This document shows positions 1 through 64,000 of a stretch of DNA of 64,000 nt, piece after piece; the stretch's first letter is position 1; each line of letters opens with the position of its first letter. The notes under the pieces were generated by a model. It had not been told where the DNA came from. It saw only the letters and a program-made list of their open reading frames with translations, and searched no databases. The translations under genes and the position numbers were made by a program. The DNA is from Garicola koreensis. Its GTDB lineage: Bacteria > Actinomycetota > Actinomycetes > Actinomycetales > Micrococcaceae. The DNA lies in contig NZ_JACIBT010000001.1 in assembly GCF_014195445.1 (NCBI RefSeq), forward strand, positions 372,001 to 436,000, in the 5' to 3' direction.

Positions 1-882
1 ACCGACGAGCCGACACCGCTGTTCACCATCCACGGTGATGCGATCATCGGCCCCACCGGCCGCCCCAAGCGCGAGTTCCCCGAACCCTCGGTGCTGACCT
101 CCCACGGCCCGGCGAGAGTGATCGCCATGGTCAACCAGAAGGGCGGAGTGGGCAAGACCACCTCCTCCATCAACCTGGCCGCCGCGCTCTCGGAGTACGG
201 CCGCCGGGTGCTCATGGTCGACTTCGACCCCCAGGGGGCGCTCTCGGCCGGACTGGGCGCCAACCCGCACGAGTTGGAGACCACGATCTACAACGTGATG
301 CTGGAGAAGGACGTCACGGTGGCCGACGCCCTGATCTCCACCCACATTCCCGAGGTGGACCTGCTGCCGGCCAATATCGACCTCTCCGCAGCAGAGGTCC
401 AGCTGGTCACCGAGGTCGGCCGCGAACAGGTGCTCGCCCGGGCGCTGCGCACGGTGCGTGACGACTACGACGTGATCATCGTTGACTGCCAGCCCAGCCT
501 GGGACTGCTGACCGTCAACGCGCTCACCGCCGCCCACGGGGTGATCATCCCGCTGGTCGCCGAGTTCTTCGCACTGCGCGCCGTCGCCATGCTGAAGGAC
601 ACCATCGAGAAGGTCCAGGACCGGATCAACCCTGACTTGGAAATCGACGGGGTGCTGGTCACCATGGTCGATCTGCGCACCACCCACTCCAAGGAGGTCA
701 TCCAACGCATCGTGGAGGCCTTCGGCGAGCGCGTCTTCGAGACCGTGGTCAAACGCTCGGTGAAGTTCCCCGACGCCTCGGTGGCCGCAGAGCCGATCAC
801 CAGCTATGCCGTCAAGCACGACGGCGCCAAAGCCTACCGGCAGCTGGCCCGAGAGCTGATCCACCGGGGCGGCTCCCCATGA
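1..882 (+). CDS. parA: ParA-family chromosome-partitioning ATPase (5' end outside window)
   Basis: The reading frame is open from base 1, so the gene starts upstream; 293 residues are visible. The deviant Walker A motif KGGVGKTT lies around visible residues 47-54, followed by the DFDPQG Walker A' region and the IIVDCQPSLG Walker B region, the standard ParA/Soj/MinD layout. A GTG at base 91 could be mistaken for the start, but the preceding residues (GPTGRPKREFPEP) look like the conserved N-terminal extension of actinobacterial homologues. The stop overlaps scpA by 4 bp (ATGA), so parA, scpA and scpB are probably translated as one segregation operon. The family forms ATP-dependent dimers on nucleoid DNA; the partner here is inferred to be the SMC-ScpAB system by context. 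It may be a second ParA copy, distinct from the one beside parB at the origin. Confidence 0.93.
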   Translation, partial: TDEPTPLFTIHGDAIIGPTGRPKREFPEPSVLTSHGPARVIAMVNQKGGVGKTTSSINLAAALSEYGRRVLMVDFDPQGALSAGLGANPHELETTIYNVMLEKDVTVADALISTHIPEVDLLPANIDLSAAEVQLVTEVGREQVLARALRTVRDDYDVIIVDCQPSLGLLTVNALTAAHGVIIPLVAEFFALRAVAMLKDTIEKVQDRINPDLEIDGVLVTMVDLRTTHSKEVIQRIVEAFGERVFETVVKRSVKFPDASVAAEPITSYAVKHDGAKAYRQLARELIHRGGSP

Positions 883-1709
883 CACTGGCCGCTCAGGAGG
901 ACAGTGAGGTCACATCCGGCTTCACCGTCAGCCTGGACGGGTTCGACGGGCCCTTCGACCTGTTGCTGGGGCTCATCGCCAAGCGCGAAATGGATGTGAC
1001 CACGGTGGCGTTGGCCGAGGTCACCGATGAGTTCATCGGCTACGTCCGCACCCTGGAGGCCGACCGTGCGCTGGAGGAGTCCTCCAACTTCGTCTTCGTC
1101 GCCGCCACACTGCTGGATATGAAGCTGATCCAGCTGCTTCCCGGTGCCCAGGCCGAATCCGAGGAGGACATCGCCGCCCTGGAAGCCCGGGATCTGATCT
1201 TCGCCCGACTGCTGCAGTACAAGGCGTTCAAACAGATCGCCGAACACATGGGCAGCGCCGTCGCTCAGAACGCCGGGCGCTTCCCACGCACCCCCGGTCA
1301 GCACCCCGACATGGGCCACCTGCTGCCGGAGCTGGTCTGGAACACCACCGCTGAGGACCTCAAAGCCCTGGCGGAGAAGGCCTTGGCCCGTCAGCAGCTG
1401 GAGCCCGATCACGTTCAGATGCAGCACCTGCACGCCCACACCGTCAACGTCGGCGATCAGATCGCGGCCATGACCGAACAGCTGCGTGAGGCGGGCCAGT
1501 GCCGATTCGCGGAGCTGGTCGCCTCGGCGGAGAACCGGCTGGTCGTCGTCGTGCGCTTTTTGGGCCTGTTGGAGCTGTTCCGCGACCGGCAGGTCGAGTT
1601 CATCCAGGACGCCCCGCTGGCGGAGCTGACCGTGACCTGGGCCGGGGCGGATGAGCCCTCGGCCGCGCTGGCCGCCGAATCCTCGGCTGCGGCGGAATGG
1701 GACGGCTGA
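879..1709 (+). CDS. scpA: Segregation and condensation protein A
   Basis: This is the kleisin subunit that bridges SMC heads in the bacterial condensin complex on the nucleoid. The hallmark N-terminal motif (FDGPFDLLLGLIAKREMDV, residues 22-40) and the second conserved block FVFVAATLLDMKLIQLLP (about 70-87) are present, and the C-terminal winged-helix segment (VVVVRFLGLLELFRDRQVEF) binds the other SMC head in known members. Its length of 276 residues is normal for the family. The ATG overlaps the parA stop by 4 bp and the TGA overlaps the scpB ATG (TGATG), so translation is very likely coupled and keeps ScpA and ScpB in proportion. A short Ala/Glu-rich tail follows the domain. Confidence 0.96.
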   Translation: MTLAAQEDSEVTSGFTVSLDGFDGPFDLLLGLIAKREMDVTTVALAEVTDEFIGYVRTLEADRALEESSNFVFVAATLLDMKLIQLLPGAQAESEEDIAALEARDLIFARLLQYKAFKQIAEHMGSAVAQNAGRFPRTPGQHPDMGHLLPELVWNTTAEDLKALAEKALARQQLEPDHVQMQHLHAHTVNVGDQIAAMTEQLREAGQCRFAELVASAENRLVVVVRFLGLLELFRDRQVEFIQDAPLAELTVTWAGADEPSAALAAESSAAAEWDG

Positions 1710-2377
1710 TGAGCGGCACCACCGGCATGAACCCGGCCCTGGAGGCGGCCTCCAGCGATCACCTGGTCACCCACAACGACTATCTGGCCGCCGTGGAAGC
1801 CGTGCTGCTGGTGGCCGAGGAACCGGTGACCCCGGCCGAGCTGGCCGCCGCGGTCAACCTGGCCGAACACCAGGTCCTCGCCCTGCTGGATGAGCTGCGC
1901 GCAGAGGCCGACGGCGCCGACGGCGGCAGGGAGCGCGGCTTCGAGCTGCGCGAGGTGGCCGGCGGCTGGCGCTACTACTCGCGGGTGCGCTACGCCGAGG
2001 AGGTCTCCGCCTTCGTGCTGGCCGGTCAGACCACCCGGCTCTCCTCCGCCGCGCTGGAGACCCTGGCCGTGATCGCCTACCGGCAGCCGGTCTCGCGCTC
2101 GCAGGTTGCCGCCATCCGCGGGGTCAACGTCGACGGGGTGGTGCGCACGCTGGTGGCGCGCGGGCTGCTGGACACCGCAGGCGCGGACCCGGTGACCGGC
2201 GCGACCCTCTACACCACTACCGCGGAACTGCTGGAGCGCCTGGGGCTGGACAGCATCAGCGACCTGCCCAAACTCTCACCGCACCTGCCCGGGGTCGAGG
2301 ACTTGGACGCCGAGGACTTGGACGCCGAGGACTTGGACGCCGAGGACTTGGACGCCGAGGATCCCGCTCTCGACTGA
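1709..2377 (+). CDS. scpB: Segregation and condensation protein B
   Basis: ScpB dimers contain two winged-helix domains that wrap ScpA and regulate the SMC ring. The start is taken as the ATG whose A is the last base of the scpA stop (TGATG); an in-frame ATG 12 bp upstream inside scpA is less likely. The first winged helix covers about residues 15-95; the second holds the family signature ETLAVIAYRQPVSRSQVAAIRGV (around 110-135). The product is 222 residues. Its C-terminus is unusual: after the folded part come four perfect copies of the 5-residue unit EDLDA, encoded by a 15-bp tandem repeat at 2297-2356, giving a very acidic tail. The tail is probably disordered and may vary between strains by slippage. 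Confidence 0.95.
   Translation: MSGTTGMNPALEAASSDHLVTHNDYLAAVEAVLLVAEEPVTPAELAAAVNLAEHQVLALLDELRAEADGADGGRERGFELREVAGGWRYYSRVRYAEEVSAFVLAGQTTRLSSAALETLAVIAYRQPVSRSQVAAIRGVNVDGVVRTLVARGLLDTAGADPVTGATLYTTTAELLERLGLDSISDLPKLSPHLPGVEDLDAEDLDAEDLDAEDLDAEDPALD
2297..2356 (+). repeat. 15-bp tandem repeat, four perfect copies, in scpB
   Basis: The unit GAGGACTTGGACGCC is repeated four times with no mismatch, then GAG begins a fifth. It encodes (EDLDA)4 in the scpB reading frame. The identical synonymous codons in all copies point to recent expansion by slippage. Confidence 0.95.
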
Positions 2378-2547
2378 CGTAGCCCCTCGACCGCCCTGCC
2401 CCAACCCTCCACTTTTCGTAGGGCTTCTGCCAGAACGTGGAGCTGTTTCTCCACGATGGGGCAGAAGCTCTGCGAAAAACCGGCGGAGTCCCGGGGAAAA
2501 CCGGCGGGGTCCGCGGTCAGGTGGGAAAAGGACCGTGTCCAGACCGG

Positions 2548-2553
2548 TAATAT
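2548..2553 (+). promoter_or_regulatory. Candidate -10 box for leaderless rluB transcript
   Basis: TAATAT lies 7 nt before the rluB ATG and no Shine-Dalgarno sequence precedes that ATG, which fits transcription starting at the start codon. It separates the rluB-der operon from the segregation operon. Confidence 0.55.
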
Positions 2554-2560
2554 AGTCCGC

Positions 2561-3508
2561 ATGACGTCGAGGAACTCACCTGAGCGCCGTCGTGCCCCGC
2601 GCACGGCACGAGCACCTCGGACTCCCAGACCCGGTGCCTCCGGCGGCCCCTTCGCCTCCGAACGGCCCGAGCGGCTCATCGTCTCTGAGCCGAAGGCCGC
2701 CAAAATCCGTGCCGATGAGGCTGAAGCCAACTTCCGCGCCGTCCACACCGAGACCGGCGTCCGCCTGCAGAAGGTGCTCGCCAACGCCGGGGTCGCCTCC
2801 CGCCGGGTCTGCGAAGACCTCATCGCCGAGGGCCGCGTCGCCGTGGACGGACGGATCATCGTGGAGCCGGGGGTGCGCGTGGATCCCCAAGCGGTCAGCA
2901 TCAAAGTCGATGGTCTGCAGGTGAACCTTGATGTGGAGCATCAGTACGTGATGTTCAACAAGCCCACCAAAGTCATGACCACTATGGCCGACCCCGAGGG
3001 CCGCCGCAGCATCGGGGACTTCCTGCAGGATGCCCACCGCAGCGCGCGACTGTTCCACGTGGGCCGGCTGGACTATGAGACCGAAGGTCTGCTGCTGCTC
3101 ACCAACGACGGCGACCTGGCCAACCGACTCACCCACCCCTCCTATGAGGTGCCCAAGACCTACCTGGCGGAGGTCGCAGGGGACATGTCCAGGAAGAGCG
3201 CCAAACGTCTGGAGACCGGAATCGAGCTCGACGACGGACCGATCGCCGCTGACCACTGCGTGATCGTCGGCTCCACCAGCGGGCGCACCATGGTGGAGCT
3301 CACGCTGCACTCCGGGCGCAACCGGATTGTGCGCCGGATATTCGAGGCGCTCGGCCACCCCGTGAAGCGCCTGGTGCGCACCGGCATCGGCAGCATCGTC
3401 ATCGGCGACCAGCCCCAGGGGAGCCTGCGCGACCTTGGCGCCCAAGAGATCGGCCACCTGCGCGACCTCACCCACGCCCCGGCGGCCGAAAGGAGCCCAG
3501 GTGGCTGA
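2561..3508 (+). CDS. rluB: 23S rRNA pseudouridine synthase, RluB/RsuA family
   Basis: The enzyme isomerises a uridine of 23S rRNA (position 2605 in E. coli RluB) to pseudouridine. Residues 1-60 are a basic, Pro/Arg-rich extension common in actinobacteria. An S4 RNA-binding domain spans about 67-110 (RLQKVLANAGVASRRVCEDLI) and the catalytic domain contains HVGRLDYETEGLLLLTNDG with the catalytic Asp at 171. The frame is open for 35 further codons upstream, but the ATG at 2561 was chosen because a -10 box sits 7 nt before it and the protein starts like relatives. Product 315 residues. The end overlaps tyrA by 8 bp. RsuA/RluE specificity cannot be excluded by eye, but actinobacterial genes next to scpB are conventionally RluB-like. 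Confidence 0.92.
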   Translation: MTSRNSPERRRAPRTARAPRTPRPGASGGPFASERPERLIVSEPKAAKIRADEAEANFRAVHTETGVRLQKVLANAGVASRRVCEDLIAEGRVAVDGRIIVEPGVRVDPQAVSIKVDGLQVNLDVEHQYVMFNKPTKVMTTMADPEGRRSIGDFLQDAHRSARLFHVGRLDYETEGLLLLTNDGDLANRLTHPSYEVPKTYLAEVAGDMSRKSAKRLETGIELDDGPIAADHCVIVGSTSGRTMVELTLHSGRNRIVRRIFEALGHPVKRLVRTGIGSIVIGDQPQGSLRDLGAQEIGHLRDLTHAPAAERSPGG

Positions 3509-4628
3509 ACCCAGCTCCACACTGATCCGCGGCACCGGACTGCTGGGCGCCAGCATCGGGCTGGCTCTGCGCGCCGCCGGCCACCAGGTGTGGCTCAGCG
3601 ATCCCTCACCCAGCGCCGCAGCCATCGCTGAAGACATCGGGGCCGGCACCCGGATCACCCAGCACGCGCCGGATCCGGACCTGGTGGTCATCGCCGCACC
3701 GCCGGAGGTCACCGCCGTCGAGGTCGCCGCGGCGCTGAGCCGGTACCGCCACGCCGTCGTCGTCGATATTGCCTCCGTGAAGGCCCAGATCCTGAACCAG
3801 CTGCTGGCCACGGCCGCTGATCCTGACGCGGAGCTGGTCACTGAGGACCTGGCGCGCTACGTGGGCACTCACCCGATGGCCGGACGCGAACGGTCCGGGC
3901 CCGTGGCAGCACGCGGAGAGCTGTTCACCTCCATGCCGTGGGTGATCTGCCCTGCGGTGGAACCGACCACCGGCGCCCAGCTCTCCACCGCGGAGGCAGT
4001 GAGGCGGGCCACCGACCTGGGCCGGGACTTGGGCGCCAGCGTGCACCGCATGGACGCGGTCACCCATGACGAATCAGTAGCCCTGACCTCACACTTGCCC
4101 CAAGTGGCGGCCTCGCTGGTCGCCTCCCGGCTGCAGGACGCCGCAGACGGGGCACTGGCGCTCTCCGGCAACGGGCTGCGTGATGTGACCCGAATCGCCG
4201 CCTCCGACCCCAACCTGTGGGTCCAGATCCTCTCCGCCAACTCCCGCTCGGTGGTGGACCTGCTCTACGGACTGCGGGACGACGTCGAACGGCTGATCAG
4301 CACCCTGGAGGACCCCTCGGCGTCGGGGTCTCAGGCAGACATCGCCCAGCTGGTCGCCGAGGGCAACGCCGGGGTGGTCCGCATTCCGGGCAAGCACGGC
4401 GCACCGCCGCAGTCCTTCGCTGTGGTCACCGTGATCGTGGATGATAGGCCGGGGCAGATCGCCGCAGTGCTCAACGATGTCACCACCGCCGGTGTCAACG
4501 TCGAAGACCTGCGCATGGAACATTCGGCCGGCCACCAGGTAGGTATGGTGGAGCTGTCGGTGCTGCCGGGCAGACGAGAAGAGTTGGCCCAGGCGCTGAC
4601 CGAGATGGGATGGAAGGTGGTTCTCTGA
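3501..4628 (+). CDS. tyrA: Prephenate dehydrogenase with C-terminal ACT domain
   Basis: Converts prephenate to 4-hydroxyphenylpyruvate with NAD(P)+, the committed step to tyrosine. The GTG at 3501 is preceded by AAAGGAG at the right distance and overlaps the rluB stop by 8 bp; an upstream in-frame ATG lies deep inside rluB. The nucleotide-binding loop GTGLLGASIG is at residues 11-20 and the active-site motif THPMAGRE at 123-130. The last 70 residues (VVTVIVDDRPGQIAAVLNDV) form an ACT domain, the usual site of feedback binding by tyrosine. Length is 375 residues, normal for the ACT-containing class. The stop overlaps the cmk ATG (TGATG). Arogenate specificity is possible and cannot be separated by eye. 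Confidence 0.93.
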   Translation: MAEPSSTLIRGTGLLGASIGLALRAAGHQVWLSDPSPSAAAIAEDIGAGTRITQHAPDPDLVVIAAPPEVTAVEVAAALSRYRHAVVVDIASVKAQILNQLLATAADPDAELVTEDLARYVGTHPMAGRERSGPVAARGELFTSMPWVICPAVEPTTGAQLSTAEAVRRATDLGRDLGASVHRMDAVTHDESVALTSHLPQVAASLVASRLQDAADGALALSGNGLRDVTRIAASDPNLWVQILSANSRSVVDLLYGLRDDVERLISTLEDPSASGSQADIAQLVAEGNAGVVRIPGKHGAPPQSFAVVTVIVDDRPGQIAAVLNDVTTAGVNVEDLRMEHSAGHQVGMVELSVLPGRREELAQALTEMGWKVVL

Positions 4629-5356
4629 TGAGCACCAGCACACAGCAGGGGCCCAGCGCCGCGACGGAGCCTGACTCTGATCGCATGGTCGTCGCCGTCG
4701 ACGGGCCCTCCGGCTCAGGCAAGTCCAGCGTGTGCCGTGCCGCCGCCGCCCGGCTGGGAGCCGCCTACTTAGACACCGGAGCCATGTACCGAGCCGCCAC
4801 CTGGTACTGCGTGCAGCAGAACGTGGCGCTGCGCGACGAGGACGCGGTCGCCGTCGCCGTGGAGGAGCTGCCGCTGAACATCTCCACCGATCCGCAGCAC
4901 CAGATCATCACTGTGGGCGAGACTGATGTCACCGCAGAGATCCGGGCGCCGCAGATCTCAGAGAAGGTCTCGGATGTGGCCACCAACCGCAAGGCCCGCC
5001 AGGTGCTGATCGGCGCCCAGCGCCGCATCATCGATCAGGCCGGATTCATTGTGGCCGAGGGCCGTGACATCACCACCGTGGTGGCCCCGGACGCGCAGGT
5101 CCGCGTGCTGCTGACCGCCTCCGCCGAAGCCCGGCTGCGCCGCCGCGGCGCCCAGCTGGGAGACGGCCAGAGCGCCGAGGCGCTGAAGCGTCAGGTCCTC
5201 GATCGCGACCGCAGAGACTCTGCGACCACAAATTTCACCGAAGCTGCTGACGGGGTGGCCGTGCTGGACTCATCGGAGCTGACCTTCGATGAGACCGTGG
5301 ACTCACTCATCGGCCGCGTCGAAAGCGTACAGGAGACTGCCGCTGATGGCCTCTGA
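4628..5356 (+). CDS. cmk: Cytidylate kinase
   Basis: Phosphorylates CMP and dCMP to the diphosphates with ATP. The P-loop GPSGSGKSS is at residues 26-34, followed by the CMP-kinase signature [13 protein letters not shown] (about 52-64), the substrate motif [14 protein letters not shown] and a lid region with RDRRDS. Product is 242 residues with a short polar N-terminus before the P-loop. The ATG overlaps the tyrA stop (TGATG), and the 3' end overlaps der by 11 bp; the cmk-der pairing is conserved across actinobacteria, where some species fuse the two. It belongs to the rluB-tyrA-cmk-der transcription unit. Confidence 0.96.
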
Positions 5357-6878
5357 GGACACCGACTCCGCCCAGGAGTACGCGCCCACCGGAAACGATG
5401 AGCGATGGGCCGAACGCCTGGCCGCAATCACCGACGACGACGCCGAAGCCCGAGCCGCTGCCCTGCGTGCCGGGCTCAGCGACTATGAGCTCGAAGACGA
5501 CGACGCCGCGCTGCTGGACCTCGAGTACGAGGACGAGTTGGAGCGTAAGCAGACACCGGCGCCACCGGTCCTGGCGATCATCGGAAGGCCCAATGTGGGC
5601 AAATCCACGCTGGTCAACCGGATCATCCGCTCCCGCCAAGCCGTGGTGGAGGACGTGCCCGGGGTGACCCGCGACCGGGTCTCCTACCTCGGCGAGTGGA
5701 ACGGGAAGGACTTCACGCTGGTCGACACCGGCGGCTGGGAGGCCGACGCGAAAGGCATGCAGAAGCGGGTGGCTGAGCAGGCCGAGATCGCCGTCGACGA
5801 GGCCGACGCGGTGGTGTTGGTGCTTGATGGGCTGGTCGGAGCCACCGCTGTGGACGAGGCCGTGGTGAAGATGCTGCGGCGCAAGAAGAAGCCGGTGCTG
5901 CTGGCAGCCAATAAGGTGGACTCCGCTGCTCAGATGACCGAGGTCTACCCGCTGTGGAATCTGGGACTGGGCGAACCCTACCCGGTGTCGGCGCTGCACG
6001 GCTCCGGCACCGGCGACTTGCTGGACGCGGCGCTGCAGGCGATGCCGGAGACCGCGCAGTACGGGGGACTGACCCCCACCGGCGGACCGCGGCGCGTCGC
6101 GCTGGTGGGTCGGCCCAATGTGGGCAAATCCTCGCTGCTCAATAAGCTCGCCGGCTCCGACCGTGTCGTGGTGGACGAGGTCGCCGGCACCACTAGGGAC
6201 CCGGTGGATGAGCTGATCACCCTGGGTGAGGAGCAGTGGCGCTTCGTTGATACGGCCGGGATCCGGCGTCGTACCCACATGGCCTCCGGCAGTGAGTACT
6301 ACGCCATGCTGCGCACCCAGCGTGCGCTGGACAAGGCTGAGGTGGCTGTGGTGCTGCTGGCCGTGGACGAGCCGCTGAGCGAGCAGGACGTCCGCCTGGT
6401 GCAGATGGCGGTGGACTCCGGCCGGGCAGTGGTGCTTGCCTACAACAAATGGGACCTGATGGACGGTGAGCGCCGCTACTACCTGGAACGGGAGATCGAA
6501 CGCGACCTCGGCCACGCGTCATGGGCGCCGCGGGTCAACGTCTCCGCCCGCACCGGCTGGCACAAGGATAAGTTGGCCCCTGCGCTGCGGACCTCGCTGG
6601 CCAACTGGGAGCAGCGGATCCCCACCGGTCGGCTCAATGCGTTCCTGGGGGAACTGGTGGCCGCGCACCCGCACCCGGTGCGCAGCGGCAAGCAGCCCCG
6701 GATTCTCTTTGCGACTCAGCCCTCGACGAGGCCGCCGAAGTTCGTGCTGTTCACCACTGCCTTTTTGGAGCCGGGCTACCGACGCTTCATCACCCGCCGG
6801 CTGCGCGAGACCTTCGACTTCACCGGCACCCCGATCGAGGTGCAGATGCGGGTGCGCGAGCGGCGCAGGCGTAAATAG
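5346..6878 (+). CDS. der: Ribosome biogenesis GTPase Der (EngA)
   Basis: An essential double GTPase for 50S subunit assembly. Two complete G domains are visible: the first P-loop GRPNVGKST is at residues 80-88, the second GRPNVGKSS near 252; each is followed by a DTxG switch and an NKxD box (NKVD, NKWD). The C-terminal KH-like domain covers roughly the last 110 residues. Residues 1-75 are an acidic extension typical of actinobacterial Der proteins, so the 510-residue length is longer than E. coli Der. The ATG at 5346 lies inside the last codons of cmk (11-bp overlap). The gene ends 12 bp from a convergent lipoprotein gene. Confidence 0.96.
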
Positions 6879-6890
6879 CTGTGCAAATAG

Positions 6891-8213
6891 CTAACCGCCG
6901 TAGAGTGCGGTCTCGACGCTGCGGGTGATCCCGGCCAGGGAGTGCCAGCTGGAGCCTTCGCTCATAATGCTCAGCACGTAGGTGCCCTGTGGGTGGCGGA
7001 CAATGGCCGCGTCGTGCACGTATCCATCGATCCAACCGGGCTTGTTCAGCACCTGGCCGGTGCTGCCAGCAGGAACCCCCAGGCGGTGCACATTGGCTCC
7101 CAATGCTTCGCGCAGCCGGTCGTGTCCGGCCTCGCTGATGCTCAGCTGCCCGGTCTCCAGACGCGCCAGCATGGAGGTTAAGTCGTTGGCGGAGGTGACG
7201 ATCGCCCCCTGGCCCTGGCCGGTGACAGTGGCCCCGGCGGCAGCCGCATCTGAGTAGATGGTGCTCCACCCGATGTCAGCGCCGATCTCTTCGGGACAGG
7301 GGTTATCGCTGACGACGATCATGTCGTGGAAGCACTGGGCCAGATCGCGGCCTCCGGAGACCGAGTCGCTCCAGCTCAGGGCACCTGATTCGACCTGCCG
7401 AATGAGGCTGTAAGCGGCATAGAGCTTATAGGTGCTGGCCGTCACCTGGGCAGTGCGGCCGCCGACTGAGGCGCTGCGCTGGGCTCCGGTGAGCTCCTGC
7501 AGGCTGATGGTGATGCTGCCCGGGTGGGCAGCGGCCAGATCCTGCAGATAGATGTTCATGTCGCCGGTGAACGCCACCTGGGGATCAGCCGGGGTGCTGA
7601 GCGACTCCTCAAGGTCAGGTGCCGGCGCCGGCTGCGCAGACTCCTCAGCCTCGGGGTCAGTGACGTGTTCGGCGTCGTCGGCTTGCGTCTCAGGCGCAGG
7701 CTGGGCGTCTTCCTGGGCTTCCTCCTGCGCTTGCTCCTGTGCGTCCTCGGCAGCCTGCTGCTGGCGTTCGGCCTCAGCTTCGGCCTCGCGCCGGGCTTCT
7801 TCCTCTTCGGCCAGACGCTGCTGCTCGGCATCCGCCGCTTGGGCCTCAGTGACTGATTCGGCCCACGAGTTCAGCTCACTGCGGTGCCGGTCCACCCCTG
7901 CCCGGTCCTCATCTTCCTGGACGGGAGCTCCTTCGGGTTCGGCGTCCTGCGCCCCGGATGAGGCAGCAACCGGCCCGCTGGGCTGAGCCTGCTCAATACG
8001 ACGGGCCAGCTCTTCAGCGGCGTCGGCCATGGTGGACTGTGCCGAATGCTGGGCAGCCACGGGTGCCGCTTGGACGGCAGAGGTCGGTTCCAGGCCAGAT
8101 TCTCCGGTGCCGAACGGGTTGGGCGTGCAGCCGGTGACCAACAGTGCGGCGGTCAGCGCAACTGCCGCAGACTTCCCGGGCACACCCGCAAAAAGGGGAA
8201 GGCGCGAGTGCAT
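6891..8213 (-). CDS. Exported lipoprotein with class A beta-lactamase-like serine hydrolase domain
   Basis: The protein starts with a lipoprotein signal (LLVTGC, lipid-modified Cys29). Residues 30-210 are low-complexity; about 128-175 is Glu/Ala/Gln-rich and probably a charged helix or coiled coil acting as a stalk or wall spacer. The C-terminal 230 residues resemble a serine beta-lactamase: STYK (S260 nucleophile, K263), SDN at 302-304, and KPG at 391-393 where true class A enzymes have KTG or KSG. The substitution and the long stalk make an antibiotic-hydrolysing role uncertain; a peptidoglycan-related hydrolase or penicillin-binding function is equally possible. It is transcribed alone, convergent to der, from a candidate leaderless promoter (TAGCAT 6 nt before the ATG). 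Confidence 0.82.
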   Translation of the reverse strand: MHSRLPLFAGVPGKSAAVALTAALLVTGCTPNPFGTGESGLEPTSAVQAAPVAAQHSAQSTMADAAEELARRIEQAQPSGPVAASSGAQDAEPEGAPVQEDEDRAGVDRHRSELNSWAESVTEAQAADAEQQRLAEEEEARREAEAEAERQQQAAEDAQEQAQEEAQEDAQPAPETQADDAEHVTDPEAEESAQPAPAPDLEESLSTPADPQVAFTGDMNIYLQDLAAAHPGSITISLQELTGAQRSASVGGRTAQVTASTYKLYAAYSLIRQVESGALSWSDSVSGGRDLAQCFHDMIVVSDNPCPEEIGADIGWSTIYSDAAAAGATVTGQGQGAIVTSANDLTSMLARLETGQLSISEAGHDRLREALGANVHRLGVPAGSTGQVLNKPGWIDGYVHDAAIVRHPQGTYVLSIMSEGSSWHSLAGITRSVETALYGG

Positions 8214-8219
8214 GTGTCG

Positions 8220-8225
8220 ATGCTA
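8220..8225 (-). promoter_or_regulatory. Candidate -10 box of the lipoprotein gene (leaderless type)
   Basis: On the minus strand TAGCAT is followed by six bases and the ATG at 8213, the same spacing as in several other genes of this window. No Shine-Dalgarno sequence is seen. Confidence 0.5.
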
Positions 8226-8350
8226 GTCACCCTGTCGGCACATCGTGTGGAGCTTTGCGCTGCTTCGTCATTACGTTTTGATTACGAGCAGCTGCCTGCA
8301 AGCACCCCGCCGGTGGATGTGGGGGTGCGGTTCTGCCCGCAGAGATGATG

Positions 8351-8356
8351 TAGACT
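8351..8356 (+). promoter_or_regulatory. Candidate -10 box upstream of tRNA-Pro
   Basis: TAGACT, identical to the box before argS, tgt and other genes here, ends 46 nt before the mature tRNA 5' end, predicting a leader of about 40 nt removed by RNase P. No clear -35 hexamer is visible. Confidence 0.5.
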
Positions 8357-8402
8357 GTTTCGGTGCTTGCGGCGCAGATTCGCCGGTTCAGAGGCACATT
8401 CA

Positions 8403-8479
8403 CGGGCTATAGCGCAGCTTGGTAGCGCGTCCGTCTGGGGGACGGAAGGTCGTGGGTTCAAATCCCGCTAGCCCGACCA
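8403..8479 (+). tRNA. tRNA-Pro (anticodon GGG)
   Basis: A full cloverleaf can be drawn: acceptor CGGGCTA paired with TAGCCCG, D arm with AGCTTGGTAGC, anticodon stem TCCGT/ACGGA with loop CTGGGGG (anticodon GGG), T arm with GTTCAAATC, discriminator A and encoded CCA (8477-8479). It reads CCC and CCU proline codons. A strong intrinsic terminator follows 6 bp later. Confidence 0.97.
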
Positions 8480-8485
8480 CAGAAG

Positions 8486-8528
8486 AGCCCCGGCATCCCG
8501 ATCAGCACCAGGGACGCCGGGGCTTTTT
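8486..8528 (+). terminator. Intrinsic terminator after tRNA-Pro
   Basis: AGCCCCGGC (8486-8494) pairs with GCCGGGGCT (8516-8524), with an inner TCCC/GGGA pairing, and is followed by five T. It also lies just beyond the 3' end of the convergent flavin oxidoreductase gene (8534), so it may serve both directions. Confidence 0.88.
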
Positions 8529-8533
8529 GGGTT

Positions 8534-9523
8534 TCAGAACCAGACGTCGGCCAGAAGCTCCAGCGAGCGATCGCGCACTGCCGGATCGTAGGCGTAGGTG
8601 GTGGTGATGAGCTCATCCGCTCCGGTGCGCTCGACGAACTCGCTGAGCTGTCGGCGAGCGGTCTGCGGGGAGCCCACGGCCTTGATGCGCAGCATCGGGT
8701 TCTCGCGCGCGCCCGTCTCGGCCAGCTGCGCCGGATCGATCGGCGGTTGGATCTTGCGCTGCCGACCGCGGGTGATGTCGAGAAACATCTGCTCCAGGGT
8801 GGTGAACTGGTAGTCGGCTTCCTCATCGGTGTCGGCGACGACGACGTTGATTCCAGCCATCACGTAGGGCTTATCGATCTGCGCAGTCGGCGCCTCGGTG
8901 GTGAACGACTCCCGGTAGACCCGGATCGCCTCGTCGATCTGATCCGGTGCGAAGTGTGAGGCCAGCGAGAACGGCAGCCCCAACTGCCCGGCGATGGAGG
9001 CGCCGTTGACGGTCGACCCCAAAACCCAGATCGGCACGTGGGTATCAGCGGAGACCGCCGATTGGATCGACGCACTGTGGGCGGTGCCGTCAGCGCCGAA
9101 CCAGCCCTGCATGTCGTAGATGTTCTGGGCGAACTCCTGGGGCTCGCCGGAGGAGCGCGCCAGTGCCTGCGCGGTCATCTGGTCAGTGCCGGGGGCACGA
9201 CCCAGTCCCAGGTCGATGCGCGGGCCGTGCATATTGGCCAGCGTCCCGTACTGTTCGGCAACCATCAGGGGCGCGTGATTGGGCAGCATCACGCCGCCGG
9301 AGCCCAAGCGGATCTTCTCGGTGACCGTTGCTGCCTGGGAAATCAGCAGCGCGGTGGAGCTGGCCGCCAGGTTGGGCGTGTTGTGATGTTCGGCGTACCA
9401 GAGGCGGTGATAGCCCAGCTGATCGGCATGCCGTGCGGATTCCATGGAGGCGGCGATGCCATCGCGGGCGGTGGAGCCCTCAGGGATGGACACGAGGTCA
9501 AGAATGCTCAGAGGTACAGACAA
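8534..9523 (-). CDS. LLM-class flavin-dependent oxidoreductase (luciferase-like)
   Basis: A 329-residue bacterial-luciferase-like TIM-barrel protein that uses reduced FMN or F420. The N-terminus (PLSILDLVSIPEG) and the blocks GYHRLWYAEHHNTPNLA and IRLGSGGVMLPNHAPLMVAEQYGTL match the MsnO8-type monooxygenase subgroup, whose true substrates are mostly unknown. The start is the TTG at 9523, the only in-frame start near the conserved N-terminus; GTAAGGAA lies about 12 nt upstream as a poor Shine-Dalgarno. A 10-mer in this leader (minus strand GCGTAAGGAA) also occurs upstream of the VOC gene at 15131. The gene stands alone and converges on tRNA-Pro. Confidence 0.85.
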   Translation of the reverse strand: MSVPLSILDLVSIPEGSTARDGIAASMESARHADQLGYHRLWYAEHHNTPNLAASSTALLISQAATVTEKIRLGSGGVMLPNHAPLMVAEQYGTLANMHGPRIDLGLGRAPGTDQMTAQALARSSGEPQEFAQNIYDMQGWFGADGTAHSASIQSAVSADTHVPIWVLGSTVNGASIAGQLGLPFSLASHFAPDQIDEAIRVYRESFTTEAPTAQIDKPYVMAGINVVVADTDEEADYQFTTLEQMFLDITRGRQRKIQPPIDPAQLAETGARENPMLRIKAVGSPQTARRQLSEFVERTGADELITTTYAYDPAVRDRSLELLADVWF

Positions 9524-9648
9524 TGTCGCTTCAGTTCCTTACGCGTTAGTAAACCTGGACTCTGCTACACCCGAGGCAACAACTGCGGGACTGACGCCTA
9601 TTCCGGACGGTGCGACTCACTCGGGCCTTCAGACGCCGAGGGCGCCGG

Positions 9649-9654
9649 TAGGGT
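9649..9654 (+). promoter_or_regulatory. Candidate -10 box, leaderless 2-hydroxyacid dehydrogenase
   Basis: TAGGGT is followed by six bases and the ATG at 9661, without a Shine-Dalgarno sequence. Confidence 0.5.
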
Positions 9655-9660
9655 GGCACC

Positions 9661-10641
9661 ATGCCTGAGCAACAGCATGTTTTTCTCACGCGCCCACTGG
9701 ATGAGGCCGTTCTCAACGAGTTCCGGCCCCAGCTGAGGCCGCAGCTGCGCATCCACCCCGATACCGAATTCCCACCGTCGCGCGAGGAGCTGCTCAGCGC
9801 CGTGCGCGGTGCCTCGGGACTGGTGACCATGGTGACCGACCGGATCGACGCCGAAGTGCTCGACGCCGCCGGGGAGCAGCTCCAGGTGGTGGCCAATATG
9901 GCGGTGGGCTATGACAATATCGACGTCGCCGCGGCCGCTGAGCGCGGGGTCACCGTCACCAACACCCCTGGGGTCCTCGACGAATCAGTCGCCGACCTCA
10001 CGCTGGCGCTGCTGCTGAGCACGGTGCGCCGGGTCGCCGAAGGGGACCGGTTCATACGCACCGGCAAAGAATGGATCTGGGGCCCGCAGAGCTTTGTGGG
10101 TTTGGACATCTCCGCCGGCTCCACTCTGGGCATTGTGGGGCTGGGGCGCATCGGTATGGCCACCGCCCGCCGGGCCGCCGCCTTCGGGATGCACATCCTG
10201 GCCACCGGCCGCCGCGCCCACTCTGCCGAAGCGAAGGCTCTCGGCGTGGAACCTGCCACGCTGGAGCAGCTGATCGCAGCCTCCGACGTCGTCTCGCTGC
10301 ACGCCCCGCTGACCGCTGAGACCAAGCACCTGATCGGCAAAGACCAACTGGCGGCCATGAAGCCCGGCAGCTATCTGCTCAACACCGCACGCGGACCGCT
10401 GGTGGACGAGGAAGCGCTGGCAGATTCCCTGGACTCCGGGCACCTGGGCGGGGCCGGACTCGATGTGCACGAATACGAGCCGGCGATCAACGAGCGGCTG
10501 CGCGGAATGGAGAACGTGGTGCTGCTGCCGCACATCGGCTCCGCCGGAGACGCCACGCGCAACCGCATGGCATCGCTGGCGCTGAAGAACCTGGTCGCCG
10601 TGCTCAACGGTGAGGACCCACTGACCCCGGTGGAGGGCTAA
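9661..10641 (+). CDS. D-2-hydroxyacid dehydrogenase (glyoxylate/hydroxypyruvate reductase type)
   Basis: An NAD(P)H-dependent reductase of the D-isomer-specific 2-hydroxyacid dehydrogenase family. The substrate-domain motif NMAVGYDNIDVAAAAERGV (about 79-97), the Rossmann loop GLGRIG (160-165), the Arg motif NTARGPLVDE (about 240) and the catalytic His in LLPHIGSA (about 290) are all present. Overall it looks closest to glyoxylate/hydroxypyruvate reductases (GyaR/GhrB); specificity cannot be fixed from sequence. Product 326 residues. The start is supported by the -10 box 6 nt upstream. The gene ends 36 bp before the 3' end of convergent tgt. Confidence 0.88.
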   Translation: MPEQQHVFLTRPLDEAVLNEFRPQLRPQLRIHPDTEFPPSREELLSAVRGASGLVTMVTDRIDAEVLDAAGEQLQVVANMAVGYDNIDVAAAAERGVTVTNTPGVLDESVADLTLALLLSTVRRVAEGDRFIRTGKEWIWGPQSFVGLDISAGSTLGIVGLGRIGMATARRAAAFGMHILATGRRAHSAEAKALGVEPATLEQLIAASDVVSLHAPLTAETKHLIGKDQLAAMKPGSYLLNTARGPLVDEEALADSLDSGHLGGAGLDVHEYEPAINERLRGMENVVLLPHIGSAGDATRNRMASLALKNLVAVLNGEDPLTPVEG

Positions 10642-10677
10642 GCTGCGCCGTCGTCGTGCTCATCTGCGGCGTCGTGC

Positions 10678-11973
10678 TCAGCTGATGCGGCCTGCGTAGC
10701 GCGCCAGGGTCTCGTCGCGGAAGTCGTAGAACCGGCCCGCGGCGATGGCGTCGCGGATGTCGTCCACCAGCTTCACCGTGTAGTACTCATTGTGGATGGT
10801 GCACAGGGTGGAGTAGAGCATCTCCTTGGCCTTGAACAGGTGATGCAGATACGCCTTGGTGTAGTGCTGGCAGGTGTAGCAGCCGCAGTCGGCCTGGATC
10901 GGGGTGAAGTCCTTCTTGTACTTCGCCTGGGGTACGTTGAAGTAGCCGTCGGGAGTGTAGACGCGGCCGTTGCGCGCCACCCGTGAGGGTTGGACGCAGT
11001 CGAAGGTGTCCGCACCGTTCTCGATGGCGGTGAAGAAGTCATCCGGCTCCGAGATGCCCAACAGGTGCCGCGGCTTGCTCTCCGGCAGCTCCTCGCAGAC
11101 CCAGCCGACGATTGTGCCGAGGTTCTCCTTCTCCAGGGCACCGCCGATGCCGAACCCGTCGAAGACCTGGCCCTCGGCCTCCATGCTGCCCAGATCCCGG
11201 GCGGCCCTGCGCCGCAGATCCTCATACTGGGCACCCTGCAGCACCCCGAAGAGCGCCTGATACGGGCGGTGGCTGCGCTCTGCGCTCAGCCGCTGATGGG
11301 CCACCAGGCACCGCTGAGCCCACAGACGGGTGCGCTCCAGCGACTCCTCCTGATAGCTGCGGGTGTTGAACAGGGTAGTCAGCTCGTCGAAGGCGAAAAT
11401 CATGTCAGCACCGATCTGATGCTGCAGCTCCATTGAGATCTCCGGGGTGAACCGGTGCACGGTGCCATCAATGTGGGAGCGGAAGGTGACCCCGTCGTCG
11501 TCGACGAAGGCGCGGCGCTCATGCTCGGGGGCCACGGCGTCGTCGTTGGTGACTCGGGAGGTGTCCATGGAGATGGTCTTCTTGAAGCCTACGCCCAGGC
11601 TCATCACCTGGAAGCCGCCGGAGTCGGTGAACGTGGGGCCGGCCCAGTTCATGAACTTCCCCAGACCGCCAGCGGCATCGAGCACATCAGTACCGGGCTG
11701 CAGGTTCAGGTGATAGGCGTTGGCCAGCACCGCCTGGGCACCCAGTTCGCTCATCTCCTCCGGCCGGACGGCTTTGACGGTCGCCTTGGTGGCCACGGGG
11801 ATGAACGCCGGGGTCTGGATCTGCCCGTGCGGGGTGCTGATGGTGCCGGTGCGCCCCAAGCCACCCTCGATCCGGTGGTGAACCTGGAAGCTGAAGCTGC
11901 TGCGGTCGTTCACTGGGGGAGTGGACGACGGCGCAGCGGGCTGGGACGTGGGAGCGGGAACGGATTCAGGCAC
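10678..11973 (-). CDS. tgt: tRNA-guanine(34) transglycosylase
   Basis: Exchanges guanine at wobble position 34 of GUN-anticodon tRNAs for a deazaguanine base. The general-acid motif DSGGFQVMSL begins at Asp117, the nucleophile region is FDCVQPSRVARNG, and the zinc site CGCYTC with a later H (TLCTIHNEYY) is intact. Length is 431 residues, with a 25-residue Pro/Ser-rich N-terminus. The nucleophile block reads DCVQPSRVARNG rather than the proteobacterial DCVMPTRNARNG, as expected for a divergent actinobacterial form. No preQ1 synthesis or queG genes lie nearby, so the base it inserts (preQ1, queuine or a salvaged one) is unknown. GTG start, 6 nt after a TAGACT box. Confidence 0.95.
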   Translation of the reverse strand: MPESVPAPTSQPAAPSSTPPVNDRSSFSFQVHHRIEGGLGRTGTISTPHGQIQTPAFIPVATKATVKAVRPEEMSELGAQAVLANAYHLNLQPGTDVLDAAGGLGKFMNWAGPTFTDSGGFQVMSLGVGFKKTISMDTSRVTNDDAVAPEHERRAFVDDDGVTFRSHIDGTVHRFTPEISMELQHQIGADMIFAFDELTTLFNTRSYQEESLERTRLWAQRCLVAHQRLSAERSHRPYQALFGVLQGAQYEDLRRRAARDLGSMEAEGQVFDGFGIGGALEKENLGTIVGWVCEELPESKPRHLLGISEPDDFFTAIENGADTFDCVQPSRVARNGRVYTPDGYFNVPQAKYKKDFTPIQADCGCYTCQHYTKAYLHHLFKAKEMLYSTLCTIHNEYYTVKLVDDIRDAIAAGRFYDFRDETLARYAGRIS

Positions 11974-11979
11974 CGCAAC

Positions 11980-11985
11980 AGTCTA
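11980..11985 (-). promoter_or_regulatory. Candidate -10 box of tgt
   Basis: Minus strand reads TAGACTGTTGCGGTG, where GTG is the tgt start. The same 15-mer occurs on the plus strand at the yeiH-like start (12137-12151). Confidence 0.6.
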
Positions 11986-12065
11986 CGACGGCGCTGCTGC
12001 TGCCGGCTGCCGGCCTGGCGGTACGCCCGGTGGTGGGGTGAATGTTCCCCGCCATATTGCCGTTA

Positions 12066-12085
12066 CCCCGTGGAATTACACGGGG
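12066..12085. promoter_or_regulatory. Palindrome CCCCGTG-N6-CACGGGG between tgt and the YeiH gene
   Basis: Perfect 7-bp arms around a 6-bp spacer lie in the divergent intergenic region, 64 bp before the exporter GTG and 81 bp from the tgt -10 box. Symmetry and location suggest a repressor or activator operator; the regulator is unknown. Confidence 0.45.
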
Positions 12086-12136
12086 AAGCGCGAATGTGGT
12101 GGGGAAGAACCGGAGCACGCGACGGTGTGGGCGTCC

Positions 12137-12142
12137 TAGACT
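12137..12142 (+). promoter_or_regulatory. Candidate -10 box of the YeiH-type exporter gene
   Basis: TAGACT, then GTTGCG, then the GTG start at 12149; identical over 15 bases to the divergent tgt promoter. Confidence 0.6.
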
Positions 12143-12148
12143 GTTGCG

Positions 12149-13201
12149 GTGTCATCCTCCCCACGCGGATCCTTCGACCCGCAGCGGCTCATCGAACGCG
12201 GCTACCAGCTGCTGCCGGGTGCTGCCCTGGCGCTGGTGGTCGCGGCAGTGGCTGAGCGCTTTCTCGCCGAGTGGGTGCCGGTCTCCAGCCTGCTGATCGC
12301 CATCGTGCTCGGCATGGCTCTTCGCACCCTGGGGTGGGTTCCCTGGTGGGGCGAGAGTGGGCTGGCCTGGGCTGCGAAAGTACCGCTGCGCGCAGGCATC
12401 GTGCTGCTGGGCCTTGAGCTGGCCCTGGGAGACATCGCCGCCCTGGGCTGGGAGGTGCTGGTGATCGTGCTGGTCACCGTACTGGTGACATTCCTCGGGA
12501 TGCGCCTGCTGGGCCCACTGCTGCGCACCGACCCTACGACGACGGCGCTGCTGGCCACCGGCACCGCCATCTGCGGGGCCTCAGCGGTCGCGGCGGCCGC
12601 ATCGGTGCTCGACCGCGGCGACGGTAAGGATCACCGGGGCCGGGCGTTGGGGGAGGCCGCCGCCACTGCGCTGGCAGTGGTGACTCTCTGCGGCACCGTG
12701 GCCATGGTGGCGCTGCCGATGCTCGCGTCCATTCTCAACCTGGGGGAGCAGGAGGCAGGCGTCTGGATCGGGGCCAGCGTGCACGAGGTCGCCCAAGTCG
12801 TGGCAGCAGGCGGAATTGTCGGTGCCACCGCGCTCGCGGCGGCCACCGTGGTGAAGCTTGCCCGGGTGCTGCTGCTGGCGCCGGCCGTGGTCGCTGTGCG
12901 ACTGATGGATGCCCGCTCAGGGTCCGCCCACGGTGCTGGCACGGCGAGCATCATGCCGTGGTTCGTGCTTGGCTTCCTGCTGGCCGTCGCAGTGAATTCG
13001 TTGACGACGATTCCTGCCGAGACCTCGGACTTCATCGCCCAGATCACCACGATGCTGCTCACCATCGCGATGGCGGCAGTGGGTGCGTCGGTGAACCTGC
13101 GGACCCTGCTGCGCACCGGCGGTCCCGCCCTGCTGCTCGGGGGTGCGGGCAGCCTCCTGGCAGGAGGAACTGCGCTGATCGGAGTATTTCTGCTGGTCTG
13201 A
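12149..13201 (+). CDS. YeiH/UPF0324-family putative sulfate exporter
   Basis: A polytopic inner-membrane protein of 350 residues with about nine or ten hydrophobic segments. The family blocks LLIAIVLGMALRTLG, LRAGIVLLGLELALGDIAALGW, ALLATGTAICGASAVAAAASVL and VWIGASVHEVAQVVAAGGIVG are all recognisable. Members are annotated as putative sulfate exporters, but direct transport evidence in the family is thin. The GTG start is chosen because TAGACT lies 6 nt upstream and only a short polar leader precedes the first membrane segment. A perfect palindrome 64 bp upstream suggests regulation. It is monocistronic; the next gene has its own LexA-box promoter. Confidence 0.85.
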   Translation: MSSSPRGSFDPQRLIERGYQLLPGAALALVVAAVAERFLAEWVPVSSLLIAIVLGMALRTLGWVPWWGESGLAWAAKVPLRAGIVLLGLELALGDIAALGWEVLVIVLVTVLVTFLGMRLLGPLLRTDPTTTALLATGTAICGASAVAAAASVLDRGDGKDHRGRALGEAAATALAVVTLCGTVAMVALPMLASILNLGEQEAGVWIGASVHEVAQVVAAGGIVGATALAAATVVKLARVLLLAPAVVAVRLMDARSGSAHGAGTASIMPWFVLGFLLAVAVNSLTTIPAETSDFIAQITTMLLTIAMAAVGASVNLRTLLRTGGPALLLGGAGSLLAGGTALIGVFLLV

Positions 13202-13225
13202 AGGAGACCTACCCTTGAGCTGAAC

Positions 13226-13241
13226 TCGAACATATGTTCGA
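13226..13241. promoter_or_regulatory. LexA (SOS) box
   Basis: TCGAACATATGTTCGA is a perfect 16-bp palindrome matching the actinobacterial/Gram-positive SOS box (GAAC-N4-GTTC core). It ends 8 bp before the ATG of the radical SAM gene, where bound LexA would block transcription start. Confidence 0.88.
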
Positions 13242-13249
13242 ATGAGAGC

Positions 13250-14332
13250 ATGCGGTGGCAGGGGCAAAGGGTCGACGACGTCGGCGAGGCGGCACTGCTG
13301 CCCATGAAGGGCTTGGTTCGCAGTGTGCGCGCTCCGGAGTTCGAGGGTGTCACCTTCCACGAGGTGGCCGCCAAGTCCGCCTTGAACAAAGTTCCCCAAA
13401 ACTCTAATATGCCATTTAAGTGGACTATTAATCCGACGCGTGGATGCCTTCATCAATGTCGCTACTGCTTCGCGAGAAAGACGCATGAATATCTTGATTT
13501 AGATTCAGGGAAAGATTTTGATACACAAATTGTGGTGAAGACCAATGTGGTCGAGGTGCTGCGCGCCGAGGTGTCCAAACCGAGCTGGAAGCGCGAGCAC
13601 GTCGCCCTGGGCACCAACACCGACCCGTATCAGCGCAGCGAAGGCCGCTATGGGCTCATGCCGGGGATCATCCGGGCCCTGGCTGACTCGGGGACCCCGT
13701 TTTCGATTCTCACCAAAGGGCCGCTGCTCAAGCGCGATCTGCCGCTCCTGGTCGAGGCGGCTAAGAAGGTGCCGGTCTCCGTGGCGGTGTCATTGGCGAT
13801 CATGGACACTGAGCTGCAGCAGAAGGTGGAGCCCGGCACGCCCGACTCACGGGCACGACTGAATCTTATCCGTGCCATCACCGACGCTGGACTCGAATGC
13901 AACGTAATGGCCATGCCGATCCTGCCGTGGCTGACCGACTCCCAGGACCAGCTTGACCGACTCCACGCTGCACTGGCTGATGCCGGCGCGGGGTGGGTGA
14001 CCACCGGAGCGCTGCACCTGAGGCCCGGCGCTCGGGAATGGTTCATGCAGTGGTTGCAGGCCGAGTATCCCAAACTGGTGCCGAAGTATCGGCGTCTCTA
14101 CCGCAGCTCCAGGGGAGACTTCGGCAGCTATGCGGATAAGGACTATAAGAAGTGGTTGGGTCAGCAGGCCGCCGCAGCACGACGCCGCCACGGATTCCTC
14201 GACCGGCCACCGCCGGCCTGGCGCGGCCGCGATTCGCCCGAGAAAGCGTCCCAGACGGCACTCAGCGATCGGGCCGAAGAACTGCCGGGGCTGGAACTCT
14301 CCGGGCAGGGCGGTCAGCCGACACTGTTCTAG
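13250..14332 (+). CDS. Rv2578c-family radical SAM protein (SplB-like), LexA-controlled
   Basis: A 360-residue radical S-adenosylmethionine protein of the type often named after M. tuberculosis Rv2578c and loosely called SplB-like. The cluster motif CLHQCRYC (C66, C70, C73) is a CxxxCxxC, and HEYLD, ALGTNTDPYQRSEGRYGLMPGI and the terminal QPTLF match the family as I remember it. The MRW start fits relatives. Its substrate is unknown; the LexA box just upstream argues for a DNA-damage role. Codons for residues about 45-98 are strikingly AT-rich (59 of 150 G+C at 13381-13530, including TTA Leu at 13499 and AGA Arg), while both flanks are normal high-GC. The protein sequence over this block remains conserved, and no intein is present. 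Confidence 0.9.
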   Translation: MRWQGQRVDDVGEAALLPMKGLVRSVRAPEFEGVTFHEVAAKSALNKVPQNSNMPFKWTINPTRGCLHQCRYCFARKTHEYLDLDSGKDFDTQIVVKTNVVEVLRAEVSKPSWKREHVALGTNTDPYQRSEGRYGLMPGIIRALADSGTPFSILTKGPLLKRDLPLLVEAAKKVPVSVAVSLAIMDTELQQKVEPGTPDSRARLNLIRAITDAGLECNVMAMPILPWLTDSQDQLDRLHAALADAGAGWVTTGALHLRPGAREWFMQWLQAEYPKLVPKYRRLYRSSRGDFGSYADKDYKKWLGQQAAAARRRHGFLDRPPPAWRGRDSPEKASQTALSDRAEELPGLELSGQGGQPTLF

Positions 14333-14341
14333 CGACAGTGT
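14321..14341 (+). terminator. Short hairpin over the stop codon of the radical SAM gene
   Basis: ACACTGT (14321-14327) pairs with ACAGTGT (14335-14341); the TAG stop lies in the loop. There is no T run, so termination activity is only possible. Confidence 0.35.
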
Positions 14342-14357
14342 TCTCTGCTGCGCTGAG

Positions 14358-14363
14358 TAGACT
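14358..14363 (+). promoter_or_regulatory. Candidate -10 box of the heme oxygenase-like gene
   Basis: TAGACT, six bases (GGGGCA), then the ATG at 14370. Confidence 0.55.
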
Positions 14364-14369
14364 GGGGCA

Positions 14370-14687
14370 ATGAGCACCAGTGTCATCAAGATCAATGCCA
14401 TCACAGTGCCCGAGGACTCCGGCGACCAGCTGGGCCAGCGATTTGCGGCTCACCAGGACTCCATGGCTGGTACGGCCGGTTTCCAGGGATTCGAGCTGCT
14501 GCAGCCCACTGACGGGCGGAACCAGTGGCTGGTGGTGACACGCTGGGACTCCGAAGAGGACTATCAGAACTGGCGAGATTCTCAGGATTTCAAGACGTCT
14601 CACGGAGAGCACGACGGCGAACCGAAGCGAAAGCCGGTGGGCATGTCCAGTGAGCTGTGGAGCTACCAGGTCGCCGTCACCGGCTGA
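14370..14687 (+). CDS. ABM-domain heme-degrading monooxygenase, MhuD/IsdG-like
   Basis: A 105-residue antibiotic-biosynthesis-monooxygenase fold protein. It aligns by eye with mycobacterial MhuD from VIKINAI through the C-terminus; the residues that position heme in the MhuD/IsdG family are in place: Asn9, Trp67 in DYQNW, and the proximal His78 in SHGE. Such enzymes open heme in the cytoplasm to release iron. No heme importer or iron regulator is adjacent, so the role rests on family alone. The start is set by the TAGACT box 6 nt upstream. The gene ends 9 bp before the convergent VOC gene. Confidence 0.82.
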   Translation: MSTSVIKINAITVPEDSGDQLGQRFAAHQDSMAGTAGFQGFELLQPTDGRNQWLVVTRWDSEEDYQNWRDSQDFKTSHGEHDGEPKRKPVGMSSELWSYQVAVTG

Positions 14688-14696
14688 CCAGGTTGA

Positions 14697-15131
14697 TCAG
14701 ACGGAAGGTTCCGGCGCTGCGCTTTCGCCTGCTGGCGCGGCCAACTGCCACGAGACCCCGAAGCGGTCTTCGACCCAGCCGAACGGACCGAAGCCGTAGT
14801 CGTCCAGAGGCATATAGATTCTCCCACCCTGAGCGAGGGCGTCGAACAGGCGCTGCTGCTCGTTTACAGAATCGCAGTCGACCATCACCGAAACCGCCGG
14901 AGTGATATCCCACTCGTGCTTGATGAAGCTGTCGCTGCAGCGGAAGTGCTGCCCGGCTATCACGAACTCCGCCAATATGACCGTCCCTTCTGCACCGGGG
15001 CCCTCAGCGCCGTAGCGTTGGTCGGTCAGGACCCGGCCGTCATCGAACAGGCCGAGGTAGGTGTCCATGGCCTCGGCGGCGCTTTGCCCACGGCCAGGCT
15101 GGAAGGTGAGAAACGGGGTTGCTTGTGGCAT
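14697..15131 (-). CDS. VOC-family protein (PhnB/glyoxalase-like)
   Basis: A 144-residue vicinal-oxygen-chelate protein of the PhnB-like subgroup (older name 3-demethylubiquinone-9 3-methyltransferase domain). The blocks TPFLTFQPG, QHFRCSDSFIKHEW, VMVDCDSVNEQQRLFDALAQGG and FGPFGWVEDRFGVSWQL are typical. Most members have no known substrate. I chose the ATG at 15131, since AAGGA lies about 10 nt upstream; a TTG 6 bp further out (15137) is too close to that site. It converges on the heme oxygenase gene and appears to be transcribed alone. Confidence 0.82.
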   Translation of the reverse strand: MPQATPFLTFQPGRGQSAAEAMDTYLGLFDDGRVLTDQRYGAEGPGAEGTVILAEFVIAGQHFRCSDSFIKHEWDITPAVSVMVDCDSVNEQQRLFDALAQGGRIYMPLDDYGFGPFGWVEDRFGVSWQLAAPAGESAAPEPSV

Positions 15132-15137
15132 CGCCAA

Positions 15138-15448
15138 ATCGTCCTTTCGATTCCTTACGCTTTTAGTTCTTCTAAGGTCGTTCTGCGCGGTCTTTCAGGG
15201 TCGCGAGCCGGTGGCCCCACCCGGCGGCCATAGCATCCATCTGACGTGCTGCGGCACTGAGAGCTGATCCGATCGGCTGGCAGCGGATTTCGCAGGGAGT
15301 GAGGGTGGCGCTGTTTATCCACCGCCCCGGTTCACGCAAGCAAAATATGGCACTCCAGCCTGATCTGCAATAGAACAGTTGCACAAATTCTGAAGTCGCC
15401 GTCTCCGGCTCGGCCTGGTAACCTGGATCGGTCGCAACCAGCGATCCC
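15138..15448. other. Intergenic region between the VOC gene and tRNA-Arg
   Basis: No convincing gene. The left part holds the minus-strand leader of the VOC gene (TTCCTTACGC at 15151-15160 is shared with the flavin oxidoreductase leader). The right end holds TAACCT at 15419-15424, a plausible -10 box 24 nt before tRNA-Arg. A 70-codon minus-strand frame in the middle has no Shine-Dalgarno sequence and no recognisable protein features. Confidence 0.6.
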
Positions 15449-15524
15449 GCCTCCGTAGCTCAGGGGATAGAGCGTCGGTTTCCGGTACCGAAGGTCAGGG
15501 GTTCGAATCCCTTCGGGGGCACCA
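15449..15524 (+). tRNA. tRNA-Arg (anticodon CCG)
   Basis: Cloverleaf with acceptor GCCTCCG/CGGGGGC (one T-G pair), D arm AGCTCAGGGGATAGAGC, anticodon stem TCGGT/ACCGA with loop TTCCGGT (anticodon CCG at 15482-15484), T loop GTTCGAATC and encoded CCA. It decodes CGG, a well-used codon in high-GC genomes. A strong terminator follows. Confidence 0.97.
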
Positions 15525-15528
15525 ACAG

Positions 15529-15568
15529 AAAACCCCCGCGATCGCCTTAAGTCGATCGCGGGGGTTTT
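15529..15568. terminator. Bidirectional intrinsic terminator
   Basis: AAAACCCCCGCGATCG (15529-15544) is perfectly complementary to CGATCGCGGGGGTTTT (15553-15568) around an 8-nt loop, with T on the 3' side of each strand. It ends tRNA-Arg and, 12 bp away, the convergent DUF4190-like gene. Confidence 0.95.
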
Positions 15569-15580
15569 CTCATGTCTGAA

Positions 15581-16453
15581 TCACTCCGTGGCGAAGAAGG
15601 CGTCTTCCTGGTTGAGCATGCCCAGCTGGACACGGATGACGCCGTCATCATCTTCTGGCACCGCGAGGGCGATGTTTCCTGATTCGCTGCCGCCTTCAAA
15701 CAGTTCGGCGCTGCTGTCCAACGCGTCTGGGGCGACGGCCATCGAGTCGAAGGCTCCGACTGTCTCACCGCTGGAGGTCACGTAGTCGATGCTTACGCCC
15801 ATCATGACCATCTCTGATTCGCTGCCGCTGTATGTGACGTCGGCATTGATAAGAGCATAGGCGCTTCCTTCAGGTGCGGGCTCGTTGAACTGGTTCTCCG
15901 CTGCGACCTCGTCTGCCGCGTTCGGGGTGAACGAGTTGATGGTCACAGCCCAGTCACCAGCTTCGAAGGTCTCGCCAAGCTGCAGAGGGTTGTCCCTGCT
16001 GCCCGCGTCCCCGGAGGCTTCCGTGTCTTCCTCGGTACTGGATTCATCTTCGGAACTGGCCTCGTCGGCGGTTTCAGCAGCGTCATCCTCTGGTGCCTGC
16101 TCACTCTCTTCGGAGTTGTTGGTGGTGTCCTCCGAGTTCTGCACCTCCTCGTCGACAGCGGCGAAGAACGCGCCGGTAAGAGCGAAACCGATTAGCGCTA
16201 CTATTGCGCCGATTGCTCCGGTGATCACGCCGGCAATGCCCTGGCCACGGCCCCGTCGATTGATGAATGCGATGATTCCCAGCACTACGGCGAGCGGACC
16301 CAGAAAGAAGCTGAGCGTAGCAATGAACGGAATGAAGCCGAACACCAGTGCAATGATGCCCAAGACCATCGCTGCAATGCCCAACCCCTTCTTTGGCTGC
16401 TCCGGTGGTGCTCCAGGGGCGCCGGCAGGCGGGTACATGTCTTGCTGTGTCAT
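15581..16453 (-). CDS. DUF4190/DUF4352-like membrane-anchored protein
   Basis: A 290-residue protein in three parts. Residues 1-20 are Pro/Gly-rich, as in many DUF4190 proteins. Two or three hydrophobic segments follow (LGIAAMVLGIIALVFGFIPFIATLSFFLGPLAVVLGIIAF and GVITGAIGAIVALIGFALTGAFF, about 24-95). A strongly acidic Glu/Ser/Asp linker covers about 100-150, and the C-terminal 140 residues (LGETFEAGDWAVTINSF ... GVSIDYVTSSGE) resemble the beta-sandwich DUF4352 domain exposed outside the membrane. Function is unknown. GAGAGGA lies 8 nt before the ATG. It is transcribed alone, ending at a shared terminator with tRNA-Arg. Confidence 0.8.
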   Translation of the reverse strand: MTQQDMYPPAGAPGAPPEQPKKGLGIAAMVLGIIALVFGFIPFIATLSFFLGPLAVVLGIIAFINRRGRGQGIAGVITGAIGAIVALIGFALTGAFFAAVDEEVQNSEDTTNNSEESEQAPEDDAAETADEASSEDESSTEEDTEASGDAGSRDNPLQLGETFEAGDWAVTINSFTPNAADEVAAENQFNEPAPEGSAYALINADVTYSGSESEMVMMGVSIDYVTSSGETVGAFDSMAVAPDALDSSAELFEGGSESGNIALAVPEDDDGVIRVQLGMLNQEDAFFATE

Positions 16454-16781
16454 AAAAAGTTCCTCTCAGAACGCGAGTGATGGGAAGTAATCCAGTCGGT
16501 CGATACCGACACGGGTCACAGTAGGCATGGCCTCGGACACGACCGCTGTCACACCACTCAGATCAACCTTGACATTCCCTGTTTGCAGACTTCTTTAAAT
16601 CTGTGAAACGGGCCTTTCGGTTGACGAGAGCCGGGTGGGCCGCTGTAGGTAGCAGGACGAGGGCCGGATGCTGGTCAGTGTTCGGTGCGGTGCCACGATT
16701 CTCTCGGGAGCCTGGACTCTGTGGTCCTTGTGTCGCGTTCGGACTCGGTCTGTCACGGGCCGTACTCCGAGCTTCGGTGAT
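16454..16781. other. Gene-free stretch left of the candidate RNA unit
   Basis: About 330 bp with no supported gene. Short frames on both strands (for example a minus frame reaching 16973 and a GTG frame at 16603) lack conserved features. The left end is the leader of the DUF4190-like gene; I see nothing else I can name. Confidence 0.6.
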
Positions 16782-16810
16782 TTGAGCGTTCGGGCTCTGC
16801 GTACTATAGT
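16782..16810 (+). promoter_or_regulatory. Sigma-70-type promoter TTGAGC-N17-TATAGT
   Basis: -35 TTGAGC (16782-16787) and -10 TATAGT (16805-16810) are 17 bp apart, the optimum. Predicted start is about 16816-16818. No ORF follows before a terminator, so it should make a short RNA or the leader of the LysE gene. Confidence 0.7.
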
Positions 16811-16816
16811 GATCAG

Positions 16817-16931
16817 CGTCACAAGTTGTGCGGTTTGGTGACCGCGTTCCGCCGGAGCATAGGTGCCCGGCAGAACGCCTGGAGCCAGACTTGTCGTCAC
16901 CCCACCGGAACTGCTGGTGGGGTGACTTTTT
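16817..16931 (+). ncRNA. Candidate structured small RNA or attenuator leader upstream of lysE-like gene
   Basis: Between a good promoter and a strong terminator there is no ORF but clear pairing: ACAAGT (16821-16826) with ACTTGT (16889-16894) closes a junction; inside are GCGGT/ACCGC (16830-16845) and an adjacent arm GTTC-c-GCCGG with CCGGC-a-GAAC (16846-16876). An 11-bp terminator stem follows directly. I do not recognise the class. It could be a free-standing RNA of about 110 nt or a riboswitch-like attenuator for the exporter 29 bp downstream. The drawing is by eye, without energy calculation or covariation. Confidence 0.5.
16896..16931 (+). terminator. Intrinsic terminator before the LysE gene
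   Basis: GTCACCCCACC (16896-16906) pairs perfectly with GGTGGGGTGAC (16916-16926) around a 9-nt loop, followed by TTTTT. It lies 29 bp before the LysE GTG and after no coding gene. Confidence 0.9.
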
Positions 16932-16959
16932 CTGACGGGCCTTCTGCGATGATGATGCC

Positions 16960-17640
16960 GTGACATTGGGCACCTACCTGGCATTCGTCGGCGTCGCAGT
17001 GATCCTGGCGATCACACCGGGCCCCGACACGCTGCTCTCGCTGCGCTACGCGCTGGTGTCCAGGCGTGCCGGCATCTTCGCGGCCCTGGGCACCACATTC
17101 GGCCTGTTCATCTGGGCGGTGCTGGCCGCACTCGGGCTGGCCGCCCTCTTCGACGCCTCAGACAGCGCCTACTACATCGTCAGCCTGGCCGGCGGCAGCT
17201 ATCTGATCTGGCTGGGCGCACGCACCTCGCTGACGGCACGCGCCAGGTTCCGCGACGCCTCCGTCATCACCGCCTCCGGGGTGCAGCAGACCCAGCCGGC
17301 GTCCACCAAATCGGTGAAGGCTACCACCGCCTTCGGCGCCGGCATCGTCACCTGCCTCACCAATCCGAAGACCGGACTGTTCTTCCTCGCGCTGTTCCCG
17401 CAGTTCACCCCCAGAGAATCCGGGCCGCTGTTCGTCATCGCAGTACTGGGCGGAACCGTGGCCGCGGCCATTCTGCTCTACCTGCTGGGGCTGGTGCTCA
17501 TCGTCGACGCCGCCAACCGGTGGCTCTCCAACCCGCGGGTCACCGGCTGGATCGAACTGATCAGCGGGCTCACCCTGCTGGGCTTGGGGCTCTATATGAT
17601 CGCCACCGGGCTCTACGGGCTGCTCCCGCTGGTGCTCTAG
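16960..17640 (+). CDS. LysE/RhtB-family amino-acid exporter
   Basis: A 226-residue membrane protein with about six hydrophobic segments. The family signature near the N-terminus (AITPGPDTLLSLRYALVSRRAGIFAALGTTFGL) and the mid block TCLTNPKTGLFFLALFPQF are clear. Members export lysine/arginine, homoserine/threonine or similar solutes; the substrate here is unknown. Enlarged basic loop residues 95-115 separate the two halves. GTG start, with no Shine-Dalgarno sequence. A promoter, structured leader and terminator immediately upstream raise the possibility of attenuation control. Its stop is 67 bp before argS, and lysine and threonine synthesis genes follow, which fits an overflow-export role for aspartate-family amino acids (inference). 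Confidence 0.87.
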   Translation: MTLGTYLAFVGVAVILAITPGPDTLLSLRYALVSRRAGIFAALGTTFGLFIWAVLAALGLAALFDASDSAYYIVSLAGGSYLIWLGARTSLTARARFRDASVITASGVQQTQPASTKSVKATTAFGAGIVTCLTNPKTGLFFLALFPQFTPRESGPLFVIAVLGGTVAAAILLYLLGLVLIVDAANRWLSNPRVTGWIELISGLTLLGLGLYMIATGLYGLLPLVL

Positions 17641-17695
17641 GCGCGTCGCACTTCAGAACAGAACCCGGGGGACGGCGGGGCCAGTGCCGAACACG

Positions 17696-17701
17696 TAGAC
17701 T
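17696..17701 (+). promoter_or_regulatory. Candidate -10 box of argS
   Basis: TAGACT, six bases (GCTGGG), then the argS GTG at 17708; leaderless-type spacing. Confidence 0.6.
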
Positions 17702-17707
17702 GCTGGG

Positions 17708-19384
17708 GTGACTCCAGAGGAACTCTCCGCCATCGTAAAATCCGTGCTCGCCGAGGCCGCAGCCGCCGGCGACGTCGCCCTCGACACCATCCCCGACGAG
17801 GTGCGAGTGGAGCGGCCCAAGAGCCGCGCACACGGGGACTGGGCCACCAACATCGCCCTGCAGCTGGCCAAGCCGGCCGGCATGAAGCCCCGCGAGCTGG
17901 CCGAGGTGCTGGCTGTCCGCCTGAACGAGCAGCAGGGCATCAGTGCGGTGGAGATCGCCGGGCCCGGCTTCATCAACATCACCCTCGACGCCGCCTCGGC
18001 AGGTCAGCTGGCCCGGGCGATCGTCGAAGCCGCCGAGACCTACGGCCAGAACCAGACGCTGGCCGGGTCCAGCATCAACCTAGAGTTCGTCTCCGCCAAC
18101 CCCACCGGGCCGCTGCACATCGGCCACACCCGCTGGGCCGCCCTGGGAGATGCCCTCAGCCGGCTGCTGCGAGCCTCCGGGGCCGAGGTCACCAACGAGT
18201 ACTACATCAACGACGCCGGCAACCAGATGAACACCTTCGCCGAGTCCGTGCTGGCCCGCCTGCACGGTGACGAGGTGCCCGAGGGCGGCTATCCGGGCGA
18301 GTACATCAGCGAACTGGCGCAGACCGTCCTGGAGCACCACCCGGACATCAAAGACCAGGACCGCACCCACGCGCTGCCGATCGCCCGCGAGATCGCCTAC
18401 GAGGAGCAGATGCGCCGCATCCGGACGACCCTGGAGAACTTCGGGGTGCACTTCGACGTCTTCACCTCCGAACGCACGCTGCACGAGTCCGGAAAACTCG
18501 ACGACGCCGTAGCGACCCTGCGCGAACAGGGCCACGTCGAAGACCGCGACGGCGCCGTCTGGCTGCGCACCACAGACTCCGGCGACGATAAGGACCGGGT
18601 GCTGATCAAAGCAGACGGGGAGCCGACCTACTTCGCCGCCGACGCCGCCTACTACCTGGATAAGCGTCAGCGCGGCTTCACCGAGAAGATCTACCTGCTC
18701 GGTGCCGATCACCACGGCTACGTGGGCCGGCTGAAGGCACTGGCGGCCTGCGCCGGCGACGACACCGAACACAACATTGAGATCCTCATCGGCCAGCTGA
18801 TGAGCGTCAAGGGCGCCAAGCTCTCCAAACGGGCCGGCAACATCATCGCCCTGGACGACCTCATCGAATGGTTGGGCACCGATGCGCTGCGCTACACGCT
18901 GGGACGCTACCCAGCAGACTCAGCCATCGACGTGGACCCGGAGCTGCTGCGCTCCAAGACCAACGACAACCCGGTCTTCTACGTCCAGTACGCCCACGCC
19001 CGGGCCTGCAACGCCGCACGCAACGCCCACGCCCAGGGGGTGGAACGCACTGGGCCAGATGATGGGGGAGGGTTCGACGCCGGGCTGCTCAGCCATGAGC
19101 GGGAGGAGGAGCTGCTGGCGCACCTGGCGAAGTTCCCCACGCTTGTGGCCCGCGCCGCCCAGCTGCGCGAGCCTCATCGAGTGGCCCGCTACCTGGAGGA
19201 CCTGGCGGCGGCCTACCATGCCTGGTACGCCAAATGCCGGATCGCCCCCAGCGTCACCGAGAGCGGGGAGAGGCAGCCGGTCACCGATCTGAACCGCAGC
19301 CGGCTCTGGCTCAACGACGCCACCGTCCAGGTGCTGCGCAACGGGCTGGACCTGCTCGGCGTGAGCGCCCCGGAGCGAATGTGA
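17708..19384 (+). CDS. argS: Arginyl-tRNA synthetase
   Basis: Class I synthetase that charges tRNA-Arg (one cognate tRNA lies at 15449). The HIGH signature is exact (PTGPLHIGH, residues 137-140), the degenerate KMSKS region reads GAKLSKRAGN, and the N-terminal Add-1 domain (HGDWATNIALQLAK) and C-terminal DALR anticodon domain (NPVFYVQYAHARACN onward) are present. Length 558 is normal. GTG start defined by the -10 box 6 nt upstream. Its stop overlaps the lysA GTG (ATGTGA), an argS-lysA arrangement also found in corynebacteria, where it is regulated by arginine and lysine. Confidence 0.97.
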   Translation: MTPEELSAIVKSVLAEAAAAGDVALDTIPDEVRVERPKSRAHGDWATNIALQLAKPAGMKPRELAEVLAVRLNEQQGISAVEIAGPGFINITLDAASAGQLARAIVEAAETYGQNQTLAGSSINLEFVSANPTGPLHIGHTRWAALGDALSRLLRASGAEVTNEYYINDAGNQMNTFAESVLARLHGDEVPEGGYPGEYISELAQTVLEHHPDIKDQDRTHALPIAREIAYEEQMRRIRTTLENFGVHFDVFTSERTLHESGKLDDAVATLREQGHVEDRDGAVWLRTTDSGDDKDRVLIKADGEPTYFAADAAYYLDKRQRGFTEKIYLLGADHHGYVGRLKALAACAGDDTEHNIEILIGQLMSVKGAKLSKRAGNIIALDDLIEWLGTDALRYTLGRYPADSAIDVDPELLRSKTNDNPVFYVQYAHARACNAARNAHAQGVERTGPDDGGGFDAGLLSHEREEELLAHLAKFPTLVARAAQLREPHRVARYLEDLAAAYHAWYAKCRIAPSVTESGERQPVTDLNRSRLWLNDATVQVLRNGLDLLGVSAPERM

Positions 19385-20898
19385 CCAGCGAAGATGTGAC
19401 GGCAGAGAACATGCTCACACCGCACCCGCTGGCCCCGGACTGGCTGTCCGTCCGAGAGAGCACCGAGGACCTGGAGGCTGCCCTGTTCCCCCAAGACACT
19501 GCGCGCACCGCAGACGGTGAGCTGAGCATCGGCGGAGTCGCGGCCTCCGAGCTGGCCGAGACCTACGGCACCCCGCTCTACGTGCTCAGCGAGACCGACT
19601 TTCGTGCCCGAGCACGTCAGTTCCGCGAAGCCTTCAGCGCTGCCTTCGCCGCATCGGGCGAGGCCGAGGGCACCGGCGTCGACGTCTACTACGCCGGCAA
19701 GGCCTTCCTCTCCACCCACGCGGCGCGATGGGCCGCCGAGGAGGGGCTGAACATCGACACCGCCAGCGGCGGAGAGCTCGCGATCGCACTGGCCGCTGGC
19801 ATCGACCCCGCCCGCATCGGGCTGCACGGCAACAATAAGTCCGACGCGGAGATCCGCCGGGCGGTGGAACTGGGTCTGGGGCGCATCATCGCCGACTCCG
19901 TCGAAGAGATCGAGCGCATCTCGGTCATCGCCTCCGCGATGGGGCGCACCGCCACGGTGCTGCTGCGACTGACGCCGGGAGTCCATGCCTCCACTCATGA
20001 GTACATCGCCACCGCCCACGAGGACCAGAAGTTCGGCCTCTCGCTGAGCCCGCACGGCCCGACCCCCGACGTCGAGACCGACGCGGCCAACCCCTATCTC
20101 GGATCCCCGGCCTGGACCGCAGTGGAGCGTGCACTGGCGGCCGAGGGCGTCGAACTGGTCGGGCTGCACTGCCACATCGGCTCGCAGATCTTCGAGCCTG
20201 AGGGCTTTGAGCTGGCCGCCGATAAGCTCATCGCCTTCCTGGCCCGCATCGAGTCGGTCTACGGCGTCGCGCTGACCGAACTGGATCTGGGCGGCGGCCA
20301 CGGCATCGCCTACACCGAGGCGGATCAGCCCCGCCACCCCGCAGAGATCGCCGCAGCGCTGGCCGCCGCCGTGCGGGCCTCCTGCGCCGAGCACGGCATC
20401 GGCCTGCCGCAGATCAGCATCGAACCCGGCCGCAGCATCGTCGGCCCGGCCGGGGTCACCCTGTACACCACCGGCACCACCAAGGACGTCGTCGTCGACG
20501 ATGGAATCACCCGCCGCTACATCGCAGTGGACGGGGGCATGGGGGACAACCCGAGGCCGGTGCTCTACGACGCCGACTACTCCGCGGTCCTGGCCTCGCG
20601 CAGCATCACCGGGACACACATCCTGTCTCGCATCGTGGGCAAACACTGCGAATCCGGCGATATAGTGGTGCGAAACGTATACTTGCCACCGGCTGTGTCC
20701 CGCGGGGACATCCTCGCCGTGCCGGCCACCGGCGCGTACTGCCACTCACTGTCCAGCAACTACAACTATCTCACCCGACCACCGGTGGTCGCCGTCAGCA
20801 ACGGTGCGGCACAGGTGCTCATCGAAGGCGAGACAGTGGACCAGATGTTGGCCCGGGACACCGGATACACCGGATCGGGAGCCGCAGCACAACCATGA
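19381..20898 (+). CDS. lysA: Diaminopimelate decarboxylase
   Basis: PLP enzyme for the last step of lysine synthesis, meso-diaminopimelate to lysine. The PLP lysine is in DVYYAGKAF, the glycine-rich phosphate site in LDLGGGHGIAY and EPGRSIVGPAG, and the active-site Cys in GKHCESGD. The frame is open well into argS, but the GTG at 19381 overlapping the argS stop is the first reasonable start; an ATG at 19411 is an alternative. Length 505 is slightly long because of an N-terminal segment of about 60 residues before the barrel. Co-translated with argS; hom follows 43 bp later. Confidence 0.95.
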   Translation: MTSEDVTAENMLTPHPLAPDWLSVRESTEDLEAALFPQDTARTADGELSIGGVAASELAETYGTPLYVLSETDFRARARQFREAFSAAFAASGEAEGTGVDVYYAGKAFLSTHAARWAAEEGLNIDTASGGELAIALAAGIDPARIGLHGNNKSDAEIRRAVELGLGRIIADSVEEIERISVIASAMGRTATVLLRLTPGVHASTHEYIATAHEDQKFGLSLSPHGPTPDVETDAANPYLGSPAWTAVERALAAEGVELVGLHCHIGSQIFEPEGFELAADKLIAFLARIESVYGVALTELDLGGGHGIAYTEADQPRHPAEIAAALAAAVRASCAEHGIGLPQISIEPGRSIVGPAGVTLYTTGTTKDVVVDDGITRRYIAVDGGMGDNPRPVLYDADYSAVLASRSITGTHILSRIVGKHCESGDIVVRNVYLPPAVSRGDILAVPATGAYCHSLSSNYNYLTRPPVVAVSNGAAQVLIEGETVDQMLARDTGYTGSGAAAQP

Positions 20899-20941
20899 CG
20901 ACGACGCCGCAGAATGTTAGACCACTTGCGTAGATGTAGAG

Positions 20942-22279
20942 GTGATGATGGCCCGCTCTGAAGACACGATCACCATCGGCCTGCTCGGGGCCGGCAACGT
21001 CGGTTCCCTGGTGGCCCGCACCCTGGTGGAGGAACGCGACCTCATCTCCTCGCGAGTCGGCGCCCCGGTGCGGTTGGCCGGTGTGGCGGTGCGCGACCCG
21101 GAGGCGCCCCGCGACTGGAAGATCCCCGGAGAGCTGCTGACCACCGACGCCGAGGCCCTGGTGGACCAGGTGGACCTGGTCGTTGAGCTGATCGGCGGCG
21201 ACGAGCCGGCCGGGCAGCTGATCGAGCGGGCGCTGCGCCGCGGCGCCACCGTGGTCACCGGCAACAAGGCACTGCTGGCCAGCCGGGGTGCGGAGCTCAG
21301 CGCCGTCGCCGCCGAATCCGGCGCCGAGCTGCGGTTCGAGGCCTCGGTGGGCGGGGCCATTCCCATTCTTCGCCCGATCCAGGAGTCGCTCTCCGGTGAC
21401 CGCATCACCAAAGTGATGGGCATCGTCAACGGCACCACCAACTACATTCTGGATCAGATGGACACCACCGGGGCGGCCTTCGCCGATTCGCTGACGGAGG
21501 CGCAGAAGCTCGGCTACGCGGAATCCGACCCGACCGCAGACATCGAGGGCCACGACGCCGCAGCCAAAGCAGCGATCCTGGGCACCCTGGCCTTCCACGC
21601 CCCCTTCAGCATCGACGACGTCTACTGCCAGGGCATCACCGGGGTCTCCCAGGAAGACATTGAGGCGGCTTCGGCCTCCGGCTACGTGATCAAACTGCTG
21701 GCCATCGCGGAGAAGGAGTCCGACTCCACCGGGGCGGTGCTGCGGGTCCACCCGACCTTGCTGCCGCGCACCCACCCGTTGGCCAGTGTCCGCGGGGCCT
21801 TCAACGCCGTGTTCGTCGTCGCGGAGAACGCCGGCGAACTCATGTTCTACGGTCAGGGAGCCGGCGGTCAGCCCACCTCCAGCGCGATTATGGGTGACCT
21901 GGTCTCAGCGGCGCGCCGGATGCATGCGCCGACCCCAACGGCGACGACCGTCTCCAGTGCCACCGAGCTGCCGCCGCTGTCGATCGAACGGGCGTCCACC
22001 CAGTACTACATCGATATGGATGTGGCCGACCGGGAGGGTGTCATCGCCGAGATCGCCCAGGTGCTGGCCGCCAACCACGTCTCCATCGAGTCGATGCGCC
22101 AGCCCGGCGTGGTCACCGTGGAGGGCGAGATCGAGGACGAACCCGATAACGGGGCCAAGGTTCAGATCGTCACGCACCTGGCCAGCGAGCGGGACCTGCA
22201 CGCCACTGTCGAGGAGCTGCGCGGCCTGGACGTGGTCAAGGTCGTCAACTCGGTGCTGCGCGTCGAAGTCGAGAAGTAG
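20942..22279 (+). CDS. hom: Homoserine dehydrogenase with ACT domain
   Basis: Reduces aspartate semialdehyde to homoserine, opening the threonine/methionine branch. The NAD(P) loop GLLGAGNVGS lies near residue 14, the catalytic block GIVNGTTNYILDQM and the substrate motif YAESDPTADIEGHDAAAKAAIL follow, and a C-terminal ACT domain (YYIDMDVADREGVIAEIAQVLA) is the usual threonine feedback site. Product 445 residues from the GTG at 20942; two ATG codons directly after it (20945, 20948) are equally plausible, and AGAGG 5 nt before 20948 favours the last. A thrC gene starts 15 bp downstream, giving hom-thrC-thrB in pathway-related order. Confidence 0.95.
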   Translation: MMMARSEDTITIGLLGAGNVGSLVARTLVEERDLISSRVGAPVRLAGVAVRDPEAPRDWKIPGELLTTDAEALVDQVDLVVELIGGDEPAGQLIERALRRGATVVTGNKALLASRGAELSAVAAESGAELRFEASVGGAIPILRPIQESLSGDRITKVMGIVNGTTNYILDQMDTTGAAFADSLTEAQKLGYAESDPTADIEGHDAAAKAAILGTLAFHAPFSIDDVYCQGITGVSQEDIEAASASGYVIKLLAIAEKESDSTGAVLRVHPTLLPRTHPLASVRGAFNAVFVVAENAGELMFYGQGAGGQPTSSAIMGDLVSAARRMHAPTPTATTVSSATELPPLSIERASTQYYIDMDVADREGVIAEIAQVLAANHVSIESMRQPGVVTVEGEIEDEPDNGAKVQIVTHLASERDLHATVEELRGLDVVKVVNSVLRVEVEK

Positions 22280-22294
22280 GAAGGGCAGGCAACT

Positions 22295-23377
22295 ATGGCT
22301 CACCAGTGGCGTGGCGTCATCGCTGAATACGCCGACCGGCTGCCGGTTGATGAGACCACCCGCATCATCACCCTGGGCGAGGGCGGCACACCGCTGGTTC
22401 CGGCCCCCGCACTCTCCGCGCTGGTCGAGGGTGAGGTCCACCTCAAGGTCGAGGGGATGAACCCCACCGGCTCGTTCAAGGACCGCGGCATGACCATGGC
22501 CATCACCGCAGCCCTGGCCGAGGGCGCCAAGGCCGTGGTCTGCGCGTCGACCGGCAACACCTCAGCCTCGGCCGCCGCCTACGCGACCCAGGCGGGACTC
22601 ACCTGCGCAGTGCTGGTGCCGGCGGGAAAGATCTCCATGGGCAAAATGTCACAGGCCATCGCCCACGGCGCGGAACTGATCCAGATCGACGGCAACTTCG
22701 ACGGCTGCTTGGACGTGGCGCGCAAACTGGCGGAGAACTACCCGGTCTTCCTGGTCAACTCCGTCAACCCCTCACGCATCGAGGGGCAGAAGACGGCCGC
22801 CTTCGAAGTCGTCGACGCCCTGGGCGACGCGCCCGACTACCACCTGCTTCCAGTGGGCAACGCCGGCAACATCACTGCCTACTGGAAGGGCTACAAGGAG
22901 TACTACGACGACGCCGTGGCCACCTCACTGCCCACGATGTGGGGATTCCAGGCTGCTGGCTCGGCACCCATCGTGGCCGGTCACCCGATCACCGAACCGG
23001 AGACGGTGGCCACCGCCATCCGCATCGGGAACCCGGCCTCCTGGGAGCACGCCGAGGCTGCCCGTGACGAGTCCGGGGGTCTGATCAAAGCGGTCACCGA
23101 CGAGGAGATCCTCCACGCACACCGGTGGCTCTCCGCCAAGGAGGGGGTCTTCGTGGAACCGGCCTCCGCCTCCGGGGCGGCAGGACTGATCAAGGAGCAC
23201 GCGGCCGGCCGGGTTCCGCCGGGCAAGCGGTGGGTCATCACCGTCACCGGCCATGGGCTGAAGGACCCCGACTGGGCAGTGGAGAACCCGGAACTCACCG
23301 GTGCCGCCGAATCCGCTGCGGCCCCGACCCAACTGCCCCAGGACGTCGAAACCGTGGCCCACGCGCTGGGACTGTGA
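22295..23377 (+). CDS. thrC: Threonine synthase
   Basis: PLP enzyme turning O-phosphohomoserine into threonine, the last step of the pathway. The PLP lysine is in [11 protein letters not shown], the glycine-type phosphate pocket in [13 protein letters not shown], and the start ([18 protein letters not shown]) matches the short bacterial/actinobacterial class. Product is 360 residues. AGGAAGGG lies 8-10 nt before the ATG. It sits between hom (15 bp) and thrB (37 bp), so the three genes are probably one transcript, although thrC preceding thrB is the actinobacterial order. Confidence 0.96.
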
Positions 23378-23414
23378 CGAAGGGGGCCGGATTGCAGACG
23401 GGGGTGGATTGCAT

Positions 23415-24443
23415 ATGACCGCTGCGCAGCTGGGAGAGGGCGTGGCCCCGGAGTACGCCGCGGGGAGACCGGCGGCGCAGCTGCGCGCGCCGCTGTCGGT
23501 ACCGCACAGCTTCACGCTGCGGGTGCCGGCCACCAGCGCCAACCTGGGGCCGGGGTACGACACCCTGGGACTGGCCCTTGAGCTGCGCGATGAGATCCAG
23601 GTCACCGCCTCTCCGCGGCAGCAGGCGTCGGCACCGCGGGTCGGCGTCGTCGTCGTCGGTGAAGGTGCCCAGAGTCTGCCCACCGATGCTTCCCACCTGC
23701 TGGTGACCGTGACCGAAAAGATCCTGGCCGCCAAGGGTTACCAGCTGCCCGATCTGCAGGTGCGGGCCACCAACGTGATTCCGCATTCCCGGGGCCTGGG
23801 CTCCTCGGCCGCCGCCATTGCCGCTGCGGTGACGACCGCAGATCAGCTGATCCCCGAGGGGCTCAGCGACGACGAAAAGCTGCAGATCGGCTCCCGCATC
23901 GAGGGTCACCCGGACAACTACGCCCCGGCGCTGCGCGGCTCAGTGGCCGTCTCCTGGTCCACCGGTGAGCCGAACGAGCTGGTCTTTCGCACCGCGCCGC
24001 TGGTGCCGCATCCGCAGATCAGCACCGTGGTGGCCGTGCCCGACTTTGTGCAGTCCACCCGGGCGGCACGCGATGTGCTGCCGGCGAACGTGGCCCACGA
24101 GCAGGCCGCGAGAAACTCCTCCCGGGCAGCGCTGCTGGTCCACGCGCTGACCACGGACCCGGCCCTGCTGATGGAGGCCACTGAGGATTTCCTGCACCAG
24201 GAGTACCGTCGCAGCGCATTCCCGGCTTCGATGGCACTGGTCGACTCGCTGCGGGCCGCCGGCCATCCGGCAGTGATCTCCGGGGCGGGGCCGGCCGTGC
24301 TGGTGCTCACCGACGCTTCGCACAGCGACTCGGTGATCGCCCACATCGATGAATCCACCTCTGCGCGGGCGGCTGGGGACACATTCGTCCCCTGGAACCT
24401 GCCGATCACGACCTCAGGTGTTACAGTAGAGATACCGCGGTGA
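23415..24443 (+). CDS. thrB: Homoserine kinase
   Basis: GHMP-superfamily kinase that phosphorylates homoserine with ATP for ThrC. The N-terminal motif VPATSANLGPGYDTLGLAL and the ATP loop PHSRGLGSSAAAIAAAV are diagnostic; a third GHMP motif is near VISGAGPAVLVL. The frame is open into thrC, but the ATG at 23415, preceded by GGGGGTGG, gives 342 residues with a normal N-terminal leader. The stop is followed by a 199-bp leader of rho. Confidence 0.95.
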   Translation: MTAAQLGEGVAPEYAAGRPAAQLRAPLSVPHSFTLRVPATSANLGPGYDTLGLALELRDEIQVTASPRQQASAPRVGVVVVGEGAQSLPTDASHLLVTVTEKILAAKGYQLPDLQVRATNVIPHSRGLGSSAAAIAAAVTTADQLIPEGLSDDEKLQIGSRIEGHPDNYAPALRGSVAVSWSTGEPNELVFRTAPLVPHPQISTVVAVPDFVQSTRAARDVLPANVAHEQAARNSSRAALLVHALTTDPALLMEATEDFLHQEYRRSAFPASMALVDSLRAAGHPAVISGAGPAVLVLTDASHSDSVIAHIDESTSARAAGDTFVPWNLPITTSGVTVEIPR

Positions 24444-24642
24444 CCAATTCGTCGCCGCATAGCTTTCGCGCACATCGCGCTTTCCCGCTATGGGTTGATT
24501 CTTCTGAACTGTGCACTGAATGTGCACTGCCCACTGTCAGTGATGGGAAACTCTCGCACTACAGATGGCCGCGAAAGACCGCCATGGAAATCGTTGGTCG
24601 CACACTGAGACGACCTTCCCGACGAGGGAGAAGGAAACCTTC
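24444..24642 (+). promoter_or_regulatory. rho leader region
   Basis: This gap has lower GC than its surroundings and contains two nearby copies of GTGCACTG (from 24511 and 24522), the palindrome CACTGTCAGTG, and two small hairpins ATGGC/GCCAT (24565-24585) and GGTCG/CGACC (24596-24615) before the Shine-Dalgarno AGAAGGA. A leader of this size suits autoregulation of rho, which is known in other bacteria. No promoter could be fixed. Confidence 0.4.
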
Positions 24643-26601
24643 GTGACAGATACCACTACTGAAGCCCCTGAGGCTCAGACTGCCGAAGAGGCACCCCAGA
24701 ACAACAACAGCGGACTGGCCGGCCTGAAACTGGCTCAGCTGAAGGCTCTGGCCTCACAGCTGGGCATCGCCGGCTCATCCCGCATGCGCAAGTCCGACCT
24801 GGTGGAGGCAATCTCTGCCCACCAGCGCGGAGGCGCCGTCGCCGATCGCGACGCGCAGAAGAAGGACCGCGAAGCGGCGGAGAAGGCCAAGGCCGAATCG
24901 GCCCAAGCCCCCGCGAAGAGGGCACCTGCAGAGAAGCCGGCCGCAGACCAGCCGGCCGAATCGGACAGCACCGAATCGCACAGCGCCGACCGCAACGGTC
25001 ACCAGGAGTCCAAGAACAACGACTCCAAGAACGACGGCGGCGCCCCCGGCGAGCACTCCAAGGAGGAGCAGCCCAAAGACGGCCAGCCCAAGGACGGCCA
25101 GCCCAAGGGCAGCAACCGTCACCGTCGTCAGCGCGACCGTCAGCGCGGCGGCGACGATAACCAGGAGCATGACTCCCAGGCCTCCCACCAAGGCGGCGGT
25201 GATGACCGTCAGTCAGCCCAGGATGGCGGCAAGCAGCAGCACGACTCGCAGTCCCAGGGCGATTCACAGTCCCGGGACGGTGGGCAGCCGAAGGGTCAGC
25301 AGAACCAGCAGCACGGTGGTGACGACGACGGCGGCCGCAACGACCGGCGCAACCGTCGGCGCAACCGCAACGACCGCAACCGGCGCGGACGCGATCGTCA
25401 GCGGGGACCGGACCACGACGACACTGAGGTGACCGACGAGGACCAGCTGATCCCGATCGCCGGCATCGTCGACGTGCTGGACAACTATGCCTTCGTGCGG
25501 ACCTCGGGCTACCTGCCGGGCCAGAACGACGTCTACGTCTCCCTGCAGCAGGTGAAGAAGAACAAGCTGCGCAAGGGTGACGTCGTCACCGGGTTCATCA
25601 AGGCGCCCAACGAGAACCAACAGCAGCAGCGCGGCAATAAGCGGCAGAAGTTCGCCGCCCTGGTCAAGGTGGAGAAGGTCAACGGGCGCCCCGTCGACGA
25701 GAACACCGAACGGGTGGACTTCGGCAAGCTGACCCCGCTCTACCCGCAGGAGCGGCTGCGCCTGGAGTCCGGCGACGCCGGTGCAGTCGGCCCGCGCGTC
25801 ATCGACCTGATCTCGCCGATCGGCAAGGGCCAGCGCGGACTCATCGTCTCCCCGCCCAAGGCAGGCAAGACCATGATTCTGCAGTCGGTGGCCCACGCCA
25901 TCAAGCAGAACAACCCCGAGGTGCACCTGATGATGGTGCTGGTCGATGAGCGCCCCGAGGAAGTCACCGACATGCAGCGCAGTGTTGACGGTGAGGTCAT
26001 CGCCTCCACCTTCGACCGCCCTGCCGATGACCACACCACAGTGGCCGAACTGGCCATCGAGCGGGCCAAGCGCCTGGTGGAGCTGGGTAAGGACGTGGTG
26101 ATCCTGCTGGACTCCATGACCCGGCTGGGCCGTGCCTACAACCAGTCTGCCCCGACCTCAGGCCGCATCCTCTCCGGCGGTGTGGACGCCGCCGCGCTCT
26201 ACCCGCCCAAGCGCTTCTTCGGTGCCGCCCGCAACATCGAGAACGGCGGCTCGCTCACCATCCTGGCGACCGCCCTGGTGGAGACCGGCTCCAAGATGGA
26301 CGAGGTCATCTTCGAGGAGTTCAAGGGCACCGGCAATATGGAGCTGCGGCTGAGCCGGCACCTCTCGGACCGTCGCATCTTCCCGGCGGTGGATGTCAAC
26401 GCATCCTCCACCCGCCGTGAGGAGGCACTGCTCTCGCCCGAGGAGATCAAGATCATGTGGCGCCTGCGCCGGGTCCTCTCCGGACTCGACCAGCAGCAGG
26501 GCTTGGAGCTGCTGATCAATAAGCTCAAGGAGACCAAGTCCAATGCTGAGTTCCTGATGCTGATCTCGAAGACCACCCTGGGCGGTAAGAACGAGAAATA
26601 G
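24643..26601 (+). CDS. rho: Transcription termination factor Rho
   Basis: Hexameric RNA helicase that ends transcription on untranslated RNA. GTG at 24643 was chosen because AGAAGGA sits 7 nt upstream; earlier in-frame starts lack this. Rho-N ([33 protein letters not shown]) is at about 26-62. A disordered insert rich in Asp, Gln, Asn, Arg and Gly spans about 65-265, as in other high-GC actinobacteria, and includes a 15-bp tandem repeat. The cold-shock-like RNA-binding domain ([27 protein letters not shown]) and the ATPase with Walker A PPKAGKT follow. Length 652. A strong terminator follows. Bicyclomycin-site residues were not inspected. Confidence 0.96.
25072..25110 (+). repeat. 15-bp tandem repeat (2.6 copies) in the rho insert
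   Basis: CCCAARGACGGCCAG twice, then CCCAAGGGC, encoding [13 protein letters not shown] in the disordered insert. Confidence 0.85.
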
Positions 26602-26607
26602 CTGAGC

Positions 26608-26662
26608 AGCCCCGGATCCGTCGTCGTGCCACCCACGATGTTCGGGTCCGGGGCTTTCTCTT
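26608..26662 (+). terminator. Intrinsic terminator of rho
   Basis: AGCCCCGGATCCG (26608-26620) pairs with CGGGTCCGGGGCT (26643-26655) with a single T-G pair, followed by the T-rich TTTCTCTT. Confidence 0.85.
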
Positions 26663-26779
26663 GCCTCACCGGATCTGTCGCACAGCAGTGGCCGACTCCT
26701 CCGCCGCATCGGGGCAGGGCAGCAGCCTCGGCAGACAATTGTGGCCACTGACGCGTGAAGGGGAGTAGGGAACCAAGCG

Positions 26780-27883
26780 ATGAGCACTGAGATCGACCCC
26801 CGCATGTTCGACTCGGTCGGCGCACTGCTGGAGGAGCACAAGCAGCTTCAGGTGCAGCTGGCGGAGCCGGAGACCCATGCCGACCAGTCCCTGGCACGGA
26901 AGCTGGGCCGCCGCTACGCTCAGCTCAACGGAGTGGTGGAGGCGTATACGCAGTGGACGCAGCTGAAGGAGGATCTCGAGGCCGCCGAAGAGCTGGCCGA
27001 GGCCGACGCCGACTTCGCCGCCGAGGTGCCGCAGCTGAAGGAGGATCTGCACGCTGCCTCCGAACGGCTGCTGCGCATGCTGATTCCCCGCGACGAACAT
27101 GATGTGCGCAACGTGATCCTAGAGATCAAAGGCGGTGCCGGCGGCGACGAGGCCGCACTCTTCGCCGGGGATCTGTTGCGCATGTACGTCCGCTACGCCG
27201 AGTCCAAGGGGTGGAAGACCGAGATTCTCTCCTCCACACTCTCCGATCTGGGCGGCTACAAGGACGTGCAGGTCGCGGTGAAGTCCAATACCAACGACCC
27301 CGCCGAGGGGGTCTACGCCTACCTGAAGTTCGAAGGCGGGGTCCACCGGGTCCAGCGCGTTCCGGAGACTGAGTCCCAGGGGCGCATCCACACCTCGGCG
27401 GCCGCGGTGCTGGTGCTGCCGGAGGTCGATGAGCCCGAAGAGATCGAGATCGCCCAGAACGATCTGAAGATTGATGTCTACCGGTCCTCCGGGCCGGGCG
27501 GGCAGAGCGTGAACACCACCGACTCTGCGGTGCGCATCACCCACCTGCCCACCGGCATCGTGGTGGCGATGCAGAACGAGAAGTCCCAGATCCAGAACCG
27601 CGATGCTGCCATGCGTGTGCTGCGTTCGCGTCTGCTGGCCCACCAGCAGGAGCAGATCGACGCCGACAACGCCGCCGCCCGTGCCTCCCAGGTGCGCACG
27701 ATGGACCGCTCAGAACGCATCCGCACCTACAACTTCCCCGAGAACCGCATCGCCGACCACCGCACCGGCTATAAGGCCTACAACCTGGATGCGGTGATCA
27801 ACGGAGACTTGGGTGCGGTCATTCACTCCTGCGTCCAGCTGGACGAGCAGGAGCGGCTGGCTGCTGTCTCCGACGCGTCATGA
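26780..27883 (+). CDS. prfA: Peptide chain release factor 1
   Basis: Recognises UAA and UAG and triggers hydrolysis of the peptidyl-tRNA. The GGQ motif is in [24 protein letters not shown], the codon-recognition tripeptide region reads [15 protein letters not shown] (PxT class, RF1 rather than RF2), and the N-terminal coiled-coil domain precedes it. Length 367 is normal. GAAGGGGAG lies in the leader before the ATG. prmC, which methylates the GGQ glutamine, is 200 bp downstream, the classical pair. Between the two is a stretch capable of forming a long hairpin. Confidence 0.97.
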
Positions 27884-27922
27884 GCAGGACGTGACAGTCC
27901 GAGTGCCTCGTGCCGCGCTGGT

Positions 27923-27979
27923 GGGCGATAAGCGCCGCAATAAACGGGCCTCCGCCGAATGTAGCGGCACATATCGCCC
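27923..27979. repeat. Imperfect inverted repeat between prfA and prmC
   Basis: GGGCGATA-agc-GCCGC (27923-27938) pairs with GCGGC-aca-TATCGCCC (27964-27979), leaving a 3x3 internal loop and a 25-nt apical loop. There is no T run, so it looks like an mRNA structure rather than a terminator. Confidence 0.5.
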
Positions 27980-28084
27980 ATTAGCCGATGCAGGGGGCTG
28001 CGGGGATGGGCCAGCGGCGTGCGGCGAAGCGGCAGCGACGCCGCGCGGGACTGGGCCGGGCCGAATGCCTCGGGGTGCTGCCCG

Positions 28085-28954
28085 GTGACCAACGAACTGG
28101 CTGGCCTGATCCGGCAGAGCGCCCACCAGTTGGCCCGGGCCCAGGTGACCAGTCCGCAGGTGGATGCCGAACTGCTGATCGGACACGTGCTGGGCCTCAG
28201 CCGGGGCCAGGTGCAGGCCGCGGCCCTCACCGGCCGAACGCTGTCCGAGGAGAGCGCCGCGGCGGTCCAGACTCTGGTGGATGAGCGGGCACGCCGGGTT
28301 CCCCTGCAGCACCTCACCGGCCGCGCGCCCTTCCGCACACTGGAACTGCACGTGGGACCGGGGGTGTTCATTCCACGACCGGAGACCGAACAGGTCGTCC
28401 AAGTGGTGCTCGACCGGCTCGCCCAGCACGGGCCGCCGAGGCCATCGGTGCTTGATCTGGGGACCGGCTCCGGAGCCATCGCCGCCGCCGTCGCCGCCGA
28501 GTTCCCTGCGGCTGAAGTCCACGCGGTGGAGCTCTCGGCCGAAGCCGCCGCCTGGGCGGAGCTGAACCTGGGCCCGCACGGGGTCACCCTGCACCGCTAC
28601 GACATGCGCGAGCTTCCCGAGGAGTGGCAGGCAAGCTTCGACGTCGTCGTCTCCAATCCGCCCTACATTCCCGCCGAAGCGGTGCCCACCGAGGTCGAAG
28701 TTCGTGAGCACGACCCGCACCTCGCCCTCTACGGCGGGGGAGCAGACGGGCTGCAGCTGCCCCGGGCAGTGATCAACGCTGCCGGCCGGGTACTGAAGCC
28801 CGGCGGCTGGTTCATCATCGAGCACGCCGAAGCCCAGGCAGCAGCCCTGCGACAGATCTGCGCCGCCGACCCTGGGCTGGACGAGGTCACCACACACCAG
28901 GACCTCACCGGCCGAGCACGCGCCACCTCAGCCCGGTTGCGATCTGCCGCCTGA
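28085..28954 (+). CDS. prmC: Release factor glutamine methyltransferase
   Basis: SAM-dependent methyltransferase acting on the Gln of the GGQ loop of release factors. The SAM site VLDLGTGSGAIAAAVAAEF and the catalytic NPPY motif (VVSNPPYIPAEAVPTEV, near residue 191) are exact, and the N-terminal helical domain (VDAELLIGHVLGLSRGQVQA) is the release-factor-binding part. The GTG at 28085 gives 289 residues; the frame is open slightly further upstream without conserved residues. A 7-bp hairpin (28958-28977) follows the stop. Confidence 0.94.
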   Translation: MTNELAGLIRQSAHQLARAQVTSPQVDAELLIGHVLGLSRGQVQAAALTGRTLSEESAAAVQTLVDERARRVPLQHLTGRAPFRTLELHVGPGVFIPRPETEQVVQVVLDRLAQHGPPRPSVLDLGTGSGAIAAAVAAEFPAAEVHAVELSAEAAAWAELNLGPHGVTLHRYDMRELPEEWQASFDVVVSNPPYIPAEAVPTEVEVREHDPHLALYGGGADGLQLPRAVINAAGRVLKPGGWFIIEHAEAQAAALRQICAADPGLDEVTTHQDLTGRARATSARLRSAA

Positions 28955-28957
28955 TCG

Positions 28958-28977
28958 CCATCCGACTCGACGGATGG
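28958..28977 (+). terminator. Hairpin after prmC
   Basis: CCATCCG (28958-28964) pairs with CGGATGG (28971-28977) over a 6-nt loop, 4 bp after the stop. There is no T run, so activity is uncertain. Confidence 0.4.
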
Positions 28978-29122
28978 AGCCAAATTTGAGCTCACGCCGT
29001 GTCTGTTTCAAGGTGAAAGTGTGATGTGTTTCAATTGACGCCGGACACGGACGACCTGCCGGGTCTGCGGCTGCGGCAGAACGAATGCTGCTGGCCGCCC
29101 TCTATCGTCAAGGATGTGAATC

Positions 29123-30766
29123 ATGGCACCAGCCGGACCACGGCGCCGCGCCGTCAGCGCGGTTGGCCTCACCGCAGCTCTCACGCTCGTGCTTGCGGCA
29201 TGCGCAGAAACCGAAAACGCCGACGGCGGAGGTAATGGAGGCAACGGTGAGGAGTCCGGCGGCAGTGTCGCCGTCGGAACCACAGACGTCGTCACCGCTC
29301 TGGATCCTGCCGCCTCGTACGACAACGGCTCGTTCGCAGTGCAGAACCAGGTATACCCGTTCCTGATGAACACCCCCTACGGCAGCCCGGACGTGGAGCC
29401 GGACATTGCTGAGTCGGCGGAGTTCACCGCACCCAGCGAGTACACCGTCACCCTCAAGGAGGGGCTGACCTTCGCCAACGGCAATGAGCTGACCTCCTCG
29501 GACGTGAAGTTCTCCTTCGACCGTCAGGTGGAGATCGCCGATCCCAACGGCCCCTCGACGCTGCTGTCCAACTTGGACAGCGTGGAGGCCCCGGATGAGC
29601 AAACCGTAGTCTTCCACCTCAACAGTGAGGACGATCAGACCTTCCCGCAGGTCCTATCCTCCCCGGCGGGCCCGATCGTTGATGAGGACGTCTTCTCCGC
29701 CACGGAGGCGACCCCCTCGGATGAGATCGTGGAGGGCAACGCCTTCGCCGGCCAGTACATGATCACCGACTACACGGAGAACGAGCTGGTCCGCTACGAG
29801 CCCTTCGAGGACTACCAGGGTCTGCTCGGCGCGGCCGAGAACGATGAGGTCACCGCCCAATACTTCACTGAGGAGACTCAGCTGAAGCTCGCGGTGCAGG
29901 AGGGCGACATCGACCTGGCGTTCCGCACTCTGAGCCCCACCGACCTGGGGGACCTGCGCGAGGACGAGAACGTCACCGTCCACGACGGCCCGGGCGGCGA
30001 GATCCGCTACATCGTCTTCGACTTCGGCACCCAGCCCTACGGCACCGAGACCGGGCAGGCTGATGAGGAGCAGGCACTGTCGGTGCGGCAGGCCGCTGCC
30101 CACCTGCTGGACCGTGAGGCACTCAGCGAGGAGATCTACCAGGGCACCTACACCCCGCTGTACTCCTACGTCCCAGAGGGACTGACCGGCGCCATCGAGC
30201 CGCTGCGCGAGATGTACGGCGACGGCGAGGGCGGACCCGACGCTGAGGCCGCAGCCGCTGTGCTGGAGGAGGCTGGGGTCGAAACTCCGGTAGAGATCAA
30301 CCTGCAGTACAGCCCCGATCACTACGGCAACTCCTCCGACGAGGAGTACGCCATGATCCAGAGCCAGCTGGAGACCGACGGCCTCTTCGACGTCAGTCTG
30401 CAGTCCACCCTGTGGGACACCTACAACAGCGAGCGCGTTGAGGGCGTCTACCCCGCGTACCAGCTCGGCTGGTTCCCCGACTACTCCGATGCGGGCAACT
30501 TCCTCTCTCCGTTCTTCGGTGAGGACAACTTCCTGGCCAACGGCTACTCCGACGAAGAGGTGCAGGAGACGGTCCAGGCTCAGGCGACCACCCCGGACGA
30601 GGACGAGCGTGCCGCGCTGATCGAGGAGACCCAGAGGCTGGTGGCCGAGGACCTCTCCACGCTTCCCTACCTTCAGGGCGCACAGGTGGCAGTGGCGGCC
30701 AACGACATCAGCGGCGTGACGCTGGACGCGTCCTTCAAGTTCCGCTACGCCCCGCTGAGCCGCTGA
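29123..30766 (+). CDS. Peptide/nickel-type ABC transporter substrate-binding lipoprotein
   Basis: A family 5 extracellular solute-binding protein of 547 residues. The signal ends in LVLAAC (Cys27 lipidated), followed by a Gly/Asn linker. The characteristic block ALDPAASYDNGSFAVQNQVYPFLMN and the mid block GLTFANGNELTSSDVKFSFDR are typical of DppA/OppA-type proteins. AAGGA lies 9 nt before the ATG. It begins a four-gene import operon with two permeases and a double ATPase; family members bind peptides, sometimes nickel, heme or sugars, and the ligand here is not deducible. The protein is notably acidic, as expected for secreted proteins of salt-adapted species. Confidence 0.9.
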   Translation: MAPAGPRRRAVSAVGLTAALTLVLAACAETENADGGGNGGNGEESGGSVAVGTTDVVTALDPAASYDNGSFAVQNQVYPFLMNTPYGSPDVEPDIAESAEFTAPSEYTVTLKEGLTFANGNELTSSDVKFSFDRQVEIADPNGPSTLLSNLDSVEAPDEQTVVFHLNSEDDQTFPQVLSSPAGPIVDEDVFSATEATPSDEIVEGNAFAGQYMITDYTENELVRYEPFEDYQGLLGAAENDEVTAQYFTEETQLKLAVQEGDIDLAFRTLSPTDLGDLREDENVTVHDGPGGEIRYIVFDFGTQPYGTETGQADEEQALSVRQAAAHLLDREALSEEIYQGTYTPLYSYVPEGLTGAIEPLREMYGDGEGGPDAEAAAAVLEEAGVETPVEINLQYSPDHYGNSSDEEYAMIQSQLETDGLFDVSLQSTLWDTYNSERVEGVYPAYQLGWFPDYSDAGNFLSPFFGEDNFLANGYSDEEVQETVQAQATTPDEDERAALIEETQRLVAEDLSTLPYLQGAQVAVAANDISGVTLDASFKFRYAPLSR

Positions 30767-30803
30767 ACAGTGAACGAAGCCTCAGTGCTGGAAGAGGAGC
30801 AGC

Positions 30804-31886
30804 GTGAGCGTCGCTGACGAACAGGCTGCGCCGACCGCCGCCGCCGGAAAGAAGGAATCCGGCGGCGGCGGCCTGGGGCGCTACATATTAGTACGTTTTC
30901 TGCTGATCATCCCCACCGTCTTCATCCTGGTGACGATGGTCTTCTTCCTGATGCGAGTGGTGGGAGACCCCATCTCCGCATCAGTGGGCGGACGGCTGAC
31001 TCCCGAGCAGCTGGCCGAGCGTCTGGCAGAGGCTGGCTATGATCGCCCGATCATGGTGCAGTACTTCGAGTACATCGGGCAGATCTTCACCGGGGACTTC
31101 GGCCGCACCATTACAGACAACCGAGAGATCAGCGACATCCTGATCACCTACGGCACCGGCACCCTGGAGCTGGTCTTCTTCTCCCTGCTGGTGGCGCTGG
31201 TGGTGGGCGTGCCGCTGGGCCGCCTCGCCGCCTTCCACCGTGACAGGCTCCCGGACGCAGTGCTGCGCATCTTCGCCATCCTGTGCTACGCCACCCCGGT
31301 GTTCTTCGCAGCGCTGCTGCTCCAGCTGGTCTTCTCGGTCTGGCTGGGATGGTTTCCCCTATCAGGCCGGGCCAGTCCGTCGACCCAGCTGATCCTGGAC
31401 CGGATCTCCGGCTCCTCGGGCATCAACATCATCGATGCGCTGCGCACCGGGCGCTGGGACCTCATCTCAGATGTCTTGGCCCACGCGGTGCTTCCCGCGG
31501 TGGCGCTGGGTCTGCTCACCGCCGGGGTGTTCCTGCGACTGGTACGAACCAACATGATCGGCACGCTGTCCATGGGCTTCGTCGACGCCGCCCGGTCCCG
31601 CGGCGTGCGGGAGTCGCGGCTGCTGCGCAAGCATGCCTTTAAGCCTGCGCTGATCCCCATCATCACCGTTATGGGCATGCAGATCGCCCTGATGCTCGGC
31701 GGTGCGATCCTCACCGAGACGGCGTTCGGGTGGCGTGGGCTGGGCTTCCAGCTTGCCCAGTACCTCGGTGCGCGGGACTTTGTGGCCGTCCAGGGGATTG
31801 TGGCGCTGTTGGCTGTGATCGTCGCCGTGACCAACTTCATCGTCGACGTCGTCGCCGCGCTCATCGACCCGAGAGTGAGGTACTGA
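30804..31886 (+). CDS. ABC transporter permease (DppB/OppB type)
   Basis: A 360-residue inner-membrane permease with six predicted helices. After a polar N-terminus of about 28 residues the DppB opening (YILVRFLLIIPTVFILVTMVFFLMRVVGDP) is clear, and the EAA loop with its GLGFQLAQYLGARDF region is near the end. The GTG at 30804 has GAGGAGC 7 nt upstream. The TGA overlaps the ATG of the second permease (TGATG), so the pair is translationally coupled. It forms the membrane channel with the next gene. Confidence 0.92.
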   Translation: MSVADEQAAPTAAAGKKESGGGGLGRYILVRFLLIIPTVFILVTMVFFLMRVVGDPISASVGGRLTPEQLAERLAEAGYDRPIMVQYFEYIGQIFTGDFGRTITDNREISDILITYGTGTLELVFFSLLVALVVGVPLGRLAAFHRDRLPDAVLRIFAILCYATPVFFAALLLQLVFSVWLGWFPLSGRASPSTQLILDRISGSSGINIIDALRTGRWDLISDVLAHAVLPAVALGLLTAGVFLRLVRTNMIGTLSMGFVDAARSRGVRESRLLRKHAFKPALIPIITVMGMQIALMLGGAILTETAFGWRGLGFQLAQYLGARDFVAVQGIVALLAVIVAVTNFIVDVVAALIDPRVRY

Positions 31887-32908
31887 TGACATCCGCGAGC
31901 ACCGAAGAGACCCCCACAGACCCGGTGGCCCACGGCGAGACCGCCGGCCGCGAGCCGCGGTGGAAGCGGCTGCCCCTGGTGTGGCACCTGCGCCGAAGCG
32001 TGGGGCTGCAGCGGGGCATGCTGGTCGCCGGACTGGTGCTGAGCGCACTGTTCGTGCTGATGGCCCTGTTGGCCCCGCTCATCGCTCCCTACAGCTTCAA
32101 CCAGCTCTCCGGCCCGGACGGGTCCTTTCCCCGGCAGGCGCCGCCCTCAGCCGAGTTCTGGTGGGGGACCACCGTGGGCGGCTACGATGTGTTCTCCCGG
32201 GTGATCTGGGGCGCCCAGACCGCGGTGCTGACGGTGATCCTCGCCGTCATCCTGTCCATATTCCTGGGTATCGCCCTGGGGCTGATCTCCGGCTACCTGG
32301 GCGGCTGGCTGGACCGGGTGCTGGTCACGCTGGCCGACGCCATCTACGCATTCCCCTCGCTGCTGCTGGCCATTGTGGTCTCCATCGTCATCTCGGGCGG
32401 GGAATCCGGGTTCCTCAGCGGCATCCTCGCCGCGGCGATCTCGATCACCGTGGTCTTCGTGCCGCAGTACTTCCGGGTGATCCGCGCAGAGACGGTGCGT
32501 CTGAAGGCCGAGCCCTTCGTGGAGTCCGCCCGAGTGCTGGGCGCCTCCACACCCAGAATCCTCTCCCGTCACGTGCTGCGCAACGCGACACGCTCGCTGC
32601 CGCTGATCATCACTCTCAACGCCTCTGAGGCGATCCTGACGCTGGCCGGACTGGGCTTTCTGGGCTTCGGCATCAATCCCACAGCTGCCGCCGAGTGGGG
32701 CTACGACCTCAACCGCGCCATCGCAGACGTATCCAGCGGAATCTGGTGGACCGGTATCTTCCCCGGAGCCGCCATCGTGCTGCTGGTGCTGGGCATCACG
32801 CTGGTCGGCGAATCGGTCAACGACCTCTCCGACCCACGCCTGCGAATACGTCGTCGGCCCAGGCGACAGCCTCGGCGCACGGCAACAGCCATGAAGGGAG
32901 CCGCGTAA
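31886..32908 (+). CDS. ABC transporter permease (DppC/OppC type)
   Basis: A 340-residue permease starting at the ATG that overlaps the stop of the first permease. The opening LRRSVGLQRGMLVAGLVLSALFVLMALLAPLIAPYSFNQL is the OppC N-terminal anchor, then WWGTTVGGYDVFSRVIWGAQTAVLTVILAVILS, and the EAA loop ESARVLGASTPRILSRHVLRN contacts the ATPase. An Arg-rich C-terminal tail ends at a TAATG overlap with the ATPase gene. All four genes are therefore one tightly packed operon. Confidence 0.92.
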   Translation: MTSASTEETPTDPVAHGETAGREPRWKRLPLVWHLRRSVGLQRGMLVAGLVLSALFVLMALLAPLIAPYSFNQLSGPDGSFPRQAPPSAEFWWGTTVGGYDVFSRVIWGAQTAVLTVILAVILSIFLGIALGLISGYLGGWLDRVLVTLADAIYAFPSLLLAIVVSIVISGGESGFLSGILAAAISITVVFVPQYFRVIRAETVRLKAEPFVESARVLGASTPRILSRHVLRNATRSLPLIITLNASEAILTLAGLGFLGFGINPTAAAEWGYDLNRAIADVSSGIWWTGIFPGAAIVLLVLGITLVGESVNDLSDPRLRIRRRPRRQPRRTATAMKGAA

Positions 32909-34617
32909 TGGCAGCTGCTCAGAACCGCAGGACCACCGAGGAAGCCCCCGACGTCGCCGTCGACATCCGGGACCTTCGCATCAGCTTCGCCACCGATGGT
33001 GAGCCCGTGCACGCCGTGGAGGGGGTCTCGCTTCATGTGCGGCCCAACGAAGTGCTGGCTGTGGTCGGTGAGTCCGGCTCGGGCAAGACGGTCACCGCCA
33101 AGAGCATCTTGGGCCTGCTGCCGGAGAGCGCCAGCGCATCCGGCGCCGTGGTGCTGGCGGGCAACGACGTCGTCCAGCTCTCCCCGGACCAGCTGCGCCA
33201 GGTGCGCGGCCGCGACGTGGCTATGGTCTTCCAGGAGCCCGCCACTGCGCTGAACCCGGTGTACACCGTGGGCTGGCAGATCGCCGAGGGGCTGCGCGCC
33301 CACGGCCAGCACTCCCGCAAGCAGGCTCGGGCACGGGCGGTGGAGATCCTCGGCACGGTCGGCATTCCCGATCCGCAGGAGCGAGTGGATCACTATCCGC
33401 ACCAGTTCTCCGGCGGCCAGAAGCAGCGCATCGTCATTGCCATGGCGCTGGCCCTGGGGCCGAAGGTGATCGTGGCCGACGAACCCACCACCGCCCTGGA
33501 CGTCACTGTGCAGGCGGAGATCCTGGACCTGCTGCGTCGCGTGCGGGACGACTTCGGAGGAGCCATCGTGCTCATCACCCACAACATGGGAGTGGTGGCT
33601 GACCTCGCCGACCGGGTGGCAGTGATGTACCAGGGGGAAGTGGTGGAGGAGGCCGGCGTCCGGGAGCTCTTCGCCGATCCGCGCCACGAGTACACCCAGC
33701 ACCTGCTCAGTGCAGTGCCTCGGCTCACTACCGCGGCGTCGGACTCGGAGCCAGCACACTCAGCGCAGCAGCAGGACGAAACCGCAGCTCCGCTGGTGGA
33801 TGCGCGGGACTTGGAGATCGTCTACCCCGGCCGGCTGGGCCGCCCCGGGTTCCGGGCGGTCGATGGGGTCAACTTCACCCTCGCCCCGGGGGAGGTGCTC
33901 GGGCTGGTCGGCGAGTCCGGCTCCGGCAAGACGACCATCGGCCGGGCGATCGTCGGACTGACCCGCGCCACGGGAGGCTCACTGAGCGTGCTCGGCCACG
34001 AGATGGTCGGCTTCAGGGAGCGCTCCTTCCGACCGCTGCGCTCCCGGGTGGGGTTCGTGTTCCAGGACCCGGCGACATCCTTCAACCCCCTGTTGTCAGT
34101 GGGTGAAGCCGTTGCCGAGCCCCTGCTGATCCACGGTCGGGCGGCAGACGCTCGCGAGGCCGCCGCCTCGGTGCGCCAGCTTCTGGACGCAGTCCATCTG
34201 CCGACCCACTACGCCCATCGCTACCCGCACGAGCTCTCCGGCGGACAGCGGCAGCGTGTCAGTCTCGCCCGTGCGCTTGCCCTGGAGCCGGAGCTGCTGG
34301 TCGCCGACGAGCCGACCTCCGCCTTGGACGTGTCCGTGCAGGCACGGGTGCTGGAAGTCTTCAGCGAGCTGCAGCAGCGCCTGGGCTTCGCGACCCTGTT
34401 CATCAGCCACGACCTGGCGGTGGTGGGCATGCTCGCTGATCGGATCGGAGTGCTGTACCGCGGAGAGCTGGTCGAGTACGGCGCCGGCCAGCAGGTGCTC
34501 ACCGACCCCCAGCACCCCTACACCCAGCGGCTGCTGGCCTCGGTCCCGGTGCCGGATCCTGTGGAGCAGCAGAGCCGCAGAGAAGCCCTTGCGGCCCACC
34601 GTGCCGCCGAAGACTGA
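32908..34617 (+). CDS. Dipeptide ABC transporter fused double ATP-binding protein
   Basis: 569 residues with two complete nucleotide-binding domains, equal to DppD and DppF joined. Walker A motifs GESGSGKT are at about 54-61 and near 335; the signatures FSGGQKQR and LSGGQRQR and both Walker B/DEPTTALD-DEPTSALD motifs are intact, so both sites look active. Each half ends with the oligopeptide-type C-terminal segment (HEYTQHLLSAVP, HPYTQRLLASVPVP). A Gln/Glu-rich linker joins them. The ATG overlaps the permease stop. Fused ATPases of this kind are common in actinobacteria, so this is probably not a recent event. Confidence 0.93.
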   Translation: MAAAQNRRTTEEAPDVAVDIRDLRISFATDGEPVHAVEGVSLHVRPNEVLAVVGESGSGKTVTAKSILGLLPESASASGAVVLAGNDVVQLSPDQLRQVRGRDVAMVFQEPATALNPVYTVGWQIAEGLRAHGQHSRKQARARAVEILGTVGIPDPQERVDHYPHQFSGGQKQRIVIAMALALGPKVIVADEPTTALDVTVQAEILDLLRRVRDDFGGAIVLITHNMGVVADLADRVAVMYQGEVVEEAGVRELFADPRHEYTQHLLSAVPRLTTAASDSEPAHSAQQQDETAAPLVDARDLEIVYPGRLGRPGFRAVDGVNFTLAPGEVLGLVGESGSGKTTIGRAIVGLTRATGGSLSVLGHEMVGFRERSFRPLRSRVGFVFQDPATSFNPLLSVGEAVAEPLLIHGRAADAREAAASVRQLLDAVHLPTHYAHRYPHELSGGQRQRVSLARALALEPELLVADEPTSALDVSVQARVLEVFSELQQRLGFATLFISHDLAVVGMLADRIGVLYRGELVEYGAGQQVLTDPQHPYTQRLLASVPVPDPVEQQSRREALAAHRAAED

Positions 34618-34695
34618 CCCTGCGGCCCCGAAGGGTGCGGGTTTCGCGGTGGGCAGCTGCCGAGGCCGAGCTGGGCATGTGAAAGAATACAGCGC

Positions 34696-35388
34696 GTGAG
34701 TGAGACCTATGATGTGGCCGATCCGCACACCCGACCCGAAGGCTTAGCAGCCGCTCTGCAGGCCGTCCACAGCGGGCAGCCGGTCGTGCTGCCCACAGAT
34801 ACGGTCTACGGGATCGGCGTGGACGCGTTCAGCACCACCGCAGTAGCAGTGCTGCTGGCCGCCAAGGGCCGCAGCCGGGCCATGCCGCCGCCGGTGCTCA
34901 TCGCCCGGCACGCGGTCATGGACGCGCTGGCCACCGAGATTCCAGACGCTGCCCGCCAGTTGGCCGAGACGTTCTGGCCCGGTGGACTGACCCTGATTCT
35001 GCAGGCTCAGCCCTCCCTGGCCTGGGATCTGGGTCAGACCCGCGGCACGGTCGCCCTGCGAATGCCGGCCGACGAAGTCGCCCTGGAGCTGCTGGGCACA
35101 GTGGGGCCGATGGCCGTCTCCTCTGCCAATCGCACCGGGCAGCCAGCGGCCACCACAGCCGCTGCGGCCCGAGAGATGCTCGCCGAGTCGGTCGGCGTCT
35201 ACCTCGACGCCGGTGCCCGGGACACTGCAGCGCCCTCGACCATCGTCGACTGCACTGTTGAGCCGCCCCAGACAGTGCGCGCAGGGTCGATCCCGCTGCA
35301 CGAGCTGCAGGCAGCAGTTCCGCAGGTCCGGCCGATGCAGCCAGAGCCGTCACCAACGCAGGCAGACGACTCAGAGGCTCAGACCTAG
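34696..35388 (+). CDS. tsaC: L-threonylcarbamoyladenylate synthase (Sua5/YciO/YrdC family)
   Basis: Makes threonylcarbamoyl-AMP from threonine, bicarbonate and ATP for the t6A37 modification of ANN-decoding tRNAs. The YrdC signature VVLPTDTVYGIGVDAF and KGR are near the N-terminus, and the block SSANRTGQPAATTA and the PSTIVDCT motif follow. Length 230 is a YrdC domain plus a short Gln/Pro-rich tail, not the long Sua5 form. GTG start; there is no clear Shine-Dalgarno sequence. It lies 8 bp upstream of the phosphosugar transferase gene and ahead of the atp operon, the usual actinobacterial position. Confidence 0.92.
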   Translation: MSETYDVADPHTRPEGLAAALQAVHSGQPVVLPTDTVYGIGVDAFSTTAVAVLLAAKGRSRAMPPPVLIARHAVMDALATEIPDAARQLAETFWPGGLTLILQAQPSLAWDLGQTRGTVALRMPADEVALELLGTVGPMAVSSANRTGQPAATTAAAAREMLAESVGVYLDAGARDTAAPSTIVDCTVEPPQTVRAGSIPLHELQAAVPQVRPMQPEPSPTQADDSEAQT

Positions 35389-35395
35389 GGCAGAC

Positions 35396-36607
35396 ATGGT
35401 CTACTTCCTCATCGTGCTCAGCGTCTCCGGGCTGGTCACCTACGTGCTGACCCCGCCGGTGCGTCGTCTGGGGCTGCGGCTGGGCATTTATACCCCGATC
35501 CGCTCCCGTGACATTCACACTGAGGTCAAGCCGCGCTGGGGCGGGGTCGCGATCTACCTGGGCATGGTGGCCGGACTCATCGCCGCAGCGACGATCCCGT
35601 ACCTGTCGGGCCTCTTCAGCGACCTCACCCCGGTGATCGGCCTGCTGGCAGCGATGACCCTGGTGCTGGTCACCGGTATGGCCGACGACGCCTGGGACAT
35701 CCACTGGGTGCTGAAGCTGGCGGCTCAAATCGCCTGCGGGCTGATCCTGGTGCTGCACGACATACGCCTGGAGGTCATGCCCGTGGGCTGGCTTGGGGTC
35801 GGGGGACCGGCGCTGCAGGGGGCGCTGACCGTCTTCCTGGTGGTGATGACGATCAACGCCTTCAACTTCATCGACGGCCTGGACGGGCTGGTCGCCGGGG
35901 TCGCGGCCATCGGCGGCTCCGCCTTCTTCTTCTACAGCTATCTGCTGACCCTGTCCATCAACGAGTTCGACGCCTCGAATCTGGTCACGCTGCTGATGGC
36001 GGTGCTGATCGGATCCTGTCTGGGATTCCTGCCGCACAACTTCCATCCGTCAAAAGTATTCATGGGAGATACCGGCGCGATGCTGCTGGGCCTGGTCATG
36101 GTCTCCGGGGCGCTGATCGTCACCGGCTCCCTGGATCTGCACGAGGAGACGTTCCGCTTCCGCAACATTCCGGCCTATATGCCGATGCTGCTGCCCCTGG
36201 CGGTGATGATCCTTCCGCTGCTGGACCTGATCCTGGCCGTCATCCGGCGCACGGCGCGACGATCCTCGCCGTTCAGCCCAGACCGTGGGCACCTGCACCA
36301 CAAACTCATCGACTCCGGCTTCACCCACCCGCAGGCGGTGCTGCTGCTCTACCTCTGGGCCGGACTCTTCGCATTCGGCTCCGTGTCCTTCAACTTCCTT
36401 CCCTGGCAGCTGGTGCTGGTTCTCATGCTGCTCGCCCTGGGCGCGGCCATCGTGCTGTCCAAGGGGTCCTGGCTGCGCCGGGCACTGCAGCAGCCCGACC
36501 CAGCTGACCCCACCGACGCCGAGGCAGCCGCACAGACGCGGGCAGTCCCACAGACGCGGGCAGCCCCACAGTCCCAGGATGCCGAACCGGATCCGGAGAG
36601 GACATGA
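35396..36607 (+). CDS. WecA/MraY-family undecaprenyl-phosphate sugar-1-phosphate transferase
   Basis: A polytopic enzyme of 403 residues that loads a sugar-1-phosphate (in relatives GlcNAc) onto undecaprenyl phosphate, the first step of wall glycopolymer synthesis. Diagnostic motifs are GMADDAWDI (Mg-binding DD), NAFNFIDGLDGLVAGV, FMGDTGAMLLG and the HLHHKLIDSGF loop. About 10-11 hydrophobic segments are visible. The frame is open far into tsaC; the ATG at 35396 is the start that begins with the first helix. Its C-terminal 40 residues are a Gln/Ala/Pro repeat. The stop overlaps the next gene. It would supply LCP ligases such as those at 48950 and 58439. Confidence 0.9.
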   Translation: MVYFLIVLSVSGLVTYVLTPPVRRLGLRLGIYTPIRSRDIHTEVKPRWGGVAIYLGMVAGLIAAATIPYLSGLFSDLTPVIGLLAAMTLVLVTGMADDAWDIHWVLKLAAQIACGLILVLHDIRLEVMPVGWLGVGGPALQGALTVFLVVMTINAFNFIDGLDGLVAGVAAIGGSAFFFYSYLLTLSINEFDASNLVTLLMAVLIGSCLGFLPHNFHPSKVFMGDTGAMLLGLVMVSGALIVTGSLDLHEETFRFRNIPAYMPMLLPLAVMILPLLDLILAVIRRTARRSSPFSPDRGHLHHKLIDSGFTHPQAVLLLYLWAGLFAFGSVSFNFLPWQLVLVLMLLALGAAIVLSKGSWLRRALQQPDPADPTDAEAAAQTRAVPQTRAAPQSQDAEPDPERT

Positions 36608-37026
36608 TGGGAGCGCCCACGCTCTTTCCCAACGCCACCGGCTGGCGCCGGGTGCTGCTGGTCACCACCACGGCAGGAGTCGTCACGGTCCTGATCGCCG
36701 TGGGACTCGGCACCCTGGTGAGCGGTTCACTGGCCGCCGCCTCAGCAGGAGCCGGCGGCGGCGGAACTCTGGCGTTCTCCTTCCTCTCCCTCGCCCTCAT
36801 TGACTGGGCCGACCGTCATGCCCCGCACCTGGCGATCCCGCTGTTCATGATCGGATTCGGCATCAAAGTCGCCGTCCTGGCCGTGGTGGTGCTCCTGGTC
36901 CGGCCCGGCGACTGGCTGGATTCGGGCTGGGCCCTCGGCGCGGGCGTCGTCGTGGTCCTGGTGTGGCAGGCAGCTGAGATCCTCAGCTTCTCTCAGATGC
37001 GAATCTCGGTGCAGCCGGATGATTAG
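36604..37026 (+). CDS. AtpI-like small membrane protein
   Basis: A 140-residue protein with about four hydrophobic segments (LLVTTTAGVVTVLIAVGLGTLV, LAFSFLSLALIDWA, IPLFMIGFGIKVAVLAVVVLLV and WALGAGVVVVLVWQAAEI). Position just before atpB and size fit the AtpI/UncI assembly protein, but sequence similarity is weak, so this is context-based. The ATG overlaps the stop of the previous gene (ATGA); a second ATG follows at 36607. Confidence 0.65.
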   Translation: MMGAPTLFPNATGWRRVLLVTTTAGVVTVLIAVGLGTLVSGSLAAASAGAGGGGTLAFSFLSLALIDWADRHAPHLAIPLFMIGFGIKVAVLAVVVLLVRPGDWLDSGWALGAGVVVVLVWQAAEILSFSQMRISVQPDD

Positions 37027-37209
37027 ATGCAAGACTTTTCTACCGTTTGTAGTAGTGTTGTCGCAGCAGGTACACACGCCGATCGGAGCCTCAAGCGCTT
37101 TGGTAGGATTGCCCGGGATTGTGGTCGTGTTACTTCTGCGCCGACTTCCTTCGCCCGATGCTGAGATGTCTATGTCTCGCTCGTTCGACGACCGATGAGA
37201 GGACCAGCG
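37027..37209 (+). other. Leader of the ATP synthase operon
   Basis: 183 bp with no gene. It has an AT-richer start, including the palindrome CTACCGTTTGTAG (37040-37052) next to TAGTGT, but no promoter I can fix with confidence. AGAGGA just before atpB is the ribosome-binding site. Confidence 0.4.
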
Positions 37210-38019
37210 TTGTCATCGCTTGCCCCGAGAGCCGCCGAAGAGGGCGGCTTCCAGCCGCCCACCATCAGTGAGACCCATCTTCCGGAGATCCTGCCGTGGA
37301 TGGCCGAATGGGGCACCGGCTTCGGCAAGAACATGCTCCTGGCCCTGCTCTCGGTGCTGCTGATCTATGTGCTGTTCACGTGGAGCATCCGGAAGAATGC
37401 TCTGGTCCCATCGCGCGGCCAGTACGTGGCTGAATCGGCCTACGGCTTCGTCCGCAACACATTGGGCCGCGACATCCTGGGGGAGAAGCACTTCAAGCCG
37501 TGGGTCCCGCTGCTGTTCACCGTCTTCTTCTTCGTGCTGTTCAACAACCTCTTCGGAGCGATCCCGTTCCTGCAGCTGCCGACCTTCTCCCACGCCGGTC
37601 CGGCCTACGCCTTGGCCGGGGTCGTATGGTTCGTCTGGGTCGTGCTGGGATTCAAGCTGCACGGCGGCAGGTTCATGAAGCTGATGACCGTGCCCTCAGG
37701 GGTGCCCAAGCCGCTGCTGATCATCCTGACCCCGTTGGAGTTCCTCTCTAACTTCCTGATCAGGCCGCTGACCCACTCGCTGCGACTGATGGCAGTGATG
37801 CTCTCCGGACACATCATTGTGATGCTGGCAGGCTCCGGAGCTGAGTTCCTCATGGTGCAGCAGGAGGGTCTGGGAAGCACCGCTATGGGCGTACTGGTCC
37901 TGCTGGGGTCAATACCGCTGTACTTCCTGGAGCTGATCATGATGGTCCTGCAGGCATTCGTCTTCGCGCTGCTGACCGCCATATACATCCAAAGCTCCGT
38001 CGAGGCAGACGCGCACTAG
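37210..38019 (+). CDS. atpB: ATP synthase F0 subunit a
   Basis: The stator half of the proton channel. I chose TTG at 37210 because AGAGGA lies 6 nt upstream; an ATG at 37195 would overlap that site and has none of its own. The product is 269 residues with five or six membrane helices; the essential Arg is in [21 protein letters not shown] and [17 protein letters not shown] starts the family. The last helix block [20 protein letters not shown] is typical. It heads atpBEFHAGDC. Confidence 0.95.
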
Positions 38020-38090
38020 AACGTAAAAGATTTCCCGAAAGAAACTTCCCGGTGAGAGTCGCCGGGAGCTGGACAGAAAGAGAGAAGTAC

Positions 38091-38294
38091 ATGGAAGGCA
38101 CTCTGAACATGATCGGTATGGGCCTCGCCGGTACCGGTGCGGCCATCGGGATCGGCCTGATCTTCGCCGCATACGTCAACGGTGTGGCCCGCCAGCCCGA
38201 GGCACAGCGGGTGCTGCAGCCGATTGCCCTGCTGGGCTTCGCACTGGCTGAGGCAGTGTTCATTCTGGCCATCGTCTTCGCCTTTGTGCTCTGA
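38091..38294 (+). CDS. atpE: ATP synthase F0 subunit c
   Basis: 67-residue hairpin of two helices that forms the rotor ring. The polar loop is RQPEAQ (35-40) and the proton-binding acid is Glu54 in LAEAVFI. No ExxT-type sodium signature is present, so proton coupling is expected. ATG at 38091 follows AGAGAGAAG; an in-frame start 39 bp upstream lacks the family start MEGTL. Confidence 0.95.
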
Positions 38295-38364
38295 CGTACG
38301 GCAATCCAACATCGCCGGGTGCGCCAGTTGCTGGTGACCCACGCAGAACGTCAGACTAGAAAAG

Positions 38365-38934
38365 ATGGGTGAACACATGATCAGTGCATCCCTGATCCAG
38401 GCAGCGGAATCCGAGGACGCAAACCCGCTTGTCCCCAATGTCTGGGAACTCCTCGTGGTCCTCATCGGCTTCGCGGTGCTGCTTGTCCTTGTGATCAAGG
38501 TGATCGTGCCACGCTTCGAGGCGGCCTACCAGAACCGTATTGAAGCGATTGAGGGCGGCATCAACCAGGCCGAGGAGGCTCAGGCTGAAGCAGCTGAGCT
38601 GAAGGCTCAGTATGAGCAGCAGCTCGCTGATTCCCGGGCCGAGGCCTCCAGCATCCGCGATGAGGCACGGTCCGAGGCCGGCCAGATTGTTGCTGAGGCG
38701 CAGGAGAAGGCCGCAGCAGAAGCCTCGCGCATTCGTGAGCAGGCGAATGCTCAGATTGCAGCGGAGCGCGCCAGTGCGGCAGCTGCGCTGAAGGCTGATG
38801 TCGGGACCTTGGCCACCGACTTGGCCTCAAAGATTGTCGGTGAAGCACTTGAGGACGACGCCCGCTCCCAGCGGGTGGTGGACCGGTTCCTGACCGACCT
38901 GGAATCTGAGCAGGCCCAGGGAGCAGCACACTAA
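38365..38934 (+). CDS. atpF: ATP synthase F0 subunit b
   Basis: Peripheral stalk subunit of 189 residues: one membrane helix (VWELLVVLIGFAVLLVLVIKVIVP, about 26-50) and a long Ala/Glu/Gln-rich coiled coil to the end. An alternative ATG at 38377 is nearly as good, with GGGTG before it. It overlaps atpH by 1 bp (TAATG). Unlike mycobacteria, b and delta are separate proteins here. Confidence 0.94.
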   Translation: MGEHMISASLIQAAESEDANPLVPNVWELLVVLIGFAVLLVLVIKVIVPRFEAAYQNRIEAIEGGINQAEEAQAEAAELKAQYEQQLADSRAEASSIRDEARSEAGQIVAEAQEKAAAEASRIREQANAQIAAERASAAAALKADVGTLATDLASKIVGEALEDDARSQRVVDRFLTDLESEQAQGAAH

Positions 38935-39743
38935 TGGCAACCGTCACCAGCGAATCTCAGGCCGCGCTGGCCAGCGAGCTGGCGGAGACGATCTCCGCCT
39001 CGGAGCTGACAGTTGCTGACGAGCTGTTCTCCGCACTGGATGTGATGGATCACTCTGCTGCACTGCGCCGGGCCCTGACTGACCCCTCGCGTGAGCCGCA
39101 GGAGCGGGCCGCCGTGGTCCGCTCACTGTTCGGCGCCCAGGCACAGCAGAAGACGGTCACTATGCTCGAAGCGGTCGTCTCTCGCCGCTGGGGCGCTGAC
39201 CGTGACCTGGGTGAGGCCATTGAGAATCTCGCGGTGACTGTGGTGGCCGCCCAGGCTGAGCGCACCGGCCTTCAGGGGCTGGAGGAGCTCGAAGGCGCAC
39301 TGCTGGGCTTTCGGCACACCGTTGCCGGCTCCCATGAGGTGCAGCATGCCCTGACCGACCACCAGGCCCCGGCATCGGCGAAGCAGAAGTTGGCCGCCCG
39401 GCTCAGCCCCGCCGCCTCTGCCGAGGCACGGCTGCTCATCGACCGGGCTGTCACCGCCCCCCGGGGGATGCGCCCCACCGCACTGGTCGGGGAGTTCGCA
39501 TCGACTGTTGCCGCCCGCCAACAGCGCTGGATCGCCCAGGTCACTGTAGCCAAGGACCTCGGCGGCGCCTACCTGGAGAAGCTGTCCAGCAGCCTGGACC
39601 GGTACTTCGGTCGGGAGCTGAGGCTCGACGTCGTCGTCGATCCCACAGTGGTCGGCGGAATCCGTGCGCAGGTCGGAGACGAAGTGGTCGACAGCACCGT
39701 GGCCGCCCGGCTGAACAGTCTGCAGCGGAAGATTTCCCGCTAG
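38934..39743 (+). CDS. atpH: ATP synthase F1 subunit delta
   Basis: OSCP-like subunit, 269 residues, which binds the top of the F1 head to subunit b. Recognised by position, by length typical of actinobacterial delta and by the C-terminal block VVDPTVVGGIRAQVGDEVVDSTVAARLNSLQRKI. The ATG overlaps the atpF stop. Confidence 0.94.
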   Translation: MATVTSESQAALASELAETISASELTVADELFSALDVMDHSAALRRALTDPSREPQERAAVVRSLFGAQAQQKTVTMLEAVVSRRWGADRDLGEAIENLAVTVVAAQAERTGLQGLEELEGALLGFRHTVAGSHEVQHALTDHQAPASAKQKLAARLSPAASAEARLLIDRAVTAPRGMRPTALVGEFASTVAARQQRWIAQVTVAKDLGGAYLEKLSSSLDRYFGRELRLDVVVDPTVVGGIRAQVGDEVVDSTVAARLNSLQRKISR

Positions 39744-39831
39744 CTGAGCGCTAGCCCATTTACCTGAACGTTGAACCAAATAGGCCGCAGCAGCATCCGC
39801 GGCCGCTGACAGAGGAGAGCAGGGACAGCAG

Positions 39832-41460
39832 ATGGCCGACTTGACCATCAACGCCGACGACGTCCGTAGTGCCTTGAACGAGTTCGCCGCGTCATACGAC
39901 CCCGGCAGCGCCGAGCGCACCGAGGTCGGCCGCGTGATCTCCGCAGGTGACGGCATCGCACGAGTCGAGGGACTGCCCTCGGCCATGGCGAACGAACTTC
40001 TTCGTTTTGAGGACGGCACCCTGGGCCTGGCCCAGAACCTCGACACCCGAGAGATCGGTGTTGTGGTGCTCGGTGAGTTCTCCGGCATCGAAGAGGGCCA
40101 GGAAGTCACCCGCACCGGAGAGGTCCTCTCCGTGCCGGTGGGCGATAAGTTCCTGGGCCGCGTGGTGGACCCGCTGGGGGCACCCATCGACGACCTGGGC
40201 GAGATCGAGGACGAAGGCCGCCGAGCCCTGGAGCTGCAGGCACCCTCGGTGGTGCAGCGCAAGTCCGTCGATCAGCCGCTGCAGACCGGTATCAAGGCCA
40301 TTGACGCGATGATTCCGATCGGCCGCGGCCAGCGTCAGCTGATCATTGGCGACCGGCAGACCGGCAAGACCGCGCTGGGCATTGACGCGATCCTGAACCA
40401 GAAGTCCAACTGGGAGTCCGGCGACGAGGAGAAGCAGGTCCGCTGCATCTACGTCGCGGTTGGCCAGAAGGCCTCCACCATCGCCTCGGTCCGGCAGACC
40501 CTGGAGGAGAACGGGGCGCTGGAATACACCACGATCGTGGCCTCACCAGCCTCTGACCCGGCAGGCTTCAAGTATTTGGCGCCCTTCGCCGGCTCGGCCA
40601 TCGGCCAGCACTGGATGTACGGCGGCAAGCACGTGCTGATCATCTTTGATGACCTCTCCAAGCAGGCCGAGGCCTATCGTGCGGTCTCGCTGCTGCTGCG
40701 GCGCCCGCCGGGCCGTGAGGCATTCCCCGGAGATGTGTTCTACCTGCACTCCCGTCTGCTGGAGCGCTGCGCGAAGCTCTCCGACGACATGGGCGGCGGA
40801 TCGATGACCGGACTGCCGCTGGTGGAGACCAAGGCCAATGACGTCTCGGCCTACATCCCGACCAACGTCATCTCCATCACCGACGGCCAGATCTTCCTGC
40901 AGTCCGATCTGTTCAACGCCAACCAGCGTCCGGCGGTCGACGTGGGCATTTCCGTCTCCCGCGTCGGCGGTGCCGCGCAGACCAAGGCGCTGAAGAAGGT
41001 CTCCGGCACGTTGAAGCTGGACCTGGCGCAGTACCGGGACATGCAGGCCTTCGCCATGTTCGCCTCGGACCTGGATGCGGCCTCCCAGCAGCAGCTGACC
41101 CGCGGTGCGCGTCAGATGGAGCTGCTGAAGCAGCCGCAGTACACGCCGTATTCGTTCGAGGAGCAGGTCGTCTCCATCTGGGCAGGCTCCCAGGGCCACC
41201 TGGATGATGTTGCCCTCGGCGATGTCAGCCGCTTCGAAGTCGAATGGATCGATCACCTCAGGCGCAAGACAGATGTGCTTGACGCCATCGTGTCCACCGG
41301 CAAGCTGGAGGACGACACCTCCAACACACTGAACACGCAGATCACGGAGTTCAAGAAGAGCTTCCAGTCCGAGGCGGAGGCGCCCTCTGTGGGGCAGGAG
41401 CCTGCCGAGGAACTCTCGGACAACGACATCGAACAGGAAGAGATCCGTACCAATAAGTGA
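39832..41460 (+). CDS. atpA: ATP synthase F1 subunit alpha
   Basis: 542 residues. The non-catalytic nucleotide site has Walker A GDRQTGKT (about 171-178), and [21 protein letters not shown] and the [13 protein letters not shown] signature are clear. The C-terminus carries an acidic tail ([26 protein letters not shown]) that extends beyond the usual end, as seen in actinobacteria. GAGGAGAGCAGGG precedes the ATG. Confidence 0.97.
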
Positions 41461-41510
41461 GCCCCGGCTCGCTGAGGACAGATCTTTCGACTGACTAGGG
41501 AAGGACAAGC

Positions 41511-43897
<2,387 letters not shown>

Positions 43898-43902
43898 TCT
43901 CC

Positions 43903-44172
43903 ATGGCAGTGCTGGACGTTCAGGTCGTCGCCACCGACCACGCGGTCTGGACGGGTGAGGCGAAGTCCATCCGCGGACGCACCAAGGAGGGTGATATTGG
44001 CATCCTGCCCGGACATACTCCGGTGCTCGCAGTGCTCGTCGAAGGCGAACTGGTCATCGAACCTGTCGAGGGCCCTGCGCTGACTGCCACCGTCTCCGGC
44101 GGCTTCTTCTCCGTCGATTCGGACAAGGTCACCGTCGTCGCCGATGATGCAGACCTGACCAACGGAACGTAG
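43903..44172 (+). CDS. atpC: ATP synthase F1 subunit epsilon
   Basis: 89 residues: only the N-terminal beta-sandwich (VQVVATDHAVWTGEAKSIRGRTKEGDIGILPGHTPVLAVL). The C-terminal helical pair that inhibits hydrolysis in E. coli is missing, as in other short actinobacterial epsilon subunits, so control by it would differ. It begins 5 bp after atpD; a strong inverted repeat follows. Confidence 0.94.
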   Translation: MAVLDVQVVATDHAVWTGEAKSIRGRTKEGDIGILPGHTPVLAVLVEGELVIEPVEGPALTATVSGGFFSVDSDKVTVVADDADLTNGT

Positions 44173-44192
44173 CGGCCGCTGAGTCTGCCGCT

Positions 44193-44242
44193 GTTGAGCC
44201 TGGGGTCCCCCTGCCGTCCGGAGCGGGGACCCCAGGCTCAAC
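44193..44242. terminator. 18-bp perfect inverted repeat after atpC
   Basis: GTTGAGCCTGGGGTCCCC (44193-44210) is perfectly complementary to GGGGACCCCAGGCTCAAC (44225-44242), loop 14 nt, no T run. Such stems end many actinobacterial operons; it separates atp from nucS. Confidence 0.8.
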
Positions 44243-44266
44243 TGTTCCCTACGAGGATGATTCATT

Positions 44267-44959
44267 GTGCGATTAGTGATTGCCACCTGCTCGGTGACAT
44301 ACTCGGGCCGGCTCAACGCCCACCTCGCCCTGGCGACGCGACTGCTGATGGTGAAGGCGGACGGTGCGGTGCTGATCCATTCCGACGGCGGCTCCTATAA
44401 GCCGCTGAACTGGATGTCCCCGCCAGCTTCGATGCGGGTGCGCGACCCGGACGCTGAGCAGGTCCAGGCCGGCATCGAACAGGTCTGGACCGTGGCGGCT
44501 GAGAAGTCTGATGACATATTGACCATCCTGATCTCCGAGATCCATCACGACTCATCCCACCAGCTGGGCCGGGACCCCGGTCTGGTCAAGGACGGCGTCG
44601 AATCGGACCTGCAGCGCCTGTTGGCCGAACAGATTGAGCGGCTGGGGGCAGGGCACAGTCTCATCCGGCGCGAACACCCCACCCCCATCGGGCCGGTGGA
44701 CCTGTTGGCCAAGGGGCCCGAGGGCACCGTGGCGGTGGAGCTGAAGCGCCGCGGAGACATCGACGGGGTGGAGCAGCTGACTCGATACCTGGAGCTGCTC
44801 AATCGGGACCCGCTGCTGGCACCGGTGGCGGGGGTCTTCGCCGCCCAGCAGATCAGACCACAGGCCCGCACACTCGCTGAGGATCGGGGGATCCGCTGTG
44901 TGGTGCTCGACTATGAGGACATGAAGGGCGAGGACGATCAGGCGCCGCGCCTGTTCTGA
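44267..44959 (+). CDS. nucS: Mismatch-specific endonuclease NucS (EndoMS)
   Basis: 230 residues, starting at a GTG with GAGGA 9 nt upstream. NucS cuts both strands at mismatched bases and replaces MutS/MutL in actinobacteria. The N-terminal beta domain ([47 protein letters not shown]) and the nuclease core ([39 protein letters not shown], with D and ExK) are intact. The extreme C-terminus QAPRLF resembles a sliding-clamp-binding motif, which fits the known beta-clamp dependence of the corynebacterial enzyme. The location right after atpC is conserved in actinobacteria. It converges on a small gene 8 bp away. Confidence 0.95.
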
Positions 44960-44967
44960 GCGCCGAT

Positions 44968-45279
44968 TCAGCCGCCGATCCTCCAGCAGTGCTGGTGCCA
45001 GTGCCTGCGCTGCGATGCAGCGAACTCGTCGCCGAGGATCGAATCGGCCGGCCAGGCCACCACGTGGGCAGTCCCCGGCGGAATCTGCAGCCCACAGCCG
45101 GGACAGGTGTAGGCCTTCCGCGCAGCGGCGCCGGAGATGTGCCGCAGGTGGTATTCGCCGTCGCGACGGCTGGCACGCCCGGCAGAGATCCCTCCAGGGG
45201 CCAGGAACGAGGTGGACAGGGGCCTGTGCTCACGCTGCCACTTCGAGTTCTTGCCACCACGGCGCTTACCCTTTGCCAC
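44968..45279 (-). CDS. Conserved small zinc-ribbon-like protein
   Basis: 103 residues, strongly basic N-terminus (AKGKRRGGKNSKWQREHRP), then a probable metal site: CPGC and, 34 residues later, HWHQHC. I recognise it as a conserved actinobacterial protein (often loosely labelled ATP/GTP-binding protein) that lies beside nucS, but no function is known. GTG start. Basic character suggests nucleic-acid contact, which would fit the nucS neighbour (inference). Confidence 0.75.
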   Translation of the reverse strand: MAKGKRRGGKNSKWQREHRPLSTSFLAPGGISAGRASRRDGEYHLRHISGAAARKAYTCPGCGLQIPPGTAHVVAWPADSILGDEFAASQRRHWHQHCWRIGG

Positions 45280-45369
45280 CTGAGCATTGTCGCACCCTGT
45301 GCGGAATCGCGCGCATCCGGGCCAGGCATCAGCCGTGAGGGGAAGGATTGTGCCTGGACGAAACCTGAA

Positions 45370-45399
45370 TTGTGATCAGATCGTTATCTTCGATATGAT
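45370..45399 (+). promoter_or_regulatory. Candidate sigma-70 promoter TTGTGA-N18-TATGAT
   Basis: -35 TTGTGA (45370-45375) and -10 TATGAT (45394-45399) lie 18 bp apart, with about a 40-nt leader to the GTG of the next gene. Confidence 0.65.
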
Positions 45400-45447
45400 A
45401 GGGCGCTGAACATCGACCTGTCGCCATCCTCCGAAGGATTCCCGCAC

Positions 45448-47394
45448 GTGCGCTATATCTACGCCGCCATCACTCTTCTACTCGGTCTTCTCCTGCTGGG
45501 ACTGGGCATCGGCCAGCTCAGCGCCGAGAGCGAGGAGACCCGTACTGTCCAGACTCAGGGAACTGAGGACGCCCCGTTCACCGTGGTCACCGACGACCTG
45601 GTCGACGCTGAAGAGGGTTTCGAGGAGTTCACCATCGAGGCCGAGGGCGAGTACAGCCTGGCTGTGGGACGGACCTTTGACGTGGAGGCATGGATCGGTG
45701 ATGCCGCGCACAATCGGGTGACCGGCCTCACCGAGGCGGAGGGTGACGATGCCGGACACATTGATGCCGAGTACGTCGACGGCGAGACCCAGGCTCCCAA
45801 CCCGAGCGGTTCGGATCTGTGGGCAGCCACCGAGACCGCCGAGGGCGACCTGCTCTACCGGTGGAGCACTCCGGATGATTCCGGTGACTGGTCACTGCTG
45901 ATCTTCCGCGACGGAGAACAGCCGGCCCCGGCAGCGATCACCATCGAGCAGGTCCAGCCGCAGTCCCAGGCTGGTGGGATCGCTTTGGTGATCGGAGGAT
46001 CTCTGGTGCTGCTGATATCCCTGGGCCTGTTCTACTGGGCGAGCACCTCACGCCGCAGGCCCCGCGACTCGGACGGGGACACGCCTGAGGATGACCAGCC
46101 GGGCGACGGGCAGGCGGCGCCGGCAGAAGCTGACGCGCCCGCATCGAAGGACGCCGACGCCGCTGACACCGAGCATTCCCAACGCAGCGACTTCACCAGA
46201 AGTGCTCGGTCACTGACCTCGGCGCTGACCAGCATCGCCTTGGCAGCCGGAGCTGCCCTCGGACTGGCCGGACCGGCCCACGCAGAGAACGAGCCGACGG
46301 ATCAGCCGCAGGAGACGGGCCAGTCGGAGGAGACAGACCAGCCCGAAGAGACAGATCAGTCGGAAGAGACGGGCCTGTCAGAGGAGACGGGGCAGCCGTC
46401 AGAGCCGGCCGAGGAGCCCGACGCAGAGGATCTGGAGACCGAGACGGATGAAGACGTCGACGTCGACGAAGAGATGTCTGCGGAGGGTTACTCGATGCTG
46501 CTGAGCTCTCAGCTGGACCGCATCCTGACTGACATCTCTGACGTCGTCGAAGCCGCCGACGCTGAGCAGGACAGTGAGATGCTGGAGGAACGCGTGGCAG
46601 GCGCGGCTCTGACGGCCCGGCAGACGGCCTACCGCAACCAGGACGCGGCCCAGGACGATGCCCCAGCGCCGGTGGGCACCGAAGTGCTCTCCGCCGCAGT
46701 CTCCAGCAACCAGGAATTTCCGCGCCAGGCCATGGTGATCACTGAACACCCTGACACCGAGGTCCCGCAGGTTCTGGTTCTTCAGCAGCAGAGCGCCCGG
46801 GAGAACTATCAGCTGGTGCATACTGCGATGATGGCCCCGGGCACCGAGTTCCCCTCACTCTCCACCGAGCAGGGAGGCACCGAGATGGTGGATCCCCAGG
46901 CAGAGGTGGACGGGACCGCTCCGGTGGAAGCCCTCTCCGGCATGGCGGAGTACTTCACCGACGCCGATCACGACTTCGGCAGCAGGGTGGCTGAGAGCAC
47001 ATACATCGACAGCCTGCACCAGTACCACCAGGACCTTGCCGAAGCGGCCGACGACACAGAGCTCAACTTCCCGGACCCAGAGGGCCGGGAAGGCACCACA
47101 GCGCTGCAGCTGCCAGACGGCTCCACTGTGGTGGCCGGCTCCTTCGAGATGAGGATGCAGATGGCACCGTTGGAGGACGGCGACACCATCTTCTTGGAGG
47201 ACGAGCTCATCGTCGACATGCTGGGCACCGACTGGACCACCTTCCCCACGGAAATCACCACACTGGAGTCGGTGGTGGTTCACCTGCCGGCCCCGGACTC
47301 AGAGGAGGACGCAGTGCTGCTCGGGGTGGATGACATCATTCTTGACGCAACGATCGAGACCCCGGAGTGGTTCGATGGGTACGATGATGAGTGA
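45448..47394 (+). CDS. Two-part membrane/secreted acidic protein of unknown function
   Basis: 648 residues, GTG start with AAGGA about 10 nt upstream. Part one: a membrane segment (5-25), an exported acidic domain (30-170) and a second membrane segment (about 176-198) followed by RRRPRDSDGD. Part two: a second signal-peptide-like stretch, positively charged then SLTSALTSIALAAGAALGLAGPAHA (256-280), ending in AHA like a signal peptidase I site. It is followed by a six-fold hexapeptide repeat (about 283-318) and a 330-residue acidic domain. It looks like two genes fused. I do not know the family. The stop overlaps the next ATG (TGATG), so it is coupled to the CnoX-like gene. Confidence 0.85.
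   Translation: MRYIYAAITLLLGLLLLGLGIGQLSAESEETRTVQTQGTEDAPFTVVTDDLVDAEEGFEEFTIEAEGEYSLAVGRTFDVEAWIGDAAHNRVTGLTEAEGDDAGHIDAEYVDGETQAPNPSGSDLWAATETAEGDLLYRWSTPDDSGDWSLLIFRDGEQPAPAAITIEQVQPQSQAGGIALVIGGSLVLLISLGLFYWASTSRRRPRDSDGDTPEDDQPGDGQAAPAEADAPASKDADAADTEHSQRSDFTRSARSLTSALTSIALAAGAALGLAGPAHAENEPTDQPQETGQSEETDQPEETDQSEETGLSEETGQPSEPAEEPDAEDLETETDEDVDVDEEMSAEGYSMLLSSQLDRILTDISDVVEAADAEQDSEMLEERVAGAALTARQTAYRNQDAAQDDAPAPVGTEVLSAAVSSNQEFPRQAMVITEHPDTEVPQVLVLQQQSARENYQLVHTAMMAPGTEFPSLSTEQGGTEMVDPQAEVDGTAPVEALSGMAEYFTDADHDFGSRVAESTYIDSLHQYHQDLAEAADDTELNFPDPEGREGTTALQLPDGSTVVAGSFEMRMQMAPLEDGDTIFLEDELIVDMLGTDWTTFPTEITTLESVVVHLPAPDSEEDAVLLGVDDIILDATIETPEWFDGYDDE
46294..46401 (+). repeat. 18-bp degenerate tandem repeat (6 units)
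   Basis: Six 18-bp units encode PTDQPQ, ETGQSE, ETDQPE, ETDQSE, ETGLSE and ETGQPS. The units differ at several bases, so the array is older than the scpB one. It forms a linker after the second signal-like segment. Confidence 0.85.
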
Positions 47395-48335
47395 TGACTG
47401 AACAGCCTTCTGACAACGCGCCATCCGTAAACAGCCGGGGAGCGGTCGACCTCTCCTCCCTGGCCGACCAGGGCGGAGCCCAGCAGAGCTCTCCCCAAGT
47501 CGGACAGCCAGCCGGTGGCCGCGACTCGTGGGTCGTGGCGATCCAGCCCCAACAGCTCCAACAGATCGTCCAGCTCTCCTCCCAGGCGCCCGCGCTGGTG
47601 CTCATGCACGGAGGCGACGAAACCTCCCAGCGGTTCAGGACCGTGCTCTCCGATGCCGTCGATGCTCAGGGCGGGCGGATTCTGCTGGCCACACTGGATG
47701 CCGCCAGTTCACCGGAGATCGCCGAACAGGCCGGCCAACTTCCCGTGGTCACCGCGTTCCTCTCCGGAAAGCCCATCGGTGAATTCGACTCCCAGGCGCC
47801 GGCCGAGCAGCTGCCGCAGCTGGTGACCCAGATCCTGCAGCTGGGAACCCAGCACGGGGTCACCGGCACGCTGCCTGCCCAGGGCACCAGGGAAGGGTCT
47901 GAGGAAGAGCAGGAGGAAGAGCTCCCGCCGCTGCACCAGAAAGCTCGGGACTGTTTGGAGGAGGGAGACTACGACGGCGCCGTCGTTGCCTACCAGGAGG
48001 CGCTGAAGGAGAATCCCGCAGACAGTGATGCCAAGCTGGGCCTCGCTCAGGTGCAGCTGATCCGGCGTACCCAGGATGCGGATGTCGCGGCCGTGCGCCA
48101 GCGTGCCGCAGACGCCCCCGACGACGTGGCAGCCCAGACTGCGGTGGCAGACGTCGACGTCTTCGGCGGCCATGTCGAGGACGCCTTCGCACGACTGGTC
48201 CGCTTCATCCAGAGCCACCCGGGAGACGATCGGGAGACGGCGCGCAAGCATCTGGTGGAGCTGTACAGCATCGTCGGGGACCATGACCCCCGTGTGGCGG
48301 CTTCGCGCCGCAAACTGGCCAACGCACTCTTCTGA
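47394..48335 (+). CDS. Thioredoxin-like/TPR co-chaperone, CnoX (YbbN) type
   Basis: 313 residues. An N-terminal extension of about 50 is Gln/Ser-rich. The thioredoxin-like domain (SWVVAIQPQQLQQIVQLSSQAPALVLMHGGDETSQRFRTVLSDAV) has no CxxC, so it is not an oxidoreductase. The C-terminal third (PPLHQKARDCLEEGDYDGAVVAYQEALKENPADSDAKLGLAQVQL) is TPR-like and ends with the tail typical of YbbN/CnoX, known in E. coli to hand substrates to GroEL and DnaK. Start taken at the ATG overlapping the previous stop. Convergent with the DUF3515 gene. Confidence 0.85.
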   Translation: MTEQPSDNAPSVNSRGAVDLSSLADQGGAQQSSPQVGQPAGGRDSWVVAIQPQQLQQIVQLSSQAPALVLMHGGDETSQRFRTVLSDAVDAQGGRILLATLDAASSPEIAEQAGQLPVVTAFLSGKPIGEFDSQAPAEQLPQLVTQILQLGTQHGVTGTLPAQGTREGSEEEQEEELPPLHQKARDCLEEGDYDGAVVAYQEALKENPADSDAKLGLAQVQLIRRTQDADVAAVRQRAADAPDDVAAQTAVADVDVFGGHVEDAFARLVRFIQSHPGDDRETARKHLVELYSIVGDHDPRVAASRRKLANALF

Positions 48336-48349
48336 GCCCACCGGCTCAG
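48332..48349. terminator. Hairpin between convergent genes
   Basis: CTGAGCC (48332-48338) pairs with GGCTCAG (48343-48349) over a 4-nt loop, and the CnoX stop is inside. No T run. Confidence 0.4.
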
Positions 48350-48365
48350 CTCTGATCCCAACCGC

Positions 48366-48878
48366 TCAGCCCTCGTCCGGCTGACCCGAGTCCAGCAGGT
48401 CGGTGCACTGACGGGTCTGCTCTATGCGGCTCACGGGCTCGGACAGTGCGAACTGCGCGTTCATGGTGGTGTCCTCAGAGAGCTGATCGCCGTCCAGCAG
48501 CACCTCCACACTGGGCTCACGGCCGTAACTGATCAGCTGCACATGGTCCTGATGATCAATCCACACCCAATCCACGCCGGCCGGTGCCACACAGGGGTGC
48601 TCAGTGGGCCCGATGGGCTCCACCCCGCAGCGCAGCACCACAGCAGAAGGGTCCCCCCACACGGAGGTGGCCTGCGAGGTGGTCGGACGCTGCGAATAGT
48701 CGCCGATCTCCTCCGGAAGCGTGAGCATCACGTCCGCACAGGCTGGATCCTGGGCCTGGGGCCCCGGCTCCACACTGGCGACAGGGGCGCAGGCGGTCAG
48801 CGCCAGCAGCGCACCGGCACCACTGAGTGCGCCGAGTCTCTGGCGGGCGGACCGGGTGCGGAAAGCGGAATCAGTCAC
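48366..48878 (-). CDS. DUF3515-domain lipoprotein
   Basis: 170 residues. A signal ending in ALTAC marks a lipoprotein. The block DPACADVMLTLPEEIGDYSQRPTTSQATSVWGDPSAVVLRCGVEPIGPTEHPCVAPAGVDWVW, with three conserved Cys, matches DUF3515, a conserved actinobacterial secreted domain of unknown function. GTG start, without a clear ribosome-binding site. It is divergent from the LCP gene with a 71-bp shared promoter region, in which TAAACT (48895-48900) is a good plus-strand -10 box. Confidence 0.8.
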   Translation of the reverse strand: MTDSAFRTRSARQRLGALSGAGALLALTACAPVASVEPGPQAQDPACADVMLTLPEEIGDYSQRPTTSQATSVWGDPSAVVLRCGVEPIGPTEHPCVAPAGVDWVWIDHQDHVQLISYGREPSVEVLLDGDQLSEDTTMNAQFALSEPVSRIEQTRQCTDLLDSGQPDEG

Positions 48879-48949
48879 GTGACATATTGTGGAGTAAACT
48901 TCTTCTGCGCGCCATCAGCGTCGCGTGCAGGCTACTGAGGAGCTGACCG

Positions 48950-50038
48950 ATGACCGCAGGCGACCCCTCCCACCAGGGTGCGTCCCTTCACTCTGTCTAC
49001 GACCCGGAGGATCAGGACCGCCGCACCCGTAAGCGCCGCGGACGCTGGGTGCTCGGCGGCACAGCAGTTGTGGTGCTGATTGCCCTGATCCTCGCTGGCG
49101 CCTATCTTCTGGTGCTGCAGCGCTCCTACAGCTCCAACGTCACACATTTTCCCCAAGCAGACTCGGATGGTTCCGGAGAGGACCCGACGAACCCGCTGGG
49201 CGAGGACCGCCCCGAGGCGACCGACGCGACGAATATTCTGCTGCTGGGCTCTGACTCCAACGGCGGATCCGGAGCGGACGAGGACCTGCCGCGGGTACCC
49301 GGCGGGGGGCGAAGCGACACGATGATGTTCATTCACATTCCCGCCGGCCAGGACTCGGTGCAGGTGGTCTCGATCCCGCGGGATCTCTGGGTGGAGATCC
49401 CCGGCGGCTATGGGTGGCACAAGGTCAACGCCGGCCTGAGCCTGGGCGGGGACCAAGGGCCCTGGCTGACGCGGGCGACTGTCGAGCAGCTGTTCGATGT
49501 GCGGATCGATCACATCACGGCAGTGGACCTGCTGGGCTTCGTCGGGCTGGTGGAAGCTCTGGGAGGAGTCACCGTAGAATCCAGCTACCCCGAATCCTTC
49601 ACCACCAACGACGGGTACACGTTCAACCCCGGCTCCCAAGAGATGAATGCCGATGAGGCACTGAGCTTCGTGCGCCACCGCAGCAGCTTCCCCGACGGCG
49701 ACCTGCAGCGCATCCGCAACCAGCAGGCCCTCATCCGGGCCGTCGTTGACGAGGCCGCCTCGCCGGCCACCCTGGCGAACCCGCTGCGCGTCAACGACAT
49801 GGTCTCCACCTTCTCCGATCACCTGATCACCGACGAGGATCTGAGCGCCTCAAGGGCCGCATCCCTGGCGTGGGACGCTCGTGGGGCCGCGGACAATATG
49901 CAGTTCTCCACTCTTCCCACCGGCGGAAACGGCTACAGTGACGATGGTCAGTGGATCTTCTACCAGGACGAACAGGCAATGGAGGAGATCTCCCAGGCGC
50001 TGGATGAGGATAGGTTGGACGAGTACCTCAGCGACTGA
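48950..50038 (+). CDS. LytR-CpsA-Psr (LCP) family wall glycopolymer ligase
   Basis: 362 residues: cytoplasmic tail, one membrane helix (about 27-50), then an extracellular LCP domain (NILLLGSDSNGG ... RSDTMMFIHIP ... VVSIPRDLWVEIPG ... HKVNAGLSLGG ... LSFVRHRSSFPDGDLQRIRNQQALI). The conserved Arg and Asp that bind the lipid pyrophosphate are in place. LCP enzymes move glycopolymers from undecaprenyl pyrophosphate to peptidoglycan. A second LCP gene is at 58439. Its neighbours do not form a polymer-synthesis cluster, but GalU and several glycosyltransferases follow within 15 kb. Confidence 0.93.
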   Translation: MTAGDPSHQGASLHSVYDPEDQDRRTRKRRGRWVLGGTAVVVLIALILAGAYLLVLQRSYSSNVTHFPQADSDGSGEDPTNPLGEDRPEATDATNILLLGSDSNGGSGADEDLPRVPGGGRSDTMMFIHIPAGQDSVQVVSIPRDLWVEIPGGYGWHKVNAGLSLGGDQGPWLTRATVEQLFDVRIDHITAVDLLGFVGLVEALGGVTVESSYPESFTTNDGYTFNPGSQEMNADEALSFVRHRSSFPDGDLQRIRNQQALIRAVVDEAASPATLANPLRVNDMVSTFSDHLITDEDLSASRAASLAWDARGAADNMQFSTLPTGGNGYSDDGQWIFYQDEQAMEEISQALDEDRLDEYLSD

Positions 50039-50109
50039 GCGGCCCTCGTGGGCGAGAATAAGAGCACCAGCAGACATGGCAAGAGCAAGGACGTGAGGGG
50101 TTGACGTCT

Positions 50110-51093
50110 GTGAAGGGCAAGGTGAAGGGCACCGCCGCTGTCCGCCGGTGGTTCGCCCTGGCGGAGGAAGCGCTGCAGACCCACTCTGGGCGCCTCAACC
50201 GGCTCAATGTGTTTCCGGTGGCCGACTCCGACACCGGGGCGAACATGCTGACCACTGTGCGAGCCTGCCGCCGCGCCGCCGATGAGGCCACCAGTGAGGA
50301 CCTCGGGGAGCTGCTCTCCGTCGCCGGGGCGGAGGCCATGGGTCAGGCCTGCGGCAACTCGGGCACCCTGTTGGCTGTGCTCATCTCCGGCTTCGCAGAG
50401 CCCCTGCACGGTCGCCAGCGTCTCACCGTAGACGGCCTGAGCCAAGGGCTGCAGCGGGCCAGCCTGCGTGCCTGGTCGGCCCTGTCCCAACCGGTGGAGG
50501 GCACAATGCTGTCTGTGCTGGACGCCATCCGGGATCAGGCCAGACACGGTGCCGCCCAAGCCGGCGAACCGAACTCGCGCGCGGCGCTGGAGGATGCGAT
50601 GGGACCCCTTCTGGCCACTGCCCGGGACGCCCTGGAGCAGACGGAGAAGCAGCTGGCACCGCTGACCGAGGCCAAAGTCGTCGACGCCGGAGGGCTCGGG
50701 CTGCTGCTGATCTTCGACGCCCTGCGCGCCACGGTCAGCGGCTCACAGCTGGACCTCAGCCTCCCCGACGGGCTCTCCGGCTGGGACCCCGCCCCCGAGG
50801 GGGCCGGCACCAGCGCACCGGCGGCGGATCCGGAGGCGATGGAACTGATGTGCACCGTGCGTCTGGACCCGCTCGGCGCCGCCTCGCTGCGGCATCAGCT
50901 CGACGAGCTGGGCGAATCGGTCATCATCACGCCCATCGGACCGGCCGCCGAAGCAGCGGCGGACGGCACCTACCGGTGGCGAATCCACGTGCACACCACG
51001 GAGTCGGAGGCCACGCTGAGCGCAGTGCGCGATGCTGGTCCGCTGGAGTCCAGCACGCTGACACCGCTCGGCGGCACCAGGGAAGTCAGCTGA
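50110..51093 (+). CDS. DAK2-domain protein (FakA/YloV-like)
   Basis: 327 residues. The DAK2 ATP/Mg motif is NVFPVADSDTGANM, close to the usual FPVPDGDTG. The frame extends to a TTG at 50101, but GAGGGG ends directly before it; the same Shine-Dalgarno suits the GTG at 50110 (spacing 9), so that start is used. The family phosphorylates fatty acids or dihydroxyacetone and works with DegV-type proteins, but there is no DegV gene here. It stands directly ahead of recG, the arrangement seen widely in Gram-positives. Confidence 0.88.
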   Translation: MKGKVKGTAAVRRWFALAEEALQTHSGRLNRLNVFPVADSDTGANMLTTVRACRRAADEATSEDLGELLSVAGAEAMGQACGNSGTLLAVLISGFAEPLHGRQRLTVDGLSQGLQRASLRAWSALSQPVEGTMLSVLDAIRDQARHGAAQAGEPNSRAALEDAMGPLLATARDALEQTEKQLAPLTEAKVVDAGGLGLLLIFDALRATVSGSQLDLSLPDGLSGWDPAPEGAGTSAPAADPEAMELMCTVRLDPLGAASLRHQLDELGESVIITPIGPAAEAAADGTYRWRIHVHTTESEATLSAVRDAGPLESSTLTPLGGTREVS

Positions 51094-51105
51094 GAGGTCC
51101 CGTCA

Positions 51106-53463
51106 ATGAGTGAGCCGGTGCGTGCGGCGAGTCCCCTGAGTCGGCTGCTGGAGCCGAAGACCGCGCAGAAGCTGCAGAAGGGCTTCGGGTACACCACAGT
51201 CGCTGACCTGCTGGACCACTTCCCCCGGCAGTACATGCCGCACAACGAACTCTCGAAGTTCTCCCAGCTGCGAGAGGGGGACTACGCCACGTTCGTTGCC
51301 CGGGTGGTCAGCCTGAGCGAGCGCAAGCTGCACTCCGATCCCCGCAGGCCCAACCCCCGCAGGTCCAACCCCCGCAGGGTCGTCGACGTCGTCGTGCAGG
51401 GGGATGAGGACGAGACGCTGACGCTGGGGTTCTTCGGCGGCGCTGAGGCCATGCGCAGGCTCAAGGTCGCAACTGTGGCGATGTTTCAGGGAAAGGTCCG
51501 CATCTTCCGCAGCCGGCCGACCCTGACCAACCCCAGCTTCGACGTGCTGGCCGGACCGCAGGCACAGCCGGGGCATGCCGGTCAGAGCTTTCACACCGAC
51601 ATCGGCGAGGTGCTGCCGATCTACCCGGCCACCTCCGGGATCTCCAGCCTGGCAATTATGCGCGCAGTGCACGTCGTGCTGGATCAGACCGACTTCTCGA
51701 CGTGGCTGGACCCGATCCCGGAGCACATCGTCGAGGCCGAGCGGCTGCCGGATCTGCGCGGAGCCTATGAGATGGTCCATCGGCCCAGCGGTCCCGGGGC
51801 CCCCACGCAGGGATGGCACCGGTTCCGGTTCACCGAGGCGCTGCTGCTTCAGGGGCTGATGGATCGCCGCCGTCGGCTCGCCGGTCAGCAGCAGGCCGTA
51901 CCCGCCCCCGGCACAGCCGGAGCACGGCTGACCGCGTTCGACGCGCAGCTTCCGTTTGAGCTGACCGAAGGCCAGCGCGAATGCGGAGAGCTGATCAGCA
52001 GCGACCTCACCCGCGCCAGCCCGATGAACCGGCTGCTGCAGGGCGAGGTCGGCTCCGGCAAGACGCTGGTGGCGCTGCGCGCCATGCTGCAGGTCGTCGA
52101 CAGCCGAGCACAGGCGGCACTGGTCGCCCCCACGGAGGTGCTCGCCCGCCAGCACCTGCGATCACTGCGCCGCATGCTCGGCGGACTGGCCGATGAGACC
52201 CGCACCGGGCTGCTGGCCGATGATCAGGCGCCGCCGCTGAAGATCGTGATGCTCACCGGGTCACAGGCCGCCGCAGAGCGCAGAGAAGCTCTGCTGGACA
52301 TCGCATCCGGGGCAGCAGACATTGTCATCGGAACCCATTCGGTGCTGGGGGAGACGGTGCAGTTCGCCCAGTTGGGCCTGGCGGTGGTCGACGAGCAGCA
52401 CCGCTTCGGCGTCGCCCAGCGCAATGCGCTGCGTGAACGCTACAGCCCCACCCCCCACATGCTGGTGATGTCAGCGACCCCGATCCCACGCTCAGTAGCC
52501 ATGACCGCCTTCGGGGACCTGGAGCTGACCGTGCTGACCGGAATGCCCTCCGGGCGCAGCCCCATCGACACCCATGTGGTGCCCACTATGCTGGGCCCAC
52601 GCTGGGATGAGCGCGTGTGGGAACGCATCGGCGAGGAGGCCCAAGCCGGCCACCAGGTGTATGTGGTCTGCCCCAAGATCAGCGCCCGTCAGCGCACCCA
52701 GGAGCAGCTCGACCGTCAGCTGCTGCACCGGTTCGGCATGGAGAAGGACGACGAGCACGTCAGCTTCCCCACTGCACGGCCCGACGGCACCGTGATCCAC
52801 ATCGACTTCTCCCGCAGTCAGGCCCTCGAACACATCAGCAAGGACGCCTCGGTCGACGTCGTCGAGCAGCGGTTCGCCGCACACCCGAACCTGCGAGGCC
52901 TGCGCAGCGGCACGCTGCACGGCCAGCTGCCCGCTGCCGAGTCTGCTGAGGTGATGGGCCAGTTCGAATCAGGTCGGCTGCAGGTGCTCATCGCCACCAC
53001 AGTCATCGAAGTCGGCGTGGACGTTCCCGAGGCCACCCTGATGGTCATCCTCGACGCCGATGCTTTCGGCGTCTCCACCCTGCACCAGCTGCGCGGGCGG
53101 ATCGGCCGCGGGCAGACGCAGAACAATCAGTGCCTGCTGGTGACGCGGATGCCCACCGAACACCCCTCCGTTCAGCGCCTGCAGGAGGTGGCCGAACACA
53201 CCGACGGCATGGCGCTGGCGATGCTGGACCTGCAGCGCCGTCGGGAAGGCGATGTGCTCGGCGTCTCCCAGTCCGGCGGCGTCTCCACGCTCAAACGGCT
53301 GCGCATCGTCACCGACGCCGAACTGATCGACGCGGCCGCGACGCACATTCGCCAGCTCAGCGTCGAAGACCCTGAATGGCGGTCCTCGCCGTCGCTGTGG
53401 CGAGCGGTGGAAGACTGGCGGCTGCAGCACGAGCGCGCAGAGGACTACGTGCACCAGAGTTAG
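51106..53463 (+). CDS. recG: ATP-dependent DNA helicase RecG
   Basis: 785 residues; reverses stalled forks and branch-migrates Holliday junctions. The wedge domain is about 1-250, Walker A GEVGSGKT near 313, DEQH box (VVDEQHRFGV) near 426, and helicase motif VI QLRGRIGRG near 660. The ATG is 12 bp after the DAK2 stop. Inside the wedge a 15-bp tandem repeat adds basic NPRR units (51341-51379), which are not in the usual family alignment I remember. Length is longer than E. coli RecG, mostly from actinobacterial insertions. Confidence 0.96.
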   Translation: MSEPVRAASPLSRLLEPKTAQKLQKGFGYTTVADLLDHFPRQYMPHNELSKFSQLREGDYATFVARVVSLSERKLHSDPRRPNPRRSNPRRVVDVVVQGDEDETLTLGFFGGAEAMRRLKVATVAMFQGKVRIFRSRPTLTNPSFDVLAGPQAQPGHAGQSFHTDIGEVLPIYPATSGISSLAIMRAVHVVLDQTDFSTWLDPIPEHIVEAERLPDLRGAYEMVHRPSGPGAPTQGWHRFRFTEALLLQGLMDRRRRLAGQQQAVPAPGTAGARLTAFDAQLPFELTEGQRECGELISSDLTRASPMNRLLQGEVGSGKTLVALRAMLQVVDSRAQAALVAPTEVLARQHLRSLRRMLGGLADETRTGLLADDQAPPLKIVMLTGSQAAAERREALLDIASGAADIVIGTHSVLGETVQFAQLGLAVVDEQHRFGVAQRNALRERYSPTPHMLVMSATPIPRSVAMTAFGDLELTVLTGMPSGRSPIDTHVVPTMLGPRWDERVWERIGEEAQAGHQVYVVCPKISARQRTQEQLDRQLLHRFGMEKDDEHVSFPTARPDGTVIHIDFSRSQALEHISKDASVDVVEQRFAAHPNLRGLRSGTLHGQLPAAESAEVMGQFESGRLQVLIATTVIEVGVDVPEATLMVILDADAFGVSTLHQLRGRIGRGQTQNNQCLLVTRMPTEHPSVQRLQEVAEHTDGMALAMLDLQRRREGDVLGVSQSGGVSTLKRLRIVTDAELIDAAATHIRQLSVEDPEWRSSPSLWRAVEDWRLQHERAEDYVHQS
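51341..51379 (+). repeat. 15-bp tandem repeat (2.6 copies) in recG
   Basis: CCCGCAGGCCCAACC, CCCGCAGGTCCAACC, CCCGCAGGG encode RRPNP-RRSNP-RR in the wedge domain. Confidence 0.85.
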
Positions 53464-53506
53464 CCTGACCTCAGCGTCAGCCGCAACCCGAGGAAGGGAG
53501 ATCACG

Positions 53507-54070
53507 ATGGCACGCATCATCGCCGGTGAGCACAAGGGCCGCCGGCTTGCGCCGGTGCCCTCCAACGGCACCCGGCCCACCAGCGACCGGGTGAAGGAGT
53601 CGCTGTTCTCCCGGCTGGAGGGATATGACGCGATCCAGGACGCCGTCGTCGTCGACCTGTTCGCCGGATCCGGGGCGCTGGGGCTGGAGGCGCTCAGCCG
53701 TGGGGCGCGCACCCTGGAGGCGGTGGACCGCGCCGAGGCCGCCTTCAAAACTCTGACGAAGAACGCCGCCGCCTTCGGCCCGGCGGTGCGGGTGAGCAAG
53801 AATACGGCCCTGAAGCATCTGAATGCGCGGCAGGGCGAGCCGATCGAACTGCTGTTCCTCGACCCGCCCTACCAGTTCTCCGAGGCGGAGCTGGCCACGC
53901 TGCTGGCTGCCGCCGGTGAGCAGCTGCACGAAGCCGCCACCGTGGTGGTCGAACGCGACGCGCGGGCGACCGAGCCGGCGTGGCCGCCGACTCTGCGGTG
54001 CTTCCACCAGAAGACCTACGGTTCCACGCAGATCTGGTTGGCCGAGCCGGCGAGGCAGGAGTACGGCTGA
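53507..54070 (+). CDS. rsmD: 16S rRNA (guanine966-N2)-methyltransferase
   Basis: 187 residues. SAM-binding motif VDLFAGSGALGLEALSRGA and the catalytic LFLDPPYQF (N/DPPY) are exact, and the start MARIIAGEHKGRRL is typical. GGAAGGGAG is 6 nt before the ATG. The recG-rsmD-coaD order is conserved in Gram-positives; here a glycosyltransferase gene with its own promoter interrupts rsmD and coaD. Confidence 0.95.
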   Translation: MARIIAGEHKGRRLAPVPSNGTRPTSDRVKESLFSRLEGYDAIQDAVVVDLFAGSGALGLEALSRGARTLEAVDRAEAAFKTLTKNAAAFGPAVRVSKNTALKHLNARQGEPIELLFLDPPYQFSEAELATLLAAAGEQLHEAATVVVERDARATEPAWPPTLRCFHQKTYGSTQIWLAEPARQEYG

Positions 54071-54085
54071 GGGGCCGGGTCATCG

Positions 54086-54091
54086 TAGACT
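54086..54091 (+). promoter_or_regulatory. Candidate -10 box of the inserted glycosyltransferase gene
   Basis: TAGACT, six bases (GGGCGG), then the GTG at 54098. Confidence 0.55.
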
Positions 54092-54097
54092 GGGCGG

Positions 54098-55324
54098 GTG
54101 CGTATCGTCTACATCCACCAGCACTTCAACTTCCCCTGGGAGTCCGGCTGGCAGCGGCCCTGGCAGTTCGCGCGCCGGCTGGCGCGCGCCGGCCACGAGG
54201 TGACCGTGATCTGTGGTGGCCGCGAGAAGATGCATCAGGAGCTGGAAGGCGTGACGATTCGCCGGCTCGCCGCACCGTACGAGAATTCGATGATCTTCCA
54301 GCAGCGAGTGCGGTCCTTCATCTCCTTCATGACCCAGGCCTGCTATCACGCCGCCCGGGTGCGGGCCGACGTCGTCTTCGCCTCCTCGACTCCGCTGACC
54401 ACTGCGGTGCCGGGCATGATCGCCTCCAGGCTTCGTCGGGTCCCCTTCGTCTTCGAAGTCCGGGACCTGTGGCCTGAGGCGCCGGTGGCGCTGGGCTTTT
54501 TGAAGAACCCGCTGACGATCCGCGTCGCCGAGCAGCTGGAGAAGCTTGCCTACCGCTCAGCAGACCACATCATTGCGCTCTCTCCGGGGATGGAGGCCGG
54601 GATCCGGCGGGTGCGGCCGCAGGCGCGGACCACCGTGGTCCCCAACGCCTCCGATGTGGAGAACTTCGCCGCCGGCCGGCGCCAGCGCAGTGAGATCCGT
54701 GCGGAGCTGGGCTGGGCCCCCGAGGAGACGGTGCTCTTCTACGCCGGAAGCTTCGGAGTGACCTACGACCTCCCGTGGCTCATCCACCTGGCCGGTCAGC
54801 TGAAGAACCGCGGCCAGAAGGTCCGCGTCGTCGCCTTCGGCGAGGGCTCCGACTCGCAGAAGTGCCGCCGCATCGCCGTCCGGTATGGGCTCGCCCCCCA
54901 GCAGGTGCTGCCCGGCAAGATCCCGCGCACCCAGATCGAACGCATGCTTCCGGCCGCGGACTTCGCGGTGTCGACCCTGGTGGACAGCCCGGCCCTGGAG
55001 ATCAACTCCCTCAACAAAGTCTTCGACGCGCTGGCGGCCGCGCGCCCGGTGCTCTTCAATCACGCAGGCTGGCTTCCCGAGATGCTCGCCGAGCACGGGG
55101 CCGGCTGGCAGCTCTCCCGCAGCCCGGAGGAGGCCGCCGGCCAGCTGATCTCCAAGATCGACTCCGGAGAGATCGACTGGCACAAGGCCTCGGCTGCCGC
55201 GCTGGACCTCGCCGAGACGGCCTTCGACCGGGACCTGCTCTTTCGGCGCCTTCTGAGGGTGCTGGAGTCGGTGGTGCCCGCCTCGGCAGCTTCGCCGTCG
55301 GCGCGCTCTGAGCCTGTAGGCTGA
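54098..55324 (+). CDS. Glycosyltransferase family 4 (WbuB-like)
   Basis: 408 residues, GT-B fold. N-terminal acceptor domain starts IVYIHQHFNFPWESGWQRPWQFARRLARAGHEVTVICGG and has FVFEVRDLWPEAPVALGFL; the C-terminal domain has VPNASDVENFAAGRR, FYAGSFGVTYDLPWLI and the donor EX7E-like region (SPALEINSLNKVFDALAAARPVLF). Closest by eye to the WbuB/FucNAc-type transferases of surface-polymer loci, but acceptor and donor cannot be told. GTG start by -10 box. It interrupts the usual rsmD-coaD pair. Confidence 0.88.
   Translation: MRIVYIHQHFNFPWESGWQRPWQFARRLARAGHEVTVICGGREKMHQELEGVTIRRLAAPYENSMIFQQRVRSFISFMTQACYHAARVRADVVFASSTPLTTAVPGMIASRLRRVPFVFEVRDLWPEAPVALGFLKNPLTIRVAEQLEKLAYRSADHIIALSPGMEAGIRRVRPQARTTVVPNASDVENFAAGRRQRSEIRAELGWAPEETVLFYAGSFGVTYDLPWLIHLAGQLKNRGQKVRVVAFGEGSDSQKCRRIAVRYGLAPQQVLPGKIPRTQIERMLPAADFAVSTLVDSPALEINSLNKVFDALAAARPVLFNHAGWLPEMLAEHGAGWQLSRSPEEAAGQLISKIDSGEIDWHKASAAALDLAETAFDRDLLFRRLLRVLESVVPASAASPSARSEPVG
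55317..55322 (+). promoter_or_regulatory. Candidate -10 box of coaD
   Basis: TAGGCT, six bases, then the ATG at 55329; it lies within the last codons of the preceding glycosyltransferase gene. Confidence 0.5.
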
Positions 55325-55328
55325 ACCT

Positions 55329-55814
55329 ATGCAGCTTGCAGTGTGCCCTGGATCCTATGACCCTCTGCACAATGGCCACGTGGAGGTCATTGCGCGAGCG
55401 GCCAACCTCTTCGACGAGGTCGTCGTCGCCGTCTCCGCCAACATGCATAAGACTCCGCTGTTCCCGCTGGAGGAGCGCATGGCCATGGCGCGGGAGACCT
55501 TCTCCTACCTGCGCGGGGTGAGTGTCAAGCCGCTGGACACCGGCCGGCTGCTGACCGACTTCTGCAAGGAGGTCGGCGCCTCAGCGGTGCTGAAGGGGCT
55601 GCGCGGTGCCCATGACGTGCCCTACGAGGTCTCGATGTCCACCATGAACCGACACCTTGCAGGTGTGGAGACCGTCTTCCTCACCGCCGACGGCCGCCAC
55701 TCCCACCTCTCATCGACACTGGTCAAAGAGGTTCATTCGCTGGGCGGAGACGTCAGCGAATTCGTGCCGCACTCGGTGCACCGGCGCCTGACCGAACACA
55801 GACACTCGCAGTAA
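55329..55814 (+). CDS. coaD: Phosphopantetheine adenylyltransferase
   Basis: 161 residues, step four of coenzyme A synthesis. The nucleotidyltransferase motif GSYDPLHNGH (8-17, catalytic HxGH at 14-17), the substrate block SAVLKGLRGAHDVPYEVSMSTMNR and the ISSTxIKE-like LSSTLVKEVHSLGGDVSEFVP are intact. It starts 4 bp after the glycosyltransferase stop. Confidence 0.97.
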   Translation: MQLAVCPGSYDPLHNGHVEVIARAANLFDEVVVAVSANMHKTPLFPLEERMAMARETFSYLRGVSVKPLDTGRLLTDFCKEVGASAVLKGLRGAHDVPYEVSMSTMNRHLAGVETVFLTADGRHSHLSSTLVKEVHSLGGDVSEFVPHSVHRRLTEHRHSQ

Positions 55815-55833
55815 CTACTATGAAGGGGAGCCT

Positions 55834-56757
55834 ATGAGCCAAGGGACGCCGATCCGCAAAGCAGTGATTCCTGCCGCTGGGCTGGGAACCCGCTTCCTGC
55901 CGGCGACCAAAGCCATGCCCAAGGAGATGCTTCCGGTGGTGGACGAGCCGGCCATCCAGTACGTCGTCTCCGAGGCGACGAAGGCCGGGCTGGAGGACAT
56001 CCTCATGGTCACCGGCAAGAACAAGCGGTCCATGGAGGACCACTTCGACCGGGCCCCCTACCTCGAGGCCACCCTGGAGGCCAAGGGTGACACCGAGAAG
56101 CTCGACAAAGTTCGAGGGGCCACCCGGGTGGAGGGGACCCACTACGTGCGCCAGGGCGAGGCCAAGGGCCTGGGCCATGCCGTGCTCTGCGGCAAGTACC
56201 ACGTCGGCCATGAGCCCTTCGCCGTGCTGCTCGGCGATGACCTGATCGACCCCCGCGACGAGCTGCTGACCCTGATGATGGAGACCCAGCAGGAGCTGGG
56301 CGGCTCAGTCATCGCCGTCATGGAGGTCCCCCAGGACGAAGTCTCCGCCTACGGCGTCGTCGACGCTGCGGGCACACACCTGCAGACCGATGGAAACGGT
56401 GAGCCGGTCAGCGTGGTTCCGGTCTCCCGGCTGGTGGAGAAGCCACCGGTGGAGGAGGCGCCCAGCAACTTAGCGATCATCGGCCGCTATATCCTGCATC
56501 CGGCCATCTTCGCCCAGCTGGAGCAGACCCCTCCGGGCCGCGGTGGCGAGATCCAGCTGACTGATGCGCTGCAGGCCATGGCGGCAAAGCCCGCCCAGGA
56601 GGGCGGGGGAGTGCACGCGGTGATCTTCCGCGGTCGCCGCTACGACACCGGGGACAAACTCAGCTACATCAAGGCTGTGGTGACTCTTGCGGTGGACCGT
56701 GAGGATCTCGGCCCCGGCCTGCGCAGCTGGCTGAAGGAATTCTCCGCCGGTCTCTGA
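55834..56757 (+). CDS. galU: UTP-glucose-1-phosphate uridylyltransferase
   Basis: 307 residues. Makes UDP-glucose, donor for wall polymers, trehalose and glycogen-linked sugars. Start AVIPAAGLGTRFLPATKAMPKEMLPVVDEPAIQYVV is the signature of the family, and GEIQLTDALQAMA and RRYDTGDKLSYIKA follow. GAAGGGGAG is 7 nt upstream of the ATG. It precedes yceD, from which a promoter separates it; a small hairpin (GTCTGC/GCAGAC, 56760-56774) follows its stop. Confidence 0.96.
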   Translation: MSQGTPIRKAVIPAAGLGTRFLPATKAMPKEMLPVVDEPAIQYVVSEATKAGLEDILMVTGKNKRSMEDHFDRAPYLEATLEAKGDTEKLDKVRGATRVEGTHYVRQGEAKGLGHAVLCGKYHVGHEPFAVLLGDDLIDPRDELLTLMMETQQELGGSVIAVMEVPQDEVSAYGVVDAAGTHLQTDGNGEPVSVVPVSRLVEKPPVEEAPSNLAIIGRYILHPAIFAQLEQTPPGRGGEIQLTDALQAMAAKPAQEGGGVHAVIFRGRRYDTGDKLSYIKAVVTLAVDREDLGPGLRSWLKEFSAGL

Positions 56758-56800
56758 GCGTCTGCAGCGCAGACAGTTAGGCCATTGGCGTGATGGTCTG

Positions 56801-56806
56801 TAGACT
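56801..56806 (+). promoter_or_regulatory. Candidate -10 box of yceD-rpmF-rnc
   Basis: TAGACT, then eight bases to the GTG at 56815 (two more than in the other cases). Confidence 0.5.
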
Positions 56807-56814
56807 GTTGCGCT

Positions 56815-57411
56815 GTGATACATCCACAGCAGAAGACTCTGCTGCAGGTGGACGTCAAGGAGCTTAAGGGCAAACCCGGAGCTCAGGACACACTCTCGCG
56901 CACGGTCCCGGCCCCGGCGGACTTCGCCACTGTGCTGGTCGGCGTTCCAGAAGCCAGCGACCTGGATCTGGATCTGCGCCTGGAATCCGTGCATGAGGGT
57001 GTGCTGCTTTCCGGGACCGCCTCTGCGGAGGTCGTCGGAGAGTGTGGACGCTGCCTCGATCCGCTCAGCTACCCGCTGACAGTGGACGTGATGCAGCTGT
57101 TCACCTGGGACGCGAATCCCGGTGAGGACGAGGGCGATGACACCAGTGTCGTCTCCGATGACCTCACTGTGGATGTCGAACCGGTGCTTCGGGACCTGAT
57201 GGTATCGGCGCTGCCGTTCCAGCCGGTCTGCCGCGAGAACTGCCCCGGGCTGTGCTCCCAGTGCGGATTCCGCATGGAGGACGACCCGGAGCATGCTCAC
57301 GAGCAGCTTGACCCCCGATGGGCGGCACTGTCCGGCCTGGCAGCAGAGCTGAACAACGCCCAAGACGACGGCGACCTGCCCGAAGAGGGCAGAAAATCGC
57401 CGTCCCCGTGA
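56815..57411 (+). CDS. DUF177/YceD family 23S rRNA accumulation protein
   Basis: 198 residues, GTG start. Recognised by VVGECGRCLDPLSYPLTVDVMQLFTW and the Cys pair region CRENCPGLCSQCGFRMEDDPEHAHEQLDPRWAAL. Members are required for normal 23S rRNA levels in bacteria and plants and are nearly always beside rpmF, as here. The three genes yceD, rpmF and rnc form a conserved unit. Confidence 0.93.
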   Translation: MIHPQQKTLLQVDVKELKGKPGAQDTLSRTVPAPADFATVLVGVPEASDLDLDLRLESVHEGVLLSGTASAEVVGECGRCLDPLSYPLTVDVMQLFTWDANPGEDEGDDTSVVSDDLTVDVEPVLRDLMVSALPFQPVCRENCPGLCSQCGFRMEDDPEHAHEQLDPRWAALSGLAAELNNAQDDGDLPEEGRKSPSP

Positions 57412-57460
57412 GAGACTAGACCCCAGACACTGACCGTCAACGAGAGAGAAGAGAGACACC

Positions 57461-57664
57461 GTGGCTGTTCCAAAGCGGAAAAAGTCCCGTGCAAACACCC
57501 GTCACCGGCGCTCCCAGTGGAAGGCCGAGGCGCCCACGCTGGTCAAGAGCGTGGAGAACGGCCGTGTCGTCTACAGTCGTCCGCACCAGGCAAAGCTGGT
57601 CACTGACTCTGCCGACACGCCGCTGTTCTACGAGTACAAGGGCCGCAAAGTCGCAGACGCCTGA
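57461..57664 (+). CDS. rpmF: 50S ribosomal protein L32
   Basis: 67 residues, starts [21 protein letters not shown], the universal L32 start. The GTG follows GAGAGAAGAGAG. It has no CxxC zinc motif, so it is the zinc-independent (C-) form; no second L32 is visible in the window. Confidence 0.97.
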
Positions 57665-57690
57665 GCCGTCACGTCCCGCAGGATAAGGGA

Positions 57691-58428
57691 TTGGCAGACT
57701 CAGACGAGCTACTGAAGAGTCTCGGGGTGCATATCGCCCCCGAGACTCTTCGTCTTGCCCTGACGCACCGCTCCTACGCCTACGAGAATCACGGGATCCC
57801 CACCAACGAGCGACTTGAGTTCCTCGGCGATTCAGTGCTCGGCTTCGCGGTCACCGACTACCTCTACCGCACCTTCGCCGAGTTGCCCGAGGGCGACCTC
57901 GCCAAGCTGCGCGCCGCGTTGGTCTCCACCCGAGCACTGGCCCGCATCGCCCGCGGCCTAGGGGTGGGCCCCCATATCCGTCTCGGTGAGGGGGAGCTGC
58001 GCACCCAGGGCGCCGATAAGGACTCCATCCTCGCCGACACGATGGAGGCCCTCATCGGTGCCGCCTATCTGAGCACGAGCATCGAAGCCGGACGCCAGCT
58101 GGTGCTTCGGCTGGTGATCCCGCTGCTCAGCGACAAGGAAGCGATGACGGTCGGCAAGGACTGGAAGACCACCGTCCAGGAGATCGCCGCGGCGCGAGCC
58201 CTGGGTGAGATCAGCTATGCCATCACCGAATCGGGCCCCGATCACAGCAAGACGTTCTCCGCGGTGCTCACCATCGCTGAGACCCCTTACGGCTCCGGAA
58301 CCGGCTCATCAAAGAAGGACGCCGAACGGGAGGCGGCCCGAGTCACAGTGGAGGAGCTCACAGCCGGGGAAGGTCAGTCGGATATCCTGACTCTCGTGCT
58401 GGATCACTACACCCTCGGGCCCAGCTGA
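57691..58428 (+). CDS. rnc: Ribonuclease III
   Basis: 245 residues. Catalytic signature ERLEFLGDSVLGF (40-52; E43 and D47), the second acidic cluster in DTMEALIGAAYL, and a C-terminal dsRNA-binding domain (about 160-232). TTG start, 7 nt after CAGGA; the next in-frame start is too far inside. Processes rRNA and structured mRNAs. Downstream, where mutM and smc are often found in actinobacteria, this genome has an LCP gene instead. Confidence 0.95.
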   Translation: MADSDELLKSLGVHIAPETLRLALTHRSYAYENHGIPTNERLEFLGDSVLGFAVTDYLYRTFAELPEGDLAKLRAALVSTRALARIARGLGVGPHIRLGEGELRTQGADKDSILADTMEALIGAAYLSTSIEAGRQLVLRLVIPLLSDKEAMTVGKDWKTTVQEIAAARALGEISYAITESGPDHSKTFSAVLTIAETPYGSGTGSSKKDAEREAARVTVEELTAGEGQSDILTLVLDHYTLGPS

Positions 58429-58438
58429 GAGGAGGACA

Positions 58439-59599
58439 GTGCACCCCCCTGATTCGCACCGTCCTCGCCGGGCCAAAGGCGGCGTCGCAAGCGCTGAACC
58501 GGATCCTGAGACCACAAAGAAGCCGAAGAGCCGCCGGAGGCGCGTCACAGCGATCGTCCTCTCCGTCCTCGCCCTTCTGCTGATCGCCGCGGTCGTCGTC
58601 GCCCTCCTCTATGCCGGCCGGCTGCAGAGCGCCTTCGAAGACAACCGCAACGTGATCGAGGATCTTGATGACCTCGACGACGAGAGCTCCTACCGCACGT
58701 CGGAGGGCACCCTCAACATTCTGCTGATGGGCTCGGACAGCCGCGGTGAGTCTGAGGAGGAGTACCGCAGCCGCACCGGTGAGGGCGGAGAGCGCTCGGA
58801 TGTGCTGATGCTGCTCCACATCCCGGAGGACCGCTCCGGTGCCTATGTCATGTCGATCATGCGTGACCTCTGGGTCGAGGTGCCCGGACAGGGAATGGGC
58901 CGGGTCAATTCCGCACTTGCCGCGGGAGGACGTTCGCTGGTGGTCGACACTGTCGAAGAGATGCTCTACACCCATATTGACCATGTGGTCAGCATCGATT
59001 TCGAAGGGTTCTCCGATCTGACCACAGCACTGAGCGGCGTGTATGTGGACAACCCGCGCGCCTTCTCTGCCGGCCAGCGCAACCCGGCGTTCTACCCGCA
59101 GGGCAATATCAGGCTCGACGGCTCCGATGCGCTGCGGTTCGTGCGCGAACGCAAATCCTTCCCCCAGGGCGACCATGTGCGAGTCCAGAACCAGCAGCTG
59201 ATGCTGCGCAGCATTGTTGAGCGCTTCCTCTCCGGGGACACGCTGGGCAACCCCGAACGGATCATCGATGTGCTGGAAGCGATCCTGCCCCACATGGAGA
59301 TGGACTCCGGGGTGGATTCGGACACGTTGGTGGGCTACGCCATGGATATGCGCAACCTGCGCGCCGACGATATCCACATGTTCACCATGCCCACCGGCGA
59401 GAACACCGTCACCACCGGCGGGGCGCAGGTGATTATGCCCGACGACGACCTGATGCAGGTGCTGCAGCTTTCCCTGCAGAACGAGAACATGGACGGCTTC
59501 GTCGACTACCTGGAGAAGACCGAGGAGGTCGACGAGGACGCCGGCGTCACCGAAGAAGTCCCCGGCGATGCGGCCGAGGAAGCCACTGATGAGCCCTGA
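58439..59599 (+). CDS. LCP-family wall glycopolymer ligase
   Basis: 386 residues: basic cytoplasmic tail with RRRR, one membrane helix (36-59), then an LCP domain (NILLMGSDSRGESEEEYRSRTGEGGERSDVLMLLHIP ... SIMRDLWVEVPGQG ... RVNSALAAGG ... LRFVRERKSFPQGDHVRVQNQQLML). The usual IPRD reads IMRD, a conservative change. The last 40 residues are acidic. GTG start with GAGAGGAGG upstream, 10 bp after rnc. It overlaps the glycosyltransferase gene that follows, so the two are probably co-transcribed. Confidence 0.92.
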   Translation: MHPPDSHRPRRAKGGVASAEPDPETTKKPKSRRRRVTAIVLSVLALLLIAAVVVALLYAGRLQSAFEDNRNVIEDLDDLDDESSYRTSEGTLNILLMGSDSRGESEEEYRSRTGEGGERSDVLMLLHIPEDRSGAYVMSIMRDLWVEVPGQGMGRVNSALAAGGRSLVVDTVEEMLYTHIDHVVSIDFEGFSDLTTALSGVYVDNPRAFSAGQRNPAFYPQGNIRLDGSDALRFVRERKSFPQGDHVRVQNQQLMLRSIVERFLSGDTLGNPERIIDVLEAILPHMEMDSGVDSDTLVGYAMDMRNLRADDIHMFTMPTGENTVTTGGAQVIMPDDDLMQVLQLSLQNENMDGFVDYLEKTEEVDEDAGVTEEVPGDAAEEATDEP

Positions 59600-60551
59600 G
59601 CAGCCGGACCTGAGCCTGCAGAACCTGAACCCACAGAACACCTGGGTGCTGATCTGCACCTATGATCGCAATGACCTGCTGGCTGATCTGCTGACCTCCC
59701 TGCGGGCGGTGCAGATGCCCGTCGGCTCCACGCTTGTCCACCCCCACGTGATCGTGGTCGACAACTCCGAAGAGGCCCGCGCGCAGACGCTGGTCCAGCA
59801 GCAGTACCCCGACGCCGTCTACCTCCACGAACCGACCCCGGGGATCGCCACAGCACGCAACGCCTCGGTGCGCGCAGCGCCGGCGGATGCGGCCGCAGTG
59901 ATATTCATCGACGACGACGAACGAGTGGACCCGCACTGGTTCACTGCCCTGCTGGACTGCGCCAACTCTTCGGGAGCAGACGCGGTAGCCGGACCGGTGC
60001 TGCCGGTCTTCGCCGCCGGTGAGCCCGAGTGGCTGGCCGCCTACGGGTTCGTGAGGCGCACAGACTTCTCCACCGGACCGCACCCGCGCAGGCTGGCCAC
60101 CAACAACACGCTGGTGCGGGCCCACTGGTTCACCGCTGCCGACTTCCGCTTCGATGAGGGGTTCAACTTCACCGGCGGATCAGACTCCGACCTCTTCGAG
60201 CGGATGATGATGGCCGGGGCGCAGTACTGGTGGTGCGCGGAGGCAGTGGTCACCGAAGATGTGCCGGCAGCCCGCGCCAGCCGCGAATGGCTGCGTCGTC
60301 GGGCGGTGCGCGGGGGGCAGGTGCGCGCGATGAAACGTCGTCGTCGGGCTCATGCGGGTCCAGCGGCCGTGACCGTTCAGATTGTCGCCGAGGGCCTGGC
60401 GCGCGCCGGGTATGGGTCTCTGCGGCGAGCCGGAAAGCGGCTGCGCAGGCTGCCGGTGACATACACCGATGACTACTACCTGTGTGAGGGAGCAGGCATG
60501 CTGCTCAGTCTGACGGGTCGCTCCCGCCACGAGTACGCGCGTTCTGCCTGA
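59589..60551 (+). CDS. Glycosyltransferase family 2
   Basis: 320 residues, GT-A fold. N-terminal block TWVLICTYDRNDLLADLLTSL, the acid pair FIDDDERVDPHW (donor Mg site), and FTGGSDSDLFERMMMAGAQYWWCAEAVVTED are typical. The frame begins at 59568, but GAGGAA 8 nt before the ATG at 59589 supports that start. Its first 11 bp overlap the LCP gene, and its 3' end overlaps the convergent GT2 gene by 47 bp. No membrane segment; acts at the cytoplasmic membrane face by inference. Confidence 0.88.
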   Translation: MSPEQPDLSLQNLNPQNTWVLICTYDRNDLLADLLTSLRAVQMPVGSTLVHPHVIVVDNSEEARAQTLVQQQYPDAVYLHEPTPGIATARNASVRAAPADAAAVIFIDDDERVDPHWFTALLDCANSSGADAVAGPVLPVFAAGEPEWLAAYGFVRRTDFSTGPHPRRLATNNTLVRAHWFTAADFRFDEGFNFTGGSDSDLFERMMMAGAQYWWCAEAVVTEDVPAARASREWLRRRAVRGGQVRAMKRRRRAHAGPAAVTVQIVAEGLARAGYGSLRRAGKRLRRLPVTYTDDYYLCEGAGMLLSLTGRSRHEYARSA

Positions 60552-61686
60552 TCCGGTGCGCTGCCCGCGACGCCCGGTCGGCAGCACCGGCGCGGGTCTT
60601 CTGCGCTGCGCGCTTCAGGCTCCCCGCCCAGGGGCGCAGCCCCTGCACCGAGGGGAGGGACCACCTGCCGAAGAACTGCATGGTCTGCGGGAACCGCCAC
60701 CGATGGGTCGAGGGGTCGCCGACGTACAGGGCCGCGATCTCGGTCAGCAGCGCCACCGACTCCTCGCGCTGCGGCCACGGCACCGCCTGAAACTTCGCCA
60801 AGTACCAGGTGACGAAGAAGGGCTCAAAGCGGTGCTGACGGAACACCTCCAACAGCCCCACCTCCTCCAGCCAGTCCCGCTGGGCACGCTCGCGCAGCAG
60901 CGCCTTGCGGAAATAGCCGGTGGTGATGGTGTTGACCATCGAGCCGGAGACCTGCATGTGATACCGGTAGGTCGGCTGCTGCACAGCGGCGAAGCGTGAG
61001 GCGGCGGCGAAGACCTGCATGAAGAACAGCGAATCCTGCCCAGCCGCACCGGCAACCTGTTCCAGCCCGGTGGACTTCAGCCACTGGGTGCGGGCCACCC
61101 ACGAGCTCAGATTGGTGGTGCGGAACTCCGCCTCCGCCAGCACCTCCGGACCGGCGGCGGCGACCCCCGGGCGCACCTGACGGTGCAGGTAGTGGCGAAG
61201 GTTGTTCACCGGCTGGGCCTCCTCGTTGAAGACCCGGACCTGATTGCCGATCGCAAGTTCGGCGTCCTGATGCTCCTCCAGGGCCTCCACCAGCGCCCAG
61301 TGCCCCTCCAGCAGCTCGTCGTCGGGGTCTAGATAGCCCACATAGTCGGTGAACGCCAGGGCGAGGCCGGCGTTGCGCGCCAGTGAGGCTGAGCCGGAGC
61401 CGCCGGTGGGGCGGTAGAACGCGGTGACGTTGGGGTGGCCGGCGGCCAGTTCAGCCACGGCGTCGAGAGTGTGCTGGTAGGTAGAGCCGTCGTCGATCAG
61501 CAGCACGTGCATCCTGTGGAAGTGTGCCGAGGCCACCAGGGAGGGGAAGGCGGTGGTGCGCAGGTGCTCACCGTTGTTGAAGACCGCAACGATGACCGCC
61601 AGCTGCAGATTCTGCTCGGAAGCGGTCCGGCGCGCCTGAGCCTGAACGGTGGCCAGGTGATTGTTGAGGTCGGCAGAAGTTCCCAC
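60505..61686 (-). CDS. Glycosyltransferase family 2
   Basis: 393 residues. LAVIVAVFNNGEHLRTTAFPSL, LLIDDGSTYQHTLDAV, PTGGSGSASLARNAGLALAFTDYVGYLDPDDEL and the later WVARTQWLKSTGLEQVAGAAGQDSLFFMQVF fit GT2. The C-terminal part is basic (KRAAQKTRAGAADRASRAAHRIRQ). GTG start, 6 nt after TAGAGT. It ends inside the convergent GT2 gene. The two convergent genes could limit each other by antisense transcripts. Confidence 0.87.
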   Translation of the reverse strand: MGTSADLNNHLATVQAQARRTASEQNLQLAVIVAVFNNGEHLRTTAFPSLVASAHFHRMHVLLIDDGSTYQHTLDAVAELAAGHPNVTAFYRPTGGSGSASLARNAGLALAFTDYVGYLDPDDELLEGHWALVEALEEHQDAELAIGNQVRVFNEEAQPVNNLRHYLHRQVRPGVAAAGPEVLAEAEFRTTNLSSWVARTQWLKSTGLEQVAGAAGQDSLFFMQVFAAASRFAAVQQPTYRYHMQVSGSMVNTITTGYFRKALLRERAQRDWLEEVGLLEVFRQHRFEPFFVTWYLAKFQAVPWPQREESVALLTEIAALYVGDPSTHRWRFPQTMQFFGRWSLPSVQGLRPWAGSLKRAAQKTRAGAADRASRAAHRIRQNARTRGGSDPSD

Positions 61687-61692
61687 GCCTCG

Positions 61693-61698
61693 ACTCTA
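61693..61698 (-). promoter_or_regulatory. Candidate -10 box of the minus-strand GT2 gene
   Basis: TAGAGT on the minus strand, six bases, then GTG at 61686. Confidence 0.5.
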
Positions 61699-61897
61699 CC
61701 GGTGTGCGGTCATCCCGCCGCGCCGCGCTGCTCACTGCGCACCTGAGATCCCGATCGATGTTGCGCGGCGTGGCTGCACACGGCCCCCAGCGCAACACAG
61801 CCGGGGATGTCCGCACCTGCCCGCAGGATCGCCCACTCGATGTTGCGCACAGCGGCCGCATGTCGCAGGGCCGCGGTGCGGCAGAGCCCCGGCAGTT

Positions 61898-61925
61898 TTG
61901 CCCTGACCCCGGTGCTTGGTAAGGT
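61898..61925 (+). promoter_or_regulatory. Candidate promoter of tRNA-Gly
   Basis: TTGCCC (61898-61903), 16 bp, TAAGGT (61920-61925), ending 22 nt before the mature tRNA. Confidence 0.55.
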
Positions 61926-61947
61926 AGCTGAGCGCTCTTCAGCGAGC

Positions 61948-62021
61948 GGGGATGTAGCTTAATGGTAAAGCCCCAGCCTTCCAAGCTGGCTACGCGGGTT
62001 CGATTCCCGTCATCCCCTCCA
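61948..62021 (+). tRNA. tRNA-Gly (anticodon TCC)
   Basis: Acceptor GGGGATG pairs with CATCCCC, discriminator T (usual for Gly), encoded CCA (62019-62021). Anticodon stem CCAGC/GCTGG with loop CTTCCAA gives anticodon TCC (61980-61982), reading GGA and GGG. T loop GTTCGATTC is normal. Confidence 0.97.
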
Positions 62022-62034
62022 TCGTCTCATCACC

Positions 62035-62065
62035 GCCCGTCACGCCGCTGGCCTGGCGGGCTTTT
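62035..62065 (+). terminator. Terminator after tRNA-Gly
   Basis: GCCCG (62035-62039) pairs with CGGGC (62057-62061), with a short inner stem, followed by TTTT. Confidence 0.65.
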
Positions 62066-62079
62066 CACCGCCGAGAAAC

Positions 62080-62085
62080 TAGGCT
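62080..62085 (+). promoter_or_regulatory. Candidate -10 box of the GT4 gene at 62092
   Basis: TAGGCT, six bases (GAAGGA), then ATG. GAAGGA could alternatively act as a Shine-Dalgarno, but it abuts the ATG and is too close. Confidence 0.5.
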
Positions 62086-62091
62086 GAAGGA

Positions 62092-63237
62092 ATGAGCGCC
62101 CCCCGCATACGGCTGCAGATCCAACCCACGGTTTCGCACTACCGCGAGCCGCTGGTGCGTCGGCTGCAGCAGACGTCGTCCTTCGCCCTGAAGCTGGTGG
62201 GACGCTTCAAGAACGCTGAGTCCACCGAGGCTGAGCGCATCCGTTCCGCCTCGGAGGAGACACTGCGGGCAGTTCAGCCCCTGGAGACGCTCTCCGCCGG
62301 TGGGCTGTGGTGGGAGAAGGGCCAGGTGGCCGCCGTCTGGCGCGGTGGCTTCGACGCTTTTGTGCTGGAGGGCCGGATTCACACGGTCTCCACCTGGGTG
62401 GCGGCGGCCGCCGGCCGGATCCGTGGTCGTCGGGTGCTGCTGTGGGGCCACGGGTGGAAGCGCCCTGAGGATGGACTGAAGCGGCGTCTGCGACTGCCCT
62501 TCTACCACCTGGTGGACGGGGTGATGGTCTACGGCGAAAAGGCCAAGGAGTTGGGCGTCTCCTACGGCGTCGCGGAGTCGAAGATTCAGGTGGTCTATAA
62601 CAGCCTCTACTCAGAAGAGCAGCTGCCCGAGCAGCCGCTGCAGGCCCAGGATCTTGAGGGCCGGGATCCTGACGACCAGGCTACTGATGAGCGGCCCACG
62701 CTGGTCTACTCCTCGCGGCTGACCACCCGCCACCGGCTCGACACCCTCGCCGAGGCCCTGCGCGACTGGCCCCAGCAGCACATGCGCCCCCGGGTGATGA
62801 TCGTCGGCGACGGTGCCGAGCGTGCCCGGTTGGAACGCGTCTTCGCCGATTCGGGTGTTGATGCGCAGTTTTTGGGCGCCGTCTATGACCTGGCCGTGCT
62901 GAAGGAGCTCTATGCCGGAGCCGATCTGGCACTGTCGATCGGCGGAGCCGGGCTCAACGTCATCCAGGCGCTGGGATTCGGCGTGCCGGTGGTGGCCGAG
63001 GCGGGTCACCGTGACTCCAGCCCCGAGGTGGAGGCGGTCATCGAGGGCCAGACCGGTCGCTACTACCAGGTCGGAAGCGCTGCGAGCCTGCGGGCTGTGC
63101 TGCTGGAGACGCTGGATGCCCCGCAGCAGATCGAACACATGGGCCAGGCAGGTCTTGACCTGGTGCGTCGGCGCTATACCGCCGAGCGCCACGCCGCAGC
63201 CATCGAAGCGGCCCTGCACCACTTCCTCGCTGACTGA
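62092..63237 (+). CDS. Glycosyltransferase (family 4/1, GT-B fold)
   Basis: 381 residues. The N-terminal domain (RIRLQIQPTVSHYREPLVRRLQQ) is of the acceptor-binding kind with little conservation; the C-terminal donor domain is clear: VYSSRLTTRHRLDTLAEAL, MIVGDGAERARLERVF, VYDLAVLKELYAGADLALSIGGAGLNVIQALGFGVPVVAEAG. Donor and acceptor are unknown. It is transcribed alone after tRNA-Gly and is followed by a large inverted repeat. Confidence 0.87.
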   Translation: MSAPRIRLQIQPTVSHYREPLVRRLQQTSSFALKLVGRFKNAESTEAERIRSASEETLRAVQPLETLSAGGLWWEKGQVAAVWRGGFDAFVLEGRIHTVSTWVAAAAGRIRGRRVLLWGHGWKRPEDGLKRRLRLPFYHLVDGVMVYGEKAKELGVSYGVAESKIQVVYNSLYSEEQLPEQPLQAQDLEGRDPDDQATDERPTLVYSSRLTTRHRLDTLAEALRDWPQQHMRPRVMIVGDGAERARLERVFADSGVDAQFLGAVYDLAVLKELYAGADLALSIGGAGLNVIQALGFGVPVVAEAGHRDSSPEVEAVIEGQTGRYYQVGSAASLRAVLLETLDAPQQIEHMGQAGLDLVRRRYTAERHAAAIEAALHHFLAD

Positions 63238-63238
63238 C

Positions 63239-63312
63239 GCGTTGAGTGTGTCGGAACTTCGCGAATAGCCAGCGTCTCCGCCGTATTCTGCAGGTTCCGA
63301 CACACTCAACGC
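63239..63312. repeat. 74-bp composite inverted repeat
   Basis: GCGTTGAGTGTGTCGGAAC (63239-63257) is perfectly complementary to 63294-63312. A further GAATA/TATTC pair lies inside, separated on both sides by 5 unpaired bases. No ORF is present. It lies between convergent genes, so it may be a two-way terminator, but length and internal order exceed the usual terminator. Confidence 0.75.
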
Positions 63313-63351
63313 CGGCAAGGGAGGGGCCGACGTCGGCAGGGGCGGAAACGG

Positions 63352-63984
63352 TCAGTCCCGCGGGGCCAGAATCATGTTCGTCATGCGGGCGGTGGAGAGC
63401 CGGCGCCCCTCGTCGTCGTGCATCACGATCTCGTGGACTGCCAGCTGCCTGCCCAGGTTGAGCGGCGTGCAGGTCGCCCAGACCAACCCCTGGGTGGCCG
63501 ATCGGTGGTGGGTGGCGCCCAGCTCCGTGCCCACCACCATGCGTTCCACCCCCAGGTTCACCCGGGTGTGAAGGATCGCGGCGAAGGAGCCCAGAGTCTC
63601 GGCCAGCACCATATGCGCGCCGCCGTGGAAGAGACCCACGTTCTGCTCATTGCCGCCCACCGGCATCGTGGCGACCAGCTTCTCCGGACTCATCCGCTGG
63701 AACCTGAGGCCCAGTCGCACCCCCATGGGCGGCACACCATGAGGCCCCATCCAGTCCCAGTACTCTTCGGGCACTCCCATGGCGGCCATGCGTGCCTGGC
63801 GCTGGTGCTCATCGGGAAGCGGGCTGGGCACCCCCACCGGGCCCAGGGGAGGGGAGGGCTCATCGGCTCGGGCAGCACCTTCAGTCCGGTCGGCGTCGTC
63901 GGTCCGGCCAGTGTGATCGGATGGGCCGGTGTCATCGGGTCGGGCAGTGTCATCGGTGGCGGCGAGGGCGGCGTCGTTGCTCAT
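63352..63984 (-). CDS. PaaI-family hotdog thioesterase
   Basis: 210 residues. Residues 1-55 are a low-complexity Asp/Thr/Arg/Pro stretch with near-repeats (TARPDDTGPSDHTGRTDD). Then a hotdog domain: LGLRFQRMSPEKLVATMPVGGNEQNVGLFHGGAHMVLAETLGSFAAIL, where HGGAHMVLAET is the acyl-CoA thioesterase active-site helix, and VGTELGATHHRSATQGLVWATCTPLNLGRQLAVHEIVMHD. It may hydrolyse aromatic acyl-CoAs or menaquinone-pathway DHNA-CoA; no linked pathway gene is visible. ATG at 63984; a TTG 6 bp upstream is possible. It is complete within the window. Confidence 0.88.
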   Translation of the reverse strand: MSNDAALAATDDTARPDDTGPSDHTGRTDDADRTEGAARADEPSPPLGPVGVPSPLPDEHQRQARMAAMGVPEEYWDWMGPHGVPPMGVRLGLRFQRMSPEKLVATMPVGGNEQNVGLFHGGAHMVLAETLGSFAAILHTRVNLGVERMVVGTELGATHHRSATQGLVWATCTPLNLGRQLAVHEIVMHDDEGRRLSTARMTNMILAPRD

Positions 63985-63991
63985 GCGCAAC

Positions 63992-63997
63992 AGCTTA
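63992..63997 (-). promoter_or_regulatory. Candidate -10 box of the thioesterase gene
   Basis: TAAGCT on the minus strand, seven bases, then the ATG at 63984. The -35 region lies outside the window. Confidence 0.45.
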
Positions 63998-64000
63998 TCC

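Follow-up and report, generated by a model that had tools for sequence, protein, structure and literature searches.

The unit described here lies at 16782–16959 of the window, by which we mean the whole 64 kb stretch of DNA that was analysed. The genes around it are a tRNA-Arg gene, a minus-strand DUF4190/DUF5518-like gene, lysE, argS, lysA and hom, the last two being named by domains or by eye. The assembly from which the window was taken comprises 2.25 Mb in 27 contigs and is 80% complete. The elements of the unit and its two flanking genes are as follows.

15581–16453, minus strand: divergent gene, a neighbour, with weak DUF4190/DUF5518 similarity under both Pfam cut-offs
16782–16787, plus strand: −35 hexamer TTGAGC, from the promoter scan (TTGAC in four relatives)
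16805–16810, plus strand: −10 hexamer TATAGT (TAATGT, TACTGT, TAATGT and TATTGT in the relatives)
16808–16823, plus strand: CRP/GlxR-like palindrome AGTGATCAGCGTCACA, spanning the −10 and the presumed transcription start
16816–16932, plus strand: body of the putative small RNA gene as modelled, with a presumed 5′ end
16820–16830, plus strand: small 5′ hairpin CACA/UGUG (CACG/CGUG in G005 and G012; poorly preserved in G016)
16833–16890, plus strand: long interrupted arm, 22 modelled pairs, with both-side changes in 11
16838–16846, plus strand: conserved box GUGRCCGCG, forming the 5′ side of the internal loop
16877–16885, plus strand: invariant box GCCUGGAGC, on the 3′ side of this loop, without change in all five copies
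16896–16931, plus strand: terminator from scan and fold, a 13-pair hairpin (16896–16926) followed by TTTTT
16960–17640, plus strand: lysE-type exporter gene (PF01810), a neighbour outside the RNA

The promoter TTGAGC-N17-TATAGT, claimed in an earlier note on this DNA, is present at 16782–16810, and the scan of 541 bases gave one such match, as compared with a mean of 0.1 in shuffled sequences. The same note had described an 11-bp terminator stem followed by five T. The hairpin and the TTTTT were found, but the scan counted 13 pairs in the stem. Because shuffles of the scanned stretch gave 0.5 terminator-type matches on average, the terminator match is unremarkable by count alone. The exporter start was located as claimed, with the T run ending 28 bases before the lysE GTG at 16960.

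Plain blastn of the unit against 58 genomes, including the window's own, matched only the window's own copy, and therefore covariance models were needed. A model built from the window copy alone (R1) was searched over 30 genomes of the genus and matched three other Nesterenkonia genomes, G005 (E 2.2e-5), G016 (3.6e-5) and G026 (0.003). The terminator part of the G026 copy failed to align with R1, and a weak match in G013 (E 0.27) was left out. Each of these three copies is preceded by a similar promoter, which was absent from R1. A second model (R2), made from the four copies of the window, G005, G016 and G026, recovered the held-out G012 at E 5e-12, with the next best match among the 30 genomes at 0.035; the G012 copy likewise has a promoter and a terminator. 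When the promoter was included in the model (R3), the same five genomes were found at 4.6e-18 or below, and the next match was at 0.118. The carriers are thus five of the 30 genomes, with one strong match apiece. At a loose threshold of E ≤ 1, R1, R2 and R3 matched 5, 18 and 10 of the 30 genomes, respectively, and only the five stand apart.

The searches were extended to the family (395 genomes, R2) and the order (396 genomes, R3) under stricter filters, by which weak copies may be lost, and no convincing copy was found there beyond the five carriers. At E ≤ 0.1, R2 matched 11 of the 395 family genomes, the five carriers among them, and R3 matched two of the 396 order genomes, the window's and one at 0.06. 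The seven weak R2 matches in the six further family genomes (E 2e-4 to 0.09) were rejected; all seven fall within open frames longer than 120 codons, and the palindrome matches at only 4–5 of 10 positions. Weak extra matches of R3 in five genomes (G008, G002, G021, G020 and G064) were inspected, and one of two more in G028 was viewed. The match in G021 lies inside open frames. Those in G002, G020, G064 and G008 seem, as judged by eye, to score via the CRP-like site and the promoter and not via the RNA arm; their best palindromes match at 8, 8, 10 and 9 of 10 positions, respectively. The stretches in G002, G020 and G064 appear by eye to be other promoter-like sequences of the genus and family, in which a CRP-like palindrome lies near a −10-like sequence.

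The stretch 16816–16932 folds at −65.8 kcal/mol (z −5.72), and none of 200 shuffles was as good; without the terminator, z was −3.60 and one of 200 shuffles was as good. This confirmed that the unit folds better than chance. The minimum-energy fold has a small hairpin at the 5′ end and a single long arm that is interrupted. Covariation was scored on an alignment of the five sequences fitted to the structure of R2, in which 90.8% of 130 cells pair and both sides changed in 13 of 26 base pairs. The covariation score was 0.454, as compared with 0.235 in shuffles that ignore relatedness; none of 500 shuffles reached 0.454, and the score was at most 0.127 when the partners were slid. The count of further pair types was less striking, being equalled by 21 of 500 shuffles. 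RNAalifold returned the same fold from the same alignment, with both-side changes in 12 of 25 pairs. A covariation test had been proposed in the earlier note, and its outcome favours a real RNA.

When the four relatives were folded singly, the lower arm and the internal loop formed in all four, and the tip and the 5′ hairpin varied, the latter being absent in G005 and different in G016. The G026 stretch folded alone gave only z −1.90, with 11 of 200 shuffles as good. The two sides of the closing stem that the earlier note had drawn around two stacked arms, ACAAGT (16821–16826) and ACTTGT (16889–16894), do exist, but they are unpaired with each other in the minimum-energy fold. This helix pairs in 50% of 30 cells over the five sequences, only four of 500 shuffles reach its covariation score, and it might conceivably form as a minor alternative pairing.

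The two boxes in the arm, GUGRCCGCG and GCCUGGAGC, are nearly or fully invariant, with mean pairwise identities of 0.93 and 1.00 over the five copies. They face one another across the internal loop, and the flanking helices vary and covary. Such a layout of conservation is as expected for a structured RNA. A kink-turn needs a specific A in its internal loop; this reading of the loop was dropped because the required A is G in two copies. Antisense matches to the two boxes in the window did not exceed chance: for one box a single match was found where 2.15 were expected, and that match was the box itself, and for the other there were 7 against 4.81. Since the conserved letters sit in an internal loop and form no open seed, the RNA would more likely work with a protein partner, or reach its targets once the loop opens, than act through a simple hairpin-loop seed.

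The unit had been claimed to hold no reading frame, which is not strictly the case: six open frames of at least 20 aa overlap 16811–16932, among them a 45-aa frame starting with TTG (16826–16963), a 35-aa frame starting with GTG (16828–16935) and two on the minus strand. The 45-aa frame runs across the unit and past the lysE start, and together with the 35-aa frame inside the unit it could be taken for a short protein-coding gene. The GC contents by codon position were 0.53/0.67/0.67 for the 45-aa frame, 0.66/0.54/0.71 for the 35-aa frame and about 0.6 throughout for the minus-strand frames, as compared with 0.62/0.51/0.90 for lysE, and thus the examined frames give no clear sign of coding. 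Pfam gave no match for the 45-aa frame or the two minus-strand frames. The two conserved 9-mers are 30 nt apart in the window and 28, 28, 27 and 28 nt apart in the four relatives, and therefore no plus-strand frame is kept in the relatives. Given these results and the strong covariation, a short protein-coding gene, or a structure that arose by chance, is hardly credible.

By alignment, each of the five copies has a TTGA(C/G) element paired with TAnnGT at a spacing of 16–17, and the consensus promoter scan is passed by only two of them, the window's and that of G012. A palindrome of the type TGTGA-N6-TCACA begins inside the −10 in five of five copies and matches at 9, 10, 9, 9 and 9 of 10 positions. 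When up to one mismatch is allowed, the window copy, AGTGATCAGCGTCACA, is the sole match over the 64 kb of the window, where 1.39 are expected. The mean pairwise identity is 0.84 for the −35 and 0.30 for the promoter spacer; it is 0.92 and 0.80 for the two halves of the palindrome and 0.45 for the N6 between them (0.34 without its first position). At the level of sequence, every one of the five copies thus carries a CRP-type palindrome that covers the −10 and the presumed start. The motif TGTGA-N6-TCACA is the E. coli CRP consensus, and the M. tuberculosis motif resembles it, according to the available part of one study (PMC4117774), in which CRP bound near the transcription start is associated with repression.

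A protein that might act on this site is encoded in the genus. The Crp-type protein of G012 is a GlxR/CRP orthologue close to PDB entries 3d0s and 4byy, which we take to be M. tuberculosis CRP and C. glutamicum GlxR, respectively, and orthologues of like sequence were found in G023 and G025. HTH_Crp_2 matches of 63–65 bits were obtained in 29 of the 30 genus genomes, including G005, G016 and G026, and the window's own genome is the one exception. In the window's assembly, at its 80% completeness, a GlxR orthologue was not found, and the best Crp-type match is a different protein. From the position of the site, the small RNA is probably repressed by a GlxR-type regulator.

A simple terminator scan is passed by three of the five copies (window, G005 and G012); in G016 the hairpin is longer and its T tail is short, and in G026 no terminator was found on the strand of the RNA within the 400 bases scanned.

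The set of neighbouring genes is different for each of the five copies. The next downstream gene in the four relatives encodes a Transgly_assoc-like protein (G005; under the Pfam cut-off), TadE/DUF4244 (G016), a P-type ATPase (G026) or a SpoIIAA-like protein (G012), and it is convergent, on the opposite strand, in all four, and therefore the RNA cannot act as a leader in them. The gene just upstream in G005 and G012 lies on the RNA's own strand, and therefore part of the RNA could come from read-through. A Transgly_assoc-type gene near the RNA in both G005 (0.1 kb) and G026 (2.5 kb) is the only hint of shared surroundings.

This arrangement bears on the proposal of the earlier note that the unit is a ligand-sensing attenuator controlling export, in which a sensed ligand would let the polymerase pass the terminator into lysE. 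The window itself is suggestive of such a cis-acting element: only 28 bases separate the terminator from the lysE start, no second promoter was picked up in the scan of 16460–17000, and the usual lysG regulator was not found in the window or, apart from a 24% identical protein, in the assembled genome (80% complete). Only in the window genome does lysE lie on the downstream side of the RNA, however, and in none of the four relatives does the RNA precede an exporter. A lysE-type match was obtained in 27 other genomes, and the lysE loci of 20 of these were examined; divergent lysG adjoins lysE in 16 of them, lies about 5.5 kb away in two, and is not in the fetched stretch in G005 and G002. The carriers G012 and G016 have lysE with adjoining lysG, and the RNA elsewhere in the genome. 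In the relatives, no such promoter/terminator unit stands before lysE, in agreement with an RNA that does not belong to lysE. No Rfam riboswitch exceeded the cut-off either. As a shared role, attenuation of export therefore finds no support, and we regard a cis-acting attenuator or riboswitch of lysE as very unlikely. The free-standing small RNA, which had been put forward as the other option, is favoured by homologues with promoter and fold at unrelated places.

A combination of the two is less remote. The RNA may be ancestrally stand-alone, as its presence elsewhere in the four relatives would suggest, and read-through of the terminator may now also supply lysE mRNA after loss of lysG; the placement before lysE, the single promoter found by the scan and the failure to find lysG in the window fit such a second function. 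It concerns a single genome with an incomplete assembly, and lysE may have an unrecognised promoter. A dual role is accordingly rather unlikely in our estimate, and a lineage-specific second role as a lysE leader in the window genome is possible. We give a similarly low weight to a fuller version, in which the RNA would be free-standing and structured but would not act by base pairing; its loop (GUGRCC facing CUGGAGC, between covarying helices) would bind a protein or a small molecule, a regulator of the cAMP-receptor type would silence it, and it would serve as a read-through leader of lysE after the loss of LysG.

The carriers are scattered on an argS tree of 29 of the 30 genus genomes, G025 being left out for lack of an argS match. 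The long branch of G016 on this tree probably reflects broken reading frames. In the G016 assembly, lysE, argS, lysA and hom are each split into several frames, which resembles uncorrected sequencing errors. G006 and G009, the sisters of G005, lack the RNA at the corresponding site, downstream of the same DUF1801 gene; a stretch with TTGTAC-type repeats was seen there instead. In the window's own assembly, a DUF1801-type gene and its identical printed 3′ sequence occur on two contigs (C14 and C19), as a duplication or an assembly artefact. The patchy distribution may mean that many lineages have lost the RNA, that it has moved, or that other copies have diverged too far to be detected. As for mobile elements, blastn against plasmids (window and G026 copies) and against phages (G026 copy) gave no matches. 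A loose pattern scan of viral contigs yielded at least 120 stretches, and R2 on 80 listed loci gave three matches, the best at E 0.043; there is no sign of a viral link among the matches listed, as far as these sequence searches reach.

Comparison of the five copies shows a promoter sequence of its own for each, a conserved predicted fold and differing neighbours. We therefore consider it likely that the unit is a gene in its own right, encoding a structured small RNA of some 110–120 nt, with its own promoter, a conserved fold and different neighbours from genome to genome. A GlxR-type (cAMP receptor) protein on the palindrome would block RNA polymerase; when the repressor lets go, the RNA would be made, as a signal of carbon or energy state, would end at its own terminator and would act in trans. 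On this stand-alone reading, the RNA would merely happen to lie just upstream of lysE in the window genome.

If so, a covariation-supported RNA family is added to a genus for which the literature searched, as far as its available parts go, describes no small RNA. A putative GlxR-type repressor on the promoter of the RNA offers a concrete control logic, and the conserved loop gives a precise handle for partner searches. The case also corrects a natural idea: a structured stretch beside an exporter need not be that exporter's switch.

With respect to known RNAs, the absence of a match to a known class stated in the earlier note was borne out. Rfam 15 was searched with the window at the gathering cut-off, the unit at E ≤ 10 and the G005, G016 and G026 loci at E ≤ 1, and only tRNAs reached the cut-off; the weak, chance-type matches in the window and the three relatives' loci were to unrelated families. 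The available parts of the literature on Nesterenkonia small RNA, Micrococcaceae small RNAs and Arthrobacter RNA motifs do not describe this RNA. Our best reading of the sequences is an undescribed small RNA, a new family of a known kind, probably repressed by a GlxR-type regulator.

Amino-acid riboswitches and attenuators share with the window a promoter, a structured stretch and a terminator before an exporter, and differ in that all four relatives have an oppositely oriented gene next downstream of the RNA. The 6S-like form is a long interrupted helix, and Ms1 is much longer than about 110–120 nt. Like these RNAs, the unit is a structured RNA of Actinobacteria with a long interrupted helix, and each carrier has one strong copy, as might be seen if it belonged to a known group of housekeeping or polymerase-binding RNAs, Ms1 or 6S for instance, and had diverged too far for Rfam. 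The RNA is, however, much shorter, has only sub-threshold Rfam matches to unrelated families, and is not tied to any one gene neighbourhood, whereas gene order served to trace Ms1, according to the available part of the source (PMC9130861). Membership of such a group is highly improbable.

Further parallels are small RNAs with CRP control or CRP sites. In E. coli, spf (Spot 42) is under CRP control. Likewise in Salmonella, CRP-cAMP represses spf, as stated in the available part of one report (PMC5991649). Spot 42 of enterobacteria resembles the present RNA as a free-standing small RNA gene, with CRP control established there and presumed here, where repression is suggested by the position of the site; the Rfam scans found no relationship between the two. 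If repression holds, the RNA may by analogy work like a CRP-controlled small RNA such as Spot 42. Also comparable are the M. tuberculosis small RNAs ncRv13843, ncRv11373 and ncRv13660c, each with a mapped upstream CRP site in the part of the study available (PMC4117774). These are likewise actinobacterial and are likened to the present RNA by the CRP site, not by sequence; their site lies upstream, whereas the Nesterenkonia site sits on the promoter itself.
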